Shown here: piece by piece, positions 1-46,598 of the stretch
How positions within the stretch are numbered: the stretch's first letter is position 1
Layout of the letters: every line of letters starts with the position of its first letter
Source of the DNA: Gammaproteobacteria bacterium
Lineage (GTDB): Bacteria; Pseudomonadota; Gammaproteobacteria; SZUA-140
DNA length: 46,598 bases
Assembly: GCA_021648525.1 (NCBI GenBank)
Contig: JAKISP010000032.1
Coordinates: 1-46,598 of the forward strand
Reading direction: 5' to 3'
Notes under the pieces: generated by a model
Databases searched by the model: none
What the model saw: only the letters and a program-made list of their open reading frames with translations
Told to the model about the DNA's origin: nothing
Program-made: the position numbers and the translations under genes

Positions 1-88
1 CGGTCATACCATCAATCGCGCGACCGGCTGCTGCCTTAGAAATATCGGCTGACTCGGCCACAGCGTCGATCAATTCTGCTTTATTCAC
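1..88 (-). CDS. hupB: DNA-binding protein HU-beta, N-terminal part (cut by window edge)
   Basis: Nucleoid-associated protein that binds and bends DNA as a dimer. Only the first 29 codons are inside the window. The translation starts MNKAELIDAVAESADISKAA and continues GRAIDGMT, the typical HU alpha1-alpha2 region. The start is GTG at 86-88, chosen because GGAG (97-100 on the plus strand as ctcc) lies 8 bases upstream and because the MNKxELIDA start matches the family. It lies directly downstream of lon, the usual gammaproteobacterial order clpP-clpX-lon-hupB, and has its own promoter. Confidence 0.93.
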   Translation of the reverse strand, partial: MNKAELIDAVAESADISKAAAGRAIDGMT

Positions 89-175
89 TATTCATGCTCC
101 AAATTAATTATCTGCAAAAAGGTATTTCAAAAACGCCTAAATATCCTGCAGAGGTAGTTTTCAACAACGGTGCCT

Positions 176-204
176 TTTATACATACGCATCACGCCTCTG
201 TCAA
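176..204 (-). promoter_or_regulatory. sigma-70 promoter of hupB
   Basis: On the minus strand a perfect -35 TTGACA (204-199) is followed after exactly 17 bases by TATAAA (181-176). It lies about 90 bases upstream of the hupB GTG and downstream of the lon terminator-like hairpin, so hupB can be expressed independently of lon. Confidence 0.8.
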
Positions 205-238
205 GCGAGTCAACTAAAAAACACTATAAAAGAAGGCT

Positions 239-277
239 AAAGCAAAAGATCCCACTCGCTGAAAGCGCGAGCAGGAT
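239..277 (-). terminator. Rho-independent-like terminator after lon
   Basis: Read on the minus strand, an 11-bp stem (ATCCTGCTCGC paired with GCGAGTGGGAT, including two G-U pairs) with a 7-base loop occupies 277-249. It is followed by CTTTTGCTTT. It lies about 40 bases past the lon stop codon and upstream of the hupB promoter. Confidence 0.6.
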
Positions 278-318
278 ACCCCAGGATGCGCCCTGATTAC
301 AAGGACTTTTAAAGTTTT

Positions 319-2751
319 TTAATGCGGCCTGATCTGGCCACTCTTTTTTAATTTAGATCCTTTTTTGCTGGATCCAATTTCACCACCATCTTTATCAACG
401 ATCGGTTCTGGCATATATTGCAGTGCCGCCAGCAAAACCTCATCAATCCATTTCACGGGCTTAATATCAAGGTCTTTTTTGATATTCGCAGGAATATCAA
501 CAAGATCACGCTTGTTGTCATCAGGAATCAGAACGGTCTTGATCCCGCCACGATGAGCAGCAAGTAATTTTTCCTTAAGGCCACCAATCGGTAACACTTC
601 ACCACGCAGTGTAATTTCACCTGTCATCGCCACATCGGCACGCACAGGAATCCCTGTTAACGCTGAAACCAACGCTGTACACATACCGCCACCTGCGCTT
701 GGACCATCTTTAGGAATACCACCCTCAGGCACATGCACATGAATATCATTCGTTTGATAAAAATCAGCATCAATACCCAGCAAGTTCGCACGACTACGCA
801 CAACCGTCATCGCTGCCTGCACAGATTCCTGCATCACATCGCCAATCTGGCCAGTGATCGTTAGCTTGCCTTTACCCGGCATCACAGTACCCTCAATGGT
901 CAGCAATTCTCCGCCTACTTCAGTCCATGCCAGCCCTGTTACCTGGCCAACCTGGTCATGCTCTTCAGCAAGGCCAAAACGAAAACGCTGCACACCAAGG
1001 TATTTCGCAAGATTTCGTGAACCTACGACAACTTTCTTTTTGCTATCGCTTAGCAGGATGCTTTTAACAACCTTACGACATACCTTCGAAATTTCACGTT
1101 CAAGGCCGCGCACACCTGCTTCGCGAGTGTAGTAACGAACGATGTCACGAATCGCCCCTTCTGAAATACTAATTTCATCAGACTTTAAACCGTTATCTTT
1201 AATCTGCTTGGTCAACAAATAGCGCTGTGCAATACTCACTTTTTCATCTTCGGTATAACCGGAGAGACGGATCACCTCCATCCGATCAAGCAGAGGCCCT
1301 GGAATGTTCATGCTGTTGGCAGTACAGACAAACATCACATCCGAAAGATCATAATCAACTTCTAAATAGTGGTCATTGAAAGTCGAATTCTGCTCCGGAT
1401 CAAGCACTTCAAGCAGAGCCGAGGCAGGGTCACCGCGGAAATCGTTTGCCATCTTATCGATTTCATCCAGCAGGAAAAGTGGATTTCGTGTCTCAACCTT
1501 AGCCAGGTTTTGTATAATTTTACCTGGCATCGAACCAATATAAGTACGACGATGTCCACGAATTTCAGCTTCATCACGTACACCACCCAGCGCCATGCGG
1601 ACAAACTTGCGATTAGTGGCGCGCGCAATTGAACGGCCTAATGATGTTTTACCGACACCAGGCGGGCCAACTAAGCAAAGAATTGGCCCTTTTAATTTAT
1701 CCACACGTTGCTGCACAGCAAGGTATTCAAGGATACGCTCTTTAACTTTATCAAGACCAAAGTGATCTGCCTCAAGCACACCTTCAGCCTTCGACAACTG
1801 ACGACAGATCTTGCTTCGTTTCTTCCACGGCACATTGGTAATCCAGTCGAGGTAGTTACGCACCACGGCCGCTTCCGCCGACATCGGTGACATCATTTTT
1901 AACTTGTTAAGCTCGGCATCCGCTTTTTTCTTCGCCTCTTTCGACATGCCCGACTTTTCAATCTTCTGTGTCAATTCATCGAGTTCATTGGGAACATCAT
2001 CCATATCACCCAGCTCTTTCTGAATCGCCTTCATCTGCTCATTCAGGTAATACTCGCGTTGACTCTTTTCCATCTGGCGCTTAACGCGACCGCGGATGCG
2101 CTTTTCAACCTGCAACAGATCAATCTCTGACTCCATCAAGCCCATCAAACGTTCAAGACGGACACGTGCTTCGACCTGTTCTAATAGCTCCTGACGCTCT
2201 TCAACCTTCAACGTCATGTGTGCCGCAATGGTATCCGCTAAACGACCTGCATCCTCAATAGAGGCCAGCGATGACAGCACCTCTGGTGGTACTTTATTAT
2301 TCAGTTTCACATACTGATCAAACTGACCCAGTACAGATCGGCTTAATACTTCGGCCTCACGTTCAGGCATTTCTGCGGCGCGCAATATCGAAATTTGCGC
2401 CACAAAATATTCCTGTGTCCCCATGAAATGGATGGTACGGGCACGCTCTACTCCTTCAACCAGTACTTTTACTGTGCCATCGGGAAGCTTTAACATCTGT
2501 AAGATGGTAGCAACCGTACCAATGCTGTAAATATCTTCTTCCTGTGGATCATCAATCGATGCATTACGCTGCGACACAAGCATGACCTGTTTGTCACGCT
2601 CCATTGCAGCCTCCAGAGCCTTGATCGATTTATCCCGACCAACAAACAATGGAATCACCATATGCGGATACACAACCACATCCCTTAGTGGTAGAACAGG
2701 AAGAATCGTTTGCTCTTCATCCACTTCCGTTAGCGCTTCATTCTTCGCCAT
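319..2751 (-). CDS. lon: ATP-dependent endopeptidase La (Lon), 810 aa
   Basis: Cytoplasmic AAA+ serine protease that degrades misfolded and short-lived regulatory proteins. Seen in order: N-terminal substrate-binding domain (about 17-210, [11 protein letters not shown]), coiled linker, AAA+ domain with Walker A GPPGVGKT (362-369), and the C-terminal protease domain. The catalytic Ser is in GPSAG (about S685) and the Lys in GGLKEK (about K728), the same 43-residue spacing as in the E. coli enzyme. Length is slightly above the usual 784 aa because of a lysine-rich C-terminal tail. The ATG has a GAGGG-like ribosome site upstream. It follows clpX by about 200 bases with a heat-shock-like promoter between them, and hupB follows. 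Confidence 0.98.
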
Positions 2752-2852
2752 GATAAGCCCTCATTTTTTTACGGGGTGTAGTGAGGCTACACACTCTCTC
2801 ATTAAATTCATCGACATGTATGCGCCGTCCTTTACACCTAAATACAGAATTT

Positions 2853-2885
2853 TATATAGGCACGAATAATGCATTTTTCAAGGGG
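2853..2885 (-). promoter_or_regulatory. Heat-shock (sigma-32-like) promoter of lon
   Basis: The minus strand reads CCCCTTGAA (2885-2877), a full match to the sigma-32 -35 core CTTGAA, followed after about 15-16 bases by GCCTATAT (2861-2854), close to the -10 form CCCCATnT. It lies about 100 bases upstream of the lon start. Lon is a known heat-shock gene in gammaproteobacteria. The assignment rests on motif match only. Confidence 0.6.
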
Positions 2886-2925
2886 AACTGCCTTTAACAG
2901 ACATGAAAATTATCTCAGATTTATA

Positions 2926-2942
2926 CCGCCTATAATAGGCGG
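2926..2942 (-). terminator. Palindrome in the clpX-lon intergenic region
   Basis: Eight-base perfect arms CCGCCTAT and ATAGGCGG around one central base, 13 bases past the clpX stop. There is no clear T-run after it on the minus strand, so it is more likely a partial terminator, attenuator or processing hairpin than a strong terminator. Confidence 0.4.
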
Positions 2943-2954
2943 CACAAATCGCTA

Positions 2955-4250
2955 TCAATCGTTTGTTGCGGAAGCCTGACCTTTTTCATTACTGGCATAA
3001 ATCATCAGCGGATCAGAATCAGCATTAATCACGCTTTCATCAACGACCACTTTAGCCACGCTCTCAATCGATGGCAGATCGTACATCGTATCGAGCAATA
3101 CGTGCTCTATAATTGAGCGCAATCCACGCGCACCCGTTTTACGCTCCATCGCCTTGCGTGCCACGGCACTCAAGGCATCGTCTCGAATATCTAATTCACA
3201 CCCTTCCATTTCAAAGAGCTTACCAAACTGCTTGGTAATCGCATTTTTAGGCTCTGTCAAAATTTTAATCAATGATGCCTCATCCAGCTCTTCAAGTGTC
3301 GCGATAACCGGTAGACGGCCCACAAACTCAGGGATCAAACCATATTTAACCAGATCTTCCGGCTCAACAGAATAGAGAACCTCACCGACTGGGCGCTTGT
3401 CATCTTTGCTCTTCACTTCGGCAGAAAAACCGATGCCGCCTTTTTCTGAACGATCACGAATCACTTTATCCAGACCGGCAAATGCACCACCACAGATAAA
3501 CAGAATGTTTGAAGTATCGACCTGCAGGAATTCTTGCTGCGGATGTTTACGCCCCCCCTGAGGTGGCACGGATGCAACAGTACCTTCGATCAATTTCAAC
3601 AAAGCCTGCTGCACACCTTCACCAGACACGTCACGTGTGATTGATGGATTATCTGATTTACGCGAAATTTTATCGATTTCATCAATATAGACAATGCCAC
3701 TCTGCGCCTTATCCACGTCATAATCACATTTCTGCAGCAGTTTCTGGATAATGTTTTCAACGTCTTCACCCACATAACCCGCCTCAGTCAACGTTGTCGC
3801 GTCAGCAATGGTGAACGGTACATTCAGCAATCGAGCAAGAGTCTCGGCCAACAACGTCTTGCCACACCCTGTTGGACCAATAAGCAGGATGTTACTCTTT
3901 GCAAGCTCAACATCACCCTTCTTGTCAGCCACCTCCAGCCGCTTGTAGTGATTATAAACCGCAACTGCCAGCACTTTTTTAGCGCGTTTTTGCCCGATCA
4001 CATACTCATCAAGGATGTCATTGATCTCATGGGGCGTTGGCAATTTAGCACCCTGCATGGAAGCAGATTTCTCCTGCACCTCTTCTCGAATAATATCATT
4101 GCAGAGCTCCACGCACTCATCGCAAACAAAGACCGATGGGCCTGCAATTAGCTTACGCACCTCATGCTGACTCTTGCCACAAAAAGAGCAATACAGTAAC
4201 TTTTCGCTCTCTTCAGTTTTATCGTTGTCGTTGTCTTTATCATCGCTCAT
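2955..4250 (-). CDS. clpX: ATP-dependent Clp protease ATP-binding subunit ClpX, 431 aa
   Basis: AAA+ unfoldase that recognises tagged or specific substrates and threads them into ClpP. The N-terminal zinc-binding domain has four cysteines (C21, C24, C43, C46). Walker A is GPTGCGKT (about 125-132), the DEID Walker B follows, and the pore loop and sensor regions are intact (GARGLRSI near the C terminus). Length is normal for the family. It lies between clpP and lon, all on the minus strand. Confidence 0.98.
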
Positions 4251-4351
4251 GACTAACTCCGCTACTTCATGATTAAAGGGAACACACGCCCTTTATCCGT
4301 TCTTCCGTCAATTTCGTTACACATTACAAAAAATGCAACTATTATGCCGTG

Positions 4352-4933
4352 TTATCGTTTTTCTAATACTGTATCGATCAAGCCGTATTCAACGGCCTCA
4401 TCGCCTGACATGAAATTATCACGGTCGGTATCGGCCTGTACACGCTCAAGTTTCTGCCCGGTATGGTTTGCCATCACCTTGTTTAGCTCATCTCGAATAC
4501 GGAGAATTTCACGGGCGTGGATGTCAAAATCAGCTGCCTGCCCCTGAAACCCACCCAACGGCTGATGAATCATCATCCGGGAATGAGGCAAACAATAGCG
4601 TTTGTCTTTCGCACCACCCGTCAGCAGCAGCGCACCCATGCTGGCTGCCTGACCAATACACATGGTGCTGACGTCAGGTTTAATAAACTGCATGGTGTCA
4701 TATATCGCCATACCCGCGGTCACGGAACCACCCGGCGAATTAATATAGAGATGTATATCTTTATCTGGATTTTCAGACTCCAGAAATAACAACTGCGCCA
4801 CAACAAGGTTAGACATGTGGTCTTCAACCTGCCCTACCAGAAAAATAACCCGCTCTTTAAGCAGCCTGGAGTAAATATCGTAGGCACGCTCCCCGCGTGA
4901 AGACTGCTCTACTACCATCGGAACCAGATTCAT
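4352..4933 (-). CDS. clpP: ATP-dependent Clp protease proteolytic subunit ClpP
   Basis: Serine protease that forms a double heptamer and works with ClpX. The catalytic Ser is in GQAASMGA, the His in MMIHQP, and an Asp lies in the following segment (QAADFDIHA). I place the start at the ATG at 4933-4931 ([19 protein letters not shown]) because AGGAG lies 8 bases upstream. An in-frame ATG at 4978 and a GTG at 4981 would add 15-16 residues, which could be a propeptide as in E. coli ClpP. Product is 193 aa from the internal ATG or 208 aa from ATG 4978. clpX follows about 100 bases downstream. Confidence 0.96.
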
Positions 4934-4981
4934 ACTAGTCTCTCCTGTTACCATCTGATCAATTGTTCTATCGGTCATCAC

Positions 4982-5342
4982 CCTCTATCCTTTAATGCTT
5001 CCTGTTGCTCGGCAACTATTTGTCTTAGCTAGAAATATCCATGAATTCTCAGGCTTAGATTACTCACTTTTCTGACCTTTTCATACCAGAAAAACAACCT
5101 GATATCATCAAAACTTCATCATGGTACGGCTTTAATATTCGGCTCAGGCACTCCATTCATGAGCAATAAAACGCAACTTTATCTGCTCTCCCTGAAAGCA
5201 GACCAGCTCCCACCTCAACTGACCACTATTCGATGCTAATTTCAATAAGATAGCAGTTTTCAACAATCCAGTACCAGCCTCTCCTCTCGTCAACACATAT
5301 TGCGCCAGAAAAGAGTGATTTTCAGCAAAAAAACCAGGGTTA
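4982..5342. other. tig-clpP intergenic region
   Basis: About 360 bases without a credible gene. A small hairpin (GTTGC arms at 5004-5008 and 5012-5016) lies in the clpP leader. This region should hold the clpP promoter, but I could not identify convincing -35 and -10 elements. Several TTGAA-like motifs occur near 5240-5265 without a matching -10. Confidence 0.4.
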
Positions 5343-6644
5343 TTACTTAGGACGCTCCATTAATGTTTCAAAAGTCGTTATCTGATCTTCAACCTGAATT
5401 TTTTCCAGAACCCAGTCAACGACCATCTCTTCAAGCACCACCGACTCAATTTGCCCTAAACGCTCACGCTCTGCGTAATACCACTTAACCACTTCATCAG
5501 GTGTATCATAAGTGGATGCAACGGTCTCAACCGTTTCACGGATCTTCTCAGGAGCGGCTTTAAGATCATTAGACTTTACAATTTCAGAGATCAACAGGCT
5601 TAATGTCACACGACGACGCGCCTGGTCTTCGTACATTTTGCCATCTATCATATCCAGCCCGTCTACAGGCACACCCTGTTTGCTCAGGTTGGCTTTCATC
5701 TGGTTCATCAGCGCATTGATTTCATCATCCACCAGACTCTTAGGCAGCTCAATAGCGTTGTTCTCAAACAGCATGTCCATCACCGCCTGTTTGGTCTTGC
5801 CTTTAATCGCCTGATCGAGCTCATACTGCATGCTTTTTCTTAGCTCACCGCGCAGATCGTCCAGATTCTCAATACCAAAATTCTTAGCAAACTCTTCGTC
5901 GATTTCGGGCAGCTTTGCCTCAGAAACAGATTGAATGGTGACCGCAAATTCAGCTGCTTTTCCTGCAAGCTCAGCAGCCTGGTAACCCTCAGGGAAAGTC
6001 ACATTAACCGCTGTCTCGTCACCCTTTGAACAACCAACTAACTGATCTTCAAAACCAGGAATAAAAGTGCTGGAACCCAGTACCAGGGACACATTTTCAC
6101 CTTCGCCACCCGCAAACTTCTCACCATCAACGGAGCCAACAAAATCAACAACCAACTGATCTTCTGTTTTAGCAGCCCGGTCTACTTCTTCCCATTCAAC
6201 GCGTTGACGACGCATTTTATCGATCATCCCATCGATGTCGGTCTCGGCGATCTCAACGGCAGGTCTTTCAACACTCACCCCTTCAAATGACGCCAGCTCA
6301 ACATCTGGGTAAACTTCAAAAGTGGCAGTAAATTCAATGTTGTCGTTCTCACCTGTCGGCTTAGGCTCAAAAACAGGCATGCCTGCTGGCTGTAATTTCT
6401 CAGCTGTCAGTGCTTCATAAAAACTGGTGCGAGTCACTTCGTCCATCACTTCCTGGCGCACTTTAGATCCATATTTGTTTGCAACAACCCTGGCAGGTAC
6501 TTTACCCGGACGGAAACCAGGTAAATTCACGGTACGCGACAGTGATTGAAGACGCTTCTGCACCTCTTGATCAACACGTTCAGCAGGCACTGCTACCGTC
6601 ATTTTACGTTCCAGCGCGCTAGTGGCCTCAACAGAAACTTGCAT
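5343..6644 (-). CDS. tig: Trigger factor, ribosome-associated chaperone and prolyl isomerase
   Basis: Binds at the ribosome exit tunnel and shelters nascent chains. The N-terminal ribosome-binding domain shows the signature GFRPGKVP. The central FKBP-type PPIase domain includes the segment EKFAGGEGENVSLVLGSSTF, and a helical C-terminal chaperone domain follows. The start is ATG 6644-6642 (MQVSVEATSALERK, matching the E. coli start MQVSVE), with GAGGAAA 6 bases upstream. A TTG five codons earlier overlaps that ribosome site and is not credible. The product is 433 aa, a normal length. It is first of the tig-clpP-clpX-lon series. Confidence 0.97.
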   Translation of the reverse strand: MQVSVEATSALERKMTVAVPAERVDQEVQKRLQSLSRTVNLPGFRPGKVPARVVANKYGSKVRQEVMDEVTRTSFYEALTAEKLQPAGMPVFEPKPTGENDNIEFTATFEVYPDVELASFEGVSVERPAVEIAETDIDGMIDKMRRQRVEWEEVDRAAKTEDQLVVDFVGSVDGEKFAGGEGENVSLVLGSSTFIPGFEDQLVGCSKGDETAVNVTFPEGYQAAELAGKAAEFAVTIQSVSEAKLPEIDEEFAKNFGIENLDDLRGELRKSMQYELDQAIKGKTKQAVMDMLFENNAIELPKSLVDDEINALMNQMKANLSKQGVPVDGLDMIDGKMYEDQARRRVTLSLLISEIVKSNDLKAAPEKIRETVETVASTYDTPDEVVKWYYAERERLGQIESVVLEEMVVDWVLEKIQVEDQITTFETLMERPK

Positions 6645-6983
6645 GTCATCTTTCCTCAATTAACTAAAAATAATTCAATTACAATAAAATCAGGTTGTTG
6701 AAAGAGCCCAGGACGAATACAGGATAAGGCAAATTCGACGAACGCCCACAATAGGCACTAAGAAGCGCAGTTTACACGGACTAAATGCGCATTTCGAGCC
6801 GAATTTCCTGTGAGCCACTGACAAATAAACACAACACAATCATTTTTGAGGTTTTTTTCAACAATCGGCTCTATTATTCACGACATCTGCCCATGCCTGG
6901 CTGTGATGCAGGACGTAACCAACAGGACTAGATCCCTGCGCCAGTAATTTCGTCAAAGAACAAACAACAGAGAGATTAAAATA
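6645..6983. other. tRNA-Leu to tig intergenic region
   Basis: About 340 bases with no coding sequence I can support. It contains AT-rich sequence suitable for the tig promoter (TTGAAA-like and TATTGT-like stretches), but I cannot assign a clear promoter or terminator. Confidence 0.35.
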
Positions 6984-7068
6984 TGGTGCGAAAGGAGAGA
7001 CTCGAACTCTCACGGGTTGCCCCACTGGTACCTAAAACCAGCGCGTATACCAATTTCGCCACTTTCGC
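6984..7068 (-). tRNA. tRNA-Leu (anticodon UAG)
   Basis: Minus-strand cloverleaf with acceptor GCGAAAG/CTTTCGC, long variable arm (class II), T-loop GTTCGAGTC, encoded CCA (6984-6986), and anticodon loop TTTAGGT giving UAG. Last tRNA of the five-gene cluster upstream of tig. Confidence 0.95.
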
Positions 7069-7174
7069 AAAGTATGAACATATTACGATGTAATATGCCT
7101 GGCTAACAAAATACTACCGCAGTATATATTTAAACTGCACATCTTTAAACACCACACCAACCACTATAATATAA

Positions 7175-7250
<76 letters not shown>

Positions 7251-7255
7251 AAATA

Positions 7256-7331
7256 TGGGGTGAACGATGGGGCTCGAACCCACGACCACCGGAATCACAA
7301 TCCGGGGCTCTACCAACTGAGCTACGCTCAC
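7256..7331 (-). tRNA. tRNA-His (anticodon GUG)
   Basis: Minus-strand cloverleaf. Anticodon stem CCGGA/TCCGG with loop TTGTGAT gives GUG. The discriminator base is C as expected for His, and the base at 7332 supplies the extra 5-prime G (-1). CCA is encoded at 7258-7256. Confidence 0.95.
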
Positions 7332-7365
7332 CATAAAACCTTAAAACAGAGCCACACTATAAATA

Positions 7366-7442
7366 TGGCGCGCCTGGCAGGACTCGAACCTGCTACCCTC
7401 GGCTTAGAAGGCCGATGCTCTATCCGGATGAGCTACAGGCGC
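7366..7442 (-). tRNA. tRNA-Arg (anticodon UCU)
   Basis: Minus-strand cloverleaf with acceptor GCGCCTG, anticodon stem TCGGC/GCCGA with loop CTTCTAA giving UCU, T-loop GTTCGAGTC, and encoded CCA. Confidence 0.95.
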
Positions 7443-7529
7443 TTAAACCGCCAGGATGGCTATCCCGCTTCATTCTCGGGGACGACCATCCACAAGTCAC
7501 ATTAGGACATGGGACAGACTGACTTTAAA

Positions 7530-7606
7530 TGGTCGGGGTAGAGAGATTCGAACTCCCGACATCCTGCTCCCAAAGCAGGCGCGCTACCAGGCTGCGCTAT
7601 ACCCCG
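7530..7606 (-). tRNA. tRNA-Pro (anticodon UGG)
   Basis: Minus-strand cloverleaf with acceptor CGGGGTA/TACCCCG, anticodon stem CCTGC/GCAGG with loop TTTGGGA giving UGG, and encoded CCA. It is the first tRNA after the cluster promoter. Confidence 0.95.
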
Positions 7607-7671
7607 AATTGCCTCTTATGTTTAAAGCGCTATCGGTAACGTCACGACCATCGCTTCTCACAAGGCCGTGG

Positions 7672-7700
7672 ATAATACCCGTGGTTTGATCGAACGTCAA
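7672..7700 (-). promoter_or_regulatory. Promoter of the five-tRNA operon
   Basis: The minus strand reads TTGACG (7700-7695), a 17-base spacer, then TATTAT (7677-7672), about 65 bases upstream of tRNA-Pro. A GC-rich discriminator (CCACGGCC) follows, as is common for stringently controlled stable-RNA promoters. It sits immediately after the end of the MFS gene. Confidence 0.7.
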
Positions 7701-7709
7701 TTCCATGAC

Positions 7710-8873
7710 TCACTTTTCTTCATGTTTTATGTGAATTTTTTTCCAGGCGATCCAAAAAGCTACAAAACTCACCATTGCCGCCAACAAAAATGTCCACGAT
7801 GGCCCCAGGCTTTCCCATGTATAACCACTATAAAGACTACCAATGGCACCACCCGCACCAAAACTGATACTGCTATAGAGCGCCTGCCCTTTCCCCTGGT
7901 GACGACCTGCAAAATATTGATGGATCAACGAAATCGCAACCGCATGAAACACACCAAAACTAAAGGCATGTAGTAGCTGTGTAAACATCATCACCGCTAG
8001 CGATTCCGCCCACCATGCCACCAACAACCAACGTAATGTCGTGAATGCCAATGCCACTAACAATAACCAACGCACACCAAAACGCGGAAAAAGGCGGTGC
8101 ATTACCAGAAAGGCACCAATCTCGGCCACTACCCCTAATGCCCATAACATCCCGATCGTGCGGCTTGAGTAACCGATATCACCAAGGTAAATGGTAAAAA
8201 ACGTGTAATAAGGGCCGTGTCCCATCTGCACTAAAAAACAGATCACCAACAACGCCACCACAATCGGCTGTCGTAATACATTTCTCAACGGCTCATGGTC
8301 AAGCGGCAAATGGCCCGCTGCACGCTCCGGCACCACCAGGCTACTGAACCAGATCGCAGCAAATAGCATCACCAGCACCAGTGGCAACAAGTCTACCCCG
8401 CGTGCCTCCAGCAGTGGCCCCACTACCACCACTGCAATAATAAAACCCACCGACCCCCACAAACGAATGCTGCTGTAGCGATGGATGTTGCCATCCAGGT
8501 GGCTCATCGTCGCCGCTTCAAACTGCGGCAATGTTGCATTCCAGAAAAAACTAAAGAGACAGGTCACAAACGCCATCCACCAATAGGAAACGCCGAGAAA
8601 AACACCACCAAAGGCAATTACCGACAATAGCGATCCGAGTCGCACAATCATCATCCGGCGGCCAGAGTGATCGGCGATCCAGCCCCAGATATTGGGGGCA
8701 ACAATCTTGGTCGCCATCAAAATCGCAATCAGTTCACCAATTTCACGCGCGCCAAAACCAAGCGATTGTAGATATAATCCCCAGTAAGGCAGCAGTGCCC
8801 CAAGGGCCGCGAAATAGAAAAAATAGAAGCCGGAGAGACGCCAGTACGGCGCCGCTTCATCAGGTTTTGACAT
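7710..8873 (-). CDS. MFS transporter, HcaT/nucleoside-permease-like (MFS_1_like)
   Basis: Inner-membrane carrier of 387 aa with about 12 hydrophobic segments. The start YWRLSGFYFFYFAALGALLP and the segment GELIAILMATKIVAPNIWGW resemble the 3-phenylpropionate permease HcaT-like branch of the major facilitator superfamily. The loop DHSGRRMMIVRLG between TM2 and TM3 is the usual MFS motif A position. The substrate cannot be read from the sequence. Its ATG overlaps the aroC stop codon by one base (TAATG), so translation is probably coupled to aroC. Confidence 0.85.
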   Translation of the reverse strand: MSKPDEAAPYWRLSGFYFFYFAALGALLPYWGLYLQSLGFGAREIGELIAILMATKIVAPNIWGWIADHSGRRMMIVRLGSLLSVIAFGGVFLGVSYWWMAFVTCLFSFFWNATLPQFEAATMSHLDGNIHRYSSIRLWGSVGFIIAVVVVGPLLEARGVDLLPLVLVMLFAAIWFSSLVVPERAAGHLPLDHEPLRNVLRQPIVVALLVICFLVQMGHGPYYTFFTIYLGDIGYSSRTIGMLWALGVVAEIGAFLVMHRLFPRFGVRWLLLVALAFTTLRWLLVAWWAESLAVMMFTQLLHAFSFGVFHAVAISLIHQYFAGRHQGKGQALYSSISFGAGGAIGSLYSGYTWESLGPSWTFLLAAMVSFVAFWIAWKKIHIKHEEK

Positions 8874-9970
8874 TAAGGCTGAGCAGGAATAACAGGAGTT
8901 TCCGACTGCACGTCGGCATTCTGTGCACGATGGCGCAACATATGATCCATCAACACCATTGCCAACATCGCCTCCGCAATCGGTGTAGCGCGGATACCGA
9001 CACAGGGGTCATGCCGTCCTTTGGTCACCACCTCCATCGGCTCACCGTGGATATCAACACTCTTACCCGGCAGACGCAGACTCGACGTCGCTTTGAGCGC
9101 AATACTGGCACGGATATGCTGCCCACTGGAGATGCCACCCAACACCCCCCCTGCGTGGTTGGTGAGAAAACCTTGCGGGGTTATTTCATCACGATGCACG
9201 GTGCCCTTCTGTTCAACACAATCAAACCCTGCACCAATCTCAACACCTTTCACCGCATTAATGCTCATCAACGCATGGGCGATGTCTGCATCAAGACGAT
9301 CAAAGATCGGCTCACCCCAACCCGGCGGCACCCCTTCGGCCACCACGTTAATACGCGCACCAATTGAGTTACCCTCTTTACGCAGCGCATCCATATACTT
9401 TTCCAACTCCTCCACCTTAGAGGCATCAGGACAGAAAAAGGCATTATTACCCACCTCGCCCCAGTCCAGCGCATCCGCCTTGATCGGCCCCAGTTGTGCC
9501 ATATAGCCACGAATCGTGATGCCGTAACGTACCTTCAGGTATTTTTTAGCAATCGCACCTGCCGCCACACGCATCGCCGTCTCACGTGCAGACGAACGCC
9601 CGCCACCGCGATAATCGCGTGTGCCATATTTCTGCTGATAGGTGTAGTCGGCGTGACCAGGGCGAAAACTATTCATAATATTCGAGTAGTCTTTCGAACG
9701 CTGATCAGTGTTTTCAATGATCAGACCTATCGGCGTACCGGTGGTCTTACCCTCAAACACCCCCGAAAGAATCTTCACCTCATCCGCCTCACGCCGCTGT
9801 GTGGTGTGACGCGAGGTACCCGGCTTGCGTCGATCGAGATCAAGTTGTAGATCTGCAACGTCCAGTTCAAGCCCCGGTGGACAGCCATCAACGATGCAAC
9901 CAAGCGCAGGCCCATGACTTTCACCAAAAGAGGTGACCGTAAAAAGTTTTCCAAATGAATTTCCTGACAT
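8873..9970 (-). CDS. aroC: Chorismate synthase
   Basis: Converts EPSP to chorismate, the last step of the shikimate pathway, using reduced FMN without net redox change. The N-terminal [16 protein letters not shown] signature and the [20 protein letters not shown] and [11 protein letters not shown] signatures are intact. The start is ATG 9970-9968 ([20 protein letters not shown], aligning with E. coli MAGNTIG). A TTG two codons upstream is less likely. No strong ribosome site is visible. The product is 365 aa. The downstream MFS gene overlaps by one base. Confidence 0.98.
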
Positions 9971-10267
9971 GGGCAATATTGTAGCGGAAATCGAGTCACG
10001 GTGTCTCGTTCAACATTCCCCACTATCGTTGTCCGCTTAGATGATCAGCAGCCTGTCTGGCTCAAGCCTTGCACAAGCGTCCACAGGATCAGATTAGTCA
10101 GCTGTAAGTGTTACCAATAATTAAAAAAATACTTCAAGCAATATCCATGAATGGATCAATTCATTTTTTCGTTTTTAAAACACGGTTGGTGCTCAGGGTG
10201 AATAATTTCCGATCAACTGCCGAGGTTAACTCACTAAGACCTTTTTTATTTCGGCTCTGTTTTACAC
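9971..10267. other. aroC upstream intergenic region
   Basis: About 300 bases between aroC and the PrcB-like gene, both on the minus strand. I see no convincing ORF or structured RNA. It is AT-rich at 10110-10260 and should contain the aroC promoter and the end of the protease transcript. Confidence 0.35.
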
Positions 10268-10777
10268 TTAAAGAGGTACGACTAACGTCGCCTTTTTCAC
10301 CCCTGATTGATCACTAAACCGCACCTGCTGGTAAGATCCTCGCTCCAGTTTCAACAGCAGGCAAGGGCTAGTCAACATCTGTCCAACCATCATGTCACGG
10401 CCTGGCGCTATCCATTCCAGCAAAACCTCCGCACTTCCCTTCTCGACTTTAGCGCTGGAACTCACCAACGCCAAACGATACCCCAATGTTGGACGCAGTC
10501 CCATTTCCATCAGGACAACCCGCTCACGATCAAAATCTATCGTCGGCATCGCCTCCTGCGGAAATTTGTCATAAAGGTGCTGTAGCGCTATCGCATTTGA
10601 GACCCAACTGGCCTGTGCATCAGGTTCTTCTCGCCCACATTGCATACTGGCATAAAGTACGCTGACCTCGACACGGGCTGAAGCAGCATCACCATTACGC
10701 ACCGCTGAAGAACTTGAGGCGCATGCAGTCATACCGGAAAAGGTTGTAGCAAGCAACAAAGAGAGTATCGTTTTCAT
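10268..10777 (-). CDS. PrcB-like (protease complex subunit family) putative lipoprotein
   Basis: Protein of 169 aa with a signal sequence (MKTILSLLLATTFSGMTAC) and a lipobox-like MTAC, so probably an exported lipoprotein. The C-terminal half (TLGYRLALVSSSAKVEKGS to the end) has the pattern of the PrcB_C domain: a GY segment, two beta strands, then SPCLLLKLERGSYQQVRF. PrcB is known from Treponema denticola, where it binds and stabilises the dentilisin protease complex. Here the gene begins 3 bases after the stop of a subtilase gene, which supports a similar partner role. The family call rests on pattern recognition alone. Confidence 0.65.
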   Translation of the reverse strand: MKTILSLLLATTFSGMTACASSSSAVRNGDAASARVEVSVLYASMQCGREEPDAQASWVSNAIALQHLYDKFPQEAMPTIDFDRERVVLMEMGLRPTLGYRLALVSSSAKVEKGSAEVLLEWIAPGRDMMVGQMLTSPCLLLKLERGSYQQVRFSDQSGVKKATLVVPL

Positions 10778-10780
10778 TAA

Positions 10781-13459
10781 TTATTCCAGCTGTTTTATTG
10801 TCGGTTGCCGCCTGAATCCCATTGGGGTACCTGCGCGCTGAAGCAGCGAACTCGCCTGAACCCCCACACCAAATCCAGTGATAAAGTCGAGCCCACTATG
10901 GGTATCATCACGCCCAATGGTACGGAAATCTCCCGGTGAAAAATAGATGCCACACGCTTCACCGAAATCACAGAGCAGAGAATCATTATCGAGGTCTGTC
11001 CCTCCAACCACATAGTATTCACGATCAGCAGGAAAAAGCACATTATCAAACTGGTAGCGATAACTGCCACCCTCTGCCGCACCTTGCCACTGATCTAATA
11101 CACTAAAGTCAGCCGTATCAATCAACAATACATAATGGTAGCCCGCATCAGCATTAAGTGCCTGTGCTATCACCTGCATCGACACAGAAACGGTCACGCT
11201 ATTCACCGAAGAGGCAAAAACAATCTCAGCCTGATAGCTCCCTTCTGATACGCTCGCCCTGTCAACAATCACCCGGTATAGCCCTGACTTTGTGGTGGCA
11301 TTCACCGTTGCTTCACTCACTGTTAACCACCCAGGCGCACCCGTCACTGTCACCGAATTGATTTGCAATGTACCACTGCCGACATTGCTAACCGCCAGCA
11401 TCGCACTGCTGCCTACCGCCCCCATATTAAGAGTGGTTGGTGAGATCCCCAGTAATGGTGGCGGGGCTGGTGCCGATTGAGCCGCGACTACCGCGCTATG
11501 GGCATTGATCAATCCATGGCCAAAGATATCATCGCGTCCCACTGCGCCAAGGTCTTCAACAATCGCGCCGCTCTGTAACAACGCATCAACAGCGGCAGGT
11601 GTTAACGTACTGTTACTCGATTTCATCAACGCAACCACCCCAGCCATATGTGGTGCCGCCATTGAGGTGCCATTATAAACACCATAGATAAAACTCACTG
11701 CCGCGCCCGAATCATCGCCCAGCGTACTCAACACACCATCGCCAAAACCATCGCCATCAATATCCGTGCCGGTATAACCGCCGGGAGCAGCAACATCAAC
11801 CGTCGAACCGAAACTGGAATAAGGTGCCTTCTGTTTACTGATGTCCACCGCCGCTACCGAGATCACACCCGCATAGGCCGCCGGGTAATTAAATACACTC
11901 GAATTTTCATTGCCTGCAGACGCAACAACAATAACGCCCGCACCACGCACCTCGGTGTAGAGATCCTGTTCAGCCTGTATAGAACCACCAACCCGCCCCA
12001 GGCTCAGGTTAATCACATCGGCGCGCTGTGTTGCATTCAATATTATGCCGGAATCGTTACTCAAACCCGCCGCATAACGCACACTCTGTATGATGTCGTA
12101 ACTCGTGCCACCATTTTTACCCAATGCGCGCACCGGCATAATTTTCACGCCCGGTGCCACACCGGCAATCCCACTCCCACCCGCAGAAAAAGCGGTGGCG
12201 GCCGCCACCGTACCAGCCACATGTGTACCATGAAACGAACTTCTTGCCACTCCAATGCTATCACCGGGATCATCAGGGTTTGCATCAATACCCGGTTCGC
12301 CATCGCCGGAACTACTGTCGCTGCTGATAAAATCATAACCACCATCGGCAGAAAACTGACCCTGCAGGTCGGGATGGTTAAGTAACACGCCGGTATCAAC
12401 CACCGCAACAGTGACACTCGACACACCTGTTTCAAGATCCCATGCAGCAGGTAGATTGATCAACGGATAATGCCACTGGCTGCTATACAGCGGGTCTGTC
12501 GGCACCGCGTTTGTCTGGTAGATGTAGTTCGGCTCGGCATAAAGCACATCAGCACGTTGTCGCAGCGCTTTGATCACCTGCATTGTCTCAAATTTAAGCT
12601 GCTTATCAACATTATCAAAGCGGAACTGGCGATCACGGTTTTGCACTAACCCCAGTGTTTTAAAGGTCGCAGGCCGCGCCTGCGATGCGCCAAGGTTCAT
12701 TAACTGTGAACGTTGATGACTGCTACCCGCTTTCGCCTGCAAACCAAGCGCGGCAGCCCGTGCCGCAGGCAGTCGCTTAGCAGCAGGAATACTCAGATCG
12801 TCGCGAAACTTTACAATCACGTCCCCTGCGACAAACGCATCGGTAGAGTTCAGCCTCCCCGGCATTTGCTGAGGGGCGAAATTTCCAACCGTTAATGTGT
12901 AACTGGAATAGCCCGAAGCAAGCCGCACTTCAATAAAATAGTCGCCACTTGCGCTAATGGGAAGCGTTTTAATTGCTCCGGATGCAAGCGAACTCGCTTC
13001 CAGTGTCGGCAGGCTAGTACCATTATCATTATAAAGATAGAGATCCAGGTCGCCGGTAAAGGCATTCGCTATCGTCACCGTTACTGTTTGCCCAGCCTCT
13101 AAACGAACACGGTAATAATCAGAAAGATCCCCAAAACTCGATGAACCTCCTACGGGACCAGATCCTGCCAGATTCAGATAACCGCCAAGCGTAACCGGAC
13201 TCGGTATGGCTTGTGCTACCAGATAAGTATCATTAGAAACATAGCGTGCAAACGGGTCATTAACATCACTATCAACAACCGTACCTGCTGCAATTCCGAT
13301 AGTGCCACTAAGCGTCGATGTGGGAGCCGCCGAAATTACCGGGGGCGCCACCCCGCCGCCGCCACTACTGCCACAACCATTTATAAAAATAGTGAGCACG
13401 ACACATAGAGAGAGGCGACAAGAGCCTTTTCTGCTTAAACAACGATCAATCAACGGCAT
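10781..13459 (-). CDS. Subtilisin-like (S8) serine protease lipoprotein with PPC and BACON-like domains
   Basis: Probable cell-surface or periplasmic protease of 892 aa. Order: signal peptide with lipobox INGC (Cys about 29), Gly-rich spacer, a pre-peptidase C-terminal (PPC) domain (about 80-195, FGDLSDYYRVRLEAGQTV), an I9-like prodomain (VIKALRQRADVLYAEPNYIY), then the S8 domain. Catalytic Asp is in VAVVDTGV (about 355), His in FHGTHVAGT (about 410) and Ser in NGTSMAAPH (about 599). A BACON/Ig-like module and a C-terminal segment with Asp-rich, Ca-binding-like text (GTDLDNDSLLCDFGEAC) follow. The start at 13459 is preferred because it gives a clean lipoprotein signal. An in-frame ATG at 13543 would add 28 residues. 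The PrcB-like gene follows immediately. Confidence 0.9.
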   Translation of the reverse strand: MPLIDRCLSRKGSCRLSLCVVLTIFINGCGSSGGGGVAPPVISAAPTSTLSGTIGIAAGTVVDSDVNDPFARYVSNDTYLVAQAIPSPVTLGGYLNLAGSGPVGGSSSFGDLSDYYRVRLEAGQTVTVTIANAFTGDLDLYLYNDNGTSLPTLEASSLASGAIKTLPISASGDYFIEVRLASGYSSYTLTVGNFAPQQMPGRLNSTDAFVAGDVIVKFRDDLSIPAAKRLPAARAAALGLQAKAGSSHQRSQLMNLGASQARPATFKTLGLVQNRDRQFRFDNVDKQLKFETMQVIKALRQRADVLYAEPNYIYQTNAVPTDPLYSSQWHYPLINLPAAWDLETGVSSVTVAVVDTGVLLNHPDLQGQFSADGGYDFISSDSSSGDGEPGIDANPDDPGDSIGVARSSFHGTHVAGTVAAATAFSAGGSGIAGVAPGVKIMPVRALGKNGGTSYDIIQSVRYAAGLSNDSGIILNATQRADVINLSLGRVGGSIQAEQDLYTEVRGAGVIVVASAGNENSSVFNYPAAYAGVISVAAVDISKQKAPYSSFGSTVDVAAPGGYTGTDIDGDGFGDGVLSTLGDDSGAAVSFIYGVYNGTSMAAPHMAGVVALMKSSNSTLTPAAVDALLQSGAIVEDLGAVGRDDIFGHGLINAHSAVVAAQSAPAPPPLLGISPTTLNMGAVGSSAMLAVSNVGSGTLQINSVTVTGAPGWLTVSEATVNATTKSGLYRVIVDRASVSEGSYQAEIVFASSVNSVTVSVSMQVIAQALNADAGYHYVLLIDTADFSVLDQWQGAAEGGSYRYQFDNVLFPADREYYVVGGTDLDNDSLLCDFGEACGIYFSPGDFRTIGRDDTHSGLDFITGFGVGVQASSLLQRAGTPMGFRRQPTIKQLE

Positions 13460-13731
13460 TACGAAAACCCCGACAAAAATTTCCGCTACCCATTTAATCG
13501 TGGTATCGGAAAAACTAATATCTTTTCGCTCAAAAGCACCCATTCATGCGCGTATCGGCCGCGAGCTACAGGGCTTGAAAACCTATGGGATGATTATACC
13601 TGCTGGCGAAAGCTTTACTATGCGAGGAATATCACAAAAACCAATCGAAACTTTCGCGACTAATAACAATTCCGACAGGGAATTCAGATGTTCAAGATCG
13701 CAATTACCATCAATGTAACCCTGGCGGAACA

Positions 13732-15114
13732 CTAGATCACCCTGGAAAAACGCTGTTCAGTCTGCTGACGCAGATAACGATCAAACACCATGCAGACATT
13801 GCGGATCAGCAGACGACCAGCCGGCAGCACGCTGATCTTATCGCCATCAATCGTCAACAACCCATCTGATTCAATCTGACGAATCTCTTCCATTTCCAGT
13901 GTAAAGTATTCAGCAAAATCGATATTGAACTGCTTCGCGATCACGCCCATATCCAGTTCAAACTGGCAGATCAGTCTGGTGATCACTTCACGACGCAGAA
14001 TGTCATCATCATTTAGCTCAACCCCGCGATAGACGGGTAACTTACCGGCATCAATCAATTCGGCATACGCTTCAACCGTTTTCACATTCTGGCTATAGGT
14101 ATTAGCCACCATGCCAATCGAGGTAACACCCATCGCGACCAGGTCACACTCCGCATGGGTCGAGTAGCCCTGAAAGTTACGGTAAAGGGTACCCTCTCGC
14201 TGCGCCACGGCCAGTTCATCATCCGGCCGGGCAAAGTGATCCATGCCGATATAAACATAACCAGCCTGCTTCAGGCGTTCATTGGTCATCTGCAAAATAT
14301 CGAGCTTTTCGGTCGCTGACGGCAGGTCTTCATCAAGGATACGACGTTGCGGTTTAAACATCTCCGGCAGATGTGCATAGTTGAAGACTGAAAGACGATC
14401 TGGCCCCGCTGCAATCACTTTGTCAACTGTTTTTGCAAACCCGGCCAGTGACTGAAATGGCAGTCCATAGATCAGATCCACACTCACCGACTTAAAACCC
14501 TCAGCCCTCGCCTGGTCAAGTACCGCAAAGGTCTGCTCTTCAGTCTGAATACGATTCACCGCCTTCTGTACTTTAGGGTCAAAATCCTGCACACCCAAAC
14601 TCATGCGGTTAAAACCGAGTTCACGCAACAGTTTAATGGTATCGTTTTGCACCTCACGCGGATCGATCTCAATCGAATACTCACCGCTGTCATCATCATG
14701 CAGATTAAAATGTTCACGGGTCTTTGCCATTAGCGCCATCATCTGCTCATGGCTGATAAAGGTCGGTGTGCCGCCGCCCCAGTGAAGCTGATCCACTTTG
14801 CGTGATTTATCAAATAGCGCACCCTGCATCTCAATCTCTTTAAACAGTGATTCGAGGTACGGCACCGCGTGTTTGCGATTTTTGGTCGCGATCTTGTTAC
14901 ACGCACAGTAAAAGCAGAGTGTGTCGCAAAATGGAATATGGAAATAGAGCGAGAGAGGCCCACCTGCCCGGTTGCTCTTCGCGGTGACAGCGTGATATCC
15001 CGCCTCAGCAAAACGCTCGTCAAACTTCACTGCTGTCGGGTACGAGGTATAACGCGGACCACTTTTATCGTAGCGACGAATTAAGTCGATATCAAAAACC
15101 AGTGACTGATCCAT
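13732..15114 (-). CDS. hemN: Oxygen-independent coproporphyrinogen III dehydrogenase
   Basis: Radical SAM enzyme that oxidatively decarboxylates coproporphyrinogen III to protoporphyrinogen IX when oxygen is low, for heme synthesis. The N-terminal SGPRYTSYPTA and the iron-sulfur motif CDTLCFYCACNK are diagnostic, and the HemN C-terminal domain is present. The start is ATG 15114-15112 (MDQSLVFDID) with AGGAG about 7 bases upstream. An ATG seven codons earlier lies before that ribosome site. Product is 460 aa. I found no convincing FNR box upstream. Confidence 0.97.
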   Translation of the reverse strand: MDQSLVFDIDLIRRYDKSGPRYTSYPTAVKFDERFAEAGYHAVTAKSNRAGGPLSLYFHIPFCDTLCFYCACNKIATKNRKHAVPYLESLFKEIEMQGALFDKSRKVDQLHWGGGTPTFISHEQMMALMAKTREHFNLHDDDSGEYSIEIDPREVQNDTIKLLRELGFNRMSLGVQDFDPKVQKAVNRIQTEEQTFAVLDQARAEGFKSVSVDLIYGLPFQSLAGFAKTVDKVIAAGPDRLSVFNYAHLPEMFKPQRRILDEDLPSATEKLDILQMTNERLKQAGYVYIGMDHFARPDDELAVAQREGTLYRNFQGYSTHAECDLVAMGVTSIGMVANTYSQNVKTVEAYAELIDAGKLPVYRGVELNDDDILRREVITRLICQFELDMGVIAKQFNIDFAEYFTLEMEEIRQIESDGLLTIDGDKISVLPAGRLLIRNVCMVFDRYLRQQTEQRFSRVI

Positions 15115-15323
15115 ACTAAGCTCCTGACCCGCCATGGGAAATTAATATCGGCGCGGGTAATCAGCCATTATAAGGGAATTCAGCCTTCGCGGCGAATTAT
15201 AACCGCCATACCCGACTGTAACCCTATGATATTTAAACTGATATAACAACCGCACCAGATAGAGTCAATATGAGAAATCGTATCAAAACACTTCAGAGTA
15301 CTAAATGACGAACCCAGAGCAAC

Positions 15324-16478
15324 TTATTCATAATGCTTAGCATGCGCCTCGCCTATACGTGCCGTAATCTTATCCCAGTCATTCACGAATACGCCCAGCA
15401 CCTCAGACAGATCATTTTCCACTAACCAGTCGTAATTTTTATCCTGATAGGCTCCAATCACCTCGCTATAACGCGCTTTGAGCACTGTATTCGCAGGGTC
15501 AAGATTAGTCACCACACCAAGCCCTGTTGGGTGGGTCGGGATCGTAAAGCAAGTAAGGTCTGGACGAAAATGGCGCAGGGCAGCGATCACTTTCCATGGA
15601 TCTCCTGACCAGAATCTGGTCGTGCGGTCAGGATCCGATGATACCGTATCAAGCGGTAGGCAGTCGTGTATGACCACCACCGTATTGGGACGACTAAATC
15701 GCTCTATATTCATAAAATCGCGTAACGCCTGATCGAATACATGCAAACCATCAATAAAAGCAAAATCGAGCGAAGAGTGCCCCAGCACATCCGGCAAATG
15801 ATGCTGCTCAAAAAAGGGGTCACTACCTAAACTAAACACCTGCGTTGTATCAGGCAAGGGGTAGGTAATTTGAGGCTCAGGATCCACCCCAACGGCGACC
15901 GTCGATGGCTGCGCCAGCTTAAGCGTTTTACCTGTCTCTACCCCTATTTCCAGATACGTAGCAGGCTGAAGCCACTCATGGAAATTAGCCAGCCGCTCTA
16001 TATACCAGGGGCCGGGCATCACCGAGCTGGCCAGACCAATATAAGTGGCTTGATGGTCAGTATTCGGCAGGCTTAACGCCTTTCGAAACACCACCTCAGC
16101 CTCAGCATAGCGTTCAAATTGCAGTAGAAGCCGCCCCATCACCATCAATCCATAGTAAAACTCTGGCGCTATCGATAGCGCCTTCTGAAGTACAGCCCTC
16201 GACTCAACGCATCGATTAGCAGCAAGGTAAGCCTCACCCAATGTGCTTAACAAAAGAGGATTGTCAGGGTTTAGCTGTAACGAATTTTGCAACTGTTCAA
16301 TGGCTTTTCCTGTGATCTCCTGACTCTTCGACAACAGAACAAATGTCCGAAGGTGTGAAGCTTCAGGCTGCCCTGGCAGTTCTTTAAGAATAGCATCACA
16401 GGCATTAATCGCTTCATCCAGTTCTCTTAAGGCAAAATGGCGAGAAGCCGCCTCAAGTGCCTGTTTAAGATCTTTCAT
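15324..16478 (-). CDS. TPR repeat protein fused to a class I methyltransferase-like domain
   Basis: Soluble protein of 384 aa. The N-terminal half (to about 150) is built of tetratricopeptide repeats (segments LQLNPDNPLLLSTLGEAYLA and ALSIAPEFYYGLMVMGRLLL). The C-terminal half has a Rossmann-like methyltransferase_24 pattern: YLEIGVETGKTL (SAM-site GxxxG-like), VGVDPEP, LDFAFIDGLHVFDQALRD, and VVIHDCLP. Such domains often act on sugars or small molecules in surface polysaccharide contexts, but no such neighbours are present. The start is ATG 16478-16476; an in-frame TTG three codons earlier is less likely. Function unknown. Confidence 0.75.
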   Translation of the reverse strand: MKDLKQALEAASRHFALRELDEAINACDAILKELPGQPEASHLRTFVLLSKSQEITGKAIEQLQNSLQLNPDNPLLLSTLGEAYLAANRCVESRAVLQKALSIAPEFYYGLMVMGRLLLQFERYAEAEVVFRKALSLPNTDHQATYIGLASSVMPGPWYIERLANFHEWLQPATYLEIGVETGKTLKLAQPSTVAVGVDPEPQITYPLPDTTQVFSLGSDPFFEQHHLPDVLGHSSLDFAFIDGLHVFDQALRDFMNIERFSRPNTVVVIHDCLPLDTVSSDPDRTTRFWSGDPWKVIAALRHFRPDLTCFTIPTHPTGLGVVTNLDPANTVLKARYSEVIGAYQDKNYDWLVENDLSEVLGVFVNDWDKITARIGEAHAKHYE

Positions 16479-16661
16479 CGAATACAAACCCCGTCATTAT
16501 AATTAAGAAACAGCGCATTAAAAACGTTCTAAAACTCAGAACTGGACACTATTGTCAAGCCAACCGCTTGTCAACAAAAATAAATTTTAGTCATCGATAC
16601 CCTGAACTTAAATCACTACCACTATCAAAACAAACAAATAGAAACCCGACCGTCTTAGGCA

Positions 16662-17960
16662 CTAGCGATCCACTTTAACCGGTTGTCGCGCCTTATCATC
16701 CACAAAACATAACAACACCGCACCTGCCACAAAGAGAATCAACAGTGACAACACCGCCAGTCGGTGGCTATCGGTCGCAACCGCTATCCAGCCCATCATC
16801 AACGGCCCAGCGACAGCGGCAAATTTACCCAGCATATTGTAAAAACCAAAAAACTCAGCCGCCTTATCTGCTGGAATTAAACGCGCATAGAATGAGCGGC
16901 TAAGGGCTTGAATACCGCCCTGTACTAGCCCAATCATCATTGCGAGGCCGTAAAACTCGATCTCTTTCTCAATCATCGAGGCCCACACAGTAATCCCAAT
17001 GTAAACACCAATCGCGATAAAGATCCCTGCCTTTGCGCCATAACGCTGCCCCAGTTTGCCAAACACAATCGCAGCTGGGAAACCAACAAATTGAGTAATC
17101 AACAGCGCCACAATCAGGCTACTGGAATCAAAACCGATCGATAGCCCATAATCAACCGCCATGCGCACAATCGTATCGACACCATCAATATAGAGCCAGT
17201 AGGCCAGCAGAAATAGCATCACCACTTTTAACTGACGAATTTCATGCAGCGTTTGACGCAGCTGTCGCCAACCGCCACACACAATCTGCCAGCTCGATTC
17301 ATTACGTGTCGATTCAGGCTCTTTCACAAACAGTAGCAGCGGAATCGAAAACAGCCCCCACCACAGCGCAACACAAATAAATGAAACACGTACCGCCTCG
17401 CTCGCATCATCCAGCCCAAATACGCTCGGCCATAATGTCATCGCCACCATCCCCGAAAACAGTATCCCGCCGCCGAGGTAACCCAGGCTATAACCAAGCG
17501 CGGAGACTAGATCAAACTTCTCTGCCGGGGCCACCCGAACAATCAAAGAGTCATAAAAGAGATTGCCACCCATAAAGCCGATCGATGCCAGAATATAGAT
17601 AATCGCTGCCAGTGCCCACGACCCCTGTTCAATAAAAAAGAGCCCGCCGCTCATCACAATACCCATCAAGGCAAAAAAGAGCAGGAACTTTTTACGCGCT
17701 GAACCACGGTCGGCTATCGCGCCAAGCAATGGAGCAAAGACCATGATCACCAGGCTCGATACCGCATTGGCAATACCCAGTTGATAGGTACTCTCCGCAG
17801 CACTGAGGTCTGCACCCCAATATTGTTTAAAAAAGATCGGGAAAAAACCGGCAATCACCACCGTCGCATAAGCGGAGTTGGCCCAGTCATACATCGCCCA
17901 CGAAACAATCTGGCGTGACTCACCATCATGTTTAAGGGAACGAAAATAAGATACGATCAC
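16662..17960 (-). CDS. MFS transporter, UMF1/Atg22-like family
   Basis: Inner-membrane protein of 432 aa with about 12 hydrophobic segments. The segment SWAMYDWANSAYATVVIAGF is characteristic of the UMF1 family (bacterial relatives of yeast Atg22), and the motif LGAIADRGSARKK fits MFS motif A. The substrate is unknown. The GTG start (17960-17958) overlaps the prmB stop by three bases in a GTGA overlap, so it is probably translated by coupling from prmB. Confidence 0.9.
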   Translation of the reverse strand: MIVSYFRSLKHDGESRQIVSWAMYDWANSAYATVVIAGFFPIFFKQYWGADLSAAESTYQLGIANAVSSLVIMVFAPLLGAIADRGSARKKFLLFFALMGIVMSGGLFFIEQGSWALAAIIYILASIGFMGGNLFYDSLIVRVAPAEKFDLVSALGYSLGYLGGGILFSGMVAMTLWPSVFGLDDASEAVRVSFICVALWWGLFSIPLLLFVKEPESTRNESSWQIVCGGWRQLRQTLHEIRQLKVVMLFLLAYWLYIDGVDTIVRMAVDYGLSIGFDSSSLIVALLITQFVGFPAAIVFGKLGQRYGAKAGIFIAIGVYIGITVWASMIEKEIEFYGLAMMIGLVQGGIQALSRSFYARLIPADKAAEFFGFYNMLGKFAAVAGPLMMGWIAVATDSHRLAVLSLLILFVAGAVLLCFVDDKARQPVKVDR

Positions 17961-18883
17961 GCGGCCGAAAACAGCTCGTGATATTCCACCAACTCCTGTG
18001 CCGTTAGCAGAAAGACCCCATGGCCACCATATTCAAACGCCAGCCACATAAAGGGGACAGTAGGGAAACGCTGCGCCAGTGCCGCATCACTATTACCCAC
18101 CTCGACGATCAAAATACCATCCTCGGTGAGATAACGCGGCGCATCTCGCAAGATACGAACCGCAAAGTCGAGTCCGTCTTCTCCGGCAACCAACCCCAAC
18201 TGCGGCTCGTGATGAAACTCTTCCGGCATCGATGCAATATCCTCAGCATCCACATAGGGTGGATTGCTCACAATGATGTCGTAACGCCGCCCATCAAGCG
18301 CACGAAACAGGTCAGATTCGACCGCATTAACCCGAGCACCTAATTTGTGTAATTCAATATTTTGCTGTGCCACCGCCAGCGCCTCGGGCGAAATATCGGC
18401 CGCATCAACCACCGCATCGGGCAAGGCGTGCGCGCAGGCGATCGCGATACAGCCACTACCGGTGCCAATATCGAGCACCCGACTAACCGGGCGTTGATCC
18501 GGCCACCACGGTGCAAAACCATTAACAATCAACTCACTAATCGGAGAACGCGGTACTAGCACGCGCTCATCGACATAAAATCGCAAGCCACAGAACCATG
18601 CCTCGTTAGTGAGATAAGCAGCAGGCTTGCGTGTCTCGACACGTTGCTGAAACAGATTGGCGATAGCACGTCGCTGTGCCAGCGCGAGTGGCTGCGGTGC
18701 ATCCGCCAATGACACATCCAGTGGCATCGCTAACGCAGCAAGCACCAGCCACGCCGCCTCATCCAACGCATTATCGGTACCATGGCCAAAATAAATACCG
18801 TGCTGCTCAAAGCAATCAATACCCCAATGCACCCAGGCCTCGGCACTATCGAGCGTATCTATCGTTTCATCTGCTATCTGCAT
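17957..18883 (-). CDS. prmB: Ribosomal protein L3 N5-glutamine methyltransferase
   Basis: SAM-dependent enzyme that methylates a glutamine of ribosomal protein L3. The 308-aa product has the PrmB/PrmC N-terminal helical domain, the substrate loop region LVPRSPISELI, the SAM site VLDIGTGSGCIAIACA and the catalytic NPPY motif in VSNPPYVDAED. PRSPI rather than PRxET-type residues and NPPYVDAED favour PrmB over PrmC. It is followed by the coupled UMF1 transporter gene. Confidence 0.93.
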   Translation of the reverse strand: MQIADETIDTLDSAEAWVHWGIDCFEQHGIYFGHGTDNALDEAAWLVLAALAMPLDVSLADAPQPLALAQRRAIANLFQQRVETRKPAAYLTNEAWFCGLRFYVDERVLVPRSPISELIVNGFAPWWPDQRPVSRVLDIGTGSGCIAIACAHALPDAVVDAADISPEALAVAQQNIELHKLGARVNAVESDLFRALDGRRYDIIVSNPPYVDAEDIASMPEEFHHEPQLGLVAGEDGLDFAVRILRDAPRYLTEDGILIVEVGNSDAALAQRFPTVPFMWLAFEYGGHGVFLLTAQELVEYHELFSAA

Positions 18884-18984
18884 CTATTCAAAAACCTGTC
18901 GAACCAGGACTATCCACAAAGAAAACAGCCACCGCATTAAATGACAGTGGCTGCTTGTATCATCAATTGACAAAGGACCGATAA

Positions 18985-19266
18985 TTACTCGGAACGCTCC
19001 GTTACTTCGATAAGATGATACCCAAACTGCGTCTGTACTGGGCCATGAACCACACCAATCGCATCACTAAAGACAACATCATTAAACTCTTTAACCATCT
19101 GCCCTGGGCCGAAAGTTCCCAGATCACCACCACGGCTACCAGATGGGCATTTCGAATGCTCTTTCGCCACATCAACGAAATCTGAACCCGCTTCGATCTG
19201 TGCCTTAAGCGAATGGCACTCCTCTTCACTATCCACCAAAATATGCCTTGCACTTGCTGTTGTCAT
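18985..19266 (-). CDS. ppiC: Parvulin-type peptidyl-prolyl cis-trans isomerase
   Basis: Small cytoplasmic prolyl isomerase of 93 aa, the same length as E. coli PpiC. Matching segments are ARHILV, FVDVAKEHSKCPSGSRGGDL, FGPGQMVKEFNDVVF and VQTQFGYHLIEV. The start is ATG 19266-19264 with GGGA about 6 bases upstream. An in-frame start eight codons earlier is not needed. Confidence 0.95.
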   Translation of the reverse strand: MTTASARHILVDSEEECHSLKAQIEAGSDFVDVAKEHSKCPSGSRGGDLGTFGPGQMVKEFNDVVFSDAIGVVHGPVQTQFGYHLIEVTERSE

Positions 19267-19649
19267 TGGAATTCCCACTTTTGATAACAAATTTCTAAAA
19301 AATCAAACATCGTTCGCCTATTATCATACCCCTTTCACACGGTTTCCGCGACGCCGAGACTTAGCCCTTTTTTTGGCTCCCCGCTATTTCAGGTGGGTAG
19401 ATTAGTTTGCCACTACAACCCCTGAACATGCGGAGTAGAGAGACCCTGTACTACCTGTGGATAATGTAAAGACCACCCAATACAGCCGTGTTTTAATTCA
19501 GAAAATAACCGGTGCCCAGTCTTTGACTTATTTATAATCTGGCCCCTTAGCTTATGATAGCGGCGCTGTTAATAAATGTAAGCTTAAAGTAATCCCTAAT
19601 CCAGATAATCATACCTCCTATTAAGCAACATAAATACTTGGAGATAAAT
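19267..19649. other. Divergent intergenic region ppiC / CHRD gene
   Basis: About 380 bases between divergently transcribed genes. A TATGATAAT sequence at 19328-19320 (minus) is a candidate -10 for ppiC, without a good -35. A stem TTCAGG (19389-19394)/CCTGAA flanks 19390-19430. I do not recognise a known riboswitch or small RNA here, but the segment 19340-19460 has enough self-complementarity to justify a covariance search. Confidence 0.35.
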
Positions 19650-20309
19650 ATGATTAAATCCTGTAAACCACCCCTACTTGCCTGTCTGTTTTTACTCTGT
19701 AGCGTGACTGTCGGATCGGCGATTGCACATGAGGCTAAGACTGAAGCCTTCACCGCTTATATGAGTGGTGAAGGCATGATCTTAATGTCAAAACTACCGA
19801 TATTCGACCCGGAAGTACCTGGCAGAGTGATAGGCTTTTCCGATTATCAATCAAGCATCCCCACTGGCGCTACTGGCAAGCTTGATTTGCAACTGACAGC
19901 TGATGGTGGCATACGCTACAAGCTAGACATTGCTCACCAAAATCTGTGGTCGAATATAGATGGCTCGCCGGGTACAGTGGGAGTCATTCATATTCACCTG
20001 GGCAAGAAGGGTTCATACGGCCCGGTAATGTTCGAGCTCTTTAGTGCTCGGGATAATGGGCAATATCCAGATAATGGTCAATATTCTGGAGAACTAACGG
20101 CCGATAACCTGTTTACCCGACCCTTTACTTATGGCCCCATTCGACCAGCATCTCTTGCCGAATATGGGATAAGCACGATGGCGGATGCGCTTAAAGCTAT
20201 CCGTGATGGCAATGCGCATGTCAACCTTCACTCCGCTAAACATTGGCCCGGAGAAATTGCAGGTAACATTGAACGGGTTAAAGATAAACGTAAGCGTTAT
20301 CGCAAATAA
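19650..20309 (+). CDS. Secreted CHRD-domain-like protein
   Basis: Exported protein of 219 aa with a Sec signal peptide (LLACLFLLCSVTVGSAIAHE). The body follows the CHRD pattern: TGKLDLQLTADGGIRYKLDI, then IHIHLGKKGSYGPVMFELF, then DGNAHVNLHSAKHWPGEIAG near the C terminus, ending in a basic tail. CHRD domains occur in chordin and in many bacterial secreted proteins of unknown function. The start is ATG 19650 with GGAG 7 bases upstream. The only plus-strand gene in its neighbourhood. Confidence 0.7.
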   Translation: MIKSCKPPLLACLFLLCSVTVGSAIAHEAKTEAFTAYMSGEGMILMSKLPIFDPEVPGRVIGFSDYQSSIPTGATGKLDLQLTADGGIRYKLDIAHQNLWSNIDGSPGTVGVIHIHLGKKGSYGPVMFELFSARDNGQYPDNGQYSGELTADNLFTRPFTYGPIRPASLAEYGISTMADALKAIRDGNAHVNLHSAKHWPGEIAGNIERVKDKRKRYRK

Positions 20310-20399
20310 TAAAACCAAAGATTAAAAAATTGCTATGGAGCCGGGCCTGGAAAGGCCCGGTGCGATAGAACTGAAAACAGGGTATCAGGAAAAGCGGCA

Positions 20400-21218
20400 T
20401 TAATATTTGACTGACTCATCCTGTTTTTCGATACGTTGATGCAGGCGTTCCAGCAACTGCTGTGTCTGGCGTAATTCACGTAACAGCTCATCACGCGACA
20501 CTGGCGGTTGTAACTGCTCCAGGCGCTCAATTTTTGCCTCTTCCAGGTTATTCAGCACCACCGCAATAAAAAGGTTAATGATCACAAACGTTCCCATGAT
20601 GACAAAGCTGACAAAATAGATCCACGCCAACGGGTGCATTTCCATCGCGGTGTACATCACATCAGTCCAGTCTTCGAGCGTGACAATACGGAACAACGTT
20701 AGCAGTGATATCCCTAACGTACGCCAGTGTTCAGGGTCATGTGCATGGAACAGATGGTAACCCGCCACTGCATAAATATAGAATATGATGCTCATCAATA
20801 GCAACACATTTGCCATGCTAGGGATTGAACGGATCAATGTTGAGACGATCATGCGCAATTCAGGGATCGCCGAAATCAGACGCAGCACTCGCAACAGACG
20901 CAATAGACGCGCCACCATTGCCAGGTCGCCGGTAAACGGAATCAACGACAGCACCACCACCGTGAAATCAAACAGGTTCCAGCCATCACCAAAGTAACGC
21001 TTCCACTGCGGTGCGACTGCGGTAATTTTAATGATCGCTTCAAGAATGAAGATCCCCAGCACAATATGGTTTCCCATCTGCAGCCAGGTACCATATTGAG
21101 CGTCAATATCGACCGAAGTCTCCAGCCCCAATATCACGCCGTTAATGACGATTACCGCCACCACAAAATGCTCAAATGCCTTATGCTCTGAAATTTTCTG
21201 GCAGAATTTTCTAATCAC
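20400..21218 (-). CDS. NaChBac-type voltage-gated ion channel
   Basis: Inner-membrane channel subunit of 272 aa, expected to form a tetramer. Segments S1-S4 come first, with S4 arginines every third residue (R104, R107, R110, R113 in ARLLRLLRVLRLI). The pore helices and selectivity filter TLEDWTD (180-186) and S6 (FVIINLFIAVVLNN) follow, then a C-terminal coiled coil (about 225-268), as in bacterial sodium channels. The filter differs from sodium-type TLESWS(M). The start is GTG 21218 with AAGG 9 bases upstream. A nearby role, such as motility or pH response, cannot be inferred. Confidence 0.93.
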   Translation of the reverse strand: MIRKFCQKISEHKAFEHFVVAVIVINGVILGLETSVDIDAQYGTWLQMGNHIVLGIFILEAIIKITAVAPQWKRYFGDGWNLFDFTVVVLSLIPFTGDLAMVARLLRLLRVLRLISAIPELRMIVSTLIRSIPSMANVLLLMSIIFYIYAVAGYHLFHAHDPEHWRTLGISLLTLFRIVTLEDWTDVMYTAMEMHPLAWIYFVSFVIMGTFVIINLFIAVVLNNLEEAKIERLEQLQPPVSRDELLRELRQTQQLLERLHQRIEKQDESVKY

Positions 21219-21548
21219 GTTGTTTTACCTTTTCAAATCGACAATATTCACAGATGGCGGCTATTATAGACGTTTTTCACGTCATTCTAAATTATCATCC
21301 TGCTCAACAATGACGACCCCTTATTTCATAAAATTAACCGCTCTCGCCACCACGCTCATAGCAAAGCGCTATAGTAATCATGAACTCTCAAGGGATATGA
21401 AAAAAGGCACAAAAGAAAAGCAAGACTCTGATTACAGAATGTAAGCAGACACCAGGGAGTAATCAATCAAGGAAAACTCTGCCAGGGAGAGCAGATGCGC
21501 AATGGCTTGCGCACAACCTGTCAAACGAGATTAACAGCCTCACCCCGA
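21219..21548. other. Intergenic region with a short inverted repeat
   Basis: About 330 bases without a supported gene. Short plus-strand open frames here lack ribosome sites and family signals. A 7-base inverted repeat (TGCGCAA, TGGC, TTGCGCA) lies at 21496-21513, about 36 bases past the stop of the small membrane protein gene, and may mark its transcript end. Confidence 0.35.
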
Positions 21549-21887
21549 CTACGATGGAAATTTTTCAGCCAACAGCACCTTCGCCTCTTTTTCTATATCG
21601 TTCGCGTCAATCCTGGCTAGCAGCGATTGAAACTCAGCGCGCTTACCATGACGTTTCATGAGCCATTTAAAGGAAAGACGCTTGATATAACACAGCGCCG
21701 CAATCATCAGGCCGACCACAAGCAGCCATACCTGAATGAAAATCGGCGGCATACGATCAATAAATTGCGCGTACATAAAAAAGGAGAGCATTAATCCCAT
21801 TCCTAGCGAGATACCAATGGTGACCATAATACTCTCGTACTTCTCTTTAAGAGCGGTGACCGCCTCAAGATTAACCTGCTCAGACAT
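21549..21887 (-). CDS. Small two-helix membrane protein of unknown function
   Basis: A 112-aa protein with an N-terminal soluble helix (EAVTALKEKYESIM), two transmembrane segments (about 22-41 and 51-68), and a basic cytoplasmic C-terminal helix (KWLMKRHGKRAEF). I do not recognise the family. The ATG has no obvious strong ribosome site. It lies about 110 bases downstream of yheS on the same strand and could be co-transcribed. Confidence 0.65.
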   Translation of the reverse strand: MSEQVNLEAVTALKEKYESIMVTIGISLGMGLMLSFFMYAQFIDRMPPIFIQVWLLVVGLMIAALCYIKRLSFKWLMKRHGKRAEFQSLLARIDANDIEKEAKVLLAEKFPS

Positions 21888-21995
21888 GGTTTAAGCGTAC
21901 CCCAAAGTAATGCTAATAATTAGAATTTGCCACATTCTAGCAAATAACGGCCGTTTGATGGACGTTTCCATCTAGCTCATCAGGAACCAGGCAGA

Positions 21996-23900
21996 TCAGG
22001 GAGTGAATACCTCAAGCTGCTCAGAAACATCCATCCACTCTGATTCAACCTCATCCAGCTCATTACTCACCGCCACCTGCTTTGCCAGTACCTCTTTCAG
22101 ACCGTCGGCATCGTCATAAATCTCACTGCCCGCCAGCTGCGCCTCAATCGCTTCTTTTTGGCTATTCAGCTTATCCATCTGCTGTTCCATTTTTTTCAGA
22201 CGATTCTGCAGTGGCTTCAGGGCACGACGCTGTTCAGCATCCTGCTGGCGGCGCGCCTTGCGTGTTACCTGACTATTCACCCCTGGCTCATCGCCAGTCG
22301 TCAGCAACGCAACATCCGATTCATCGGCCTCTCGCCGCGCAATCATCTGCTGACGATAACTCTCCAGATCACCATCAAATGGCGTCACACAACCACCATC
22401 GACCCACAGCCAGCGATCCGTCACACTGCGCAGCATATGACGATCATGCGAGATCATCACCAACGCCCCTTCAAACCCCTGCAGTGCAACACTCAACGCA
22501 TGGCGCATCTCCAGATCTAAATGGTTAGTCGGTTCATCGAGTAGCAATAGATTTGGGCGTTGATAGACCAGCATCGCCAGCACTAAACGCGCCTTTTCAC
22601 CCCCCGAAAAAGGCTCTACCGGGTCGGTTACCTTATCGCCATGAAAGGCAAATCCCCCCAGGAAATCGCGCAGTTCCTGATCACGTGCGCGTGGATCAAG
22701 GCGCAGTAGATGCTCCAGCGGGCTTTCATCAAGGTGTAACTGTTCCAGTTGGTGCTGCGCAAAGTAGCCAATACGCAGATCCTGCGCCCTGGTAAAATCA
22801 CCACTGACAGGTTCAAGCGTATCCGCCAGCACTTTAATCAACGTTGATTTACCGGCACCATTGGCACCAAGTAACCCCACTCGGTCACCACTCGCCAGCT
22901 CCAGTTTCACATTCGCCAAAATTGGTTTACCGCCATAGCCAATCTCAGCATCGCGCATCTGAAATAACATATGCGGCAATTTCTCTGGCTCAAGAAAAGT
23001 AAAATGAAATGGCGAGTCGATATGCGCCGCACTGATCATCTCCATCCGCTCCAGCGTCTTGAGACGACTCTGTGCCTGCTTCGCTTTACTCGCCTTGGCC
23101 TTAAAGCGCGTCACAAAGCTATGGATATGGGCGATCTCTTCCTGTTGTTTGATATAGGCCGACTGCTGCTGCGCCAGACGCTCGGCACGGCGCTTCTCAA
23201 ATGCACTGTAATTACCGGTATAAAGCTCAATTCCACCCTGCTCAACATGGGCGATATGGGTGGTAACATCATCGAGAAAATCACGATCATGCGAGATCAG
23301 CAACAACGTCCCCTGATACTGGCTCAACCACGCCTGCAACCACATCACCGCATCCAGATCCAGATGATTAGTCGGCTCATCCAGCAGTAGAATATCGGAA
23401 CGGCACATCAACGCCTGCGCCAGATTAAGCCGCATACGCCAGCCACCCGAGAAGCTCTTAACCGGCGAGGCTTCCTGCGCGGTGGTGAAACCCAGCCCGT
23501 GCAGCAAGCGTGCCGCACGACTACGACAGGTGTAACCATCCACCGATTCGAGTCTGGCATGCAACTGCGCCTGACGATTACCATCATCCACCTTCTCGGC
23601 TTCAGCCAGCTCGGCCTCAATGGTGCGCAGCTCAACATCACCATCAATCGCATAGTCGATTGCCGAACGATCCAGCGCAGGTGTCTCCTGCGCCACATGA
23701 GCAATCACCTGGCCAGGTGGCAGGGTCAGTTCACCCACATCACTGTGTAGCTGATCACGCACCATCGCAAACAGGCTCGACTTACCACAACCATTCACAC
23801 CAGTCACACCGACACGCTGCCCCTGGTGAATGGTAAAAGTGACCTTCTCGAAGAGTATCTTGCCGCCGCGACGCAACGCAACGTTGGTAAAATTTATCAT
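21996..23900 (-). CDS. yheS: ABC-F family ATPase YheS
   Basis: Soluble tandem ABC ATPase of the ABC-F class, which acts at the ribosome rather than in transport. Two nucleotide-binding domains are present: Walker A GVNGCGKSS and GANGAGKST, signatures FSGGWRMRLNLAQAL and FSGGEKARLVLAML, and Walker B LLLDEPTNHLDL twice. A linker (KAKQAQSRLKTLERM) and a basic coiled C-terminal extension are present. Alignment by eye to E. coli YheS is continuous from MINFTNVALRRGGK, so the start is ATG 23900-23898 (634 aa); upstream in-frame codons are not part of the gene. Confidence 0.96.
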   Translation of the reverse strand: MINFTNVALRRGGKILFEKVTFTIHQGQRVGVTGVNGCGKSSLFAMVRDQLHSDVGELTLPPGQVIAHVAQETPALDRSAIDYAIDGDVELRTIEAELAEAEKVDDGNRQAQLHARLESVDGYTCRSRAARLLHGLGFTTAQEASPVKSFSGGWRMRLNLAQALMCRSDILLLDEPTNHLDLDAVMWLQAWLSQYQGTLLLISHDRDFLDDVTTHIAHVEQGGIELYTGNYSAFEKRRAERLAQQQSAYIKQQEEIAHIHSFVTRFKAKASKAKQAQSRLKTLERMEMISAAHIDSPFHFTFLEPEKLPHMLFQMRDAEIGYGGKPILANVKLELASGDRVGLLGANGAGKSTLIKVLADTLEPVSGDFTRAQDLRIGYFAQHQLEQLHLDESPLEHLLRLDPRARDQELRDFLGGFAFHGDKVTDPVEPFSGGEKARLVLAMLVYQRPNLLLLDEPTNHLDLEMRHALSVALQGFEGALVMISHDRHMLRSVTDRWLWVDGGCVTPFDGDLESYRQQMIARREADESDVALLTTGDEPGVNSQVTRKARRQQDAEQRRALKPLQNRLKKMEQQMDKLNSQKEAIEAQLAGSEIYDDADGLKEVLAKQVAVSNELDEVESEWMDVSEQLEVFTP

Positions 23901-24055
23901 GGGCCGAATTTTAGCACGACAAGACAGCCTGAGTGGACATACTAGCTGGAGTGGACATCCTCGCATCAGCCTCATAGAAGATTGATGACGAATGGCTCAA
24001 TATGTACTATCCACTAATCTTTACGCCAATTCCCATTACGCGATACATTGACACC

Positions 24056-24520
24056 ATGCTAAACACAACGTTCAATAATTGTCCTTGCGATAGTGGTAGC
24101 CAGTTCATGGACTGCTGCGGTCAATACATTAAAGATGAGATCATCGCTCCCACTGCTGAAAAGCTCATGCGCTCCCGTTATAGTGCCTACACACTCAACG
24201 ACAGACACTATCTATCCAGCACATGGCACGCCACCACACGCCCCGCCCGGCTTGACCTCAATCAAGAATCACAATCCAGTTGGCTGGGCCTTAAAATCTG
24301 CAATATCAGGGCAGGCGATGCAACTGATAGCAACGGGACTGTTGAGTTCATTGCTCGCTATCAGACCGAAGAAGTCACGAAGGTCATTCACGAAATCAGC
24401 TACTTTGTTAAAGAAGATGAGCGCTGGTTCTATGTCGATGGTACACTTTCACAGCCAACTCAAAATAGCCCCTGCCCCTGTGGTAGCGGTAAAAAATATA
24501 AACGCTGTTGCGGCAAATAA
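24056..24520 (+). CDS. ychJ: YchJ family protein with SEC-C zinc motifs
   Basis: A 154-aa protein with a SEC-C-like motif at each end (NCPCDSGSQFMDCCG and SPCPCGSGKKYKRCCG) flanking an NTF2-like core (MRSRYSAYTLNDRHYLSSTW). The function of the family is not established. The motif was first described at the SecA C terminus, where it binds zinc. The start at 24056 (MLNTTFNNCPC) gives the usual N terminus. An ATG at 24002 would add 18 residues. The plus-strand GNAT gene follows after 23 bases. Confidence 0.88.
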   Translation: MLNTTFNNCPCDSGSQFMDCCGQYIKDEIIAPTAEKLMRSRYSAYTLNDRHYLSSTWHATTRPARLDLNQESQSSWLGLKICNIRAGDATDSNGTVEFIARYQTEEVTKVIHEISYFVKEDERWFYVDGTLSQPTQNSPCPCGSGKKYKRCCGK

Positions 24521-24543
24521 AGCATGAGACAGGGAATACAAAA

Positions 24544-25350
24544 ATGGAACTGGAACAACGTACTGAGGCAATCGAACATGAAGTTTTAACGAGCCTTTAC
24601 ACTAACTGCCCTGCGGCAACTAAAAAGGCACTCGGATTTCGCCTGGTAAACATTGATGACGCACTGCTGCTCACCGCCAGAGCAGATCCAAACATCATGC
24701 TTAACCGCGTGCATGGGCTCTGCGGTAACAAAGAGATCAAGCCGAGTACAATTCAAAAAATCGCCGCCACCTACACCGCGCTTGGCATCAAAAACTACTT
24801 TCTTCACCTCTACATTGAAGACCAGCCACAGGCGAGTAAACAACAGCTTATCAATGCAGGACTGATTGAAACCCGAGGCTGGATGCGATTTATCCGCGAT
24901 AACAGCGTACCACCAGCATCAAGCACTGAACTACGTATTGAAAAAATCGGAAGTGATCATGCCAATGAATTCGCCCGCATTGTATGCCAGGCATTCGATA
25001 TAAGTGAAGCCGCAATTCCAATGATTGCGGCACTCGCCAATGATCCTCGCTGGCACCTGTTTGCCAGTTTTGATGGTGACACCATGGCTGGCGCTGGCGC
25101 AATGTTTGTGCAAGATGACATCGCATGGCTCGACTGGGGCGCAACCGCGCCAAAATATCGCTGCAAAGGCAGTCAGGCAGCCATCATGGCGACACGCATT
25201 GAACACGCCAAATCGTCAGGCTGCAAACATATTGTCACCGAAACGGGTGAAGCAGTTGAAGGTGATCCACAGCATTCATACAAAAACATTATTAAACACG
25301 GCTTTGCAGAGATGCGTATGCGCCAGAACTACAAACCGCAGCCGCAATAG
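24544..25350 (+). CDS. GNAT family N-acetyltransferase
   Basis: A 268-aa protein. The C-terminal half has a GNAT fold: FARIVCQAF, then ASFDGDTMAGAGAMFVQDDI (beta strands 2-4), then the acetyl-CoA loop YRCKGSQAAIMATRIEHAKS, then NIIKHGFAEMRMRQNY. The N-terminal half looks like a degenerate second GNAT unit (YTALGIKNYFLHLYIED). The substrate is unknown. ATG 24544 has AGGGA about 9 bases upstream. It is the last core gene before the accessory island. Confidence 0.85.
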   Translation: MELEQRTEAIEHEVLTSLYTNCPAATKKALGFRLVNIDDALLLTARADPNIMLNRVHGLCGNKEIKPSTIQKIAATYTALGIKNYFLHLYIEDQPQASKQQLINAGLIETRGWMRFIRDNSVPPASSTELRIEKIGSDHANEFARIVCQAFDISEAAIPMIAALANDPRWHLFASFDGDTMAGAGAMFVQDDIAWLDWGATAPKYRCKGSQAAIMATRIEHAKSSGCKHIVTETGEAVEGDPQHSYKNIIKHGFAEMRMRQNYKPQPQ

Positions 25351-25358
25351 CTGTCAAT

Positions 25359-25732
25359 TCAATAATTCAGAGCCGCCCCTTTTGAGTGTGTCATATTAGC
25401 GGCTTCAATAAGCCCAATGGCATTAAAGGCAAAATAGCCTTTCCATTGCAGGTTTTTTCTCGATTCACAAGGGTAGCGGGGAATGTCTGAAAATTATCAA
25501 CACCTGCCCGCTTAAGCATGTCAATGAAGACCTGGCTAACGACGGGAATGACACCACCAAAATAATGTCCGGGGTGATCATTCTGTGGGCACTTAATACC
25601 GAAAACAAAAGGAATCTCAAATTTTTCTTTAAGGTAATGCTCATCAATAAAAGAATTTCCCAATCCTGTTTTAGGGTAATCATAAACTGGATATTCATGG
25701 TACAAGCTTTCCTCAAGAATCATATATCCCAT
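25359..25732 (-). pseudogene. Imm11-like (DUF1629) immunity gene, frameshifted and truncated
   Basis: The intact frame from 25732 gives MGYMILEESLYHEYPVYDYP and later VIPVVSQVFIDMLKRAGVDN and FQTFPATLVNREK, which resembles the Imm11/DUF1629 immunity family. After REK the frame runs to an unrelated end at 25391. Adding one A to the six-A run (25452-25457) restores an Imm11-like continuation: NLQWKGYFAFNAIGLIEAAN, then MTHSKGAALNY and a stop at 25359-25361. The usual C-terminal portion of the family is then missing, so I call it a pseudogene. The family call is by pattern only. It lies downstream of a broken toxin-like fragment. Confidence 0.5.
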
Positions 25733-25824
25733 GTTTAGCTCCTGTTCTCAATAATTATTTTTTCACCATGCTCACACTCACAAACTTCGTCATGATAGAT
25801 AAAGGCCAGACTGGAACTTAACTA

Positions 25825-25961
25825 CTATGGAATAAATTCCATAGGTTAGCGCAGCCAATGTGCTGACGATTAAAATCGTCAAAGCCACACATTGTCTAAC
25901 CGCTCATGAGTCAAAAGCTATCACAACACTGTGCTGCGCACAGGCTTGCAATGAAATTGCA
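25825..25961. repeat. Cluster of four palindromes
   Basis: Four consecutive inverted repeats in 137 bases: (1) 25825-25844, 9-base perfect arms CTATGGAAT / ATTCCATAG around AA; (2) 25844-25901, a compound cruciform with matched blocks GGTTAG, CAATGTG and GACGATT on both arms; (3) 25929-25943, CTGTGC-TGC-GCACAG; (4) 25947-25961, TGCAAT-GAA-ATTGCA followed by a short T-run on the plus strand. They sit between the broken immunity and toxin fragments. Confidence 0.75.
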
Positions 25962-25970
25962 TAGTTTTTA

Positions 25971-26434
25971 CTAACGCACTGTGACAATAAACAATGTCCA
26001 ACCTTTTCTGTCCCCGGTAATGTGTTTTTCAGCCCTTGCAGAGAGTCTATCCAGGGCATCGTTCACCCGCACACTGGATTGAAATTGTTTCTTTTTTTTA
26101 TCCGTATAATCTCGACAAAGTGGGCATTCATCAACCCAACTCTTTATTCGCTCACTCATTGTTTTCAATTTTTTAATTAAAAATTCATCATAAGTCATGT
26201 GTAGCCGCTCATCATTTGGTACCTTCTCCCGTTTACCACGACTATTGATTTTTGTTTCAGGGATATTGTGAGCGCCTTTATGGAATTGGCGTCCAGTGAT
26301 TTCCATAATGTGATTGGCAATGGCCTGTCTATCCATCCTGTCCCATGCACCAGCTTTCCCTTGGTATTTTCCGGCACCGGCGGCATCCACAGACCATTAT
26401 CATAATTATTCACACCGAATAGCCGGTGTCCGCT
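25971..26434 (-). pseudogene. AHH-like polymorphic toxin C-terminus, frameshifted fragment
   Basis: Two overlapping minus-strand frames join into one toxin-like reading. The first gives HRLFGVNNYDNGLWMPPVPE (from about 26430), like the NGxxLP segment of AHH/HNH-type toxin nucleases. The second gives DRQAIANHIMEITGRQFHKG and a C-terminal half with CPLC and VNDALDRLSARAE, ending at 25971. The switch is near 26365 and the second frame has no credible start of its own (a GTG inside the LWMPP codons). There is no start codon or upstream toxin body. Likely a relic of a polymorphic toxin paired with the immunity relic downstream. Confidence 0.45.
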
Positions 26435-26523
26435 TCAATAGTGCCGTGGCTGGCAAAGGGAGATGACATGAAACGACAGAGGTCTGAAGGCGAATACACT
26501 ATAGCTTCGTCTATCAGATACAT
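26410..26523 (-). pseudogene. N-terminal fragment resembling a RecB-like nuclease
   Basis: A 37-codon ORF. The text MYLIDEAIVYSPSDLCRFMS followed by SPFAS resembles the N terminus of RecB-like nuclease proteins (the xSPSDLxxFMxSPFAS pattern). The frame then departs into unrelated sequence and stops at 26410. It starts 20 bases past the stop of the CoiA-like gene, so it may have been the next gene of the operon before being cut. Family call is tentative. Confidence 0.35.
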
Positions 26524-26542
26524 AGTTATTTATTCCCATTCA

Positions 26543-27412
26543 TTACTCAAAATCCCTTGTATATAAGTGTGTATTGCATTTTAAACATTTATTTCCACCT
26601 GGCAGAAACCCCTGCCATTGTGTTTTGCACATAACGCATTCAAACAATACTCGCCGCCCGGCAGGCACCTGTTTTCGTCCCTGTACTTTTTTCTCCCTTG
26701 CATCCGACTTAACCTTTTCTTCAAGTCGTTCTAAAGCCTGCTGGTGGCAACGCTGATAACGGGGATGGAATACCCACTGTTTAGAAGATACATCATTTGA
26801 CAAATATTCGATCAGCGCAGACTGATAAGACTGATTCTTGTTTTTAACCTGCCGGAAAATTGTGTTACGCAACTCATCGAGGGCAATTGTCATAACACCA
26901 CTATGGTGATCACTTGGCGATTCCAGCTCCTGGGGAACCGCTCTTCCTGGGTGAGTGAAATATACAACAAACTTAAAATCGTTAATGTAACCGACGAGGT
27001 CAACGGCCACTCCCTCAAAGATAGCTTCAACAGCCACATTGGATAGAAAAATTTCTTTGGCTTCGGTAATTAGAAAAGACTCATGCACCGAATAACCTTG
27101 AGCAGACCCATATTGTGAAACAGAGTCTCTGTACTCAGGCAGTTTGATCTTAAACTCATTGTCGATTATCTGCCTGGCCATCATCCTGACAGAAAGATAA
27201 AACGAGAACTCACACTCTTTCTGAGTCTTCTCGTACACCTTACGACTGGCATGGGCAAAGTGCCACTCCTTCTCTTCCCCTTGCCGGGCTACCAGGGGTG
27301 TTTTACATGCAGGACAAATACAGCCACATTTACTTCCCCTGGGAACATCCGCAATATCAACCAGCGTTCCACTGTTAGCTTCTAACCCAAAAGGTATAAG
27401 ATTGAAATTCAT
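26543..27412 (-). CDS. CoiA-like protein with N- and C-terminal zinc fingers
   Basis: A 289-aa protein. The N terminus has CGCICPACKTPLVARQG followed by EWHFAH, the zinc-finger and WHFAH motif of competence-CoiA-like proteins. A central nuclease-like segment (VAVDLVGYINDFKFVVYFTH) aligns with the family pattern, in which an acidic residue precedes the TH. Here that position is Val, so catalysis may be lost. The C terminus is a zinc ribbon (FECVMCKTQWQGF and KCLKCNTHLY). Some CoiA-like proteins sit in defence loci. It is the last intact gene of the island, 116 bases after res. Confidence 0.65.
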   Translation of the reverse strand: MNFNLIPFGLEANSGTLVDIADVPRGSKCGCICPACKTPLVARQGEEKEWHFAHASRKVYEKTQKECEFSFYLSVRMMARQIIDNEFKIKLPEYRDSVSQYGSAQGYSVHESFLITEAKEIFLSNVAVEAIFEGVAVDLVGYINDFKFVVYFTHPGRAVPQELESPSDHHSGVMTIALDELRNTIFRQVKNKNQSYQSALIEYLSNDVSSKQWVFHPRYQRCHQQALERLEEKVKSDAREKKVQGRKQVPAGRRVLFECVMCKTQWQGFLPGGNKCLKCNTHLYTRDFE

Positions 27413-27528
27413 AACGCAGCCCCTCGTTACACACCATTTACACCCAACGCCTCTAAAAACTTTTCAAATTCATGCAGTATCACAATCCCCACCACCCCTG
27501 GCTTACGCAGGGTTAGGTTTAACTGACA

Positions 27529-30459
27529 TCACCCATTCAATGCCTCATCCAAGGTGGTCACTACTTCGTAATCAACCCCAATCGCTTCAAAATGCCGACG
27601 GCCACAAGTAATCTTGTCACGCTCTTTATCCCGCAACTCAGCCTCGTTACGTGTGCTCTTGGTCTCACGAATCAGATAGAGTTTTTCCTCGCCCTCGGTG
27701 ACCAATGCCCAATCGGGATTGTACGGCCCCACTGGCGTATCAACTTTAAACTGCGGTGGAAGCTTGCAATAAAACTTTACACGCTCGTCACTGTCACAGG
27801 ACTTGGCAAATTCCTTCTCTACATCGGAGTCATATTCCACGTAATCGTAAAGCGTTTTTTCGATATTTTGTACTTCATACAGATTATTGAGATAGCGAGT
27901 GATACCATTTTCCTCTTCAATCTGGTGCATCTCATAGACTGCGCCACCGATCTTCTCGTACTGAATCCCCTTTACGGTTACGCCATGCAACTCTCGCTGC
28001 ATACAGTCAGTCACTTGATTGATGAATATCTGGGGATTACGAATAAAGTCCGCCAGCCGTTCAGACTGTTTGAGGATTCTAACCAGGGTATGACGGGTTA
28101 GCTCGGTACTATTTTGCAAGTAAGCCAGCAAATCAGGTAACTGAGGTGCGGCTGCCACTTCGCGAACACCCCCTGAAATTTGCTGCCCCTCAATGCCTGC
28201 ATGACTCATGCTTTGGCTATACAACTCAGTGGTAATCCGTGTTTTGTAGATAGGCGGCATCTCATGTATCGCTTGCGCTGCGGATTTAACCAACTCTTCC
28301 GTATCAAACGTGACCCGATAGCGAGTGCGCTGGCTGATGCGCTGCCACAGCTCACGGAAGGTTGGATCTAAAAAAATGTTTTTGCGTAAATTGAGTGTTC
28401 TTCGGTCACGAGCATTCACCACACGGTTTTTGAATACGTATCGATTCATCTCATCGACAATCTGCGGCCGCATGTGCGCCCACTCATCTGGCAGCGCAAG
28501 TACAAAGTGAGGGTTTTTCGGATCAAATTTATCTAAAATCTTACCACTCTCATCGATGTAACCATCGGCAACAAGCGATGAAAATAGTTCCTTGGAAACG
28601 TCCTGCCCTAAGGGGCTATATTGCTCCGCCTCAGAGTTTATTAGTTTGGCAAAGGTCGTCACATCCACCTTGCCAAACTCTAAACCGTAATCCTCCTCAA
28701 ATTCATTCTGTAATTGCCGAGCAAAGTCTTCATAGGATTCATTCGCCACCACCGTCAGGCGGTTAACCGACGGATCACTCACCCGCTCACCCTGTTGGTT
28801 AACCGGCAACCGCAAACCACGCCCAATCTCCTGGCGCTTACGATCCTGAGATTTTGTCTCGTTGAGTGTGCAAATCTGGAAAACATTCGGGTTATCCCAC
28901 CCCTCTTTCAAGGCACTGTGAGAAAAGATAAAACGCAGTGGTTCTTCCAGCGAAAGCAGCTGCTCCTTTTCTCGCATGATCAAGGCATAGGTCTGCTCAT
29001 CTGCCTGAGCCTTACCCGTGGTATCTTTCACGATGCCTTTTTTATCTTGAGAGAAATAACCGTTATGGACTTTCTCTACATCAAAATTCAGCAACCCTTT
29101 ATAAAGTGGTTTGTTACGTAACTCCTGATAAGCCTCCTCAAACCACTGGCCGACCTTACCCAGCGTCGTCGAACCGTCATCGTTATAGATACGATAATTC
29201 GCTACCTTATCAATGAAGAATAGCGAGAGGACTTTAATCCCCTTACCTTTCACCGCCTGCTCTTTTTTTAGATGCTGCTCAACCGTCTCATAGACCTGAG
29301 CACGCATCAGCTCATCGCCTAAACCGCCCAGTGCTTCACCTAACTTAACCACTTGGCCGTTGCTAAACTCCACATGCTCGATACCGGGTTCACAGCTGAT
29401 GTTGGCAACAACCCAACCACTTTGGTACTCCTGCCGCTCTTTCGCCTTCAGGTAAAGATCATCCCCCTGCTTTACGGTTACCGCCTTTTTCCTGGGGCCA
29501 CCCTTCTCACCCACATTGATTTGCAGCTTAGCTTTAATGCCCTTTTTGTTATCCACGCTTTTTAAAGCGACAAAGGTGGTATTAAAGCTTTGATCTTCCA
29601 CCAGGCTTGCCACTTCAATACGCTTAACCAGGCGCAGGTCATAGGCATCAATAGGATTTAACACATACAACAGGTTATAAGGATTTTTGTGAGTAGCGGA
29701 ATAGCGCAATGTACAAAGCGGATTCAAACTATCCAACGCCTGAGAACGTTTGGTCTGCTCTTTACGGGTATCCCCCTCCACCGACTGCGGTTCATCAATG
29801 AGTAGTATTGGCTTGGTAGCGCGGATAAAGTTAATCAACCGACCCTGCTCACGATCCTGGTTAAGAATCGCCGTTGCCTTATCAAAGGCCTGGATATTGA
29901 TAATCATGATTTGCAGCGCGTTAGCCCCGGCAAAGGTACGCACCTGCCCTGGCTTTTTAGCATCATAAACAAAGGCATTAAACGGTGTCTGGTCATACAG
30001 CTCTTTGAAGTGATCCCGCGTCATCTGGATGCTTTTTTGCACCCCTTCGCGGATTGCCACACTCGGCACCACAATAATGAACTTGGTAAAACCGTATTTT
30101 TTGTTCAGCTCAAAAATAGAGCGAAGATAAACATAGGTTTTACCCGTTCCCGTCTCCATCTCGATAGAAAAGTGTCGCCCCGCTAACTCGGCCTGTTTTG
30201 GCACATTATTGGTCTCTTGCACCTTGTGCATATTTTCCAATAACAACTCATCACTCAGCACCAGTTGATTAGCCATGGCAGAGACATTACCAAACGACTC
30301 ATCACCCATTACCAGCTGGCTACCACCCGCCTCCTGACCTAAAGCAATAGAATAGGTCTCTTTGGCCAGCGGCTGGCCTTCAAACAGGTTGATAACGGAA
30401 TCAATCGCTTGACGTTGGTAGTCCAGATTGCCATCAAATTTAAATTTAAGCAGCGACAT
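27529..30459 (-). CDS. res: Type III restriction enzyme, Res subunit (helicase-endonuclease)
   Basis: A 976-aa superfamily 2 ATPase that translocates on DNA and cuts when partnered with Mod at unmethylated sites. Walker A is METGTGKT (101-108) and the DEAD-box-like motif is DEPQ (222-225). C-terminal helicase motifs include EEPLRFIFSHSALKEGWDNP and RKRQEIGRGLRLPVN. The C-terminal nuclease site is a PD-(D/E)XK motif: PD at 915-916 and ETK at 932-934. Its ATG overlaps the rhuM stop by one base (TAATG). Length is normal and no frameshift is seen. Confidence 0.95.
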   Translation of the reverse strand: MSLLKFKFDGNLDYQRQAIDSVINLFEGQPLAKETYSIALGQEAGGSQLVMGDESFGNVSAMANQLVLSDELLLENMHKVQETNNVPKQAELAGRHFSIEMETGTGKTYVYLRSIFELNKKYGFTKFIIVVPSVAIREGVQKSIQMTRDHFKELYDQTPFNAFVYDAKKPGQVRTFAGANALQIMIINIQAFDKATAILNQDREQGRLINFIRATKPILLIDEPQSVEGDTRKEQTKRSQALDSLNPLCTLRYSATHKNPYNLLYVLNPIDAYDLRLVKRIEVASLVEDQSFNTTFVALKSVDNKKGIKAKLQINVGEKGGPRKKAVTVKQGDDLYLKAKERQEYQSGWVVANISCEPGIEHVEFSNGQVVKLGEALGGLGDELMRAQVYETVEQHLKKEQAVKGKGIKVLSLFFIDKVANYRIYNDDGSTTLGKVGQWFEEAYQELRNKPLYKGLLNFDVEKVHNGYFSQDKKGIVKDTTGKAQADEQTYALIMREKEQLLSLEEPLRFIFSHSALKEGWDNPNVFQICTLNETKSQDRKRQEIGRGLRLPVNQQGERVSDPSVNRLTVVANESYEDFARQLQNEFEEDYGLEFGKVDVTTFAKLINSEAEQYSPLGQDVSKELFSSLVADGYIDESGKILDKFDPKNPHFVLALPDEWAHMRPQIVDEMNRYVFKNRVVNARDRRTLNLRKNIFLDPTFRELWQRISQRTRYRVTFDTEELVKSAAQAIHEMPPIYKTRITTELYSQSMSHAGIEGQQISGGVREVAAAPQLPDLLAYLQNSTELTRHTLVRILKQSERLADFIRNPQIFINQVTDCMQRELHGVTVKGIQYEKIGGAVYEMHQIEEENGITRYLNNLYEVQNIEKTLYDYVEYDSDVEKEFAKSCDSDERVKFYCKLPPQFKVDTPVGPYNPDWALVTEGEEKLYLIRETKSTRNEAELRDKERDKITCGRRHFEAIGVDYEVVTTLDEALNG

Positions 30460-31475
30460 TATTTATCCCGCCCTTTGTCTTTAATCTGTTTAACTGCCTT
30501 ATCGAAATCACTCTCGAAGTGACGATCCTGAGCAACCCTAAATTTCTGAAACTCGACGTCTGCAAACTGCTTAGCCAGTGCCGCAGAGACACTACCCGCA
30601 TCATTGAGCAACTGATAATCATTGAATTGCAGAAAACCATCGAGCTTGGTTATCCAATCATCCATACGCATGGCATTTTGGCGTTCGGCCTGCAATTCGG
30701 CAAAGTCGAGATACATAGTGACAATACGGTTAAGTGAACGCAGTTCATCTTCCGTGAGATAATTCTTCGCCACACCTGCATCGCCCTTGAGGATTTTTCC
30801 TTGCGGTGCATTTTTCCACGTCGTCAGGCCCATATTGGGCTTATCACTGTTTGCCCGTTCTTTAATCAGTTCAGCGGCGGTATGGCCGTGAATGGCCCAA
30901 TGGAGTTTGTTTTGTACCTTGGCGTAAAACGTCTGGGTAACGGATGCTTTAGGGTCGTAATCAATCGAACACTGGGCGTAGATGTCGGTAATCTTTTGAT
31001 AGAAACGGCGTTCACTGGCACGTATCTCACGAATGCGCTCCAGCAACTCATCAAAATAGTCTTTACCCCAGTGTTGACCCTGCTTAAGTCGTGCATCATC
31101 CATCACAAAACCCTTGATGATGAATTCACGCAAGGTCTGGGTGGCCCACTGGCGAAAACGGGTCGCCTGCCAGGAATTCACTCGATAGCCCACCGCGATA
31201 ATGGCATCCAGGTGGTAGACGTTCGTCAGGTATTTTTTACCATCAGCGGCAGTTATTCGAATTTTTCGAATAACTGAATCCTCGCTAAGCTCTTGAGTTT
31301 TAAATATTTCCTTAAGATGATAGTTGACCGTATTCACCTCCACGGCAAATAGCTCGGCCAACTGCTTTTGGCTCAACCACAGGGTTTCATCCTCAAAAAA
31401 CACCTCCAGATGCACTGTCCCCTGGGGGTCGGTGTAAAACAGTATCTGTTGAGATTGATTGCTCTGTTCGCTCAT
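30459..31475 (-). CDS. RhuM family protein
   Basis: A 338-aa protein. The N-terminal winged-helix-like part (LWLSQKQLAELFAVEVNTVN, then YHLDAIIAVGYRVNS and TRFRQWATQTLREFIIKGFV) is the RhuM signature. The C-terminal helical part resembles Fic/Doc-like N-terminal regions without a clear HPFx motif. Salmonella RhuM is a pathogenicity-island protein of unclear function, and relatives occur between mod and res genes of type III systems. It lies between mod and res here, with a one-base overlap to res. Its role, such as regulation or assembly, is unknown. Confidence 0.9.
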   Translation of the reverse strand: MSEQSNQSQQILFYTDPQGTVHLEVFFEDETLWLSQKQLAELFAVEVNTVNYHLKEIFKTQELSEDSVIRKIRITAADGKKYLTNVYHLDAIIAVGYRVNSWQATRFRQWATQTLREFIIKGFVMDDARLKQGQHWGKDYFDELLERIREIRASERRFYQKITDIYAQCSIDYDPKASVTQTFYAKVQNKLHWAIHGHTAAELIKERANSDKPNMGLTTWKNAPQGKILKGDAGVAKNYLTEDELRSLNRIVTMYLDFAELQAERQNAMRMDDWITKLDGFLQFNDYQLLNDAGSVSAALAKQFADVEFQKFRVAQDRHFESDFDKAVKQIKDKGRDK

Positions 31476-31492
31476 TGCACCCCCTTAAAGAG

Positions 31493-31634
31493 CATTTCGG
31501 TCTCAGAATTTACTTCGCAGCTGCCCTCTTGCCGAACTACCGAGCAATCCTCGGCAGTTGCCCCCTCACGCCGGGTTCCCACCGTCTTCTGTGGTTCCAA
31601 ATTAAACAACCTTAAATACCATTTCGGTCTCAGA
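31493..31634. repeat. Direct repeat with an internal hairpin between mod and rhuM
   Basis: A 15-base sequence, CATTTCGGTCTCAGA, occurs at 31493-31507 and 31620-31634, 127 bases apart. On the minus strand both copies encode NSETEM-FK. The first copy is the end of Mod, the second reads into the rhuM start region with an ATGA overlap. Between them lies a 10-bp stem hairpin (31535-31559, AACTACCGAG / CTCGGCAGTT with one G-T mismatch, 5-base loop). It looks like an insertion or partial duplication of the mod 3-prime end. Confidence 0.7.
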
Positions 31635-33623
31635 GTTTTGTGAGCGAGATTTAAAGGTCTGCACCGCATTGACCTTGAGTTGGTTGTTACCCTGAAAGCT
31701 CTTATCCAGGCAGATAAACTGGCCAAAAACGAGTTCCACCACCTCATCAATGAGTTCAGCGGTGATTTCCTCTTCTAGACAAATCAACAATTCACCATCA
31801 CGTATGGAAAAAACCTGCTTGCCTGCTAAATCAAGGGTTTCGATCTTATCAGTCGGTAGGTAACCCGCTTTTAGCAACAATTCGTAAAGAATCTCCTCTT
31901 GGGTGGCGTCGGGATCAATGTGGTTAGCAAAAGCATCTAGCGTTTTACCAATTTGATCGGCATCCAGTTCCCCGCTTGGCGTTTGCCACTGTTTGAAATT
32001 GGATTGATCCAGCTTTAAGACTTTGAAGCCTAGATCCAATTCACCCCTGCCTTCGAGATCTAACTGGCCTTCGCGTTCTTGTCGGATTTTTTGGCCTGCG
32101 CGGCGAATACGTTCTTTGCAAACGTCAGCTATAGTTTCAAAACCAGCCTGAAATGCCTTGGTTGTCTCCTGGCAAGGCTCTGGCAACTGAACAGAAATAA
32201 ATTTAATCTTCTGTTTTTCTGAATTATTATCAGACTTAACATTAAATACTGAATGCGAAGTTGTTCCTGAACCCGCAAAAAAATCCACAACAACAAAATC
32301 ATCTCCTTCGTTCATTTTAACGAAGTAATCAATTAGTGAAGTTGGCTTGGGATAATCGTCAAAGACCAATCCTAATGACTCTATTTCTGAGGCTGCCTTT
32401 TGAGATCCTCCAAACCCTGCCAAGGAGGATATAACGTGACTTTGGGTATCTGATCGCTCTTTTACGGCCTCGATTGCGCCCGATGCAATCACCTCAAAAC
32501 AAGTACTTTGCCCCTTAGAGTCAAGCACTGGCTGGAACTTATTTACTATAAACGCTTCAAGCAATACCTTTGAACTCCACCCACTTCTTACTATAACTGG
32601 TGAAGTTAGCTTTCCGTCTTTAAAATTAGCAACAGTTAAATAGTGAGGCCAGCTATCATCGCGAGGCTCAACCACTCCTTCAGAGAATATTGCCGGAAAC
32701 CCAATAGGAAGTACGATGTCGCTCACCGGATTTTTGGGACCATTTTTTACAACAGTATTCCTAATTTCCGATTTAAATATTTTACTGTCTTCAGAAGTAT
32801 TTGGGTCGATTACGGGTGGGTGAGGAAAGAAAGCCTCGTTTCGCGTATAACATAAAATATACTCGTGACAATTTTTTATCTTGGCTTGGTTATCAAAATT
32901 CCCATCAGTCCTCCAAGAAAAACATGCAAGTAGATTCTCCTCTCCAAATATCTCATCACACATCCTCCGCAGATTTTCCACCTCATTATCATCAATCGAG
33001 ATAAAGATCACCCCATCCTCCCGCAACAAATTGCGCGCCAGATAAAGTCTGGGGAACATCATATTGAGCCACTTGGTATGAAAACGTCCTTCGCTGGCTG
33101 TGTTGGTAGTGAATTTTTTACCATCATCATCCACCAGGCCGGAGTAAGCCATATAAGTCTCCAGGCTCTCTTTATAGTTGTCGGGGTAGATAAACTCTTT
33201 GCCGGTGTTATAGGGCGGGTCGATGTAGATCATCTTCACCTTGCCGTAGTAGCTCTTTTGCAAGAGCTTTAAAACTTCCAGGTTGTCACCTTCGATAAAG
33301 AGGTTTTCTGTATTATCAAAATCCACCGACTCTTCACGGCAGGGTTTAAGGGTGGCGCGGCTGGGTTCCTGAATCAGCTTCATGCAGTCACGCTTGCCCG
33401 GCCACTCCATGCCATAACGTTCACGGCGGCCTTCATAGACATCACTGAAACTGCCTAGCTCGGCTTTGAGTTTTTCAAAGTCGATCGTCTCAACGATCTC
33501 ACCTTTAGCATCGGTGGTTTCGGTAAAGACGCCGGGGAAGAGTTGTTTAAGCTCTTGTTTGCGTTGCTCGCTGATATCGAGCGTTTCGCCGCTCATTTTG
33601 TCTGGCATTGTGTTCTCGGACAT
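31602..33623 (-). CDS. mod: Type III restriction-modification DNA methyltransferase, Mod subunit
   Basis: Site-specific adenine-N6 methyltransferase of 673 aa; also the DNA-recognition subunit of the restriction complex. The motif order is DPPYNTGKEF (135-144, motif IV) before DFFAGSGTTSHSVF (447-460, motif I), the beta class typical of type III Mod. A target recognition region lies between them. The C terminus VNAVQTFKSRSQNSETEM is typical of Mod. The gene is intact and no simple-sequence repeat suggests phase variation. The product of the ORF lies 64 bases after the DUF262 gene. Confidence 0.95.
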   Translation of the reverse strand: MSENTMPDKMSGETLDISEQRKQELKQLFPGVFTETTDAKGEIVETIDFEKLKAELGSFSDVYEGRRERYGMEWPGKRDCMKLIQEPSRATLKPCREESVDFDNTENLFIEGDNLEVLKLLQKSYYGKVKMIYIDPPYNTGKEFIYPDNYKESLETYMAYSGLVDDDGKKFTTNTASEGRFHTKWLNMMFPRLYLARNLLREDGVIFISIDDNEVENLRRMCDEIFGEENLLACFSWRTDGNFDNQAKIKNCHEYILCYTRNEAFFPHPPVIDPNTSEDSKIFKSEIRNTVVKNGPKNPVSDIVLPIGFPAIFSEGVVEPRDDSWPHYLTVANFKDGKLTSPVIVRSGWSSKVLLEAFIVNKFQPVLDSKGQSTCFEVIASGAIEAVKERSDTQSHVISSLAGFGGSQKAASEIESLGLVFDDYPKPTSLIDYFVKMNEGDDFVVVDFFAGSGTTSHSVFNVKSDNNSEKQKIKFISVQLPEPCQETTKAFQAGFETIADVCKERIRRAGQKIRQEREGQLDLEGRGELDLGFKVLKLDQSNFKQWQTPSGELDADQIGKTLDAFANHIDPDATQEEILYELLLKAGYLPTDKIETLDLAGKQVFSIRDGELLICLEEEITAELIDEVVELVFGQFICLDKSFQGNNQLKVNAVQTFKSRSQNSETEMVFKVV

Positions 33624-33687
33624 AGGGTCAATTCCTGCTTCATTCTTACTTGGCTTGCGCCTTATAAATGTTCAATATTTGGTTCGC

Positions 33688-35808
33688 TTAATCGCTGACT
33701 TCAGCGCCTGAATCCATCTGTTTTTCTAACGACTGTCGTATGAGGCCCATGACATAGGGCAGCTCTTCTAGGCTACTTAAGCCGACTTCTACATCGCCAT
33801 TCCCCCAACGGCCAAGGTTAGTCACATCCTTGCACATCTCTCTGGGGTCATCTATTTCATGGAACGCAACATTAAGTGAAAGGCGTAAGCGCTTGGCTTG
33901 CGGTACAACATCAACAAAATTGGTCTCTGCTTTGTAGGCGACATAGAGTTTGAGAAACTCTTCCGCCACGCAAGGATCGAGTGCCACCACTTGTTTACGG
34001 AATTCATTAAACAGCTCCCGCAACGAGCCTGAAGCCAGATGCGGATGGTCGTCAATGGTATAGCTACCGGCTGTCGTTGCTGCTGAAGGCTTGTAGGCCG
34101 CCAACAATTCTGTATCCAGCATGGGGGCTTGCCACACTGAAATCGCTTTGGCCGCAAGATACGACGCACGCCCTGCGATGGCCTCTTTGTTCCAAGCGCC
34201 TTTCGTTGCAAGGTTTATGTTTAGGCGAAGTGGACTTTGGGCAAAACCACCTTCCATTCCACACTTGTCTGCAAAGCTACGGTTGCTGTATTCGGAGTTG
34301 TAACCCGTCAGAGTCAGATTGCCTAAGGTGTGGCGGTAGGTCTCCCAGACTGCCTCCCAGGCTTGCCCAAGCTCCTCGCGCCAAACAGCGGGGACTTTAT
34401 CAGCGTTGTTATCACTCTGAGGCAGGATATGTTCGATAGTGTATTCATCCACGGGCACACGCTCTTTTCGCCCTTCGTTTTCCAGACGACGCAACCAATA
34501 ACTGCAACTCCGAAAGTTATAGAGATCGCGTATTTTCATTTCACGCTGAAACTCATCACCCTTTGGAAAGCGACGATAGGATGGCAGCAACATAAAGGCG
34601 GCTTTGAGGCTCTCCAGATAGCGGTCTTTCTTGAGACTTTTACCCATGTTGGCAAACGTCTTATTCATAGAGTTGGTGGGAATATTACAGATTGCACGGC
34701 GGAACACGTAACTCTCGATCAATCGCACCGCCTGTAACAGATCCGACTTAGCCAACGTCTGCTGTTTATAGTCATGATAAAACTCAAGCAGTAATGGATA
34801 GGCAACATCTACTTTGAGTTCGCGCAGATCATGAAAGGCTTGTCTTAGTTCACTATCTTCTTCAGCACCCAGGGCCATGGCGCAAAAATAGAGGGCATAG
34901 CGATAGAGGTCTTTGAGAAGTTCTTCAACCCCCGCTTGATCTATTCCTGATGCACGTGAATGTTTTTTGAACACCTCGTATACATCCTGCTTACGGGGGA
35001 TATCATTGGTTTTCACGGTGAGGTAGTGACGCATAAATGCATCGAAGTGGCTATTGTATGCCTCTTGGCCAAAAGCCAACTCCATCGGCCGCCAGTAGTG
35101 TTCATAAAGATGGGTTTGGAGTTTTGGCTTCAACCCCATGAGAATGAAGTTACGAATAAGATCGGCTTGGCTCAATTCACGCCCGGTGGAGTTCATGCTT
35201 TCAAAAATAAGCTGTGGATTGTCCTGCTCACGGTCGAGTGAGATATCCACTACCATCAACTTAGCAATGCCTTTGCATATGCTTTCAAGCCCGGTCTGAT
35301 TTTGCTGAATTAATGATTGAAATAGTTCGAAGTTCTCAGTCACCCTGAGTGAAGCATCCTTCGGAGGTTCAACTTGCTGCAAGATAGATAACAGCGTGGT
35401 TTTATCGGTTTGGGTTAATACCAATTTGTAGTGACGTTCCCCATCCTCCTCTGGATTAAGCAGGTAGTAGTTACGCACTTTTTTGGCGGTAAACCCTTCG
35501 ATAGGCTCACCAGCGCCTATTGCTTCTGCGAGCGCGGCCAGTAGCAGCGTTACTGTGGTTAAACGCTGTTGGCCATCGATAACCAATAGGGGGGATTGCG
35601 AGCTGATAGAATAAAGACCTGACTCAACATAAACCACCGGGCCAATGAAGTGAGCGGACACCTTATCGCTTGAGCCTGCGCGTAGGATATCGCCCCATAA
35701 CTGACGACACTCTTTTTCCGTCCAGGAATAAGTTCTCTGATAAATTGGTATAACGAACTGTGGAGACTTCTTAAAAAAGTCGAGTAATTTTGCTTCAGAT
35801 GCTTTCAT
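33688..35808 (-). CDS. GmrSD-like nuclease: DUF262, DUF1524 and DUF5655 domains
   Basis: A 706-aa protein. The N-terminal DUF262 (ParB-like NTPase) has IPIYQRTYSW (about 21-30) and VIDGQQRLTT (76-85). The middle has the HNH nuclease DUF1524, with EHILPQ (459-464), GNLTLTGYNSEYSNRSF (496-512). The C terminus resembles DUF5655 (about 595-700). Related GmrSD and BrxU enzymes restrict modified (for example glucosylated) phage DNA, and SspE relates to phosphorothioation. This protein could restrict modified DNA to complement type III restriction of unmodified DNA. It starts 16 bases after the SNF2 gene. Confidence 0.9.
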   Translation of the reverse strand: MKASEAKLLDFFKKSPQFVIPIYQRTYSWTEKECRQLWGDILRAGSSDKVSAHFIGPVVYVESGLYSISSQSPLLVIDGQQRLTTVTLLLAALAEAIGAGEPIEGFTAKKVRNYYLLNPEEDGERHYKLVLTQTDKTTLLSILQQVEPPKDASLRVTENFELFQSLIQQNQTGLESICKGIAKLMVVDISLDREQDNPQLIFESMNSTGRELSQADLIRNFILMGLKPKLQTHLYEHYWRPMELAFGQEAYNSHFDAFMRHYLTVKTNDIPRKQDVYEVFKKHSRASGIDQAGVEELLKDLYRYALYFCAMALGAEEDSELRQAFHDLRELKVDVAYPLLLEFYHDYKQQTLAKSDLLQAVRLIESYVFRRAICNIPTNSMNKTFANMGKSLKKDRYLESLKAAFMLLPSYRRFPKGDEFQREMKIRDLYNFRSCSYWLRRLENEGRKERVPVDEYTIEHILPQSDNNADKVPAVWREELGQAWEAVWETYRHTLGNLTLTGYNSEYSNRSFADKCGMEGGFAQSPLRLNINLATKGAWNKEAIAGRASYLAAKAISVWQAPMLDTELLAAYKPSAATTAGSYTIDDHPHLASGSLRELFNEFRKQVVALDPCVAEEFLKLYVAYKAETNFVDVVPQAKRLRLSLNVAFHEIDDPREMCKDVTNLGRWGNGDVEVGLSSLEELPYVMGLIRQSLEKQMDSGAEVSD

Positions 35809-35824
35809 TATTGATTTCTCACCA

Positions 35825-38677
35825 TTAGACCAATTGCCAGTGCACTTGAAACAAGGTTTCTGAATTAACTTGCTGCGCTAGCTGAGCCTCTACCAAGTCC
35901 AGCAGACTCTCTTTTTTATCTTCTACCTTACGCGATGCTTGGTCATAGTCACGCCATGCATCATCACGTTTTCGGTCGATCTCTCTTATCTTTTTCTGTA
36001 TCGCCAGTTTGTCCGGTAGGTTAGCCGAGCTACGGGCCTGCTTTTTAAGGCCGGCTATTTCATCATCAAAACGCTTTAATTCGCCCTTTAAGCCTTTGCG
36101 TTGATCTTCTGCCCAGTAGTTAAGTTTATCCATCTCCTCTTCAAACCACTGCGCTTTTTGAATGGCGAGGGCATCCAGAATTTGCTGCTTTCTCTGCTGA
36201 GAGTGCTCTGCTAATTGATCATTAAACGCAGTACGGGTTTCATCATTTAACGTTGCAGGCAGTTCAAACAGGCGGCGTAATGCGGCCTCTTCGATCATTT
36301 CGCCTGCTTCCGTCATGCCTACCAGGATGAGGTGATCCTGGGCATCTGCACCGGTGACGGATACTTTGTCTACACGGAGTTGACCGGACTGCCCAACATA
36401 GGGTTCAAGCACGGCAATTTGTTGCTGCCAGTTGCTGTAATCAAAAACAAGCGTTGCGGGATCAAGACTTTTCTGGCTAGCGCTCTGAAGTACATATTGT
36501 GCCAGCGGATGGCCAAGGCGATATCGGTGGGCTTCACCAAAATCACGCCCTAGGTGGTAGGGGCCATCAGGGACTTGGGGGCACTGTTCCGGTTTACGCT
36601 CCAGGAAGAAATTTAGTTCACCTCGATCAAAGCAGCCATAATCAGCCAACTGGTGCCGAGTAAGCTTCCATAACATCTGTTCGTATTTATTGAGGTAATA
36701 TTTTCCCTCTTCCATATTGATGCGCAAGCGGTCATGAACTTCGGCATCAAAATTTTCTAATAACTTCTTGCGGGTATCTTTCATGGTGGCGGTGATTTGC
36801 GCATCCATTTCAGTTCGGAGTTCATCAAAGGCCAGTGCTATCTGTTCTGGTTTGCGGCAGGTTTGGTAAATATTGACAATACGCTTTTCGAAATCCACCC
36901 CTGACTCAATGACACCCAACACCTCATCTGACACACCAAATACGCCAGAGAAGAGCTGGAATTTTTCTGCCAACAGTTCATAAACACGTTGATCGGCGGC
37001 GTTGCCTTTGTTGAGAAAGTTAATCACGACCACGTCATGTTTTTGGCCATAACGGTGACAACGACCGATACGCTGCTCTATCCGCTGAGGATTCCAGGGT
37101 AGATCGTAATTGACCACCATGGAGCAAAACTGAAGGTTAATACCTTCGGCGGCGGCTTCGGTGGCAATCATAATCTGGGCGGTATCTCGGAAATGGTCTA
37201 CTAGCGCCGCTCGCATATCGGCAGAGCGCGATCCTGTCACTTTGTCTGAGTCTTTATGCTTATCCTTCCACTGCTTATAAATCTCTCGTGACTGCGGATC
37301 AGCATTGGTGCCGTTAAATAACACCAGTTTGTCCTGGTAACCACTTTCTGAGAGCAGTTGAACTAGATAGTCCTGGGTTCGGCGTGATTCTGTAAAGATA
37401 ATGGCTTTGTCTTGCGCTTGAATTTCCTTTGCTTTATCAAATCCTGCTTTGAGTGCTTGAAGTAAGGCCACTCCTTTGGCATTTTGGGTAATAGAGACAG
37501 CAAGCTCTTTAAATGCCTCTAGTGAAGCTATCTCCTCTTCAATGGCGGCAACATTATCGGCATCAAGCAATTCAGGCAGGTCGTCTTCCCCCCACTCATC
37601 AGCATATGAGTCATAACCTTCAAAGTCCTCTTCTACACCTTCGATACGTTCAATCAGCGATTGATTATCTTTCAGTTGACAACGAAGTTTATTGGCTAAC
37701 GTTTCCAATGCCCCGGCAATGGCAAAGGTGGATGAGGCTAATAGTTTTCGAAGTATCAAGGTCATTAAGTGGCGCTGGGCATTGGGCAGTGCATACAGCG
37801 CGGGTGAACATAGGTATTCCGATACCCTGTCATACAAGGTCAGTTCATCGGGTGATGGTGTGAACTCCTGGGTGATGGGGATACGGTTGGTATAGCTGAT
37901 GTATTCCAAAACCTGCCGACGCAGGGTACGGTGACATATCGGTTTAAGACGCGCCTGTAGCTCATCAAAACACTCTTCGCCGGTCAATCGAGCATATTGG
38001 CTACGGAAGCTTTTTACATCACCAAAGGCATAGTCATCAATCAGGCTCACTAGACCATATAACTCCATCAGGGAGTTTTGCAGTGGCGTGGCAGTCAGTA
38101 GAATTTTAGGCACATTGGCTAAAGCTGTTTTTAAGGCTTTGCCTATCTTATTGTCATTGCGGTAAACATTTCTAAGCCTGTGTGCCTCATCAATAACAAC
38201 CAAATCCCAACGGATAGCCAGCAGCTCTTCACTTCGCTTAGCCGCAAATTGATACGAACAGAGCACGAGACCATCTTGCAAAAACGGCTGAGTTTTCCCC
38301 TCTTTTTTAGCCTTATTGTAATTTTTAGCTTCGAGAATAACGGAGGGTAGAAAAAACTTATCCACCATCTCTTGAGACCACTGTTTACGTAGATTGGCCG
38401 GGGTAATAACCAGTATTCGACGCTTGCCCTCTGCCCATTTCTGCGACAGCACCAGACCTGCTTCGATGGTTTTTCCAAGCCCTACTTCATCCGCAAGAAT
38501 GGCACCTTTTGATAGGGGGGATTTAAATGCAAACAAAGCCGCTTCTAACTGATGAGGATTGAGATCAACCTGAGCATCCAGCAACGCGCCTGCCAGCTTT
38601 TCTGAGTCAGCAGCAGAGTGACGACGGCTTAATTCGTGCGCGTAATATTTAGCGTGGTAATTCGTGATGGACGCCAC
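35825..38677 (-). CDS. SNF2-family DEAD/DEAH helicase with long C-terminal coiled region
   Basis: A 950-aa ATPase expected to move along duplex DNA. Walker A region is ADEVGLGKTIEAG (62-74), the DEAH box is at 163-166 (VVIDEAHRLRN), and motif VI is QRIEQRIGRCHRYGQ (531-545), as in SNF2/RapA-like proteins. The last 130 residues form charged coiled coil (KGLKGELKRFDDEIAGLKKQ). SNF2 helicases of this size occur in several defence systems such as DISARM (DrmD), but no other DISARM gene is present. It starts 5 bases after the WYL regulator and is 16 bases before the DUF262 gene. Confidence 0.92.
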   Translation of the reverse strand: MASITNYHAKYYAHELSRRHSAADSEKLAGALLDAQVDLNPHQLEAALFAFKSPLSKGAILADEVGLGKTIEAGLVLSQKWAEGKRRILVITPANLRKQWSQEMVDKFFLPSVILEAKNYNKAKKEGKTQPFLQDGLVLCSYQFAAKRSEELLAIRWDLVVIDEAHRLRNVYRNDNKIGKALKTALANVPKILLTATPLQNSLMELYGLVSLIDDYAFGDVKSFRSQYARLTGEECFDELQARLKPICHRTLRRQVLEYISYTNRIPITQEFTPSPDELTLYDRVSEYLCSPALYALPNAQRHLMTLILRKLLASSTFAIAGALETLANKLRCQLKDNQSLIERIEGVEEDFEGYDSYADEWGEDDLPELLDADNVAAIEEEIASLEAFKELAVSITQNAKGVALLQALKAGFDKAKEIQAQDKAIIFTESRRTQDYLVQLLSESGYQDKLVLFNGTNADPQSREIYKQWKDKHKDSDKVTGSRSADMRAALVDHFRDTAQIMIATEAAAEGINLQFCSMVVNYDLPWNPQRIEQRIGRCHRYGQKHDVVVINFLNKGNAADQRVYELLAEKFQLFSGVFGVSDEVLGVIESGVDFEKRIVNIYQTCRKPEQIALAFDELRTEMDAQITATMKDTRKKLLENFDAEVHDRLRINMEEGKYYLNKYEQMLWKLTRHQLADYGCFDRGELNFFLERKPEQCPQVPDGPYHLGRDFGEAHRYRLGHPLAQYVLQSASQKSLDPATLVFDYSNWQQQIAVLEPYVGQSGQLRVDKVSVTGADAQDHLILVGMTEAGEMIEEAALRRLFELPATLNDETRTAFNDQLAEHSQQRKQQILDALAIQKAQWFEEEMDKLNYWAEDQRKGLKGELKRFDDEIAGLKKQARSSANLPDKLAIQKKIREIDRKRDDAWRDYDQASRKVEDKKESLLDLVEAQLAQQVNSETLFQVHWQLV

Positions 38678-38682
38678 TTAGA

Positions 38683-39591
38683 TCACTTCCCTGTCGTTTT
38701 GTTATTTGAGTCGTTACCGGGGTTCTTATGGTTGGGCGCTATCGCAATATTCTCAACACCGTAGAGTACCGGACTGTTTCTTAGCCACAACTGATACTCG
38801 CCGCCTCGCAAGCCATGATCATCAGAACAATCCACATTCCACCGTCTAAGTACATAACCCGCGACAGCAGCACGAACATTTTGCTTACCTACACCATCGA
38901 TCATGTCGTAGTCCAATTCGATTACTTGTGGGTGCTCAATATTGTCTGGGTGTGGCACCAACTCCATCTCGACAATGCGATTCCATTGAATGTCATGCTT
39001 TAGGTCTTCGTGTTCCTGAAGTAGTGCGTCTAGCAATTCTACTTTGGTAATTCGAGTAATCACAAAATCACCAAAACGTTGGTTCTTGCGATCAAAGGTT
39101 CTGACGTGCCAGCGCAGGCCATTGTCTACCAATACGAATGGCACCAGCTCGCGTGTAGTAGTCCCTGAACTGGTTGAACTGTATTCCACTTTCACCGCTT
39201 TGCCTTGATGAATGGCTCGGGTAATCACGGAAAGCACATCAAGCTTCGGTTTATTTAGTTTTGCGGGTGTCTCACATGAGACCATCCCTGCTGATGAGCC
39301 AGTAAAACCTTTCCCACCACCCTGAGAAAGCGCAGCCAGCACCTTTGATTCTTCATATTCGAAGACGGGTTTAAATCGCTTCGAACGAAGAAATGCCCTG
39401 GTCTTGGTATCATAATTAAGATTATTCGGCGCTAAGTCGCTATAAATTCTGAGATCACGCGTAGCCGCGGCCGCCTTGATTCCAAAGCGCTTTATCAAAT
39501 CACTACGGCCCACATCCCCCAGAAAGTACGCCCGAAAGTCTATGTGTAGCAGGCGCTCTCTTTGAGCTTGTTTTATATCCGAAAGAACCAC
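38683..39591 (-). CDS. WYL-domain transcriptional regulator, BrxR/CapW type
   Basis: A 302-aa protein with an N-terminal winged helix (RERLLHIDFRAYFLGDVGRS and DLIKRFGIKAAAATRDLRIY), a WYL domain (EYSSTSSGTTTRELVPFVLV, then NGLRWHVRTFD), and a WCX-like C-terminal domain. This organisation matches BrxR/CapW repressors that head BREX, CBASS and other defence operons and autorepress until phage infection or a ligand signal. The start is GTG 39591-39589 with AAGGGG 7 bases upstream. It is the first gene of the island operon. Ligand unknown. Confidence 0.9.
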   Translation of the reverse strand: MVLSDIKQAQRERLLHIDFRAYFLGDVGRSDLIKRFGIKAAAATRDLRIYSDLAPNNLNYDTKTRAFLRSKRFKPVFEYEESKVLAALSQGGGKGFTGSSAGMVSCETPAKLNKPKLDVLSVITRAIHQGKAVKVEYSSTSSGTTTRELVPFVLVDNGLRWHVRTFDRKNQRFGDFVITRITKVELLDALLQEHEDLKHDIQWNRIVEMELVPHPDNIEHPQVIELDYDMIDGVGKQNVRAAVAGYVLRRWNVDCSDDHGLRGGEYQLWLRNSPVLYGVENIAIAPNHKNPGNDSNNKTTGK

Positions 39592-39620
39592 CCCTAATCC
39601 CCTTTGTTACTACTGAGAAT

Positions 39621-39650
39621 ATTTTACCCCAAAAACGCGCCTTATGCGAA
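39621..39650 (-). promoter_or_regulatory. Candidate promoter of the defence operon
   Basis: On the minus strand TTCGCA (39650-39645) and TAAAAT (39626-39621) are separated by 18 bases, about 30 bases upstream of the regulator GTG. The -35 is weak, as is common for repressed promoters. Two nearby inverted repeats could bind the WYL regulator. Confidence 0.45.
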
Positions 39651-39664
39651 TCTTTTTTAGGATT
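39649..39664. promoter_or_regulatory. Candidate operator 1 of the WYL regulator
   Basis: Inverted repeat AATC-TTTTTTAG-GATT, overlapping the -35 of the candidate promoter by two bases. It shares TTTTTTAGG with the second repeat. Only motif shape supports it. Confidence 0.3.
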
Positions 39665-39686
39665 AGTTGTTTTATGTGCTCTATCC

Positions 39687-39701
39687 ACCTATTTTTTAGG
39701 T
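39687..39701. promoter_or_regulatory. Candidate operator 2 of the WYL regulator
   Basis: Inverted repeat ACCTA-TTTTT-TAGGT, 22 bases upstream of the first, in the 130-base gap between the regulator and the MITE-like element. BrxR/CapW proteins bind inverted repeats near their own promoters. Motif shape only. Confidence 0.35.
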
Positions 39702-39719
39702 AACGTTATTTCTATCAGG

Positions 39720-39886
39720 CCAGGAGCCTGTCGGACTTAGGTGATCGTCGCGAGAGAAAGCCATTTTGAGACCATTTTTTCGATCATTTGAGGCGAATAT
39801 TGAGCATATTTAACGAAATTGATCGGAAAAATGGACCGAAATGGCTTTTTCGCAGTAGATTCATCCTAAGTCCGACAGGCTCCTGG
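39720..39886. mobile_element. MITE-like element, 167 bp with 22-bp perfect terminal inverted repeats
   Basis: The 22 bases at 39720-39741 (CCAGGAGCCTGTC... to TTAGG) are the exact reverse complement of 39865-39886. The inner arms also match imperfectly (GAAAGCCATTTT and GACCATTTTTTCGATCA on the left; TGATCGGAAAAATGG and AAATGGC on the right), so the whole element can fold into a hairpin. It has no ORF. It fits a non-autonomous derivative of a DDE insertion sequence. No clear target duplication is visible. Confidence 0.7.
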
Positions 39887-39927
39887 AGATGGGCTTTAGC
39901 CGTTAATCAGACACAGGAATATAAATC

Positions 39928-40098
39928 ATGGCCACTAATCCTCCCAAGGGCGATGGACATAGCAACGGTGCTGTCAGAGACCGTTCCCAAACACAAACCC
40001 CTTCAGGGCACTACGTGAAACGGGATAGCGACACTGGTCGTTTTATGGACGTTAAAACATCCAGCTATATCTCGCTATTGTGCAGACAACACTACTAA
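39928..40098 (+). CDS. Small conserved hypothetical protein, C-terminus altered
   Basis: A 56-aa product starting MATNPPKGDGHSNGAVRDRS and continuing TPSGHYVKRDSDTGRFMDVK, the recognisable core of a widespread small protein family (NPPKGDGxxxGAVKxRSQ ... KRDxxTGRFxDVK). The usual GTPFKGVRKE-like tail is replaced by 13 unrelated residues before the stop, so the gene is probably truncated by rearrangement. ATG 39928 has AGGA about 9 bases upstream. Function unknown. Confidence 0.6.
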   Translation: MATNPPKGDGHSNGAVRDRSQTQTPSGHYVKRDSDTGRFMDVKTSSYISLLCRQHY

Positions 40099-40394
40099 GA
40101 CCTGGACGATTATATTATCAATCATTATGATTGACTGCCTTGTTTGGCGTTTTTCTTCAGCTCCTGGAGTTTCATCACTGCCACTGTCTTAGAAGATAGA
40201 GGTTTGATACTCTGTATTACTGCCATAGGCATCCTTTTGATTTTATTTCAGTTTGTCTGGCAACCTGAAGAAAAGTGTCACGTCTGGATTTCAATAACAC
40301 TTAGCAAAAAAAACGGTGCTTCAAGTGTCGCTTTTCAGTGAGACTTTAAGAGACAATGAAAAATACATTTCAATAACATAAGCAATACAACAGC
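40099..40394. other. Intergenic region before mutS
   Basis: About 300 bases. It holds an open frame from a TTG at 40144 to 40341 with one hydrophobic segment, but without a ribosome site or family signal, so I do not call it a gene. It should contain the mutS promoter; I could not assign it. Confidence 0.3.
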
Positions 40395-43007
40395 ATGAGT
40401 TCTAAAGAAAAAAACACACAACACACACCGATGATGCAGCAGTTTCTACGCATCAAGGCAGAACACCCCGACATGATGGTCTTCTACCGCATGGGGGATT
40501 TCTACGAGCTCTTTTTTGATGATGCCCGCAAGGCGTCGCGCATTCTCGATATCACCCTGACCAGCCGCGGCAAGTCCGGCGGCGAACCGATCCCGATGGC
40601 GGGTATCCCCTATCACGCGGCCGATAACTACCTGGCGAAGATTGTGGCGCATGGTGAATCGGTCGCGATTGTTGAGCAGATCGGCGATCCCGCCACCAGC
40701 AAAGGGCCGGTGGAGCGCAAGGTGATGCGCATCGTCACCCCCGGCACCGTTACCGACGAAGCACTGCTGAGCGAACGCCACGACAACTTGCTATGTGCGA
40801 TTCATCAGCTCGATCACACCTTCGGCATCGCTACGGTTGATCTCACCAGCGGGCGTTTGATTATCTCGGAGGTCAACGACTGGCAAGCGCTGCTCGATGA
40901 ACTGGAACGGCTCAAACCGACCGAACTACTGGTCAACGAAGATAGCAACCACAAGGCAACACTTGGCGAACGTGCCGGACTGCGCGCGATGCCACCGTGG
41001 CACTTTGAACTGGATAGCGCCACCCGCGCACTAACCCAACAGATGGGCACCAAAGATCTCAACGGTTTTGGTGGCGATGCAGTACCGGTCGCCGTTGCGG
41101 CGGCGGGTTGTCTGCTGCAATACGCACGTGAAACCCAACGTGCGGCACTGCCGCATCTGCAAACCATTAAAGTCGAACAGCGTGACGAAGCGGTGATCCT
41201 GGACGCCACCAGTCGCCGCAATCTTGAACTCGATACCAATCTTGCCGGTGGCACGGAGCATACCCTGAGCTGGGTGATGGATCGCACCGCCACGGCGATG
41301 GGCAGTCGCCTGTTTAAGCGCTGGCTCAACCGCCCGCTGCGTGACCATGAGCGACTGCACCGGCGTCACCATTGCATCGGCGAACTGATCGAGACACAAA
41401 CCGATAGCGCCCTGCATGAACTGCTACAGGGCATTGGCGATATCGAACGTTGCCTCGCCCGTATCGCCCTTAAATCTGCCCGTCCGCGTGATCTGGCACT
41501 GATTCGCGATGCGCTCACCGCACTGCCAGCACTGCACCAGATCGTCACACCACTAGACACCCCATTAGTCACAACACTGCGAGAAGCGCTGGGGCTGCAC
41601 CCGGAACTGCTTGAGCTATTGCAACGGGCTATTCTTGAAAACCCACCGGTATTGATTCGCGACGGCGGTGTCATCGCCAGGGGGTATGATAGCGAACTCG
41701 ATGAACTGCGCGAACTCAGTGAAAACGCGGGGCAATACCTGCTCGACCTGGAGCAGCGTGAACGTAAACGCAGTGGCATCAACGGCCTCAAGGTGAGTTA
41801 CAACCGTGTGCATGGTTACTACATCGAGATCTCGCGTATCCACTCCGACAACGTACCGGAAGATTACATCCGTCGCCAGACACTCAAGACTGCGGAACGT
41901 TTTATCACACCGGAGCTAAAGGCGTTTGAAGAGAAGGCGCTGAGTGCTAAAGAGCGCTCGCTGTCACGCGAGAAGATGCTCTACGAAACGCTGCTTGAAA
42001 CACTATTGCCACACCTTGCCGCACTACAGGCAACCGCCGATGCGCTGGCTGAATTTGATGTGCTCGCTAATCTCGCCGAGCGTGCCGTCACATTGAACCT
42101 CGCGGCACCCTGGCTAAGCGATACACCGGGATTGATCATCGAAGGTGGCCGTCATCTAGTGGTTGAGCAGGTGCTTGAGACACCATTTGTTGCCAACGAT
42201 GTACGCTTTGATGACGAACGCCGTATGTTAATTATTACTGGCCCCAACATGGGCGGTAAGTCGACCTATATGCGCCAGACCGCACTGATCGCGATCCTCG
42301 CTTCAATTGGCAGTTATGTGCCAGCAGAACGCGCCGTGATCGGCCCGCTGGATCGCATCTTCACCCGCATCGGTGCCTCGGATGAACTCGCCAGCGGGCG
42401 TTCAACCTTTATGGTCGAGATGACCGAGACCGCCAATATCCTGCACAACGCCACCGAGAATAGCCTGATTTTGATGGACGAGATCGGGCGTGGTACCAGT
42501 ACCTTTGATGGCCTCTCGCTGGCGTGGGCCTGCGCCGACTACCTGGCGCAAAATCTACGTGCCTTTACCCTCTTTGCCACTCACTATTTTGAGCTAACCA
42601 CCCTACCGGAAACAAACCCGACCAGTGCCAACGTCCATCTCGATGCAGTTGAACATGGCGATACCATCGTTTTTCTACACGCCGTGAAAGAGGGCCCGGC
42701 CAACCAGAGTTACGGACTACAGGTTGCGGCACTGGCTGGGATTCCACGTTCGGTGATCGAGCAGGCGCGTGAACGGCTGATATTGCTTGAAAATGAGGCC
42801 GCTAAACAGCCGTCACAACCGAGTATCAGCACAGGAACAAGCGGCAGTACCGCCTCAACACCGCAATTTTCACTGTTCCAGCCACCGGCAGATCATCCGC
42901 TGCTGGAGGCGGTTAAGACACTAGATCCGGATGATTTAACCCCTCGGCAGGCGCACGAAATGCTCTATCAGCTCAAATCACTGTTAAAAAATGCTGGTCA
43001 AGGCTGA
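40395..43007 (+). CDS. mutS: DNA mismatch repair protein MutS, 870 aa
   Basis: Binds mismatches and small loops and recruits MutL. The mismatch-binding FYE motif is in [10 protein letters not shown] (F36-Y37-E38). The ATPase domain has Walker [10 protein letters not shown] (about 617-625), Walker [17 protein letters not shown], and the ST helix [13 protein letters not shown]-terminal helix-turn-helix and a tail of normal length follow. The start is ATG 40395. It lies just beyond the accessory island and before fdxA. Confidence 0.98.
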
Positions 43008-43033
43008 AAAAAGCGCAATAAATCCTATATAAT
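43004..43033 (+). promoter_or_regulatory. Promoter of fdxA
   Basis: CTGAAA (43004-43009), 18-base spacer, TATAAT (43028-43033), about 80 bases before the ferredoxin ATG. The perfect -10 supports an own promoter separate from mutS. Confidence 0.55.
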
Positions 43034-43111
43034 GCGCAGCTGATTCGGTATGCCGGATCATTTTCAGTGCGACAGACACATCATCATTAAGCTTAAGGTA
43101 CGGAGAATTCC

Positions 43112-43435
43112 ATGACATTTGTTGTGACCGATAACTGCATCAAGTGCAAATACACCGACTGCGTCGAGGTTTGCCCAGTAGATTGCTTTCATGTAGGCCC
43201 GAATTTCCTGGTGATTGACCCGGAAGAGTGTATCGATTGCACCCTGTGTGTGCCTGAATGCCCAGCCGAAGCGATCTATGCTGAGGATGATCTGCCTGAC
43301 GATCAGATTCATTTCACCCCGCTGAATGCGGAGCTGGCTAAGATCTGGCCAGTGATCACCGAGATCATCGATGCACCGGAAGATGCTGATGAATGGCTCG
43401 GCGTGCCCAATAAGCTCGAACATCTTGAGCGATAA
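43112..43435 (+). CDS. fdxA: Ferredoxin FdxA, 7Fe-8S type
   Basis: A 107-aa electron carrier. Cysteines lie in [17 protein letters not shown] and [12 protein letters not shown], the pattern of bacterial seven-iron ferredoxins with one [3Fe-4S] and one [4Fe-4S] cluster, with the extended C-terminal tail ([11 protein letters not shown]). The ATG has GGAGAA 6 bases upstream. mutS-fdxA adjacency is common in gammaproteobacteria. The start of the next gene may overlap its end. Confidence 0.97.
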
Positions 43436-46400
43436 GCGAGCCGACACCGCGTTGCCCCGGCGCCAATCCGGGGCGGCTAACAATCTTCAGCCCTCCAGCA
43501 ACACCCCCGTTACCCTCTACCCCTACGCCGACAATCTGTTTGCGCAGCTGGCATCTCAACTACTCACACAGCACCTCTCCGACAGTGACTCGGACGCAGC
43601 ACTACGCCAACGCGGCGACCTCACTCACTGCATCGTATTGCTACCGACACTCAACGCGATCGCGCCGCTACGCCACCAGCTATTAAAACAGGCCAATGCA
43701 CTCGGCATACCGGCGCTGCTCGGGCCGACGATCAATACCCTGCGCGGCTGGGTTGAAGCCACCACACCCGCCAGCCGCGAACGACTGAGCGCCCAGGGGT
43801 GTGAGTTGATGCTGATCGAGGCACTCGAAAAATTTCCTGATCTATTTGGCAACAGTAGCCCGTGGTCGTTAAGCGAATCGTTGATCAAACTCTTTGATGA
43901 ACTCACCTGTCATCACATCACCCTGCCCGATGATATCAACACCTTTATCAAACAACTCGAACAGGCCTATGGCACTGATGATGCCAGTGACACTGAGATC
44001 AGCGCGCTGTCACGCGAAGCCTACCTGGTGCATACTCTGTGGCAGGCGTGGCATCAACAACAATGTGAAGAGTCGGTGATCGATCCGCAAAGTGATTATA
44101 TCGAGCGCCTGGCAACCAGCCTGGCGGGCATTGCAGAACAGACACAGCTCTATGTCGCCGGTTACTATCAATTGATCCCGGCGGAAAAGAAATGGCTCAA
44201 CACCTTAATTGAACGCGGCCAGTTGCAACTGCTACTACAGGGCAATAACGATGCCAGCGTGGTTGCGGATGACTACCACCCCGATGCGGTGATTCATTCG
44301 CTATTAAATAACCTGCCCGCAGTCGAGCGTATCGACAAACCTCAGAACGATTACAGTGCACTGCTGGATCAGGTCTATCCTCCGCTCGCCAAAAACCTGC
44401 AGAACTGCCAGACAGCACCGCTTGCAGAACGCGCGCAGACCTTTGCACAGCAACATCCCACTAGCCCCTGCAACGAGTCGATCCATTGCTATCAGGCAGG
44501 CAGTGCAGAACAGGAAGCCGTGGCGGTAGCCACACAGCTACGAGAGTGGTTGCACAGCGGCAAAAAGCGCATCGCAGTGGTAACGGAAGATCGCCGCCTT
44601 GCACGTCGCCTGCGCGCGCTGCTTGAGCGTGAAGCGATCATACTGAAAGATCACTCCGGCTGGGCACTCTCAACCACTCGTGCAGCTGGCACCATGGAGC
44701 GCTGGCTAGAGGCGGTCGAAGAAGAGTTCGACCAGCAACCACTGCTTGATGCACTTAAGTCGCCCTTTGTCTTTTCTAAACAGCCACGTGAGACCTTCAA
44801 TAAAACCATCTATCGCTTTGAACAGGATATCGTGCTGCACGAAAACATCGCGCGCGGTATGTCGCGCTATCGCAATGCGATTGAAGTGCGTCAACGTCGC
44901 CTGCCGTGGAGCAATGTCGATACCGCCTCGGTGCATGCACTGCTTAATAGCCTTGAAGCTGCCGCCGCACCACTACTGAATTTTATCGATAACCAATCAC
45001 ATTCGCCCACCGCAATGCTTGATGCGTTGCAGCAAAGCCTGAGTAGCATTGGCATCTGGCAAGCCTATCGTGATGACCTCGCCGGTGATGCAATCATCAC
45101 CGAGATCAACGCGATGCGCCACGCAATCAAAGGGCGCAACCTTAAGATCAACTGGACTGAGTTTCGTACCTGGCTCGGGCGTGCGCTCGAACGTGCTAAC
45201 TTTGCTGCGCAGGATAATGGACAGATTCAACTGCTCACGCTGGAACAGAGCAACCTGCAACAGTACGATGCGATTGTGATCGCCGGTATCACCCAGGAGC
45301 ACTTTCCCGGTCAAAAAGAGCACTCACCTTTTTTCAATGACAGCGTGCGCTATGCGCTTGGCATTCCGCCTGCCAGTCAGGTACTGGCCACCCGCTTTTA
45401 TCACTTTCGACGCCTGCTTGAAGCAGCACCAAATTTCCTGCTCAGCTGGTATTCTGACGAAGGATCGGATATTTCAACGCCATCACCGTGGCTTGAACTG
45501 CTACAGAGCTTTCATCAACTCGCCTATGGTGAGGCGCTGCATGATGGCGGGCTGGCACAACGACTGGCCGCCTACAAACAACAACAAATGGCACAATCGA
45601 TTGAAAGCCTTAATACATCACCTGCGCCCACCGCAACAGTACCGCATGAGTTGATACCAAAAATTATCTCTGCCAGTAGCTATCAAAAACTGATCGATTG
45701 CCCCTATCAATTTTACCTCAGCTACTGCCTCAACCTGCGTGCTGCCGATGAGATCCGCGAAGCGTTGCAGAAGTCAGACTACGGCGAACATGTGCATCAC
45801 ATCCTGCAACTGTTTCACGATCCAAAGGGAAAAGAGGCCTTTCAACTGCCACTGGATAGCGACCATCGCGAAGCCGCTATCGAACACCTGAACGCCATCT
45901 CACAACGCATCTTTAAACAAGACCTGGAAGATAACTACCTGCATCGCGGCTGGTTACAACAGTGGCTCGCGACTGTACCGAATTATATTGACTGGCAGAT
46001 TGAACGCGCACACACATGGACAGTCAGGGCGGTCGAAAAATCTGCCAAACTCGAAACGCTTGACCCCCTGTTTGATATCAAAGGCAGACTCGATCGAATC
46101 GATAGTTCCGCAGAGGGTGACAGCGTACTCGATTACAAAACAGGCAAACCCGCAAGGCTAAAAGAGATTGAAGCAGGCGAAGCAGTCCAGCTGCCCTTTT
46201 ATGCACTGCTATCAGACCCCGCACCCCATCGCGTGGAATACCTCGCACTCGCCAAAGAGAAAGTAAAAACCGACGGGGTATTAGAAGGCAAGCAACTCGC
46301 CTCACTCGCAGAACAAAACCGCCTGCGTTTAAAACAGCTCATGGCAGAAATCAACGAAGGCAAACCACTGCCCGCCTGGGGTGACGAAAAAACCTGCAGT

Positions 46401-46472
46401 TACTGTGATATGCAAGGGCTTTGCAGAAAGCAGGCCTGGACAAGCGGCCACAAACCTGTCGACATCCCCTGA
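43371..46472 (+). CDS. AddB-like PD-(D/E)XK nuclease, probable DNA repair protein
   Basis: A protein of up to 1033 aa resembling AddB/RecB-type helicase-nuclease proteins. The N-terminal region has an inactive-helicase-like fold ([31 protein letters not shown]). The segment [20 protein letters not shown] is typical of AddB/RecC-like proteins. The C terminus has a nuclease active site ([17 protein letters not shown]) and the four cysteines of an iron-sulfur nuclease: IDCPYQF and [10 protein letters not shown]. The ORF start at 43371 overlaps fdxA by 65 bases. A TTG at 43425 or another start is possible; no clear ribosome site is visible. Confidence 0.85.
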
Positions 46473-46492
46473 TTAAATGTAGCCCGATGAGA

Positions 46493-46576
46493 TGGTCTCC
46501 TCCCACCTCCTAATCGGCGTCATAATGCGCCATGATGGGAGTGTAGATTCCGTCAAACAGAAGCAGGAGGAGACCA
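46493..46576 (+). promoter_or_regulatory. Inverted repeat around the transposase ribosome site
   Basis: TGGTCTCCTCC (46493-46503) is the exact reverse complement of GGAGGAGACCA (46566-46576). The second arm contains the AGGAGG ribosome site of the transposase start at 46578. In RNA the two could pair and hide the ribosome site. It may be the sub-terminal repeat of the insertion sequence. Confidence 0.6.
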
Positions 46577-46577
46577 C

Positions 46578-46598
46578 ATGAAGATTACTACGGTTGGG
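46578..46598 (+). mobile_element. IS110-family transposase, first seven codons (cut by window edge)
   Basis: The sequence reads MKITTVG up to the window end, the usual start of IS110-family transposases (MKITTVGIDLAK). AGGAGG lies 7 bases upstream. Only 21 bases are visible, so the call rests on this start and the upstream repeat. Confidence 0.6.

Follow-up and report, generated by a model that had tools for sequence, protein, structure and literature searches.

The window analysed here is a stretch of 46,598 nucleotides (contig JAKISP010000032.1) from a gammaproteobacterium. It encodes a lipoprotein subtilase of the S8 family that is directly followed by a PrcB-family lipoprotein, a type of protein that assists a related protease in a gum-disease bacterium, and this gene pair recurs across many marine and sediment bacteria. 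On balance, we incline to the view that PrcB is an assembly and stabilising subunit of its subtilase and, where it is lipidated, also its anchor.

Organization of the gene pair

As shown in Table 1, the subtilase gene comes first and the PrcB gene second. The junction between them reads TAA TTA ATG and the two frames coincide. The positions, minus strand and three-base spacing of the two genes given in a preliminary description of this DNA were all confirmed in the sequence. The same description assigned lipid anchors to both proteins, and lipobox patterns are indeed present in both (I-N-G-C in the subtilase and M-T-A-C in PrcB), called by sequence pattern or by eye alone. The most upstream ATG gives a subtilase ORF of 10781–13543. 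The ATG at 13459 fits better as the start because it provides a normal lipoprotein signal with the lipobox and is preceded by a G-rich stretch, both judged by eye. The pair is flanked by hemN upstream (13732–15135) and by aroC and an MFS gene downstream, and no PrcA gene adjoins it on either side. Near the pair, sigma-70-like and terminator-like sites were unremarkable, with 6 and 7 found against 4.7 and 4.7 in shuffled sequences.

Table 1. Features of the subtilase–PrcB locus in the window.
Feature	Position	Strand	Remarks
Subtilase (S8) lipoprotein gene	10781..13459	minus	further in-frame ATG at 13543
Subtilase lipoprotein signal	13373..13459	minus	lipobox I-N-G-C; lipid on Cys29 with numbering from 13459
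PPC domain, residues 141–207 of 920	12923..13123	minus	PF04151, 5.6e-10; here N-terminal to the protease domain
Predicted prodomain, about residues 236–345, fervidolysin-like	12509..12838	minus	PF22148, 0.0011, below cut-off
Predicted mature S8 protease domain	11477..12508	minus	Asp383/His438/Ser627
Ig-like domain after the protease	11198..11455	minus	weak match, 0.031
C-terminal domain (CTD)	10862..11161	minus	motif G-T/S-D-x-D-x-D ... C-x-x-G-E-x-C-G
Gap between subtilase and PrcB genes, 3 bases	10778..10780	minus	both genes share one frame
PrcB-family lipoprotein gene, 169 aa	10268..10777	minus	PF14343, 6.9e-07; denti_PrcB, 3.1e-11
PrcB lipoprotein signal	10721..10777	minus	lipobox M-T-A-C, Cys19
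PrcB_C domain	10343..10513	minus	PF14343

Domain structure of the subtilase

The subtilase belongs to the S8 family, with a Peptidase_S8 match of 179.1 bits. The triad Asp383, His438 and Ser627 (920-residue numbering) is intact, the catalytic residues being assigned as in subtilisin. In one relative (L059), the PF22148 prodomain passes its cut-off, and BACON_2 passes its own at the Ig-like region. In the predicted structure of the window subtilase, the prodomain region folds as a block that ends in a break of low confidence, and several solved mature subtilases align starting at residue 346–348 of the protein. Among the paired relatives with a scored N-terminus, 30 of 36 carry a lipobox of the strict pattern and 3 more one of a looser pattern.

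The CTD is found in all 20 PF14343-derived pairs of the window subtilase type in the class sample, most of which are also rows of the CTD profile. Searches with the CTD gave nothing strong in Pfam, where DUF2141 and GBD_IRG7_N each appeared in 9 of 19 members (best values 0.0013 and 0.0023), and nothing strong in the PDB (best 0.21).

The PrcB protein

The PrcB_C profile search proposed in the preliminary description placed the window PrcB above the PF14343 cut-off (29.8 bits against 24; 31.9 bits by the genome search), and it is the single match in its genome at E ≤ 0.001. The claimed homology to PrcB also held up with another model: the NCBI dentilisin PrcB model (E ≤ 0.01) matches 57 of the 62 members of our PrcB alignment, the window protein included.

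Modelled by itself, PrcB is mostly beta with one helix (pLDDT 92.9, pTM 0.85), and the fold is predicted with high confidence everywhere but in the first ten residues. Foldseek found no match to this model in the PDB at E ≤ 0.001. Fold comparison gave five proteins of Bacteroides and Parabacteroides at weak Z of 3.8–4.4, the best being a Bacteroides putative lipoprotein (Z 4.4 with an rmsd of 4.3 across 94 residues). Two of the slightly outstanding structures are called NigD-like, and one of those is an immunity protein. A Z of 4.4 may reflect just a common arrangement and is too weak to use, and these comparisons exclude no family.

Of the 75 distinct PrcBs that pair with the window subtilase type, 74 keep both of two cysteines, C47 and C139 (71 counted by script, plus three cut off in the alignment whose Cys is readable), and these two may form a disulfide. 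The remaining PrcB (L198) has the first of the two only. Among the other PrcBs (n = 56), both cysteines are present in 22 and both absent in 28. These counts were made without duplicate loci and L115.

The strict lipobox pattern was failed by 12 of 47 paired PrcBs. By eye, seven of these (L065, L081, L100, L109, L145, L147 and L162) have a lipobox-like Cys. The other five (L063, L089, L096, L102 and L153) have no lipobox, while each of the corresponding subtilases does.

Recurrence of the pair in the order and the class

PF14343 was found at 62 places in 58 of 369 genomes of the class. At 21 of the 62 places, a subtilase immediately precedes PrcB_C in the same orientation, against about 0.06 expected. 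The expectation assumes random placement of subtilases and independent places, and some of the genomes are close relatives. Chance is no explanation for this adjacency. The 58 genomes hold 161 subtilase matches (E ≤ 1e-10), and 11 of them have none. No adjacent subtilase was detected at 41 of the 62 places, one of which (G144) lies at a contig start and is not judgeable. A profile of our own added two pairs that PF14343 had missed (G070 and G308, the PrcB of the latter being cut by the contig end).

Within the order, 8 of 20 genomes have the cognate subtilase at E ≤ 1e-60 and 9 have PrcB, and all eight subtilase genomes are among the nine. In the ninth PrcB genome (G012, 66% complete), a remnant of the subtilase C-terminus lies in two frames beside PrcB, and this PrcB has lost its lipid Cys (one case). 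The distances among PrcBs correlate with those among their subtilases (r = 0.74 over 45 pairs, with none of 2000 permutations as high; species history was uncontrolled).

Named genomes, Marinobacter and a second phylum

Genomes of named species, in a collection described as 84,980 genomes, were scanned with the PrcB alignment. The scan gave 43 loci, some of them on the same contigs as loci of the other sets, so that the sets overlap. A CTD subtilase lies directly upstream in 30 of the 43, including 5/5 loci of Thermodesulfobacteriota and 3/3 of Marinobacter. One locus (L143), whose PrcB gene is identical to that of G012, has a subtilase remnant. The fetched stretch holds no CTD subtilase in the other 12 loci, which come from Salinisphaera, Ectothiorhodospira and a single record under the name Endozoicomonas.

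One genus (g281) matches Marinobacter, since it contains the genome of M. daqiaonensis with identical contig coordinates. PrcB_C was found in 57 of its 61 genomes. Each of the 30 loci read in this genus has the pair, 29 with a subtilase and CTD upstream and one with a CTD end at the contig edge. The subtilase precedes PrcB in every pair of the class, named-genome and g281 sets.

In the phylum of Desulfatitalea, 7 of 198 genomes have PrcB_C, the Desulfatitalea genome included. Two of these seven loci have the window subtilase type and one (L194) stands behind a different frame; in the remaining four, no window-type subtilase was found within about 1.5 kb on either side. Judged by eye, the frame upstream in L194 looks like the tail of a different subtilase with CARDB domains behind it, of which Pfam confirmed CARDB only.

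The preliminary description had expected the S8–PrcB adjacency to extend beyond a single genome and had staked its reading on this and on a PrcB_C match. The match is there, and the co-occurrence survey found the pair in many genomes of two phyla.

Subtilases without PrcB and PrcBs without a subtilase

The wider claim, that a PrcB-type partner is a general subunit for surface subtilases, finds no support. Subtilases were found in 211 of the 369 class genomes, with at least 531 matches, and an adjacent PrcB was found for 23 of them. The claim is also countered by the 41 of 62 PrcB_C places without an adjacent subtilase and by the subtilases with a CTD. The CTD profile (A1) found 42 of the 369 genomes, and PrcB is adjacent in 22. 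In the other 20, adjacent PrcB was not found in the stretch read downstream, at least 0.67 kb in each; three of these 20 (G053, G130 and G246) have weak CTD matches only. This suggests that the partner is dispensable for the CTD type of subtilase. One genome (G013) has a second CTD subtilase with no PrcB on its contig. In two genomes of family f101, the CTD subtilase is directly followed by a gyrase-B-type gene (called by family search for L120 and by eye for L122), and in g281 PrcB lies between the two.

The presence of the CTD in 20/20 class pairs of the window type gave rise to the idea that it is a docking domain for PrcB. We do not claim this, since 20 of the 42 CTD genomes were without adjacent PrcB and the I9 type of subtilase described below pairs with PrcB without a CTD.

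The subtilase tree was made without six duplicate contigs and five subtilases present only as short fragments. On it, 13 changes between the linked and the unlinked state are needed, compared with 19.1 for shuffled labels, the lowest of 200 shuffles being 15. On the PrcB tree, made without L095, 9 changes are needed, compared with 21.7. The pair is thus clustered and has repeatedly been lost or gained.

Around lone PrcB genes, 20 neighbour proteins from 16 of 38 loci were scanned, and hemN-like genes recur in three loci (L053, L054 and L056). Two candidate natural fusions of PrcB_C (L066, 1115 aa; L071, 542 aa) were rejected, PrcB_C being the sole domain found in them.

A second subtilase type paired with PrcB

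The subtilase of G154 is built differently. It contains an I9 prodomain, S8, Big_7 and a weak MAM-like end, and has neither a lipobox nor a CTD. This I9-S8-Big_7 type lies directly before PrcB in 7 of 8 loci read, in 6/6 genomes of g142, the genus of G154, and in one further genome. Its N-terminus was read in L055 only, where neither partner has a lipobox. The PrcB of G154 has no lipobox and groups among the lone PrcBs on the tree. Together with Treponema PrtP, the I9-type pairs suggest that PrcB and subtilases have become associated repeatedly.

Proposed role of PrcB

We infer the binding, stabilisation and anchoring of the subtilase by PrcB from the genetics of dentilisin. The 2021 paper on dentilisin (PMC8167434) reports that PrcB of T. 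denticola interacts with PrtP, and that in a non-polar prcB deletion prtP is transcribed and PrtP protein is undetectable. Mature dentilisin is described there as keeping lipid on PrcA1 and PrcB only, the acylated N-terminus of PrtP being cut off.

In the window, the two genes would make up a single module and are probably translated from a shared mRNA. The subtilase would be made as a lipoprotein consisting of lipid anchor, PPC, prodomain, protease, Ig-like domain and CTD. Several solved relatives start only at residue 346–348, past the lipid anchor, PPC and prodomain, and maturation should therefore free the subtilase from its own anchor: removal of the prodomain at about residue 345, a cleavage point predicted by homology, would cost the mature protease its covalent attachment. 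PrcB, as a dedicated partner, would be exported with the subtilase and would bind the folding or mature protease. Accumulation of the subtilase would depend on it, and a lipidated PrcB, as in the window, would hold the protease at the outer membrane. Residues 226–920 of the subtilase and PrcB were modelled as one chain, with a mean pLDDT of 83.9 and a pTM of 0.69; the model yielded no readable interface, and no contact is claimed from it.

The five of 47 paired PrcBs that have no lipobox despite the lipobox of their subtilases speak against anchoring as the general task. Taken with the G154 pair, in which the lipobox is absent from both proteins, they make it more likely that the common task of PrcB is to help its subtilase to fold or to stay stable, and that it serves as an anchor where it is lipidated. 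We also put forward, tentatively and with some doubt, that PrcB is a portable protease-assembly subunit that may have been acquired at least three times by separate subtilase lineages and follows the protease to the membrane or the medium. One lineage would be PrtP of spirochaetes, another the lipoprotein subtilases with a CTD in two phyla, and a third the I9-type subtilases in the genus of G154. The role of such a subunit may be likened to that of a dedicated foldase or anchor.

A small, mostly beta lipoprotein encoded right behind a protease could also be an inhibitor or guard, silencing the protease in the periplasm until the surface or a substrate is reached and so protecting the cell. The weak fold likeness (Z 3.8–4.4) to the Bacteroides and Parabacteroides structures described above, with their two NigD-like members of which one is an immunity protein, points the same way, but a Z of 4.4 may reflect no more than a common arrangement. 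The subtilase, moreover, is predicted to have a prodomain of its own, which is usually what inhibits such enzymes, and in 20 of the 42 genomes of the CTD type no PrcB was found next to the subtilase. The prcB deletion in T. denticola loses the protease protein rather than unleashing it, as reported in PMC8167434. We regard inhibition as unlikely.

That PrcB_C proteins frequently occur with no subtilase nearby would suit a PrcB that shares an operon and an envelope task with the subtilase without contacting it and acts on some other target. Pairing with different subtilase types in a constant order argues against this, as does the PrcB–PrtP interaction reported for T. denticola (PMC8167434), and we give the idea little credence. 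PrcB might also be a substrate or regulator cut by the subtilase, in the manner of PrcA, the lipoprotein of the dentilisin operon whose cleavage is PrtP-dependent (PMC8167434). The passages covered here from that paper report no cleavage of PrcB, however, and no long loose linker is seen in the PrcB model, whose fold is confidently predicted except for the first ten residues; cleavage of this kind seems highly improbable. An assembly and stabilising subunit is the reading that we prefer.

Comparison with known systems

The protease domain of the window subtilase has AprV2 and BprV, secreted subtilases of Dichelobacter, and a protease of Pseudoalteromonas arctica (5yl7) among its closest solved counterparts (E 8.8e-56 to 2.6e-41). 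These differ in that they are single-chain protease entries of about 340–350 residues, and the structure search gave nothing on a PrcB partner. SphB1 of Bordetella is an autotransporter; the window subtilase matched no autotransporter domain.

According to the 2021 dentilisin paper (PMC8167434), homologs of PrcB are confined to oral Treponema, and just one acylated subtilase is a counterpart of PrtP. A PrcB domain is mentioned in Kosmotoga in PMC5674127, so PrcB homologs outside Treponema are not new. No paper on a subtilase–PrcB pair outside Treponema was found in the open-access literature searched. The PrcB-family genes reported here, which accompany lipoprotein subtilases in many families of Gammaproteobacteria and also in another phylum, contrast with the statement in PMC8167434.

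Like dentilisin, the PrcB-PrcA-PrtP complex of T. denticola as described in PMC8167434, the window combines a predicted acylated subtilase and a PrcB lipoprotein in one probable operon, and positions 55–172 of the 176 in the dentilisin PrcB model are covered by the match to its PrcB. Unlike dentilisin, with its order prcB-prcA-prtP, the window has the order subtilase–PrcB and no adjoining PrcA, and its subtilase has PPC and CTD domains. The window PrcB falls below the equivalog cut-off of NF033596 (denti_PrcB; 43.4 bits, E 3.1e-11, against 125), and the subtilase falls below that of NF033595 (PrtP; 88.1 bits against 300, the best stretch being the protease domain). A dentilisin-type operon, with the order prcB-prcA-prtP and a PrcA gene, is not what the locus contains. 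Because of the equivalog cut-offs, the gene order and the lack of a neighbouring PrcA, we do not file the window pair as dentilisin. In our reading, it would work like the PrcB–PrtP part of dentilisin. Because the pair recurs in cultivable non-pathogens, the role of PrcB becomes accessible to genetics there, and its service to the protease can be considered apart from PrcA and from the host setting.

Cysteines of the C-terminal domain motif

The C-terminal domain (CTD) of the subtilase carries two cysteines in the motif C-x-x-G-E-x-C-G. Both were substituted jointly in four of the five Thermodesulfobacteriota subtilases of the named set (L155, L168, L170 and L179). This joint loss suggests that the two cysteines form a pair.

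CTD subtilases and PrcB genes apart from each other

The second CTD subtilase gene of genome G013 (L110) encodes two PKD domains, and PrcB was absent from the contig of this gene. In two f101 family genomes, a gyrase-B-type gene lies directly downstream of the CTD subtilase gene (L120 and L122). The same two genomes have tandem PrcB genes elsewhere (L070 and L073), where a subtilase was not found nearby. Lone PrcB genes are located shortly downstream of a hemN-like radical SAM gene in three loci (L053, L054 and L056), and in L098 lgt, which encodes the lipoprotein-lipidating enzyme, comes after the lone PrcB gene.

Coordinates of the features described
Feature	Location	Positions	Strand
Second CTD subtilase of G013	L110	415-3594	
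Tandem PrcB genes, f101	L070	5026-6046	
Tandem PrcB genes, f101	L073	4978-6269	
Lone PrcB gene followed by lgt	L098	4373-6286	
Subtilase remnant	L143	5602-5889	
Frame upstream of PrcB	L194	2-1704	
81-aa ORF	window	7260-7505	plus
tRNA cluster, including tRNA-His and tRNA-Arg genes	window	6984-7606	tRNA-His and tRNA-Arg: opposite to 81-aa ORF

The 81-aa ORF of the window is probably a spurious frame because it overlaps the tRNA-His and tRNA-Arg genes on the opposite strand.

Subtilase sequences beside PrcB

In the close relative SZUA-128 (L143, also L004), only a C-terminal remnant of the subtilase, split over two frames, is left beside PrcB, whose frame is intact and whose lipobox cysteine is gone. 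The PrcB of L194 has a lipobox-like cysteine and is preceded by a frame with a subtilase-like end and CARDB domains. L194 is possibly a third independent subtilase-PrcB pairing, on a contig that begins within the upstream gene.
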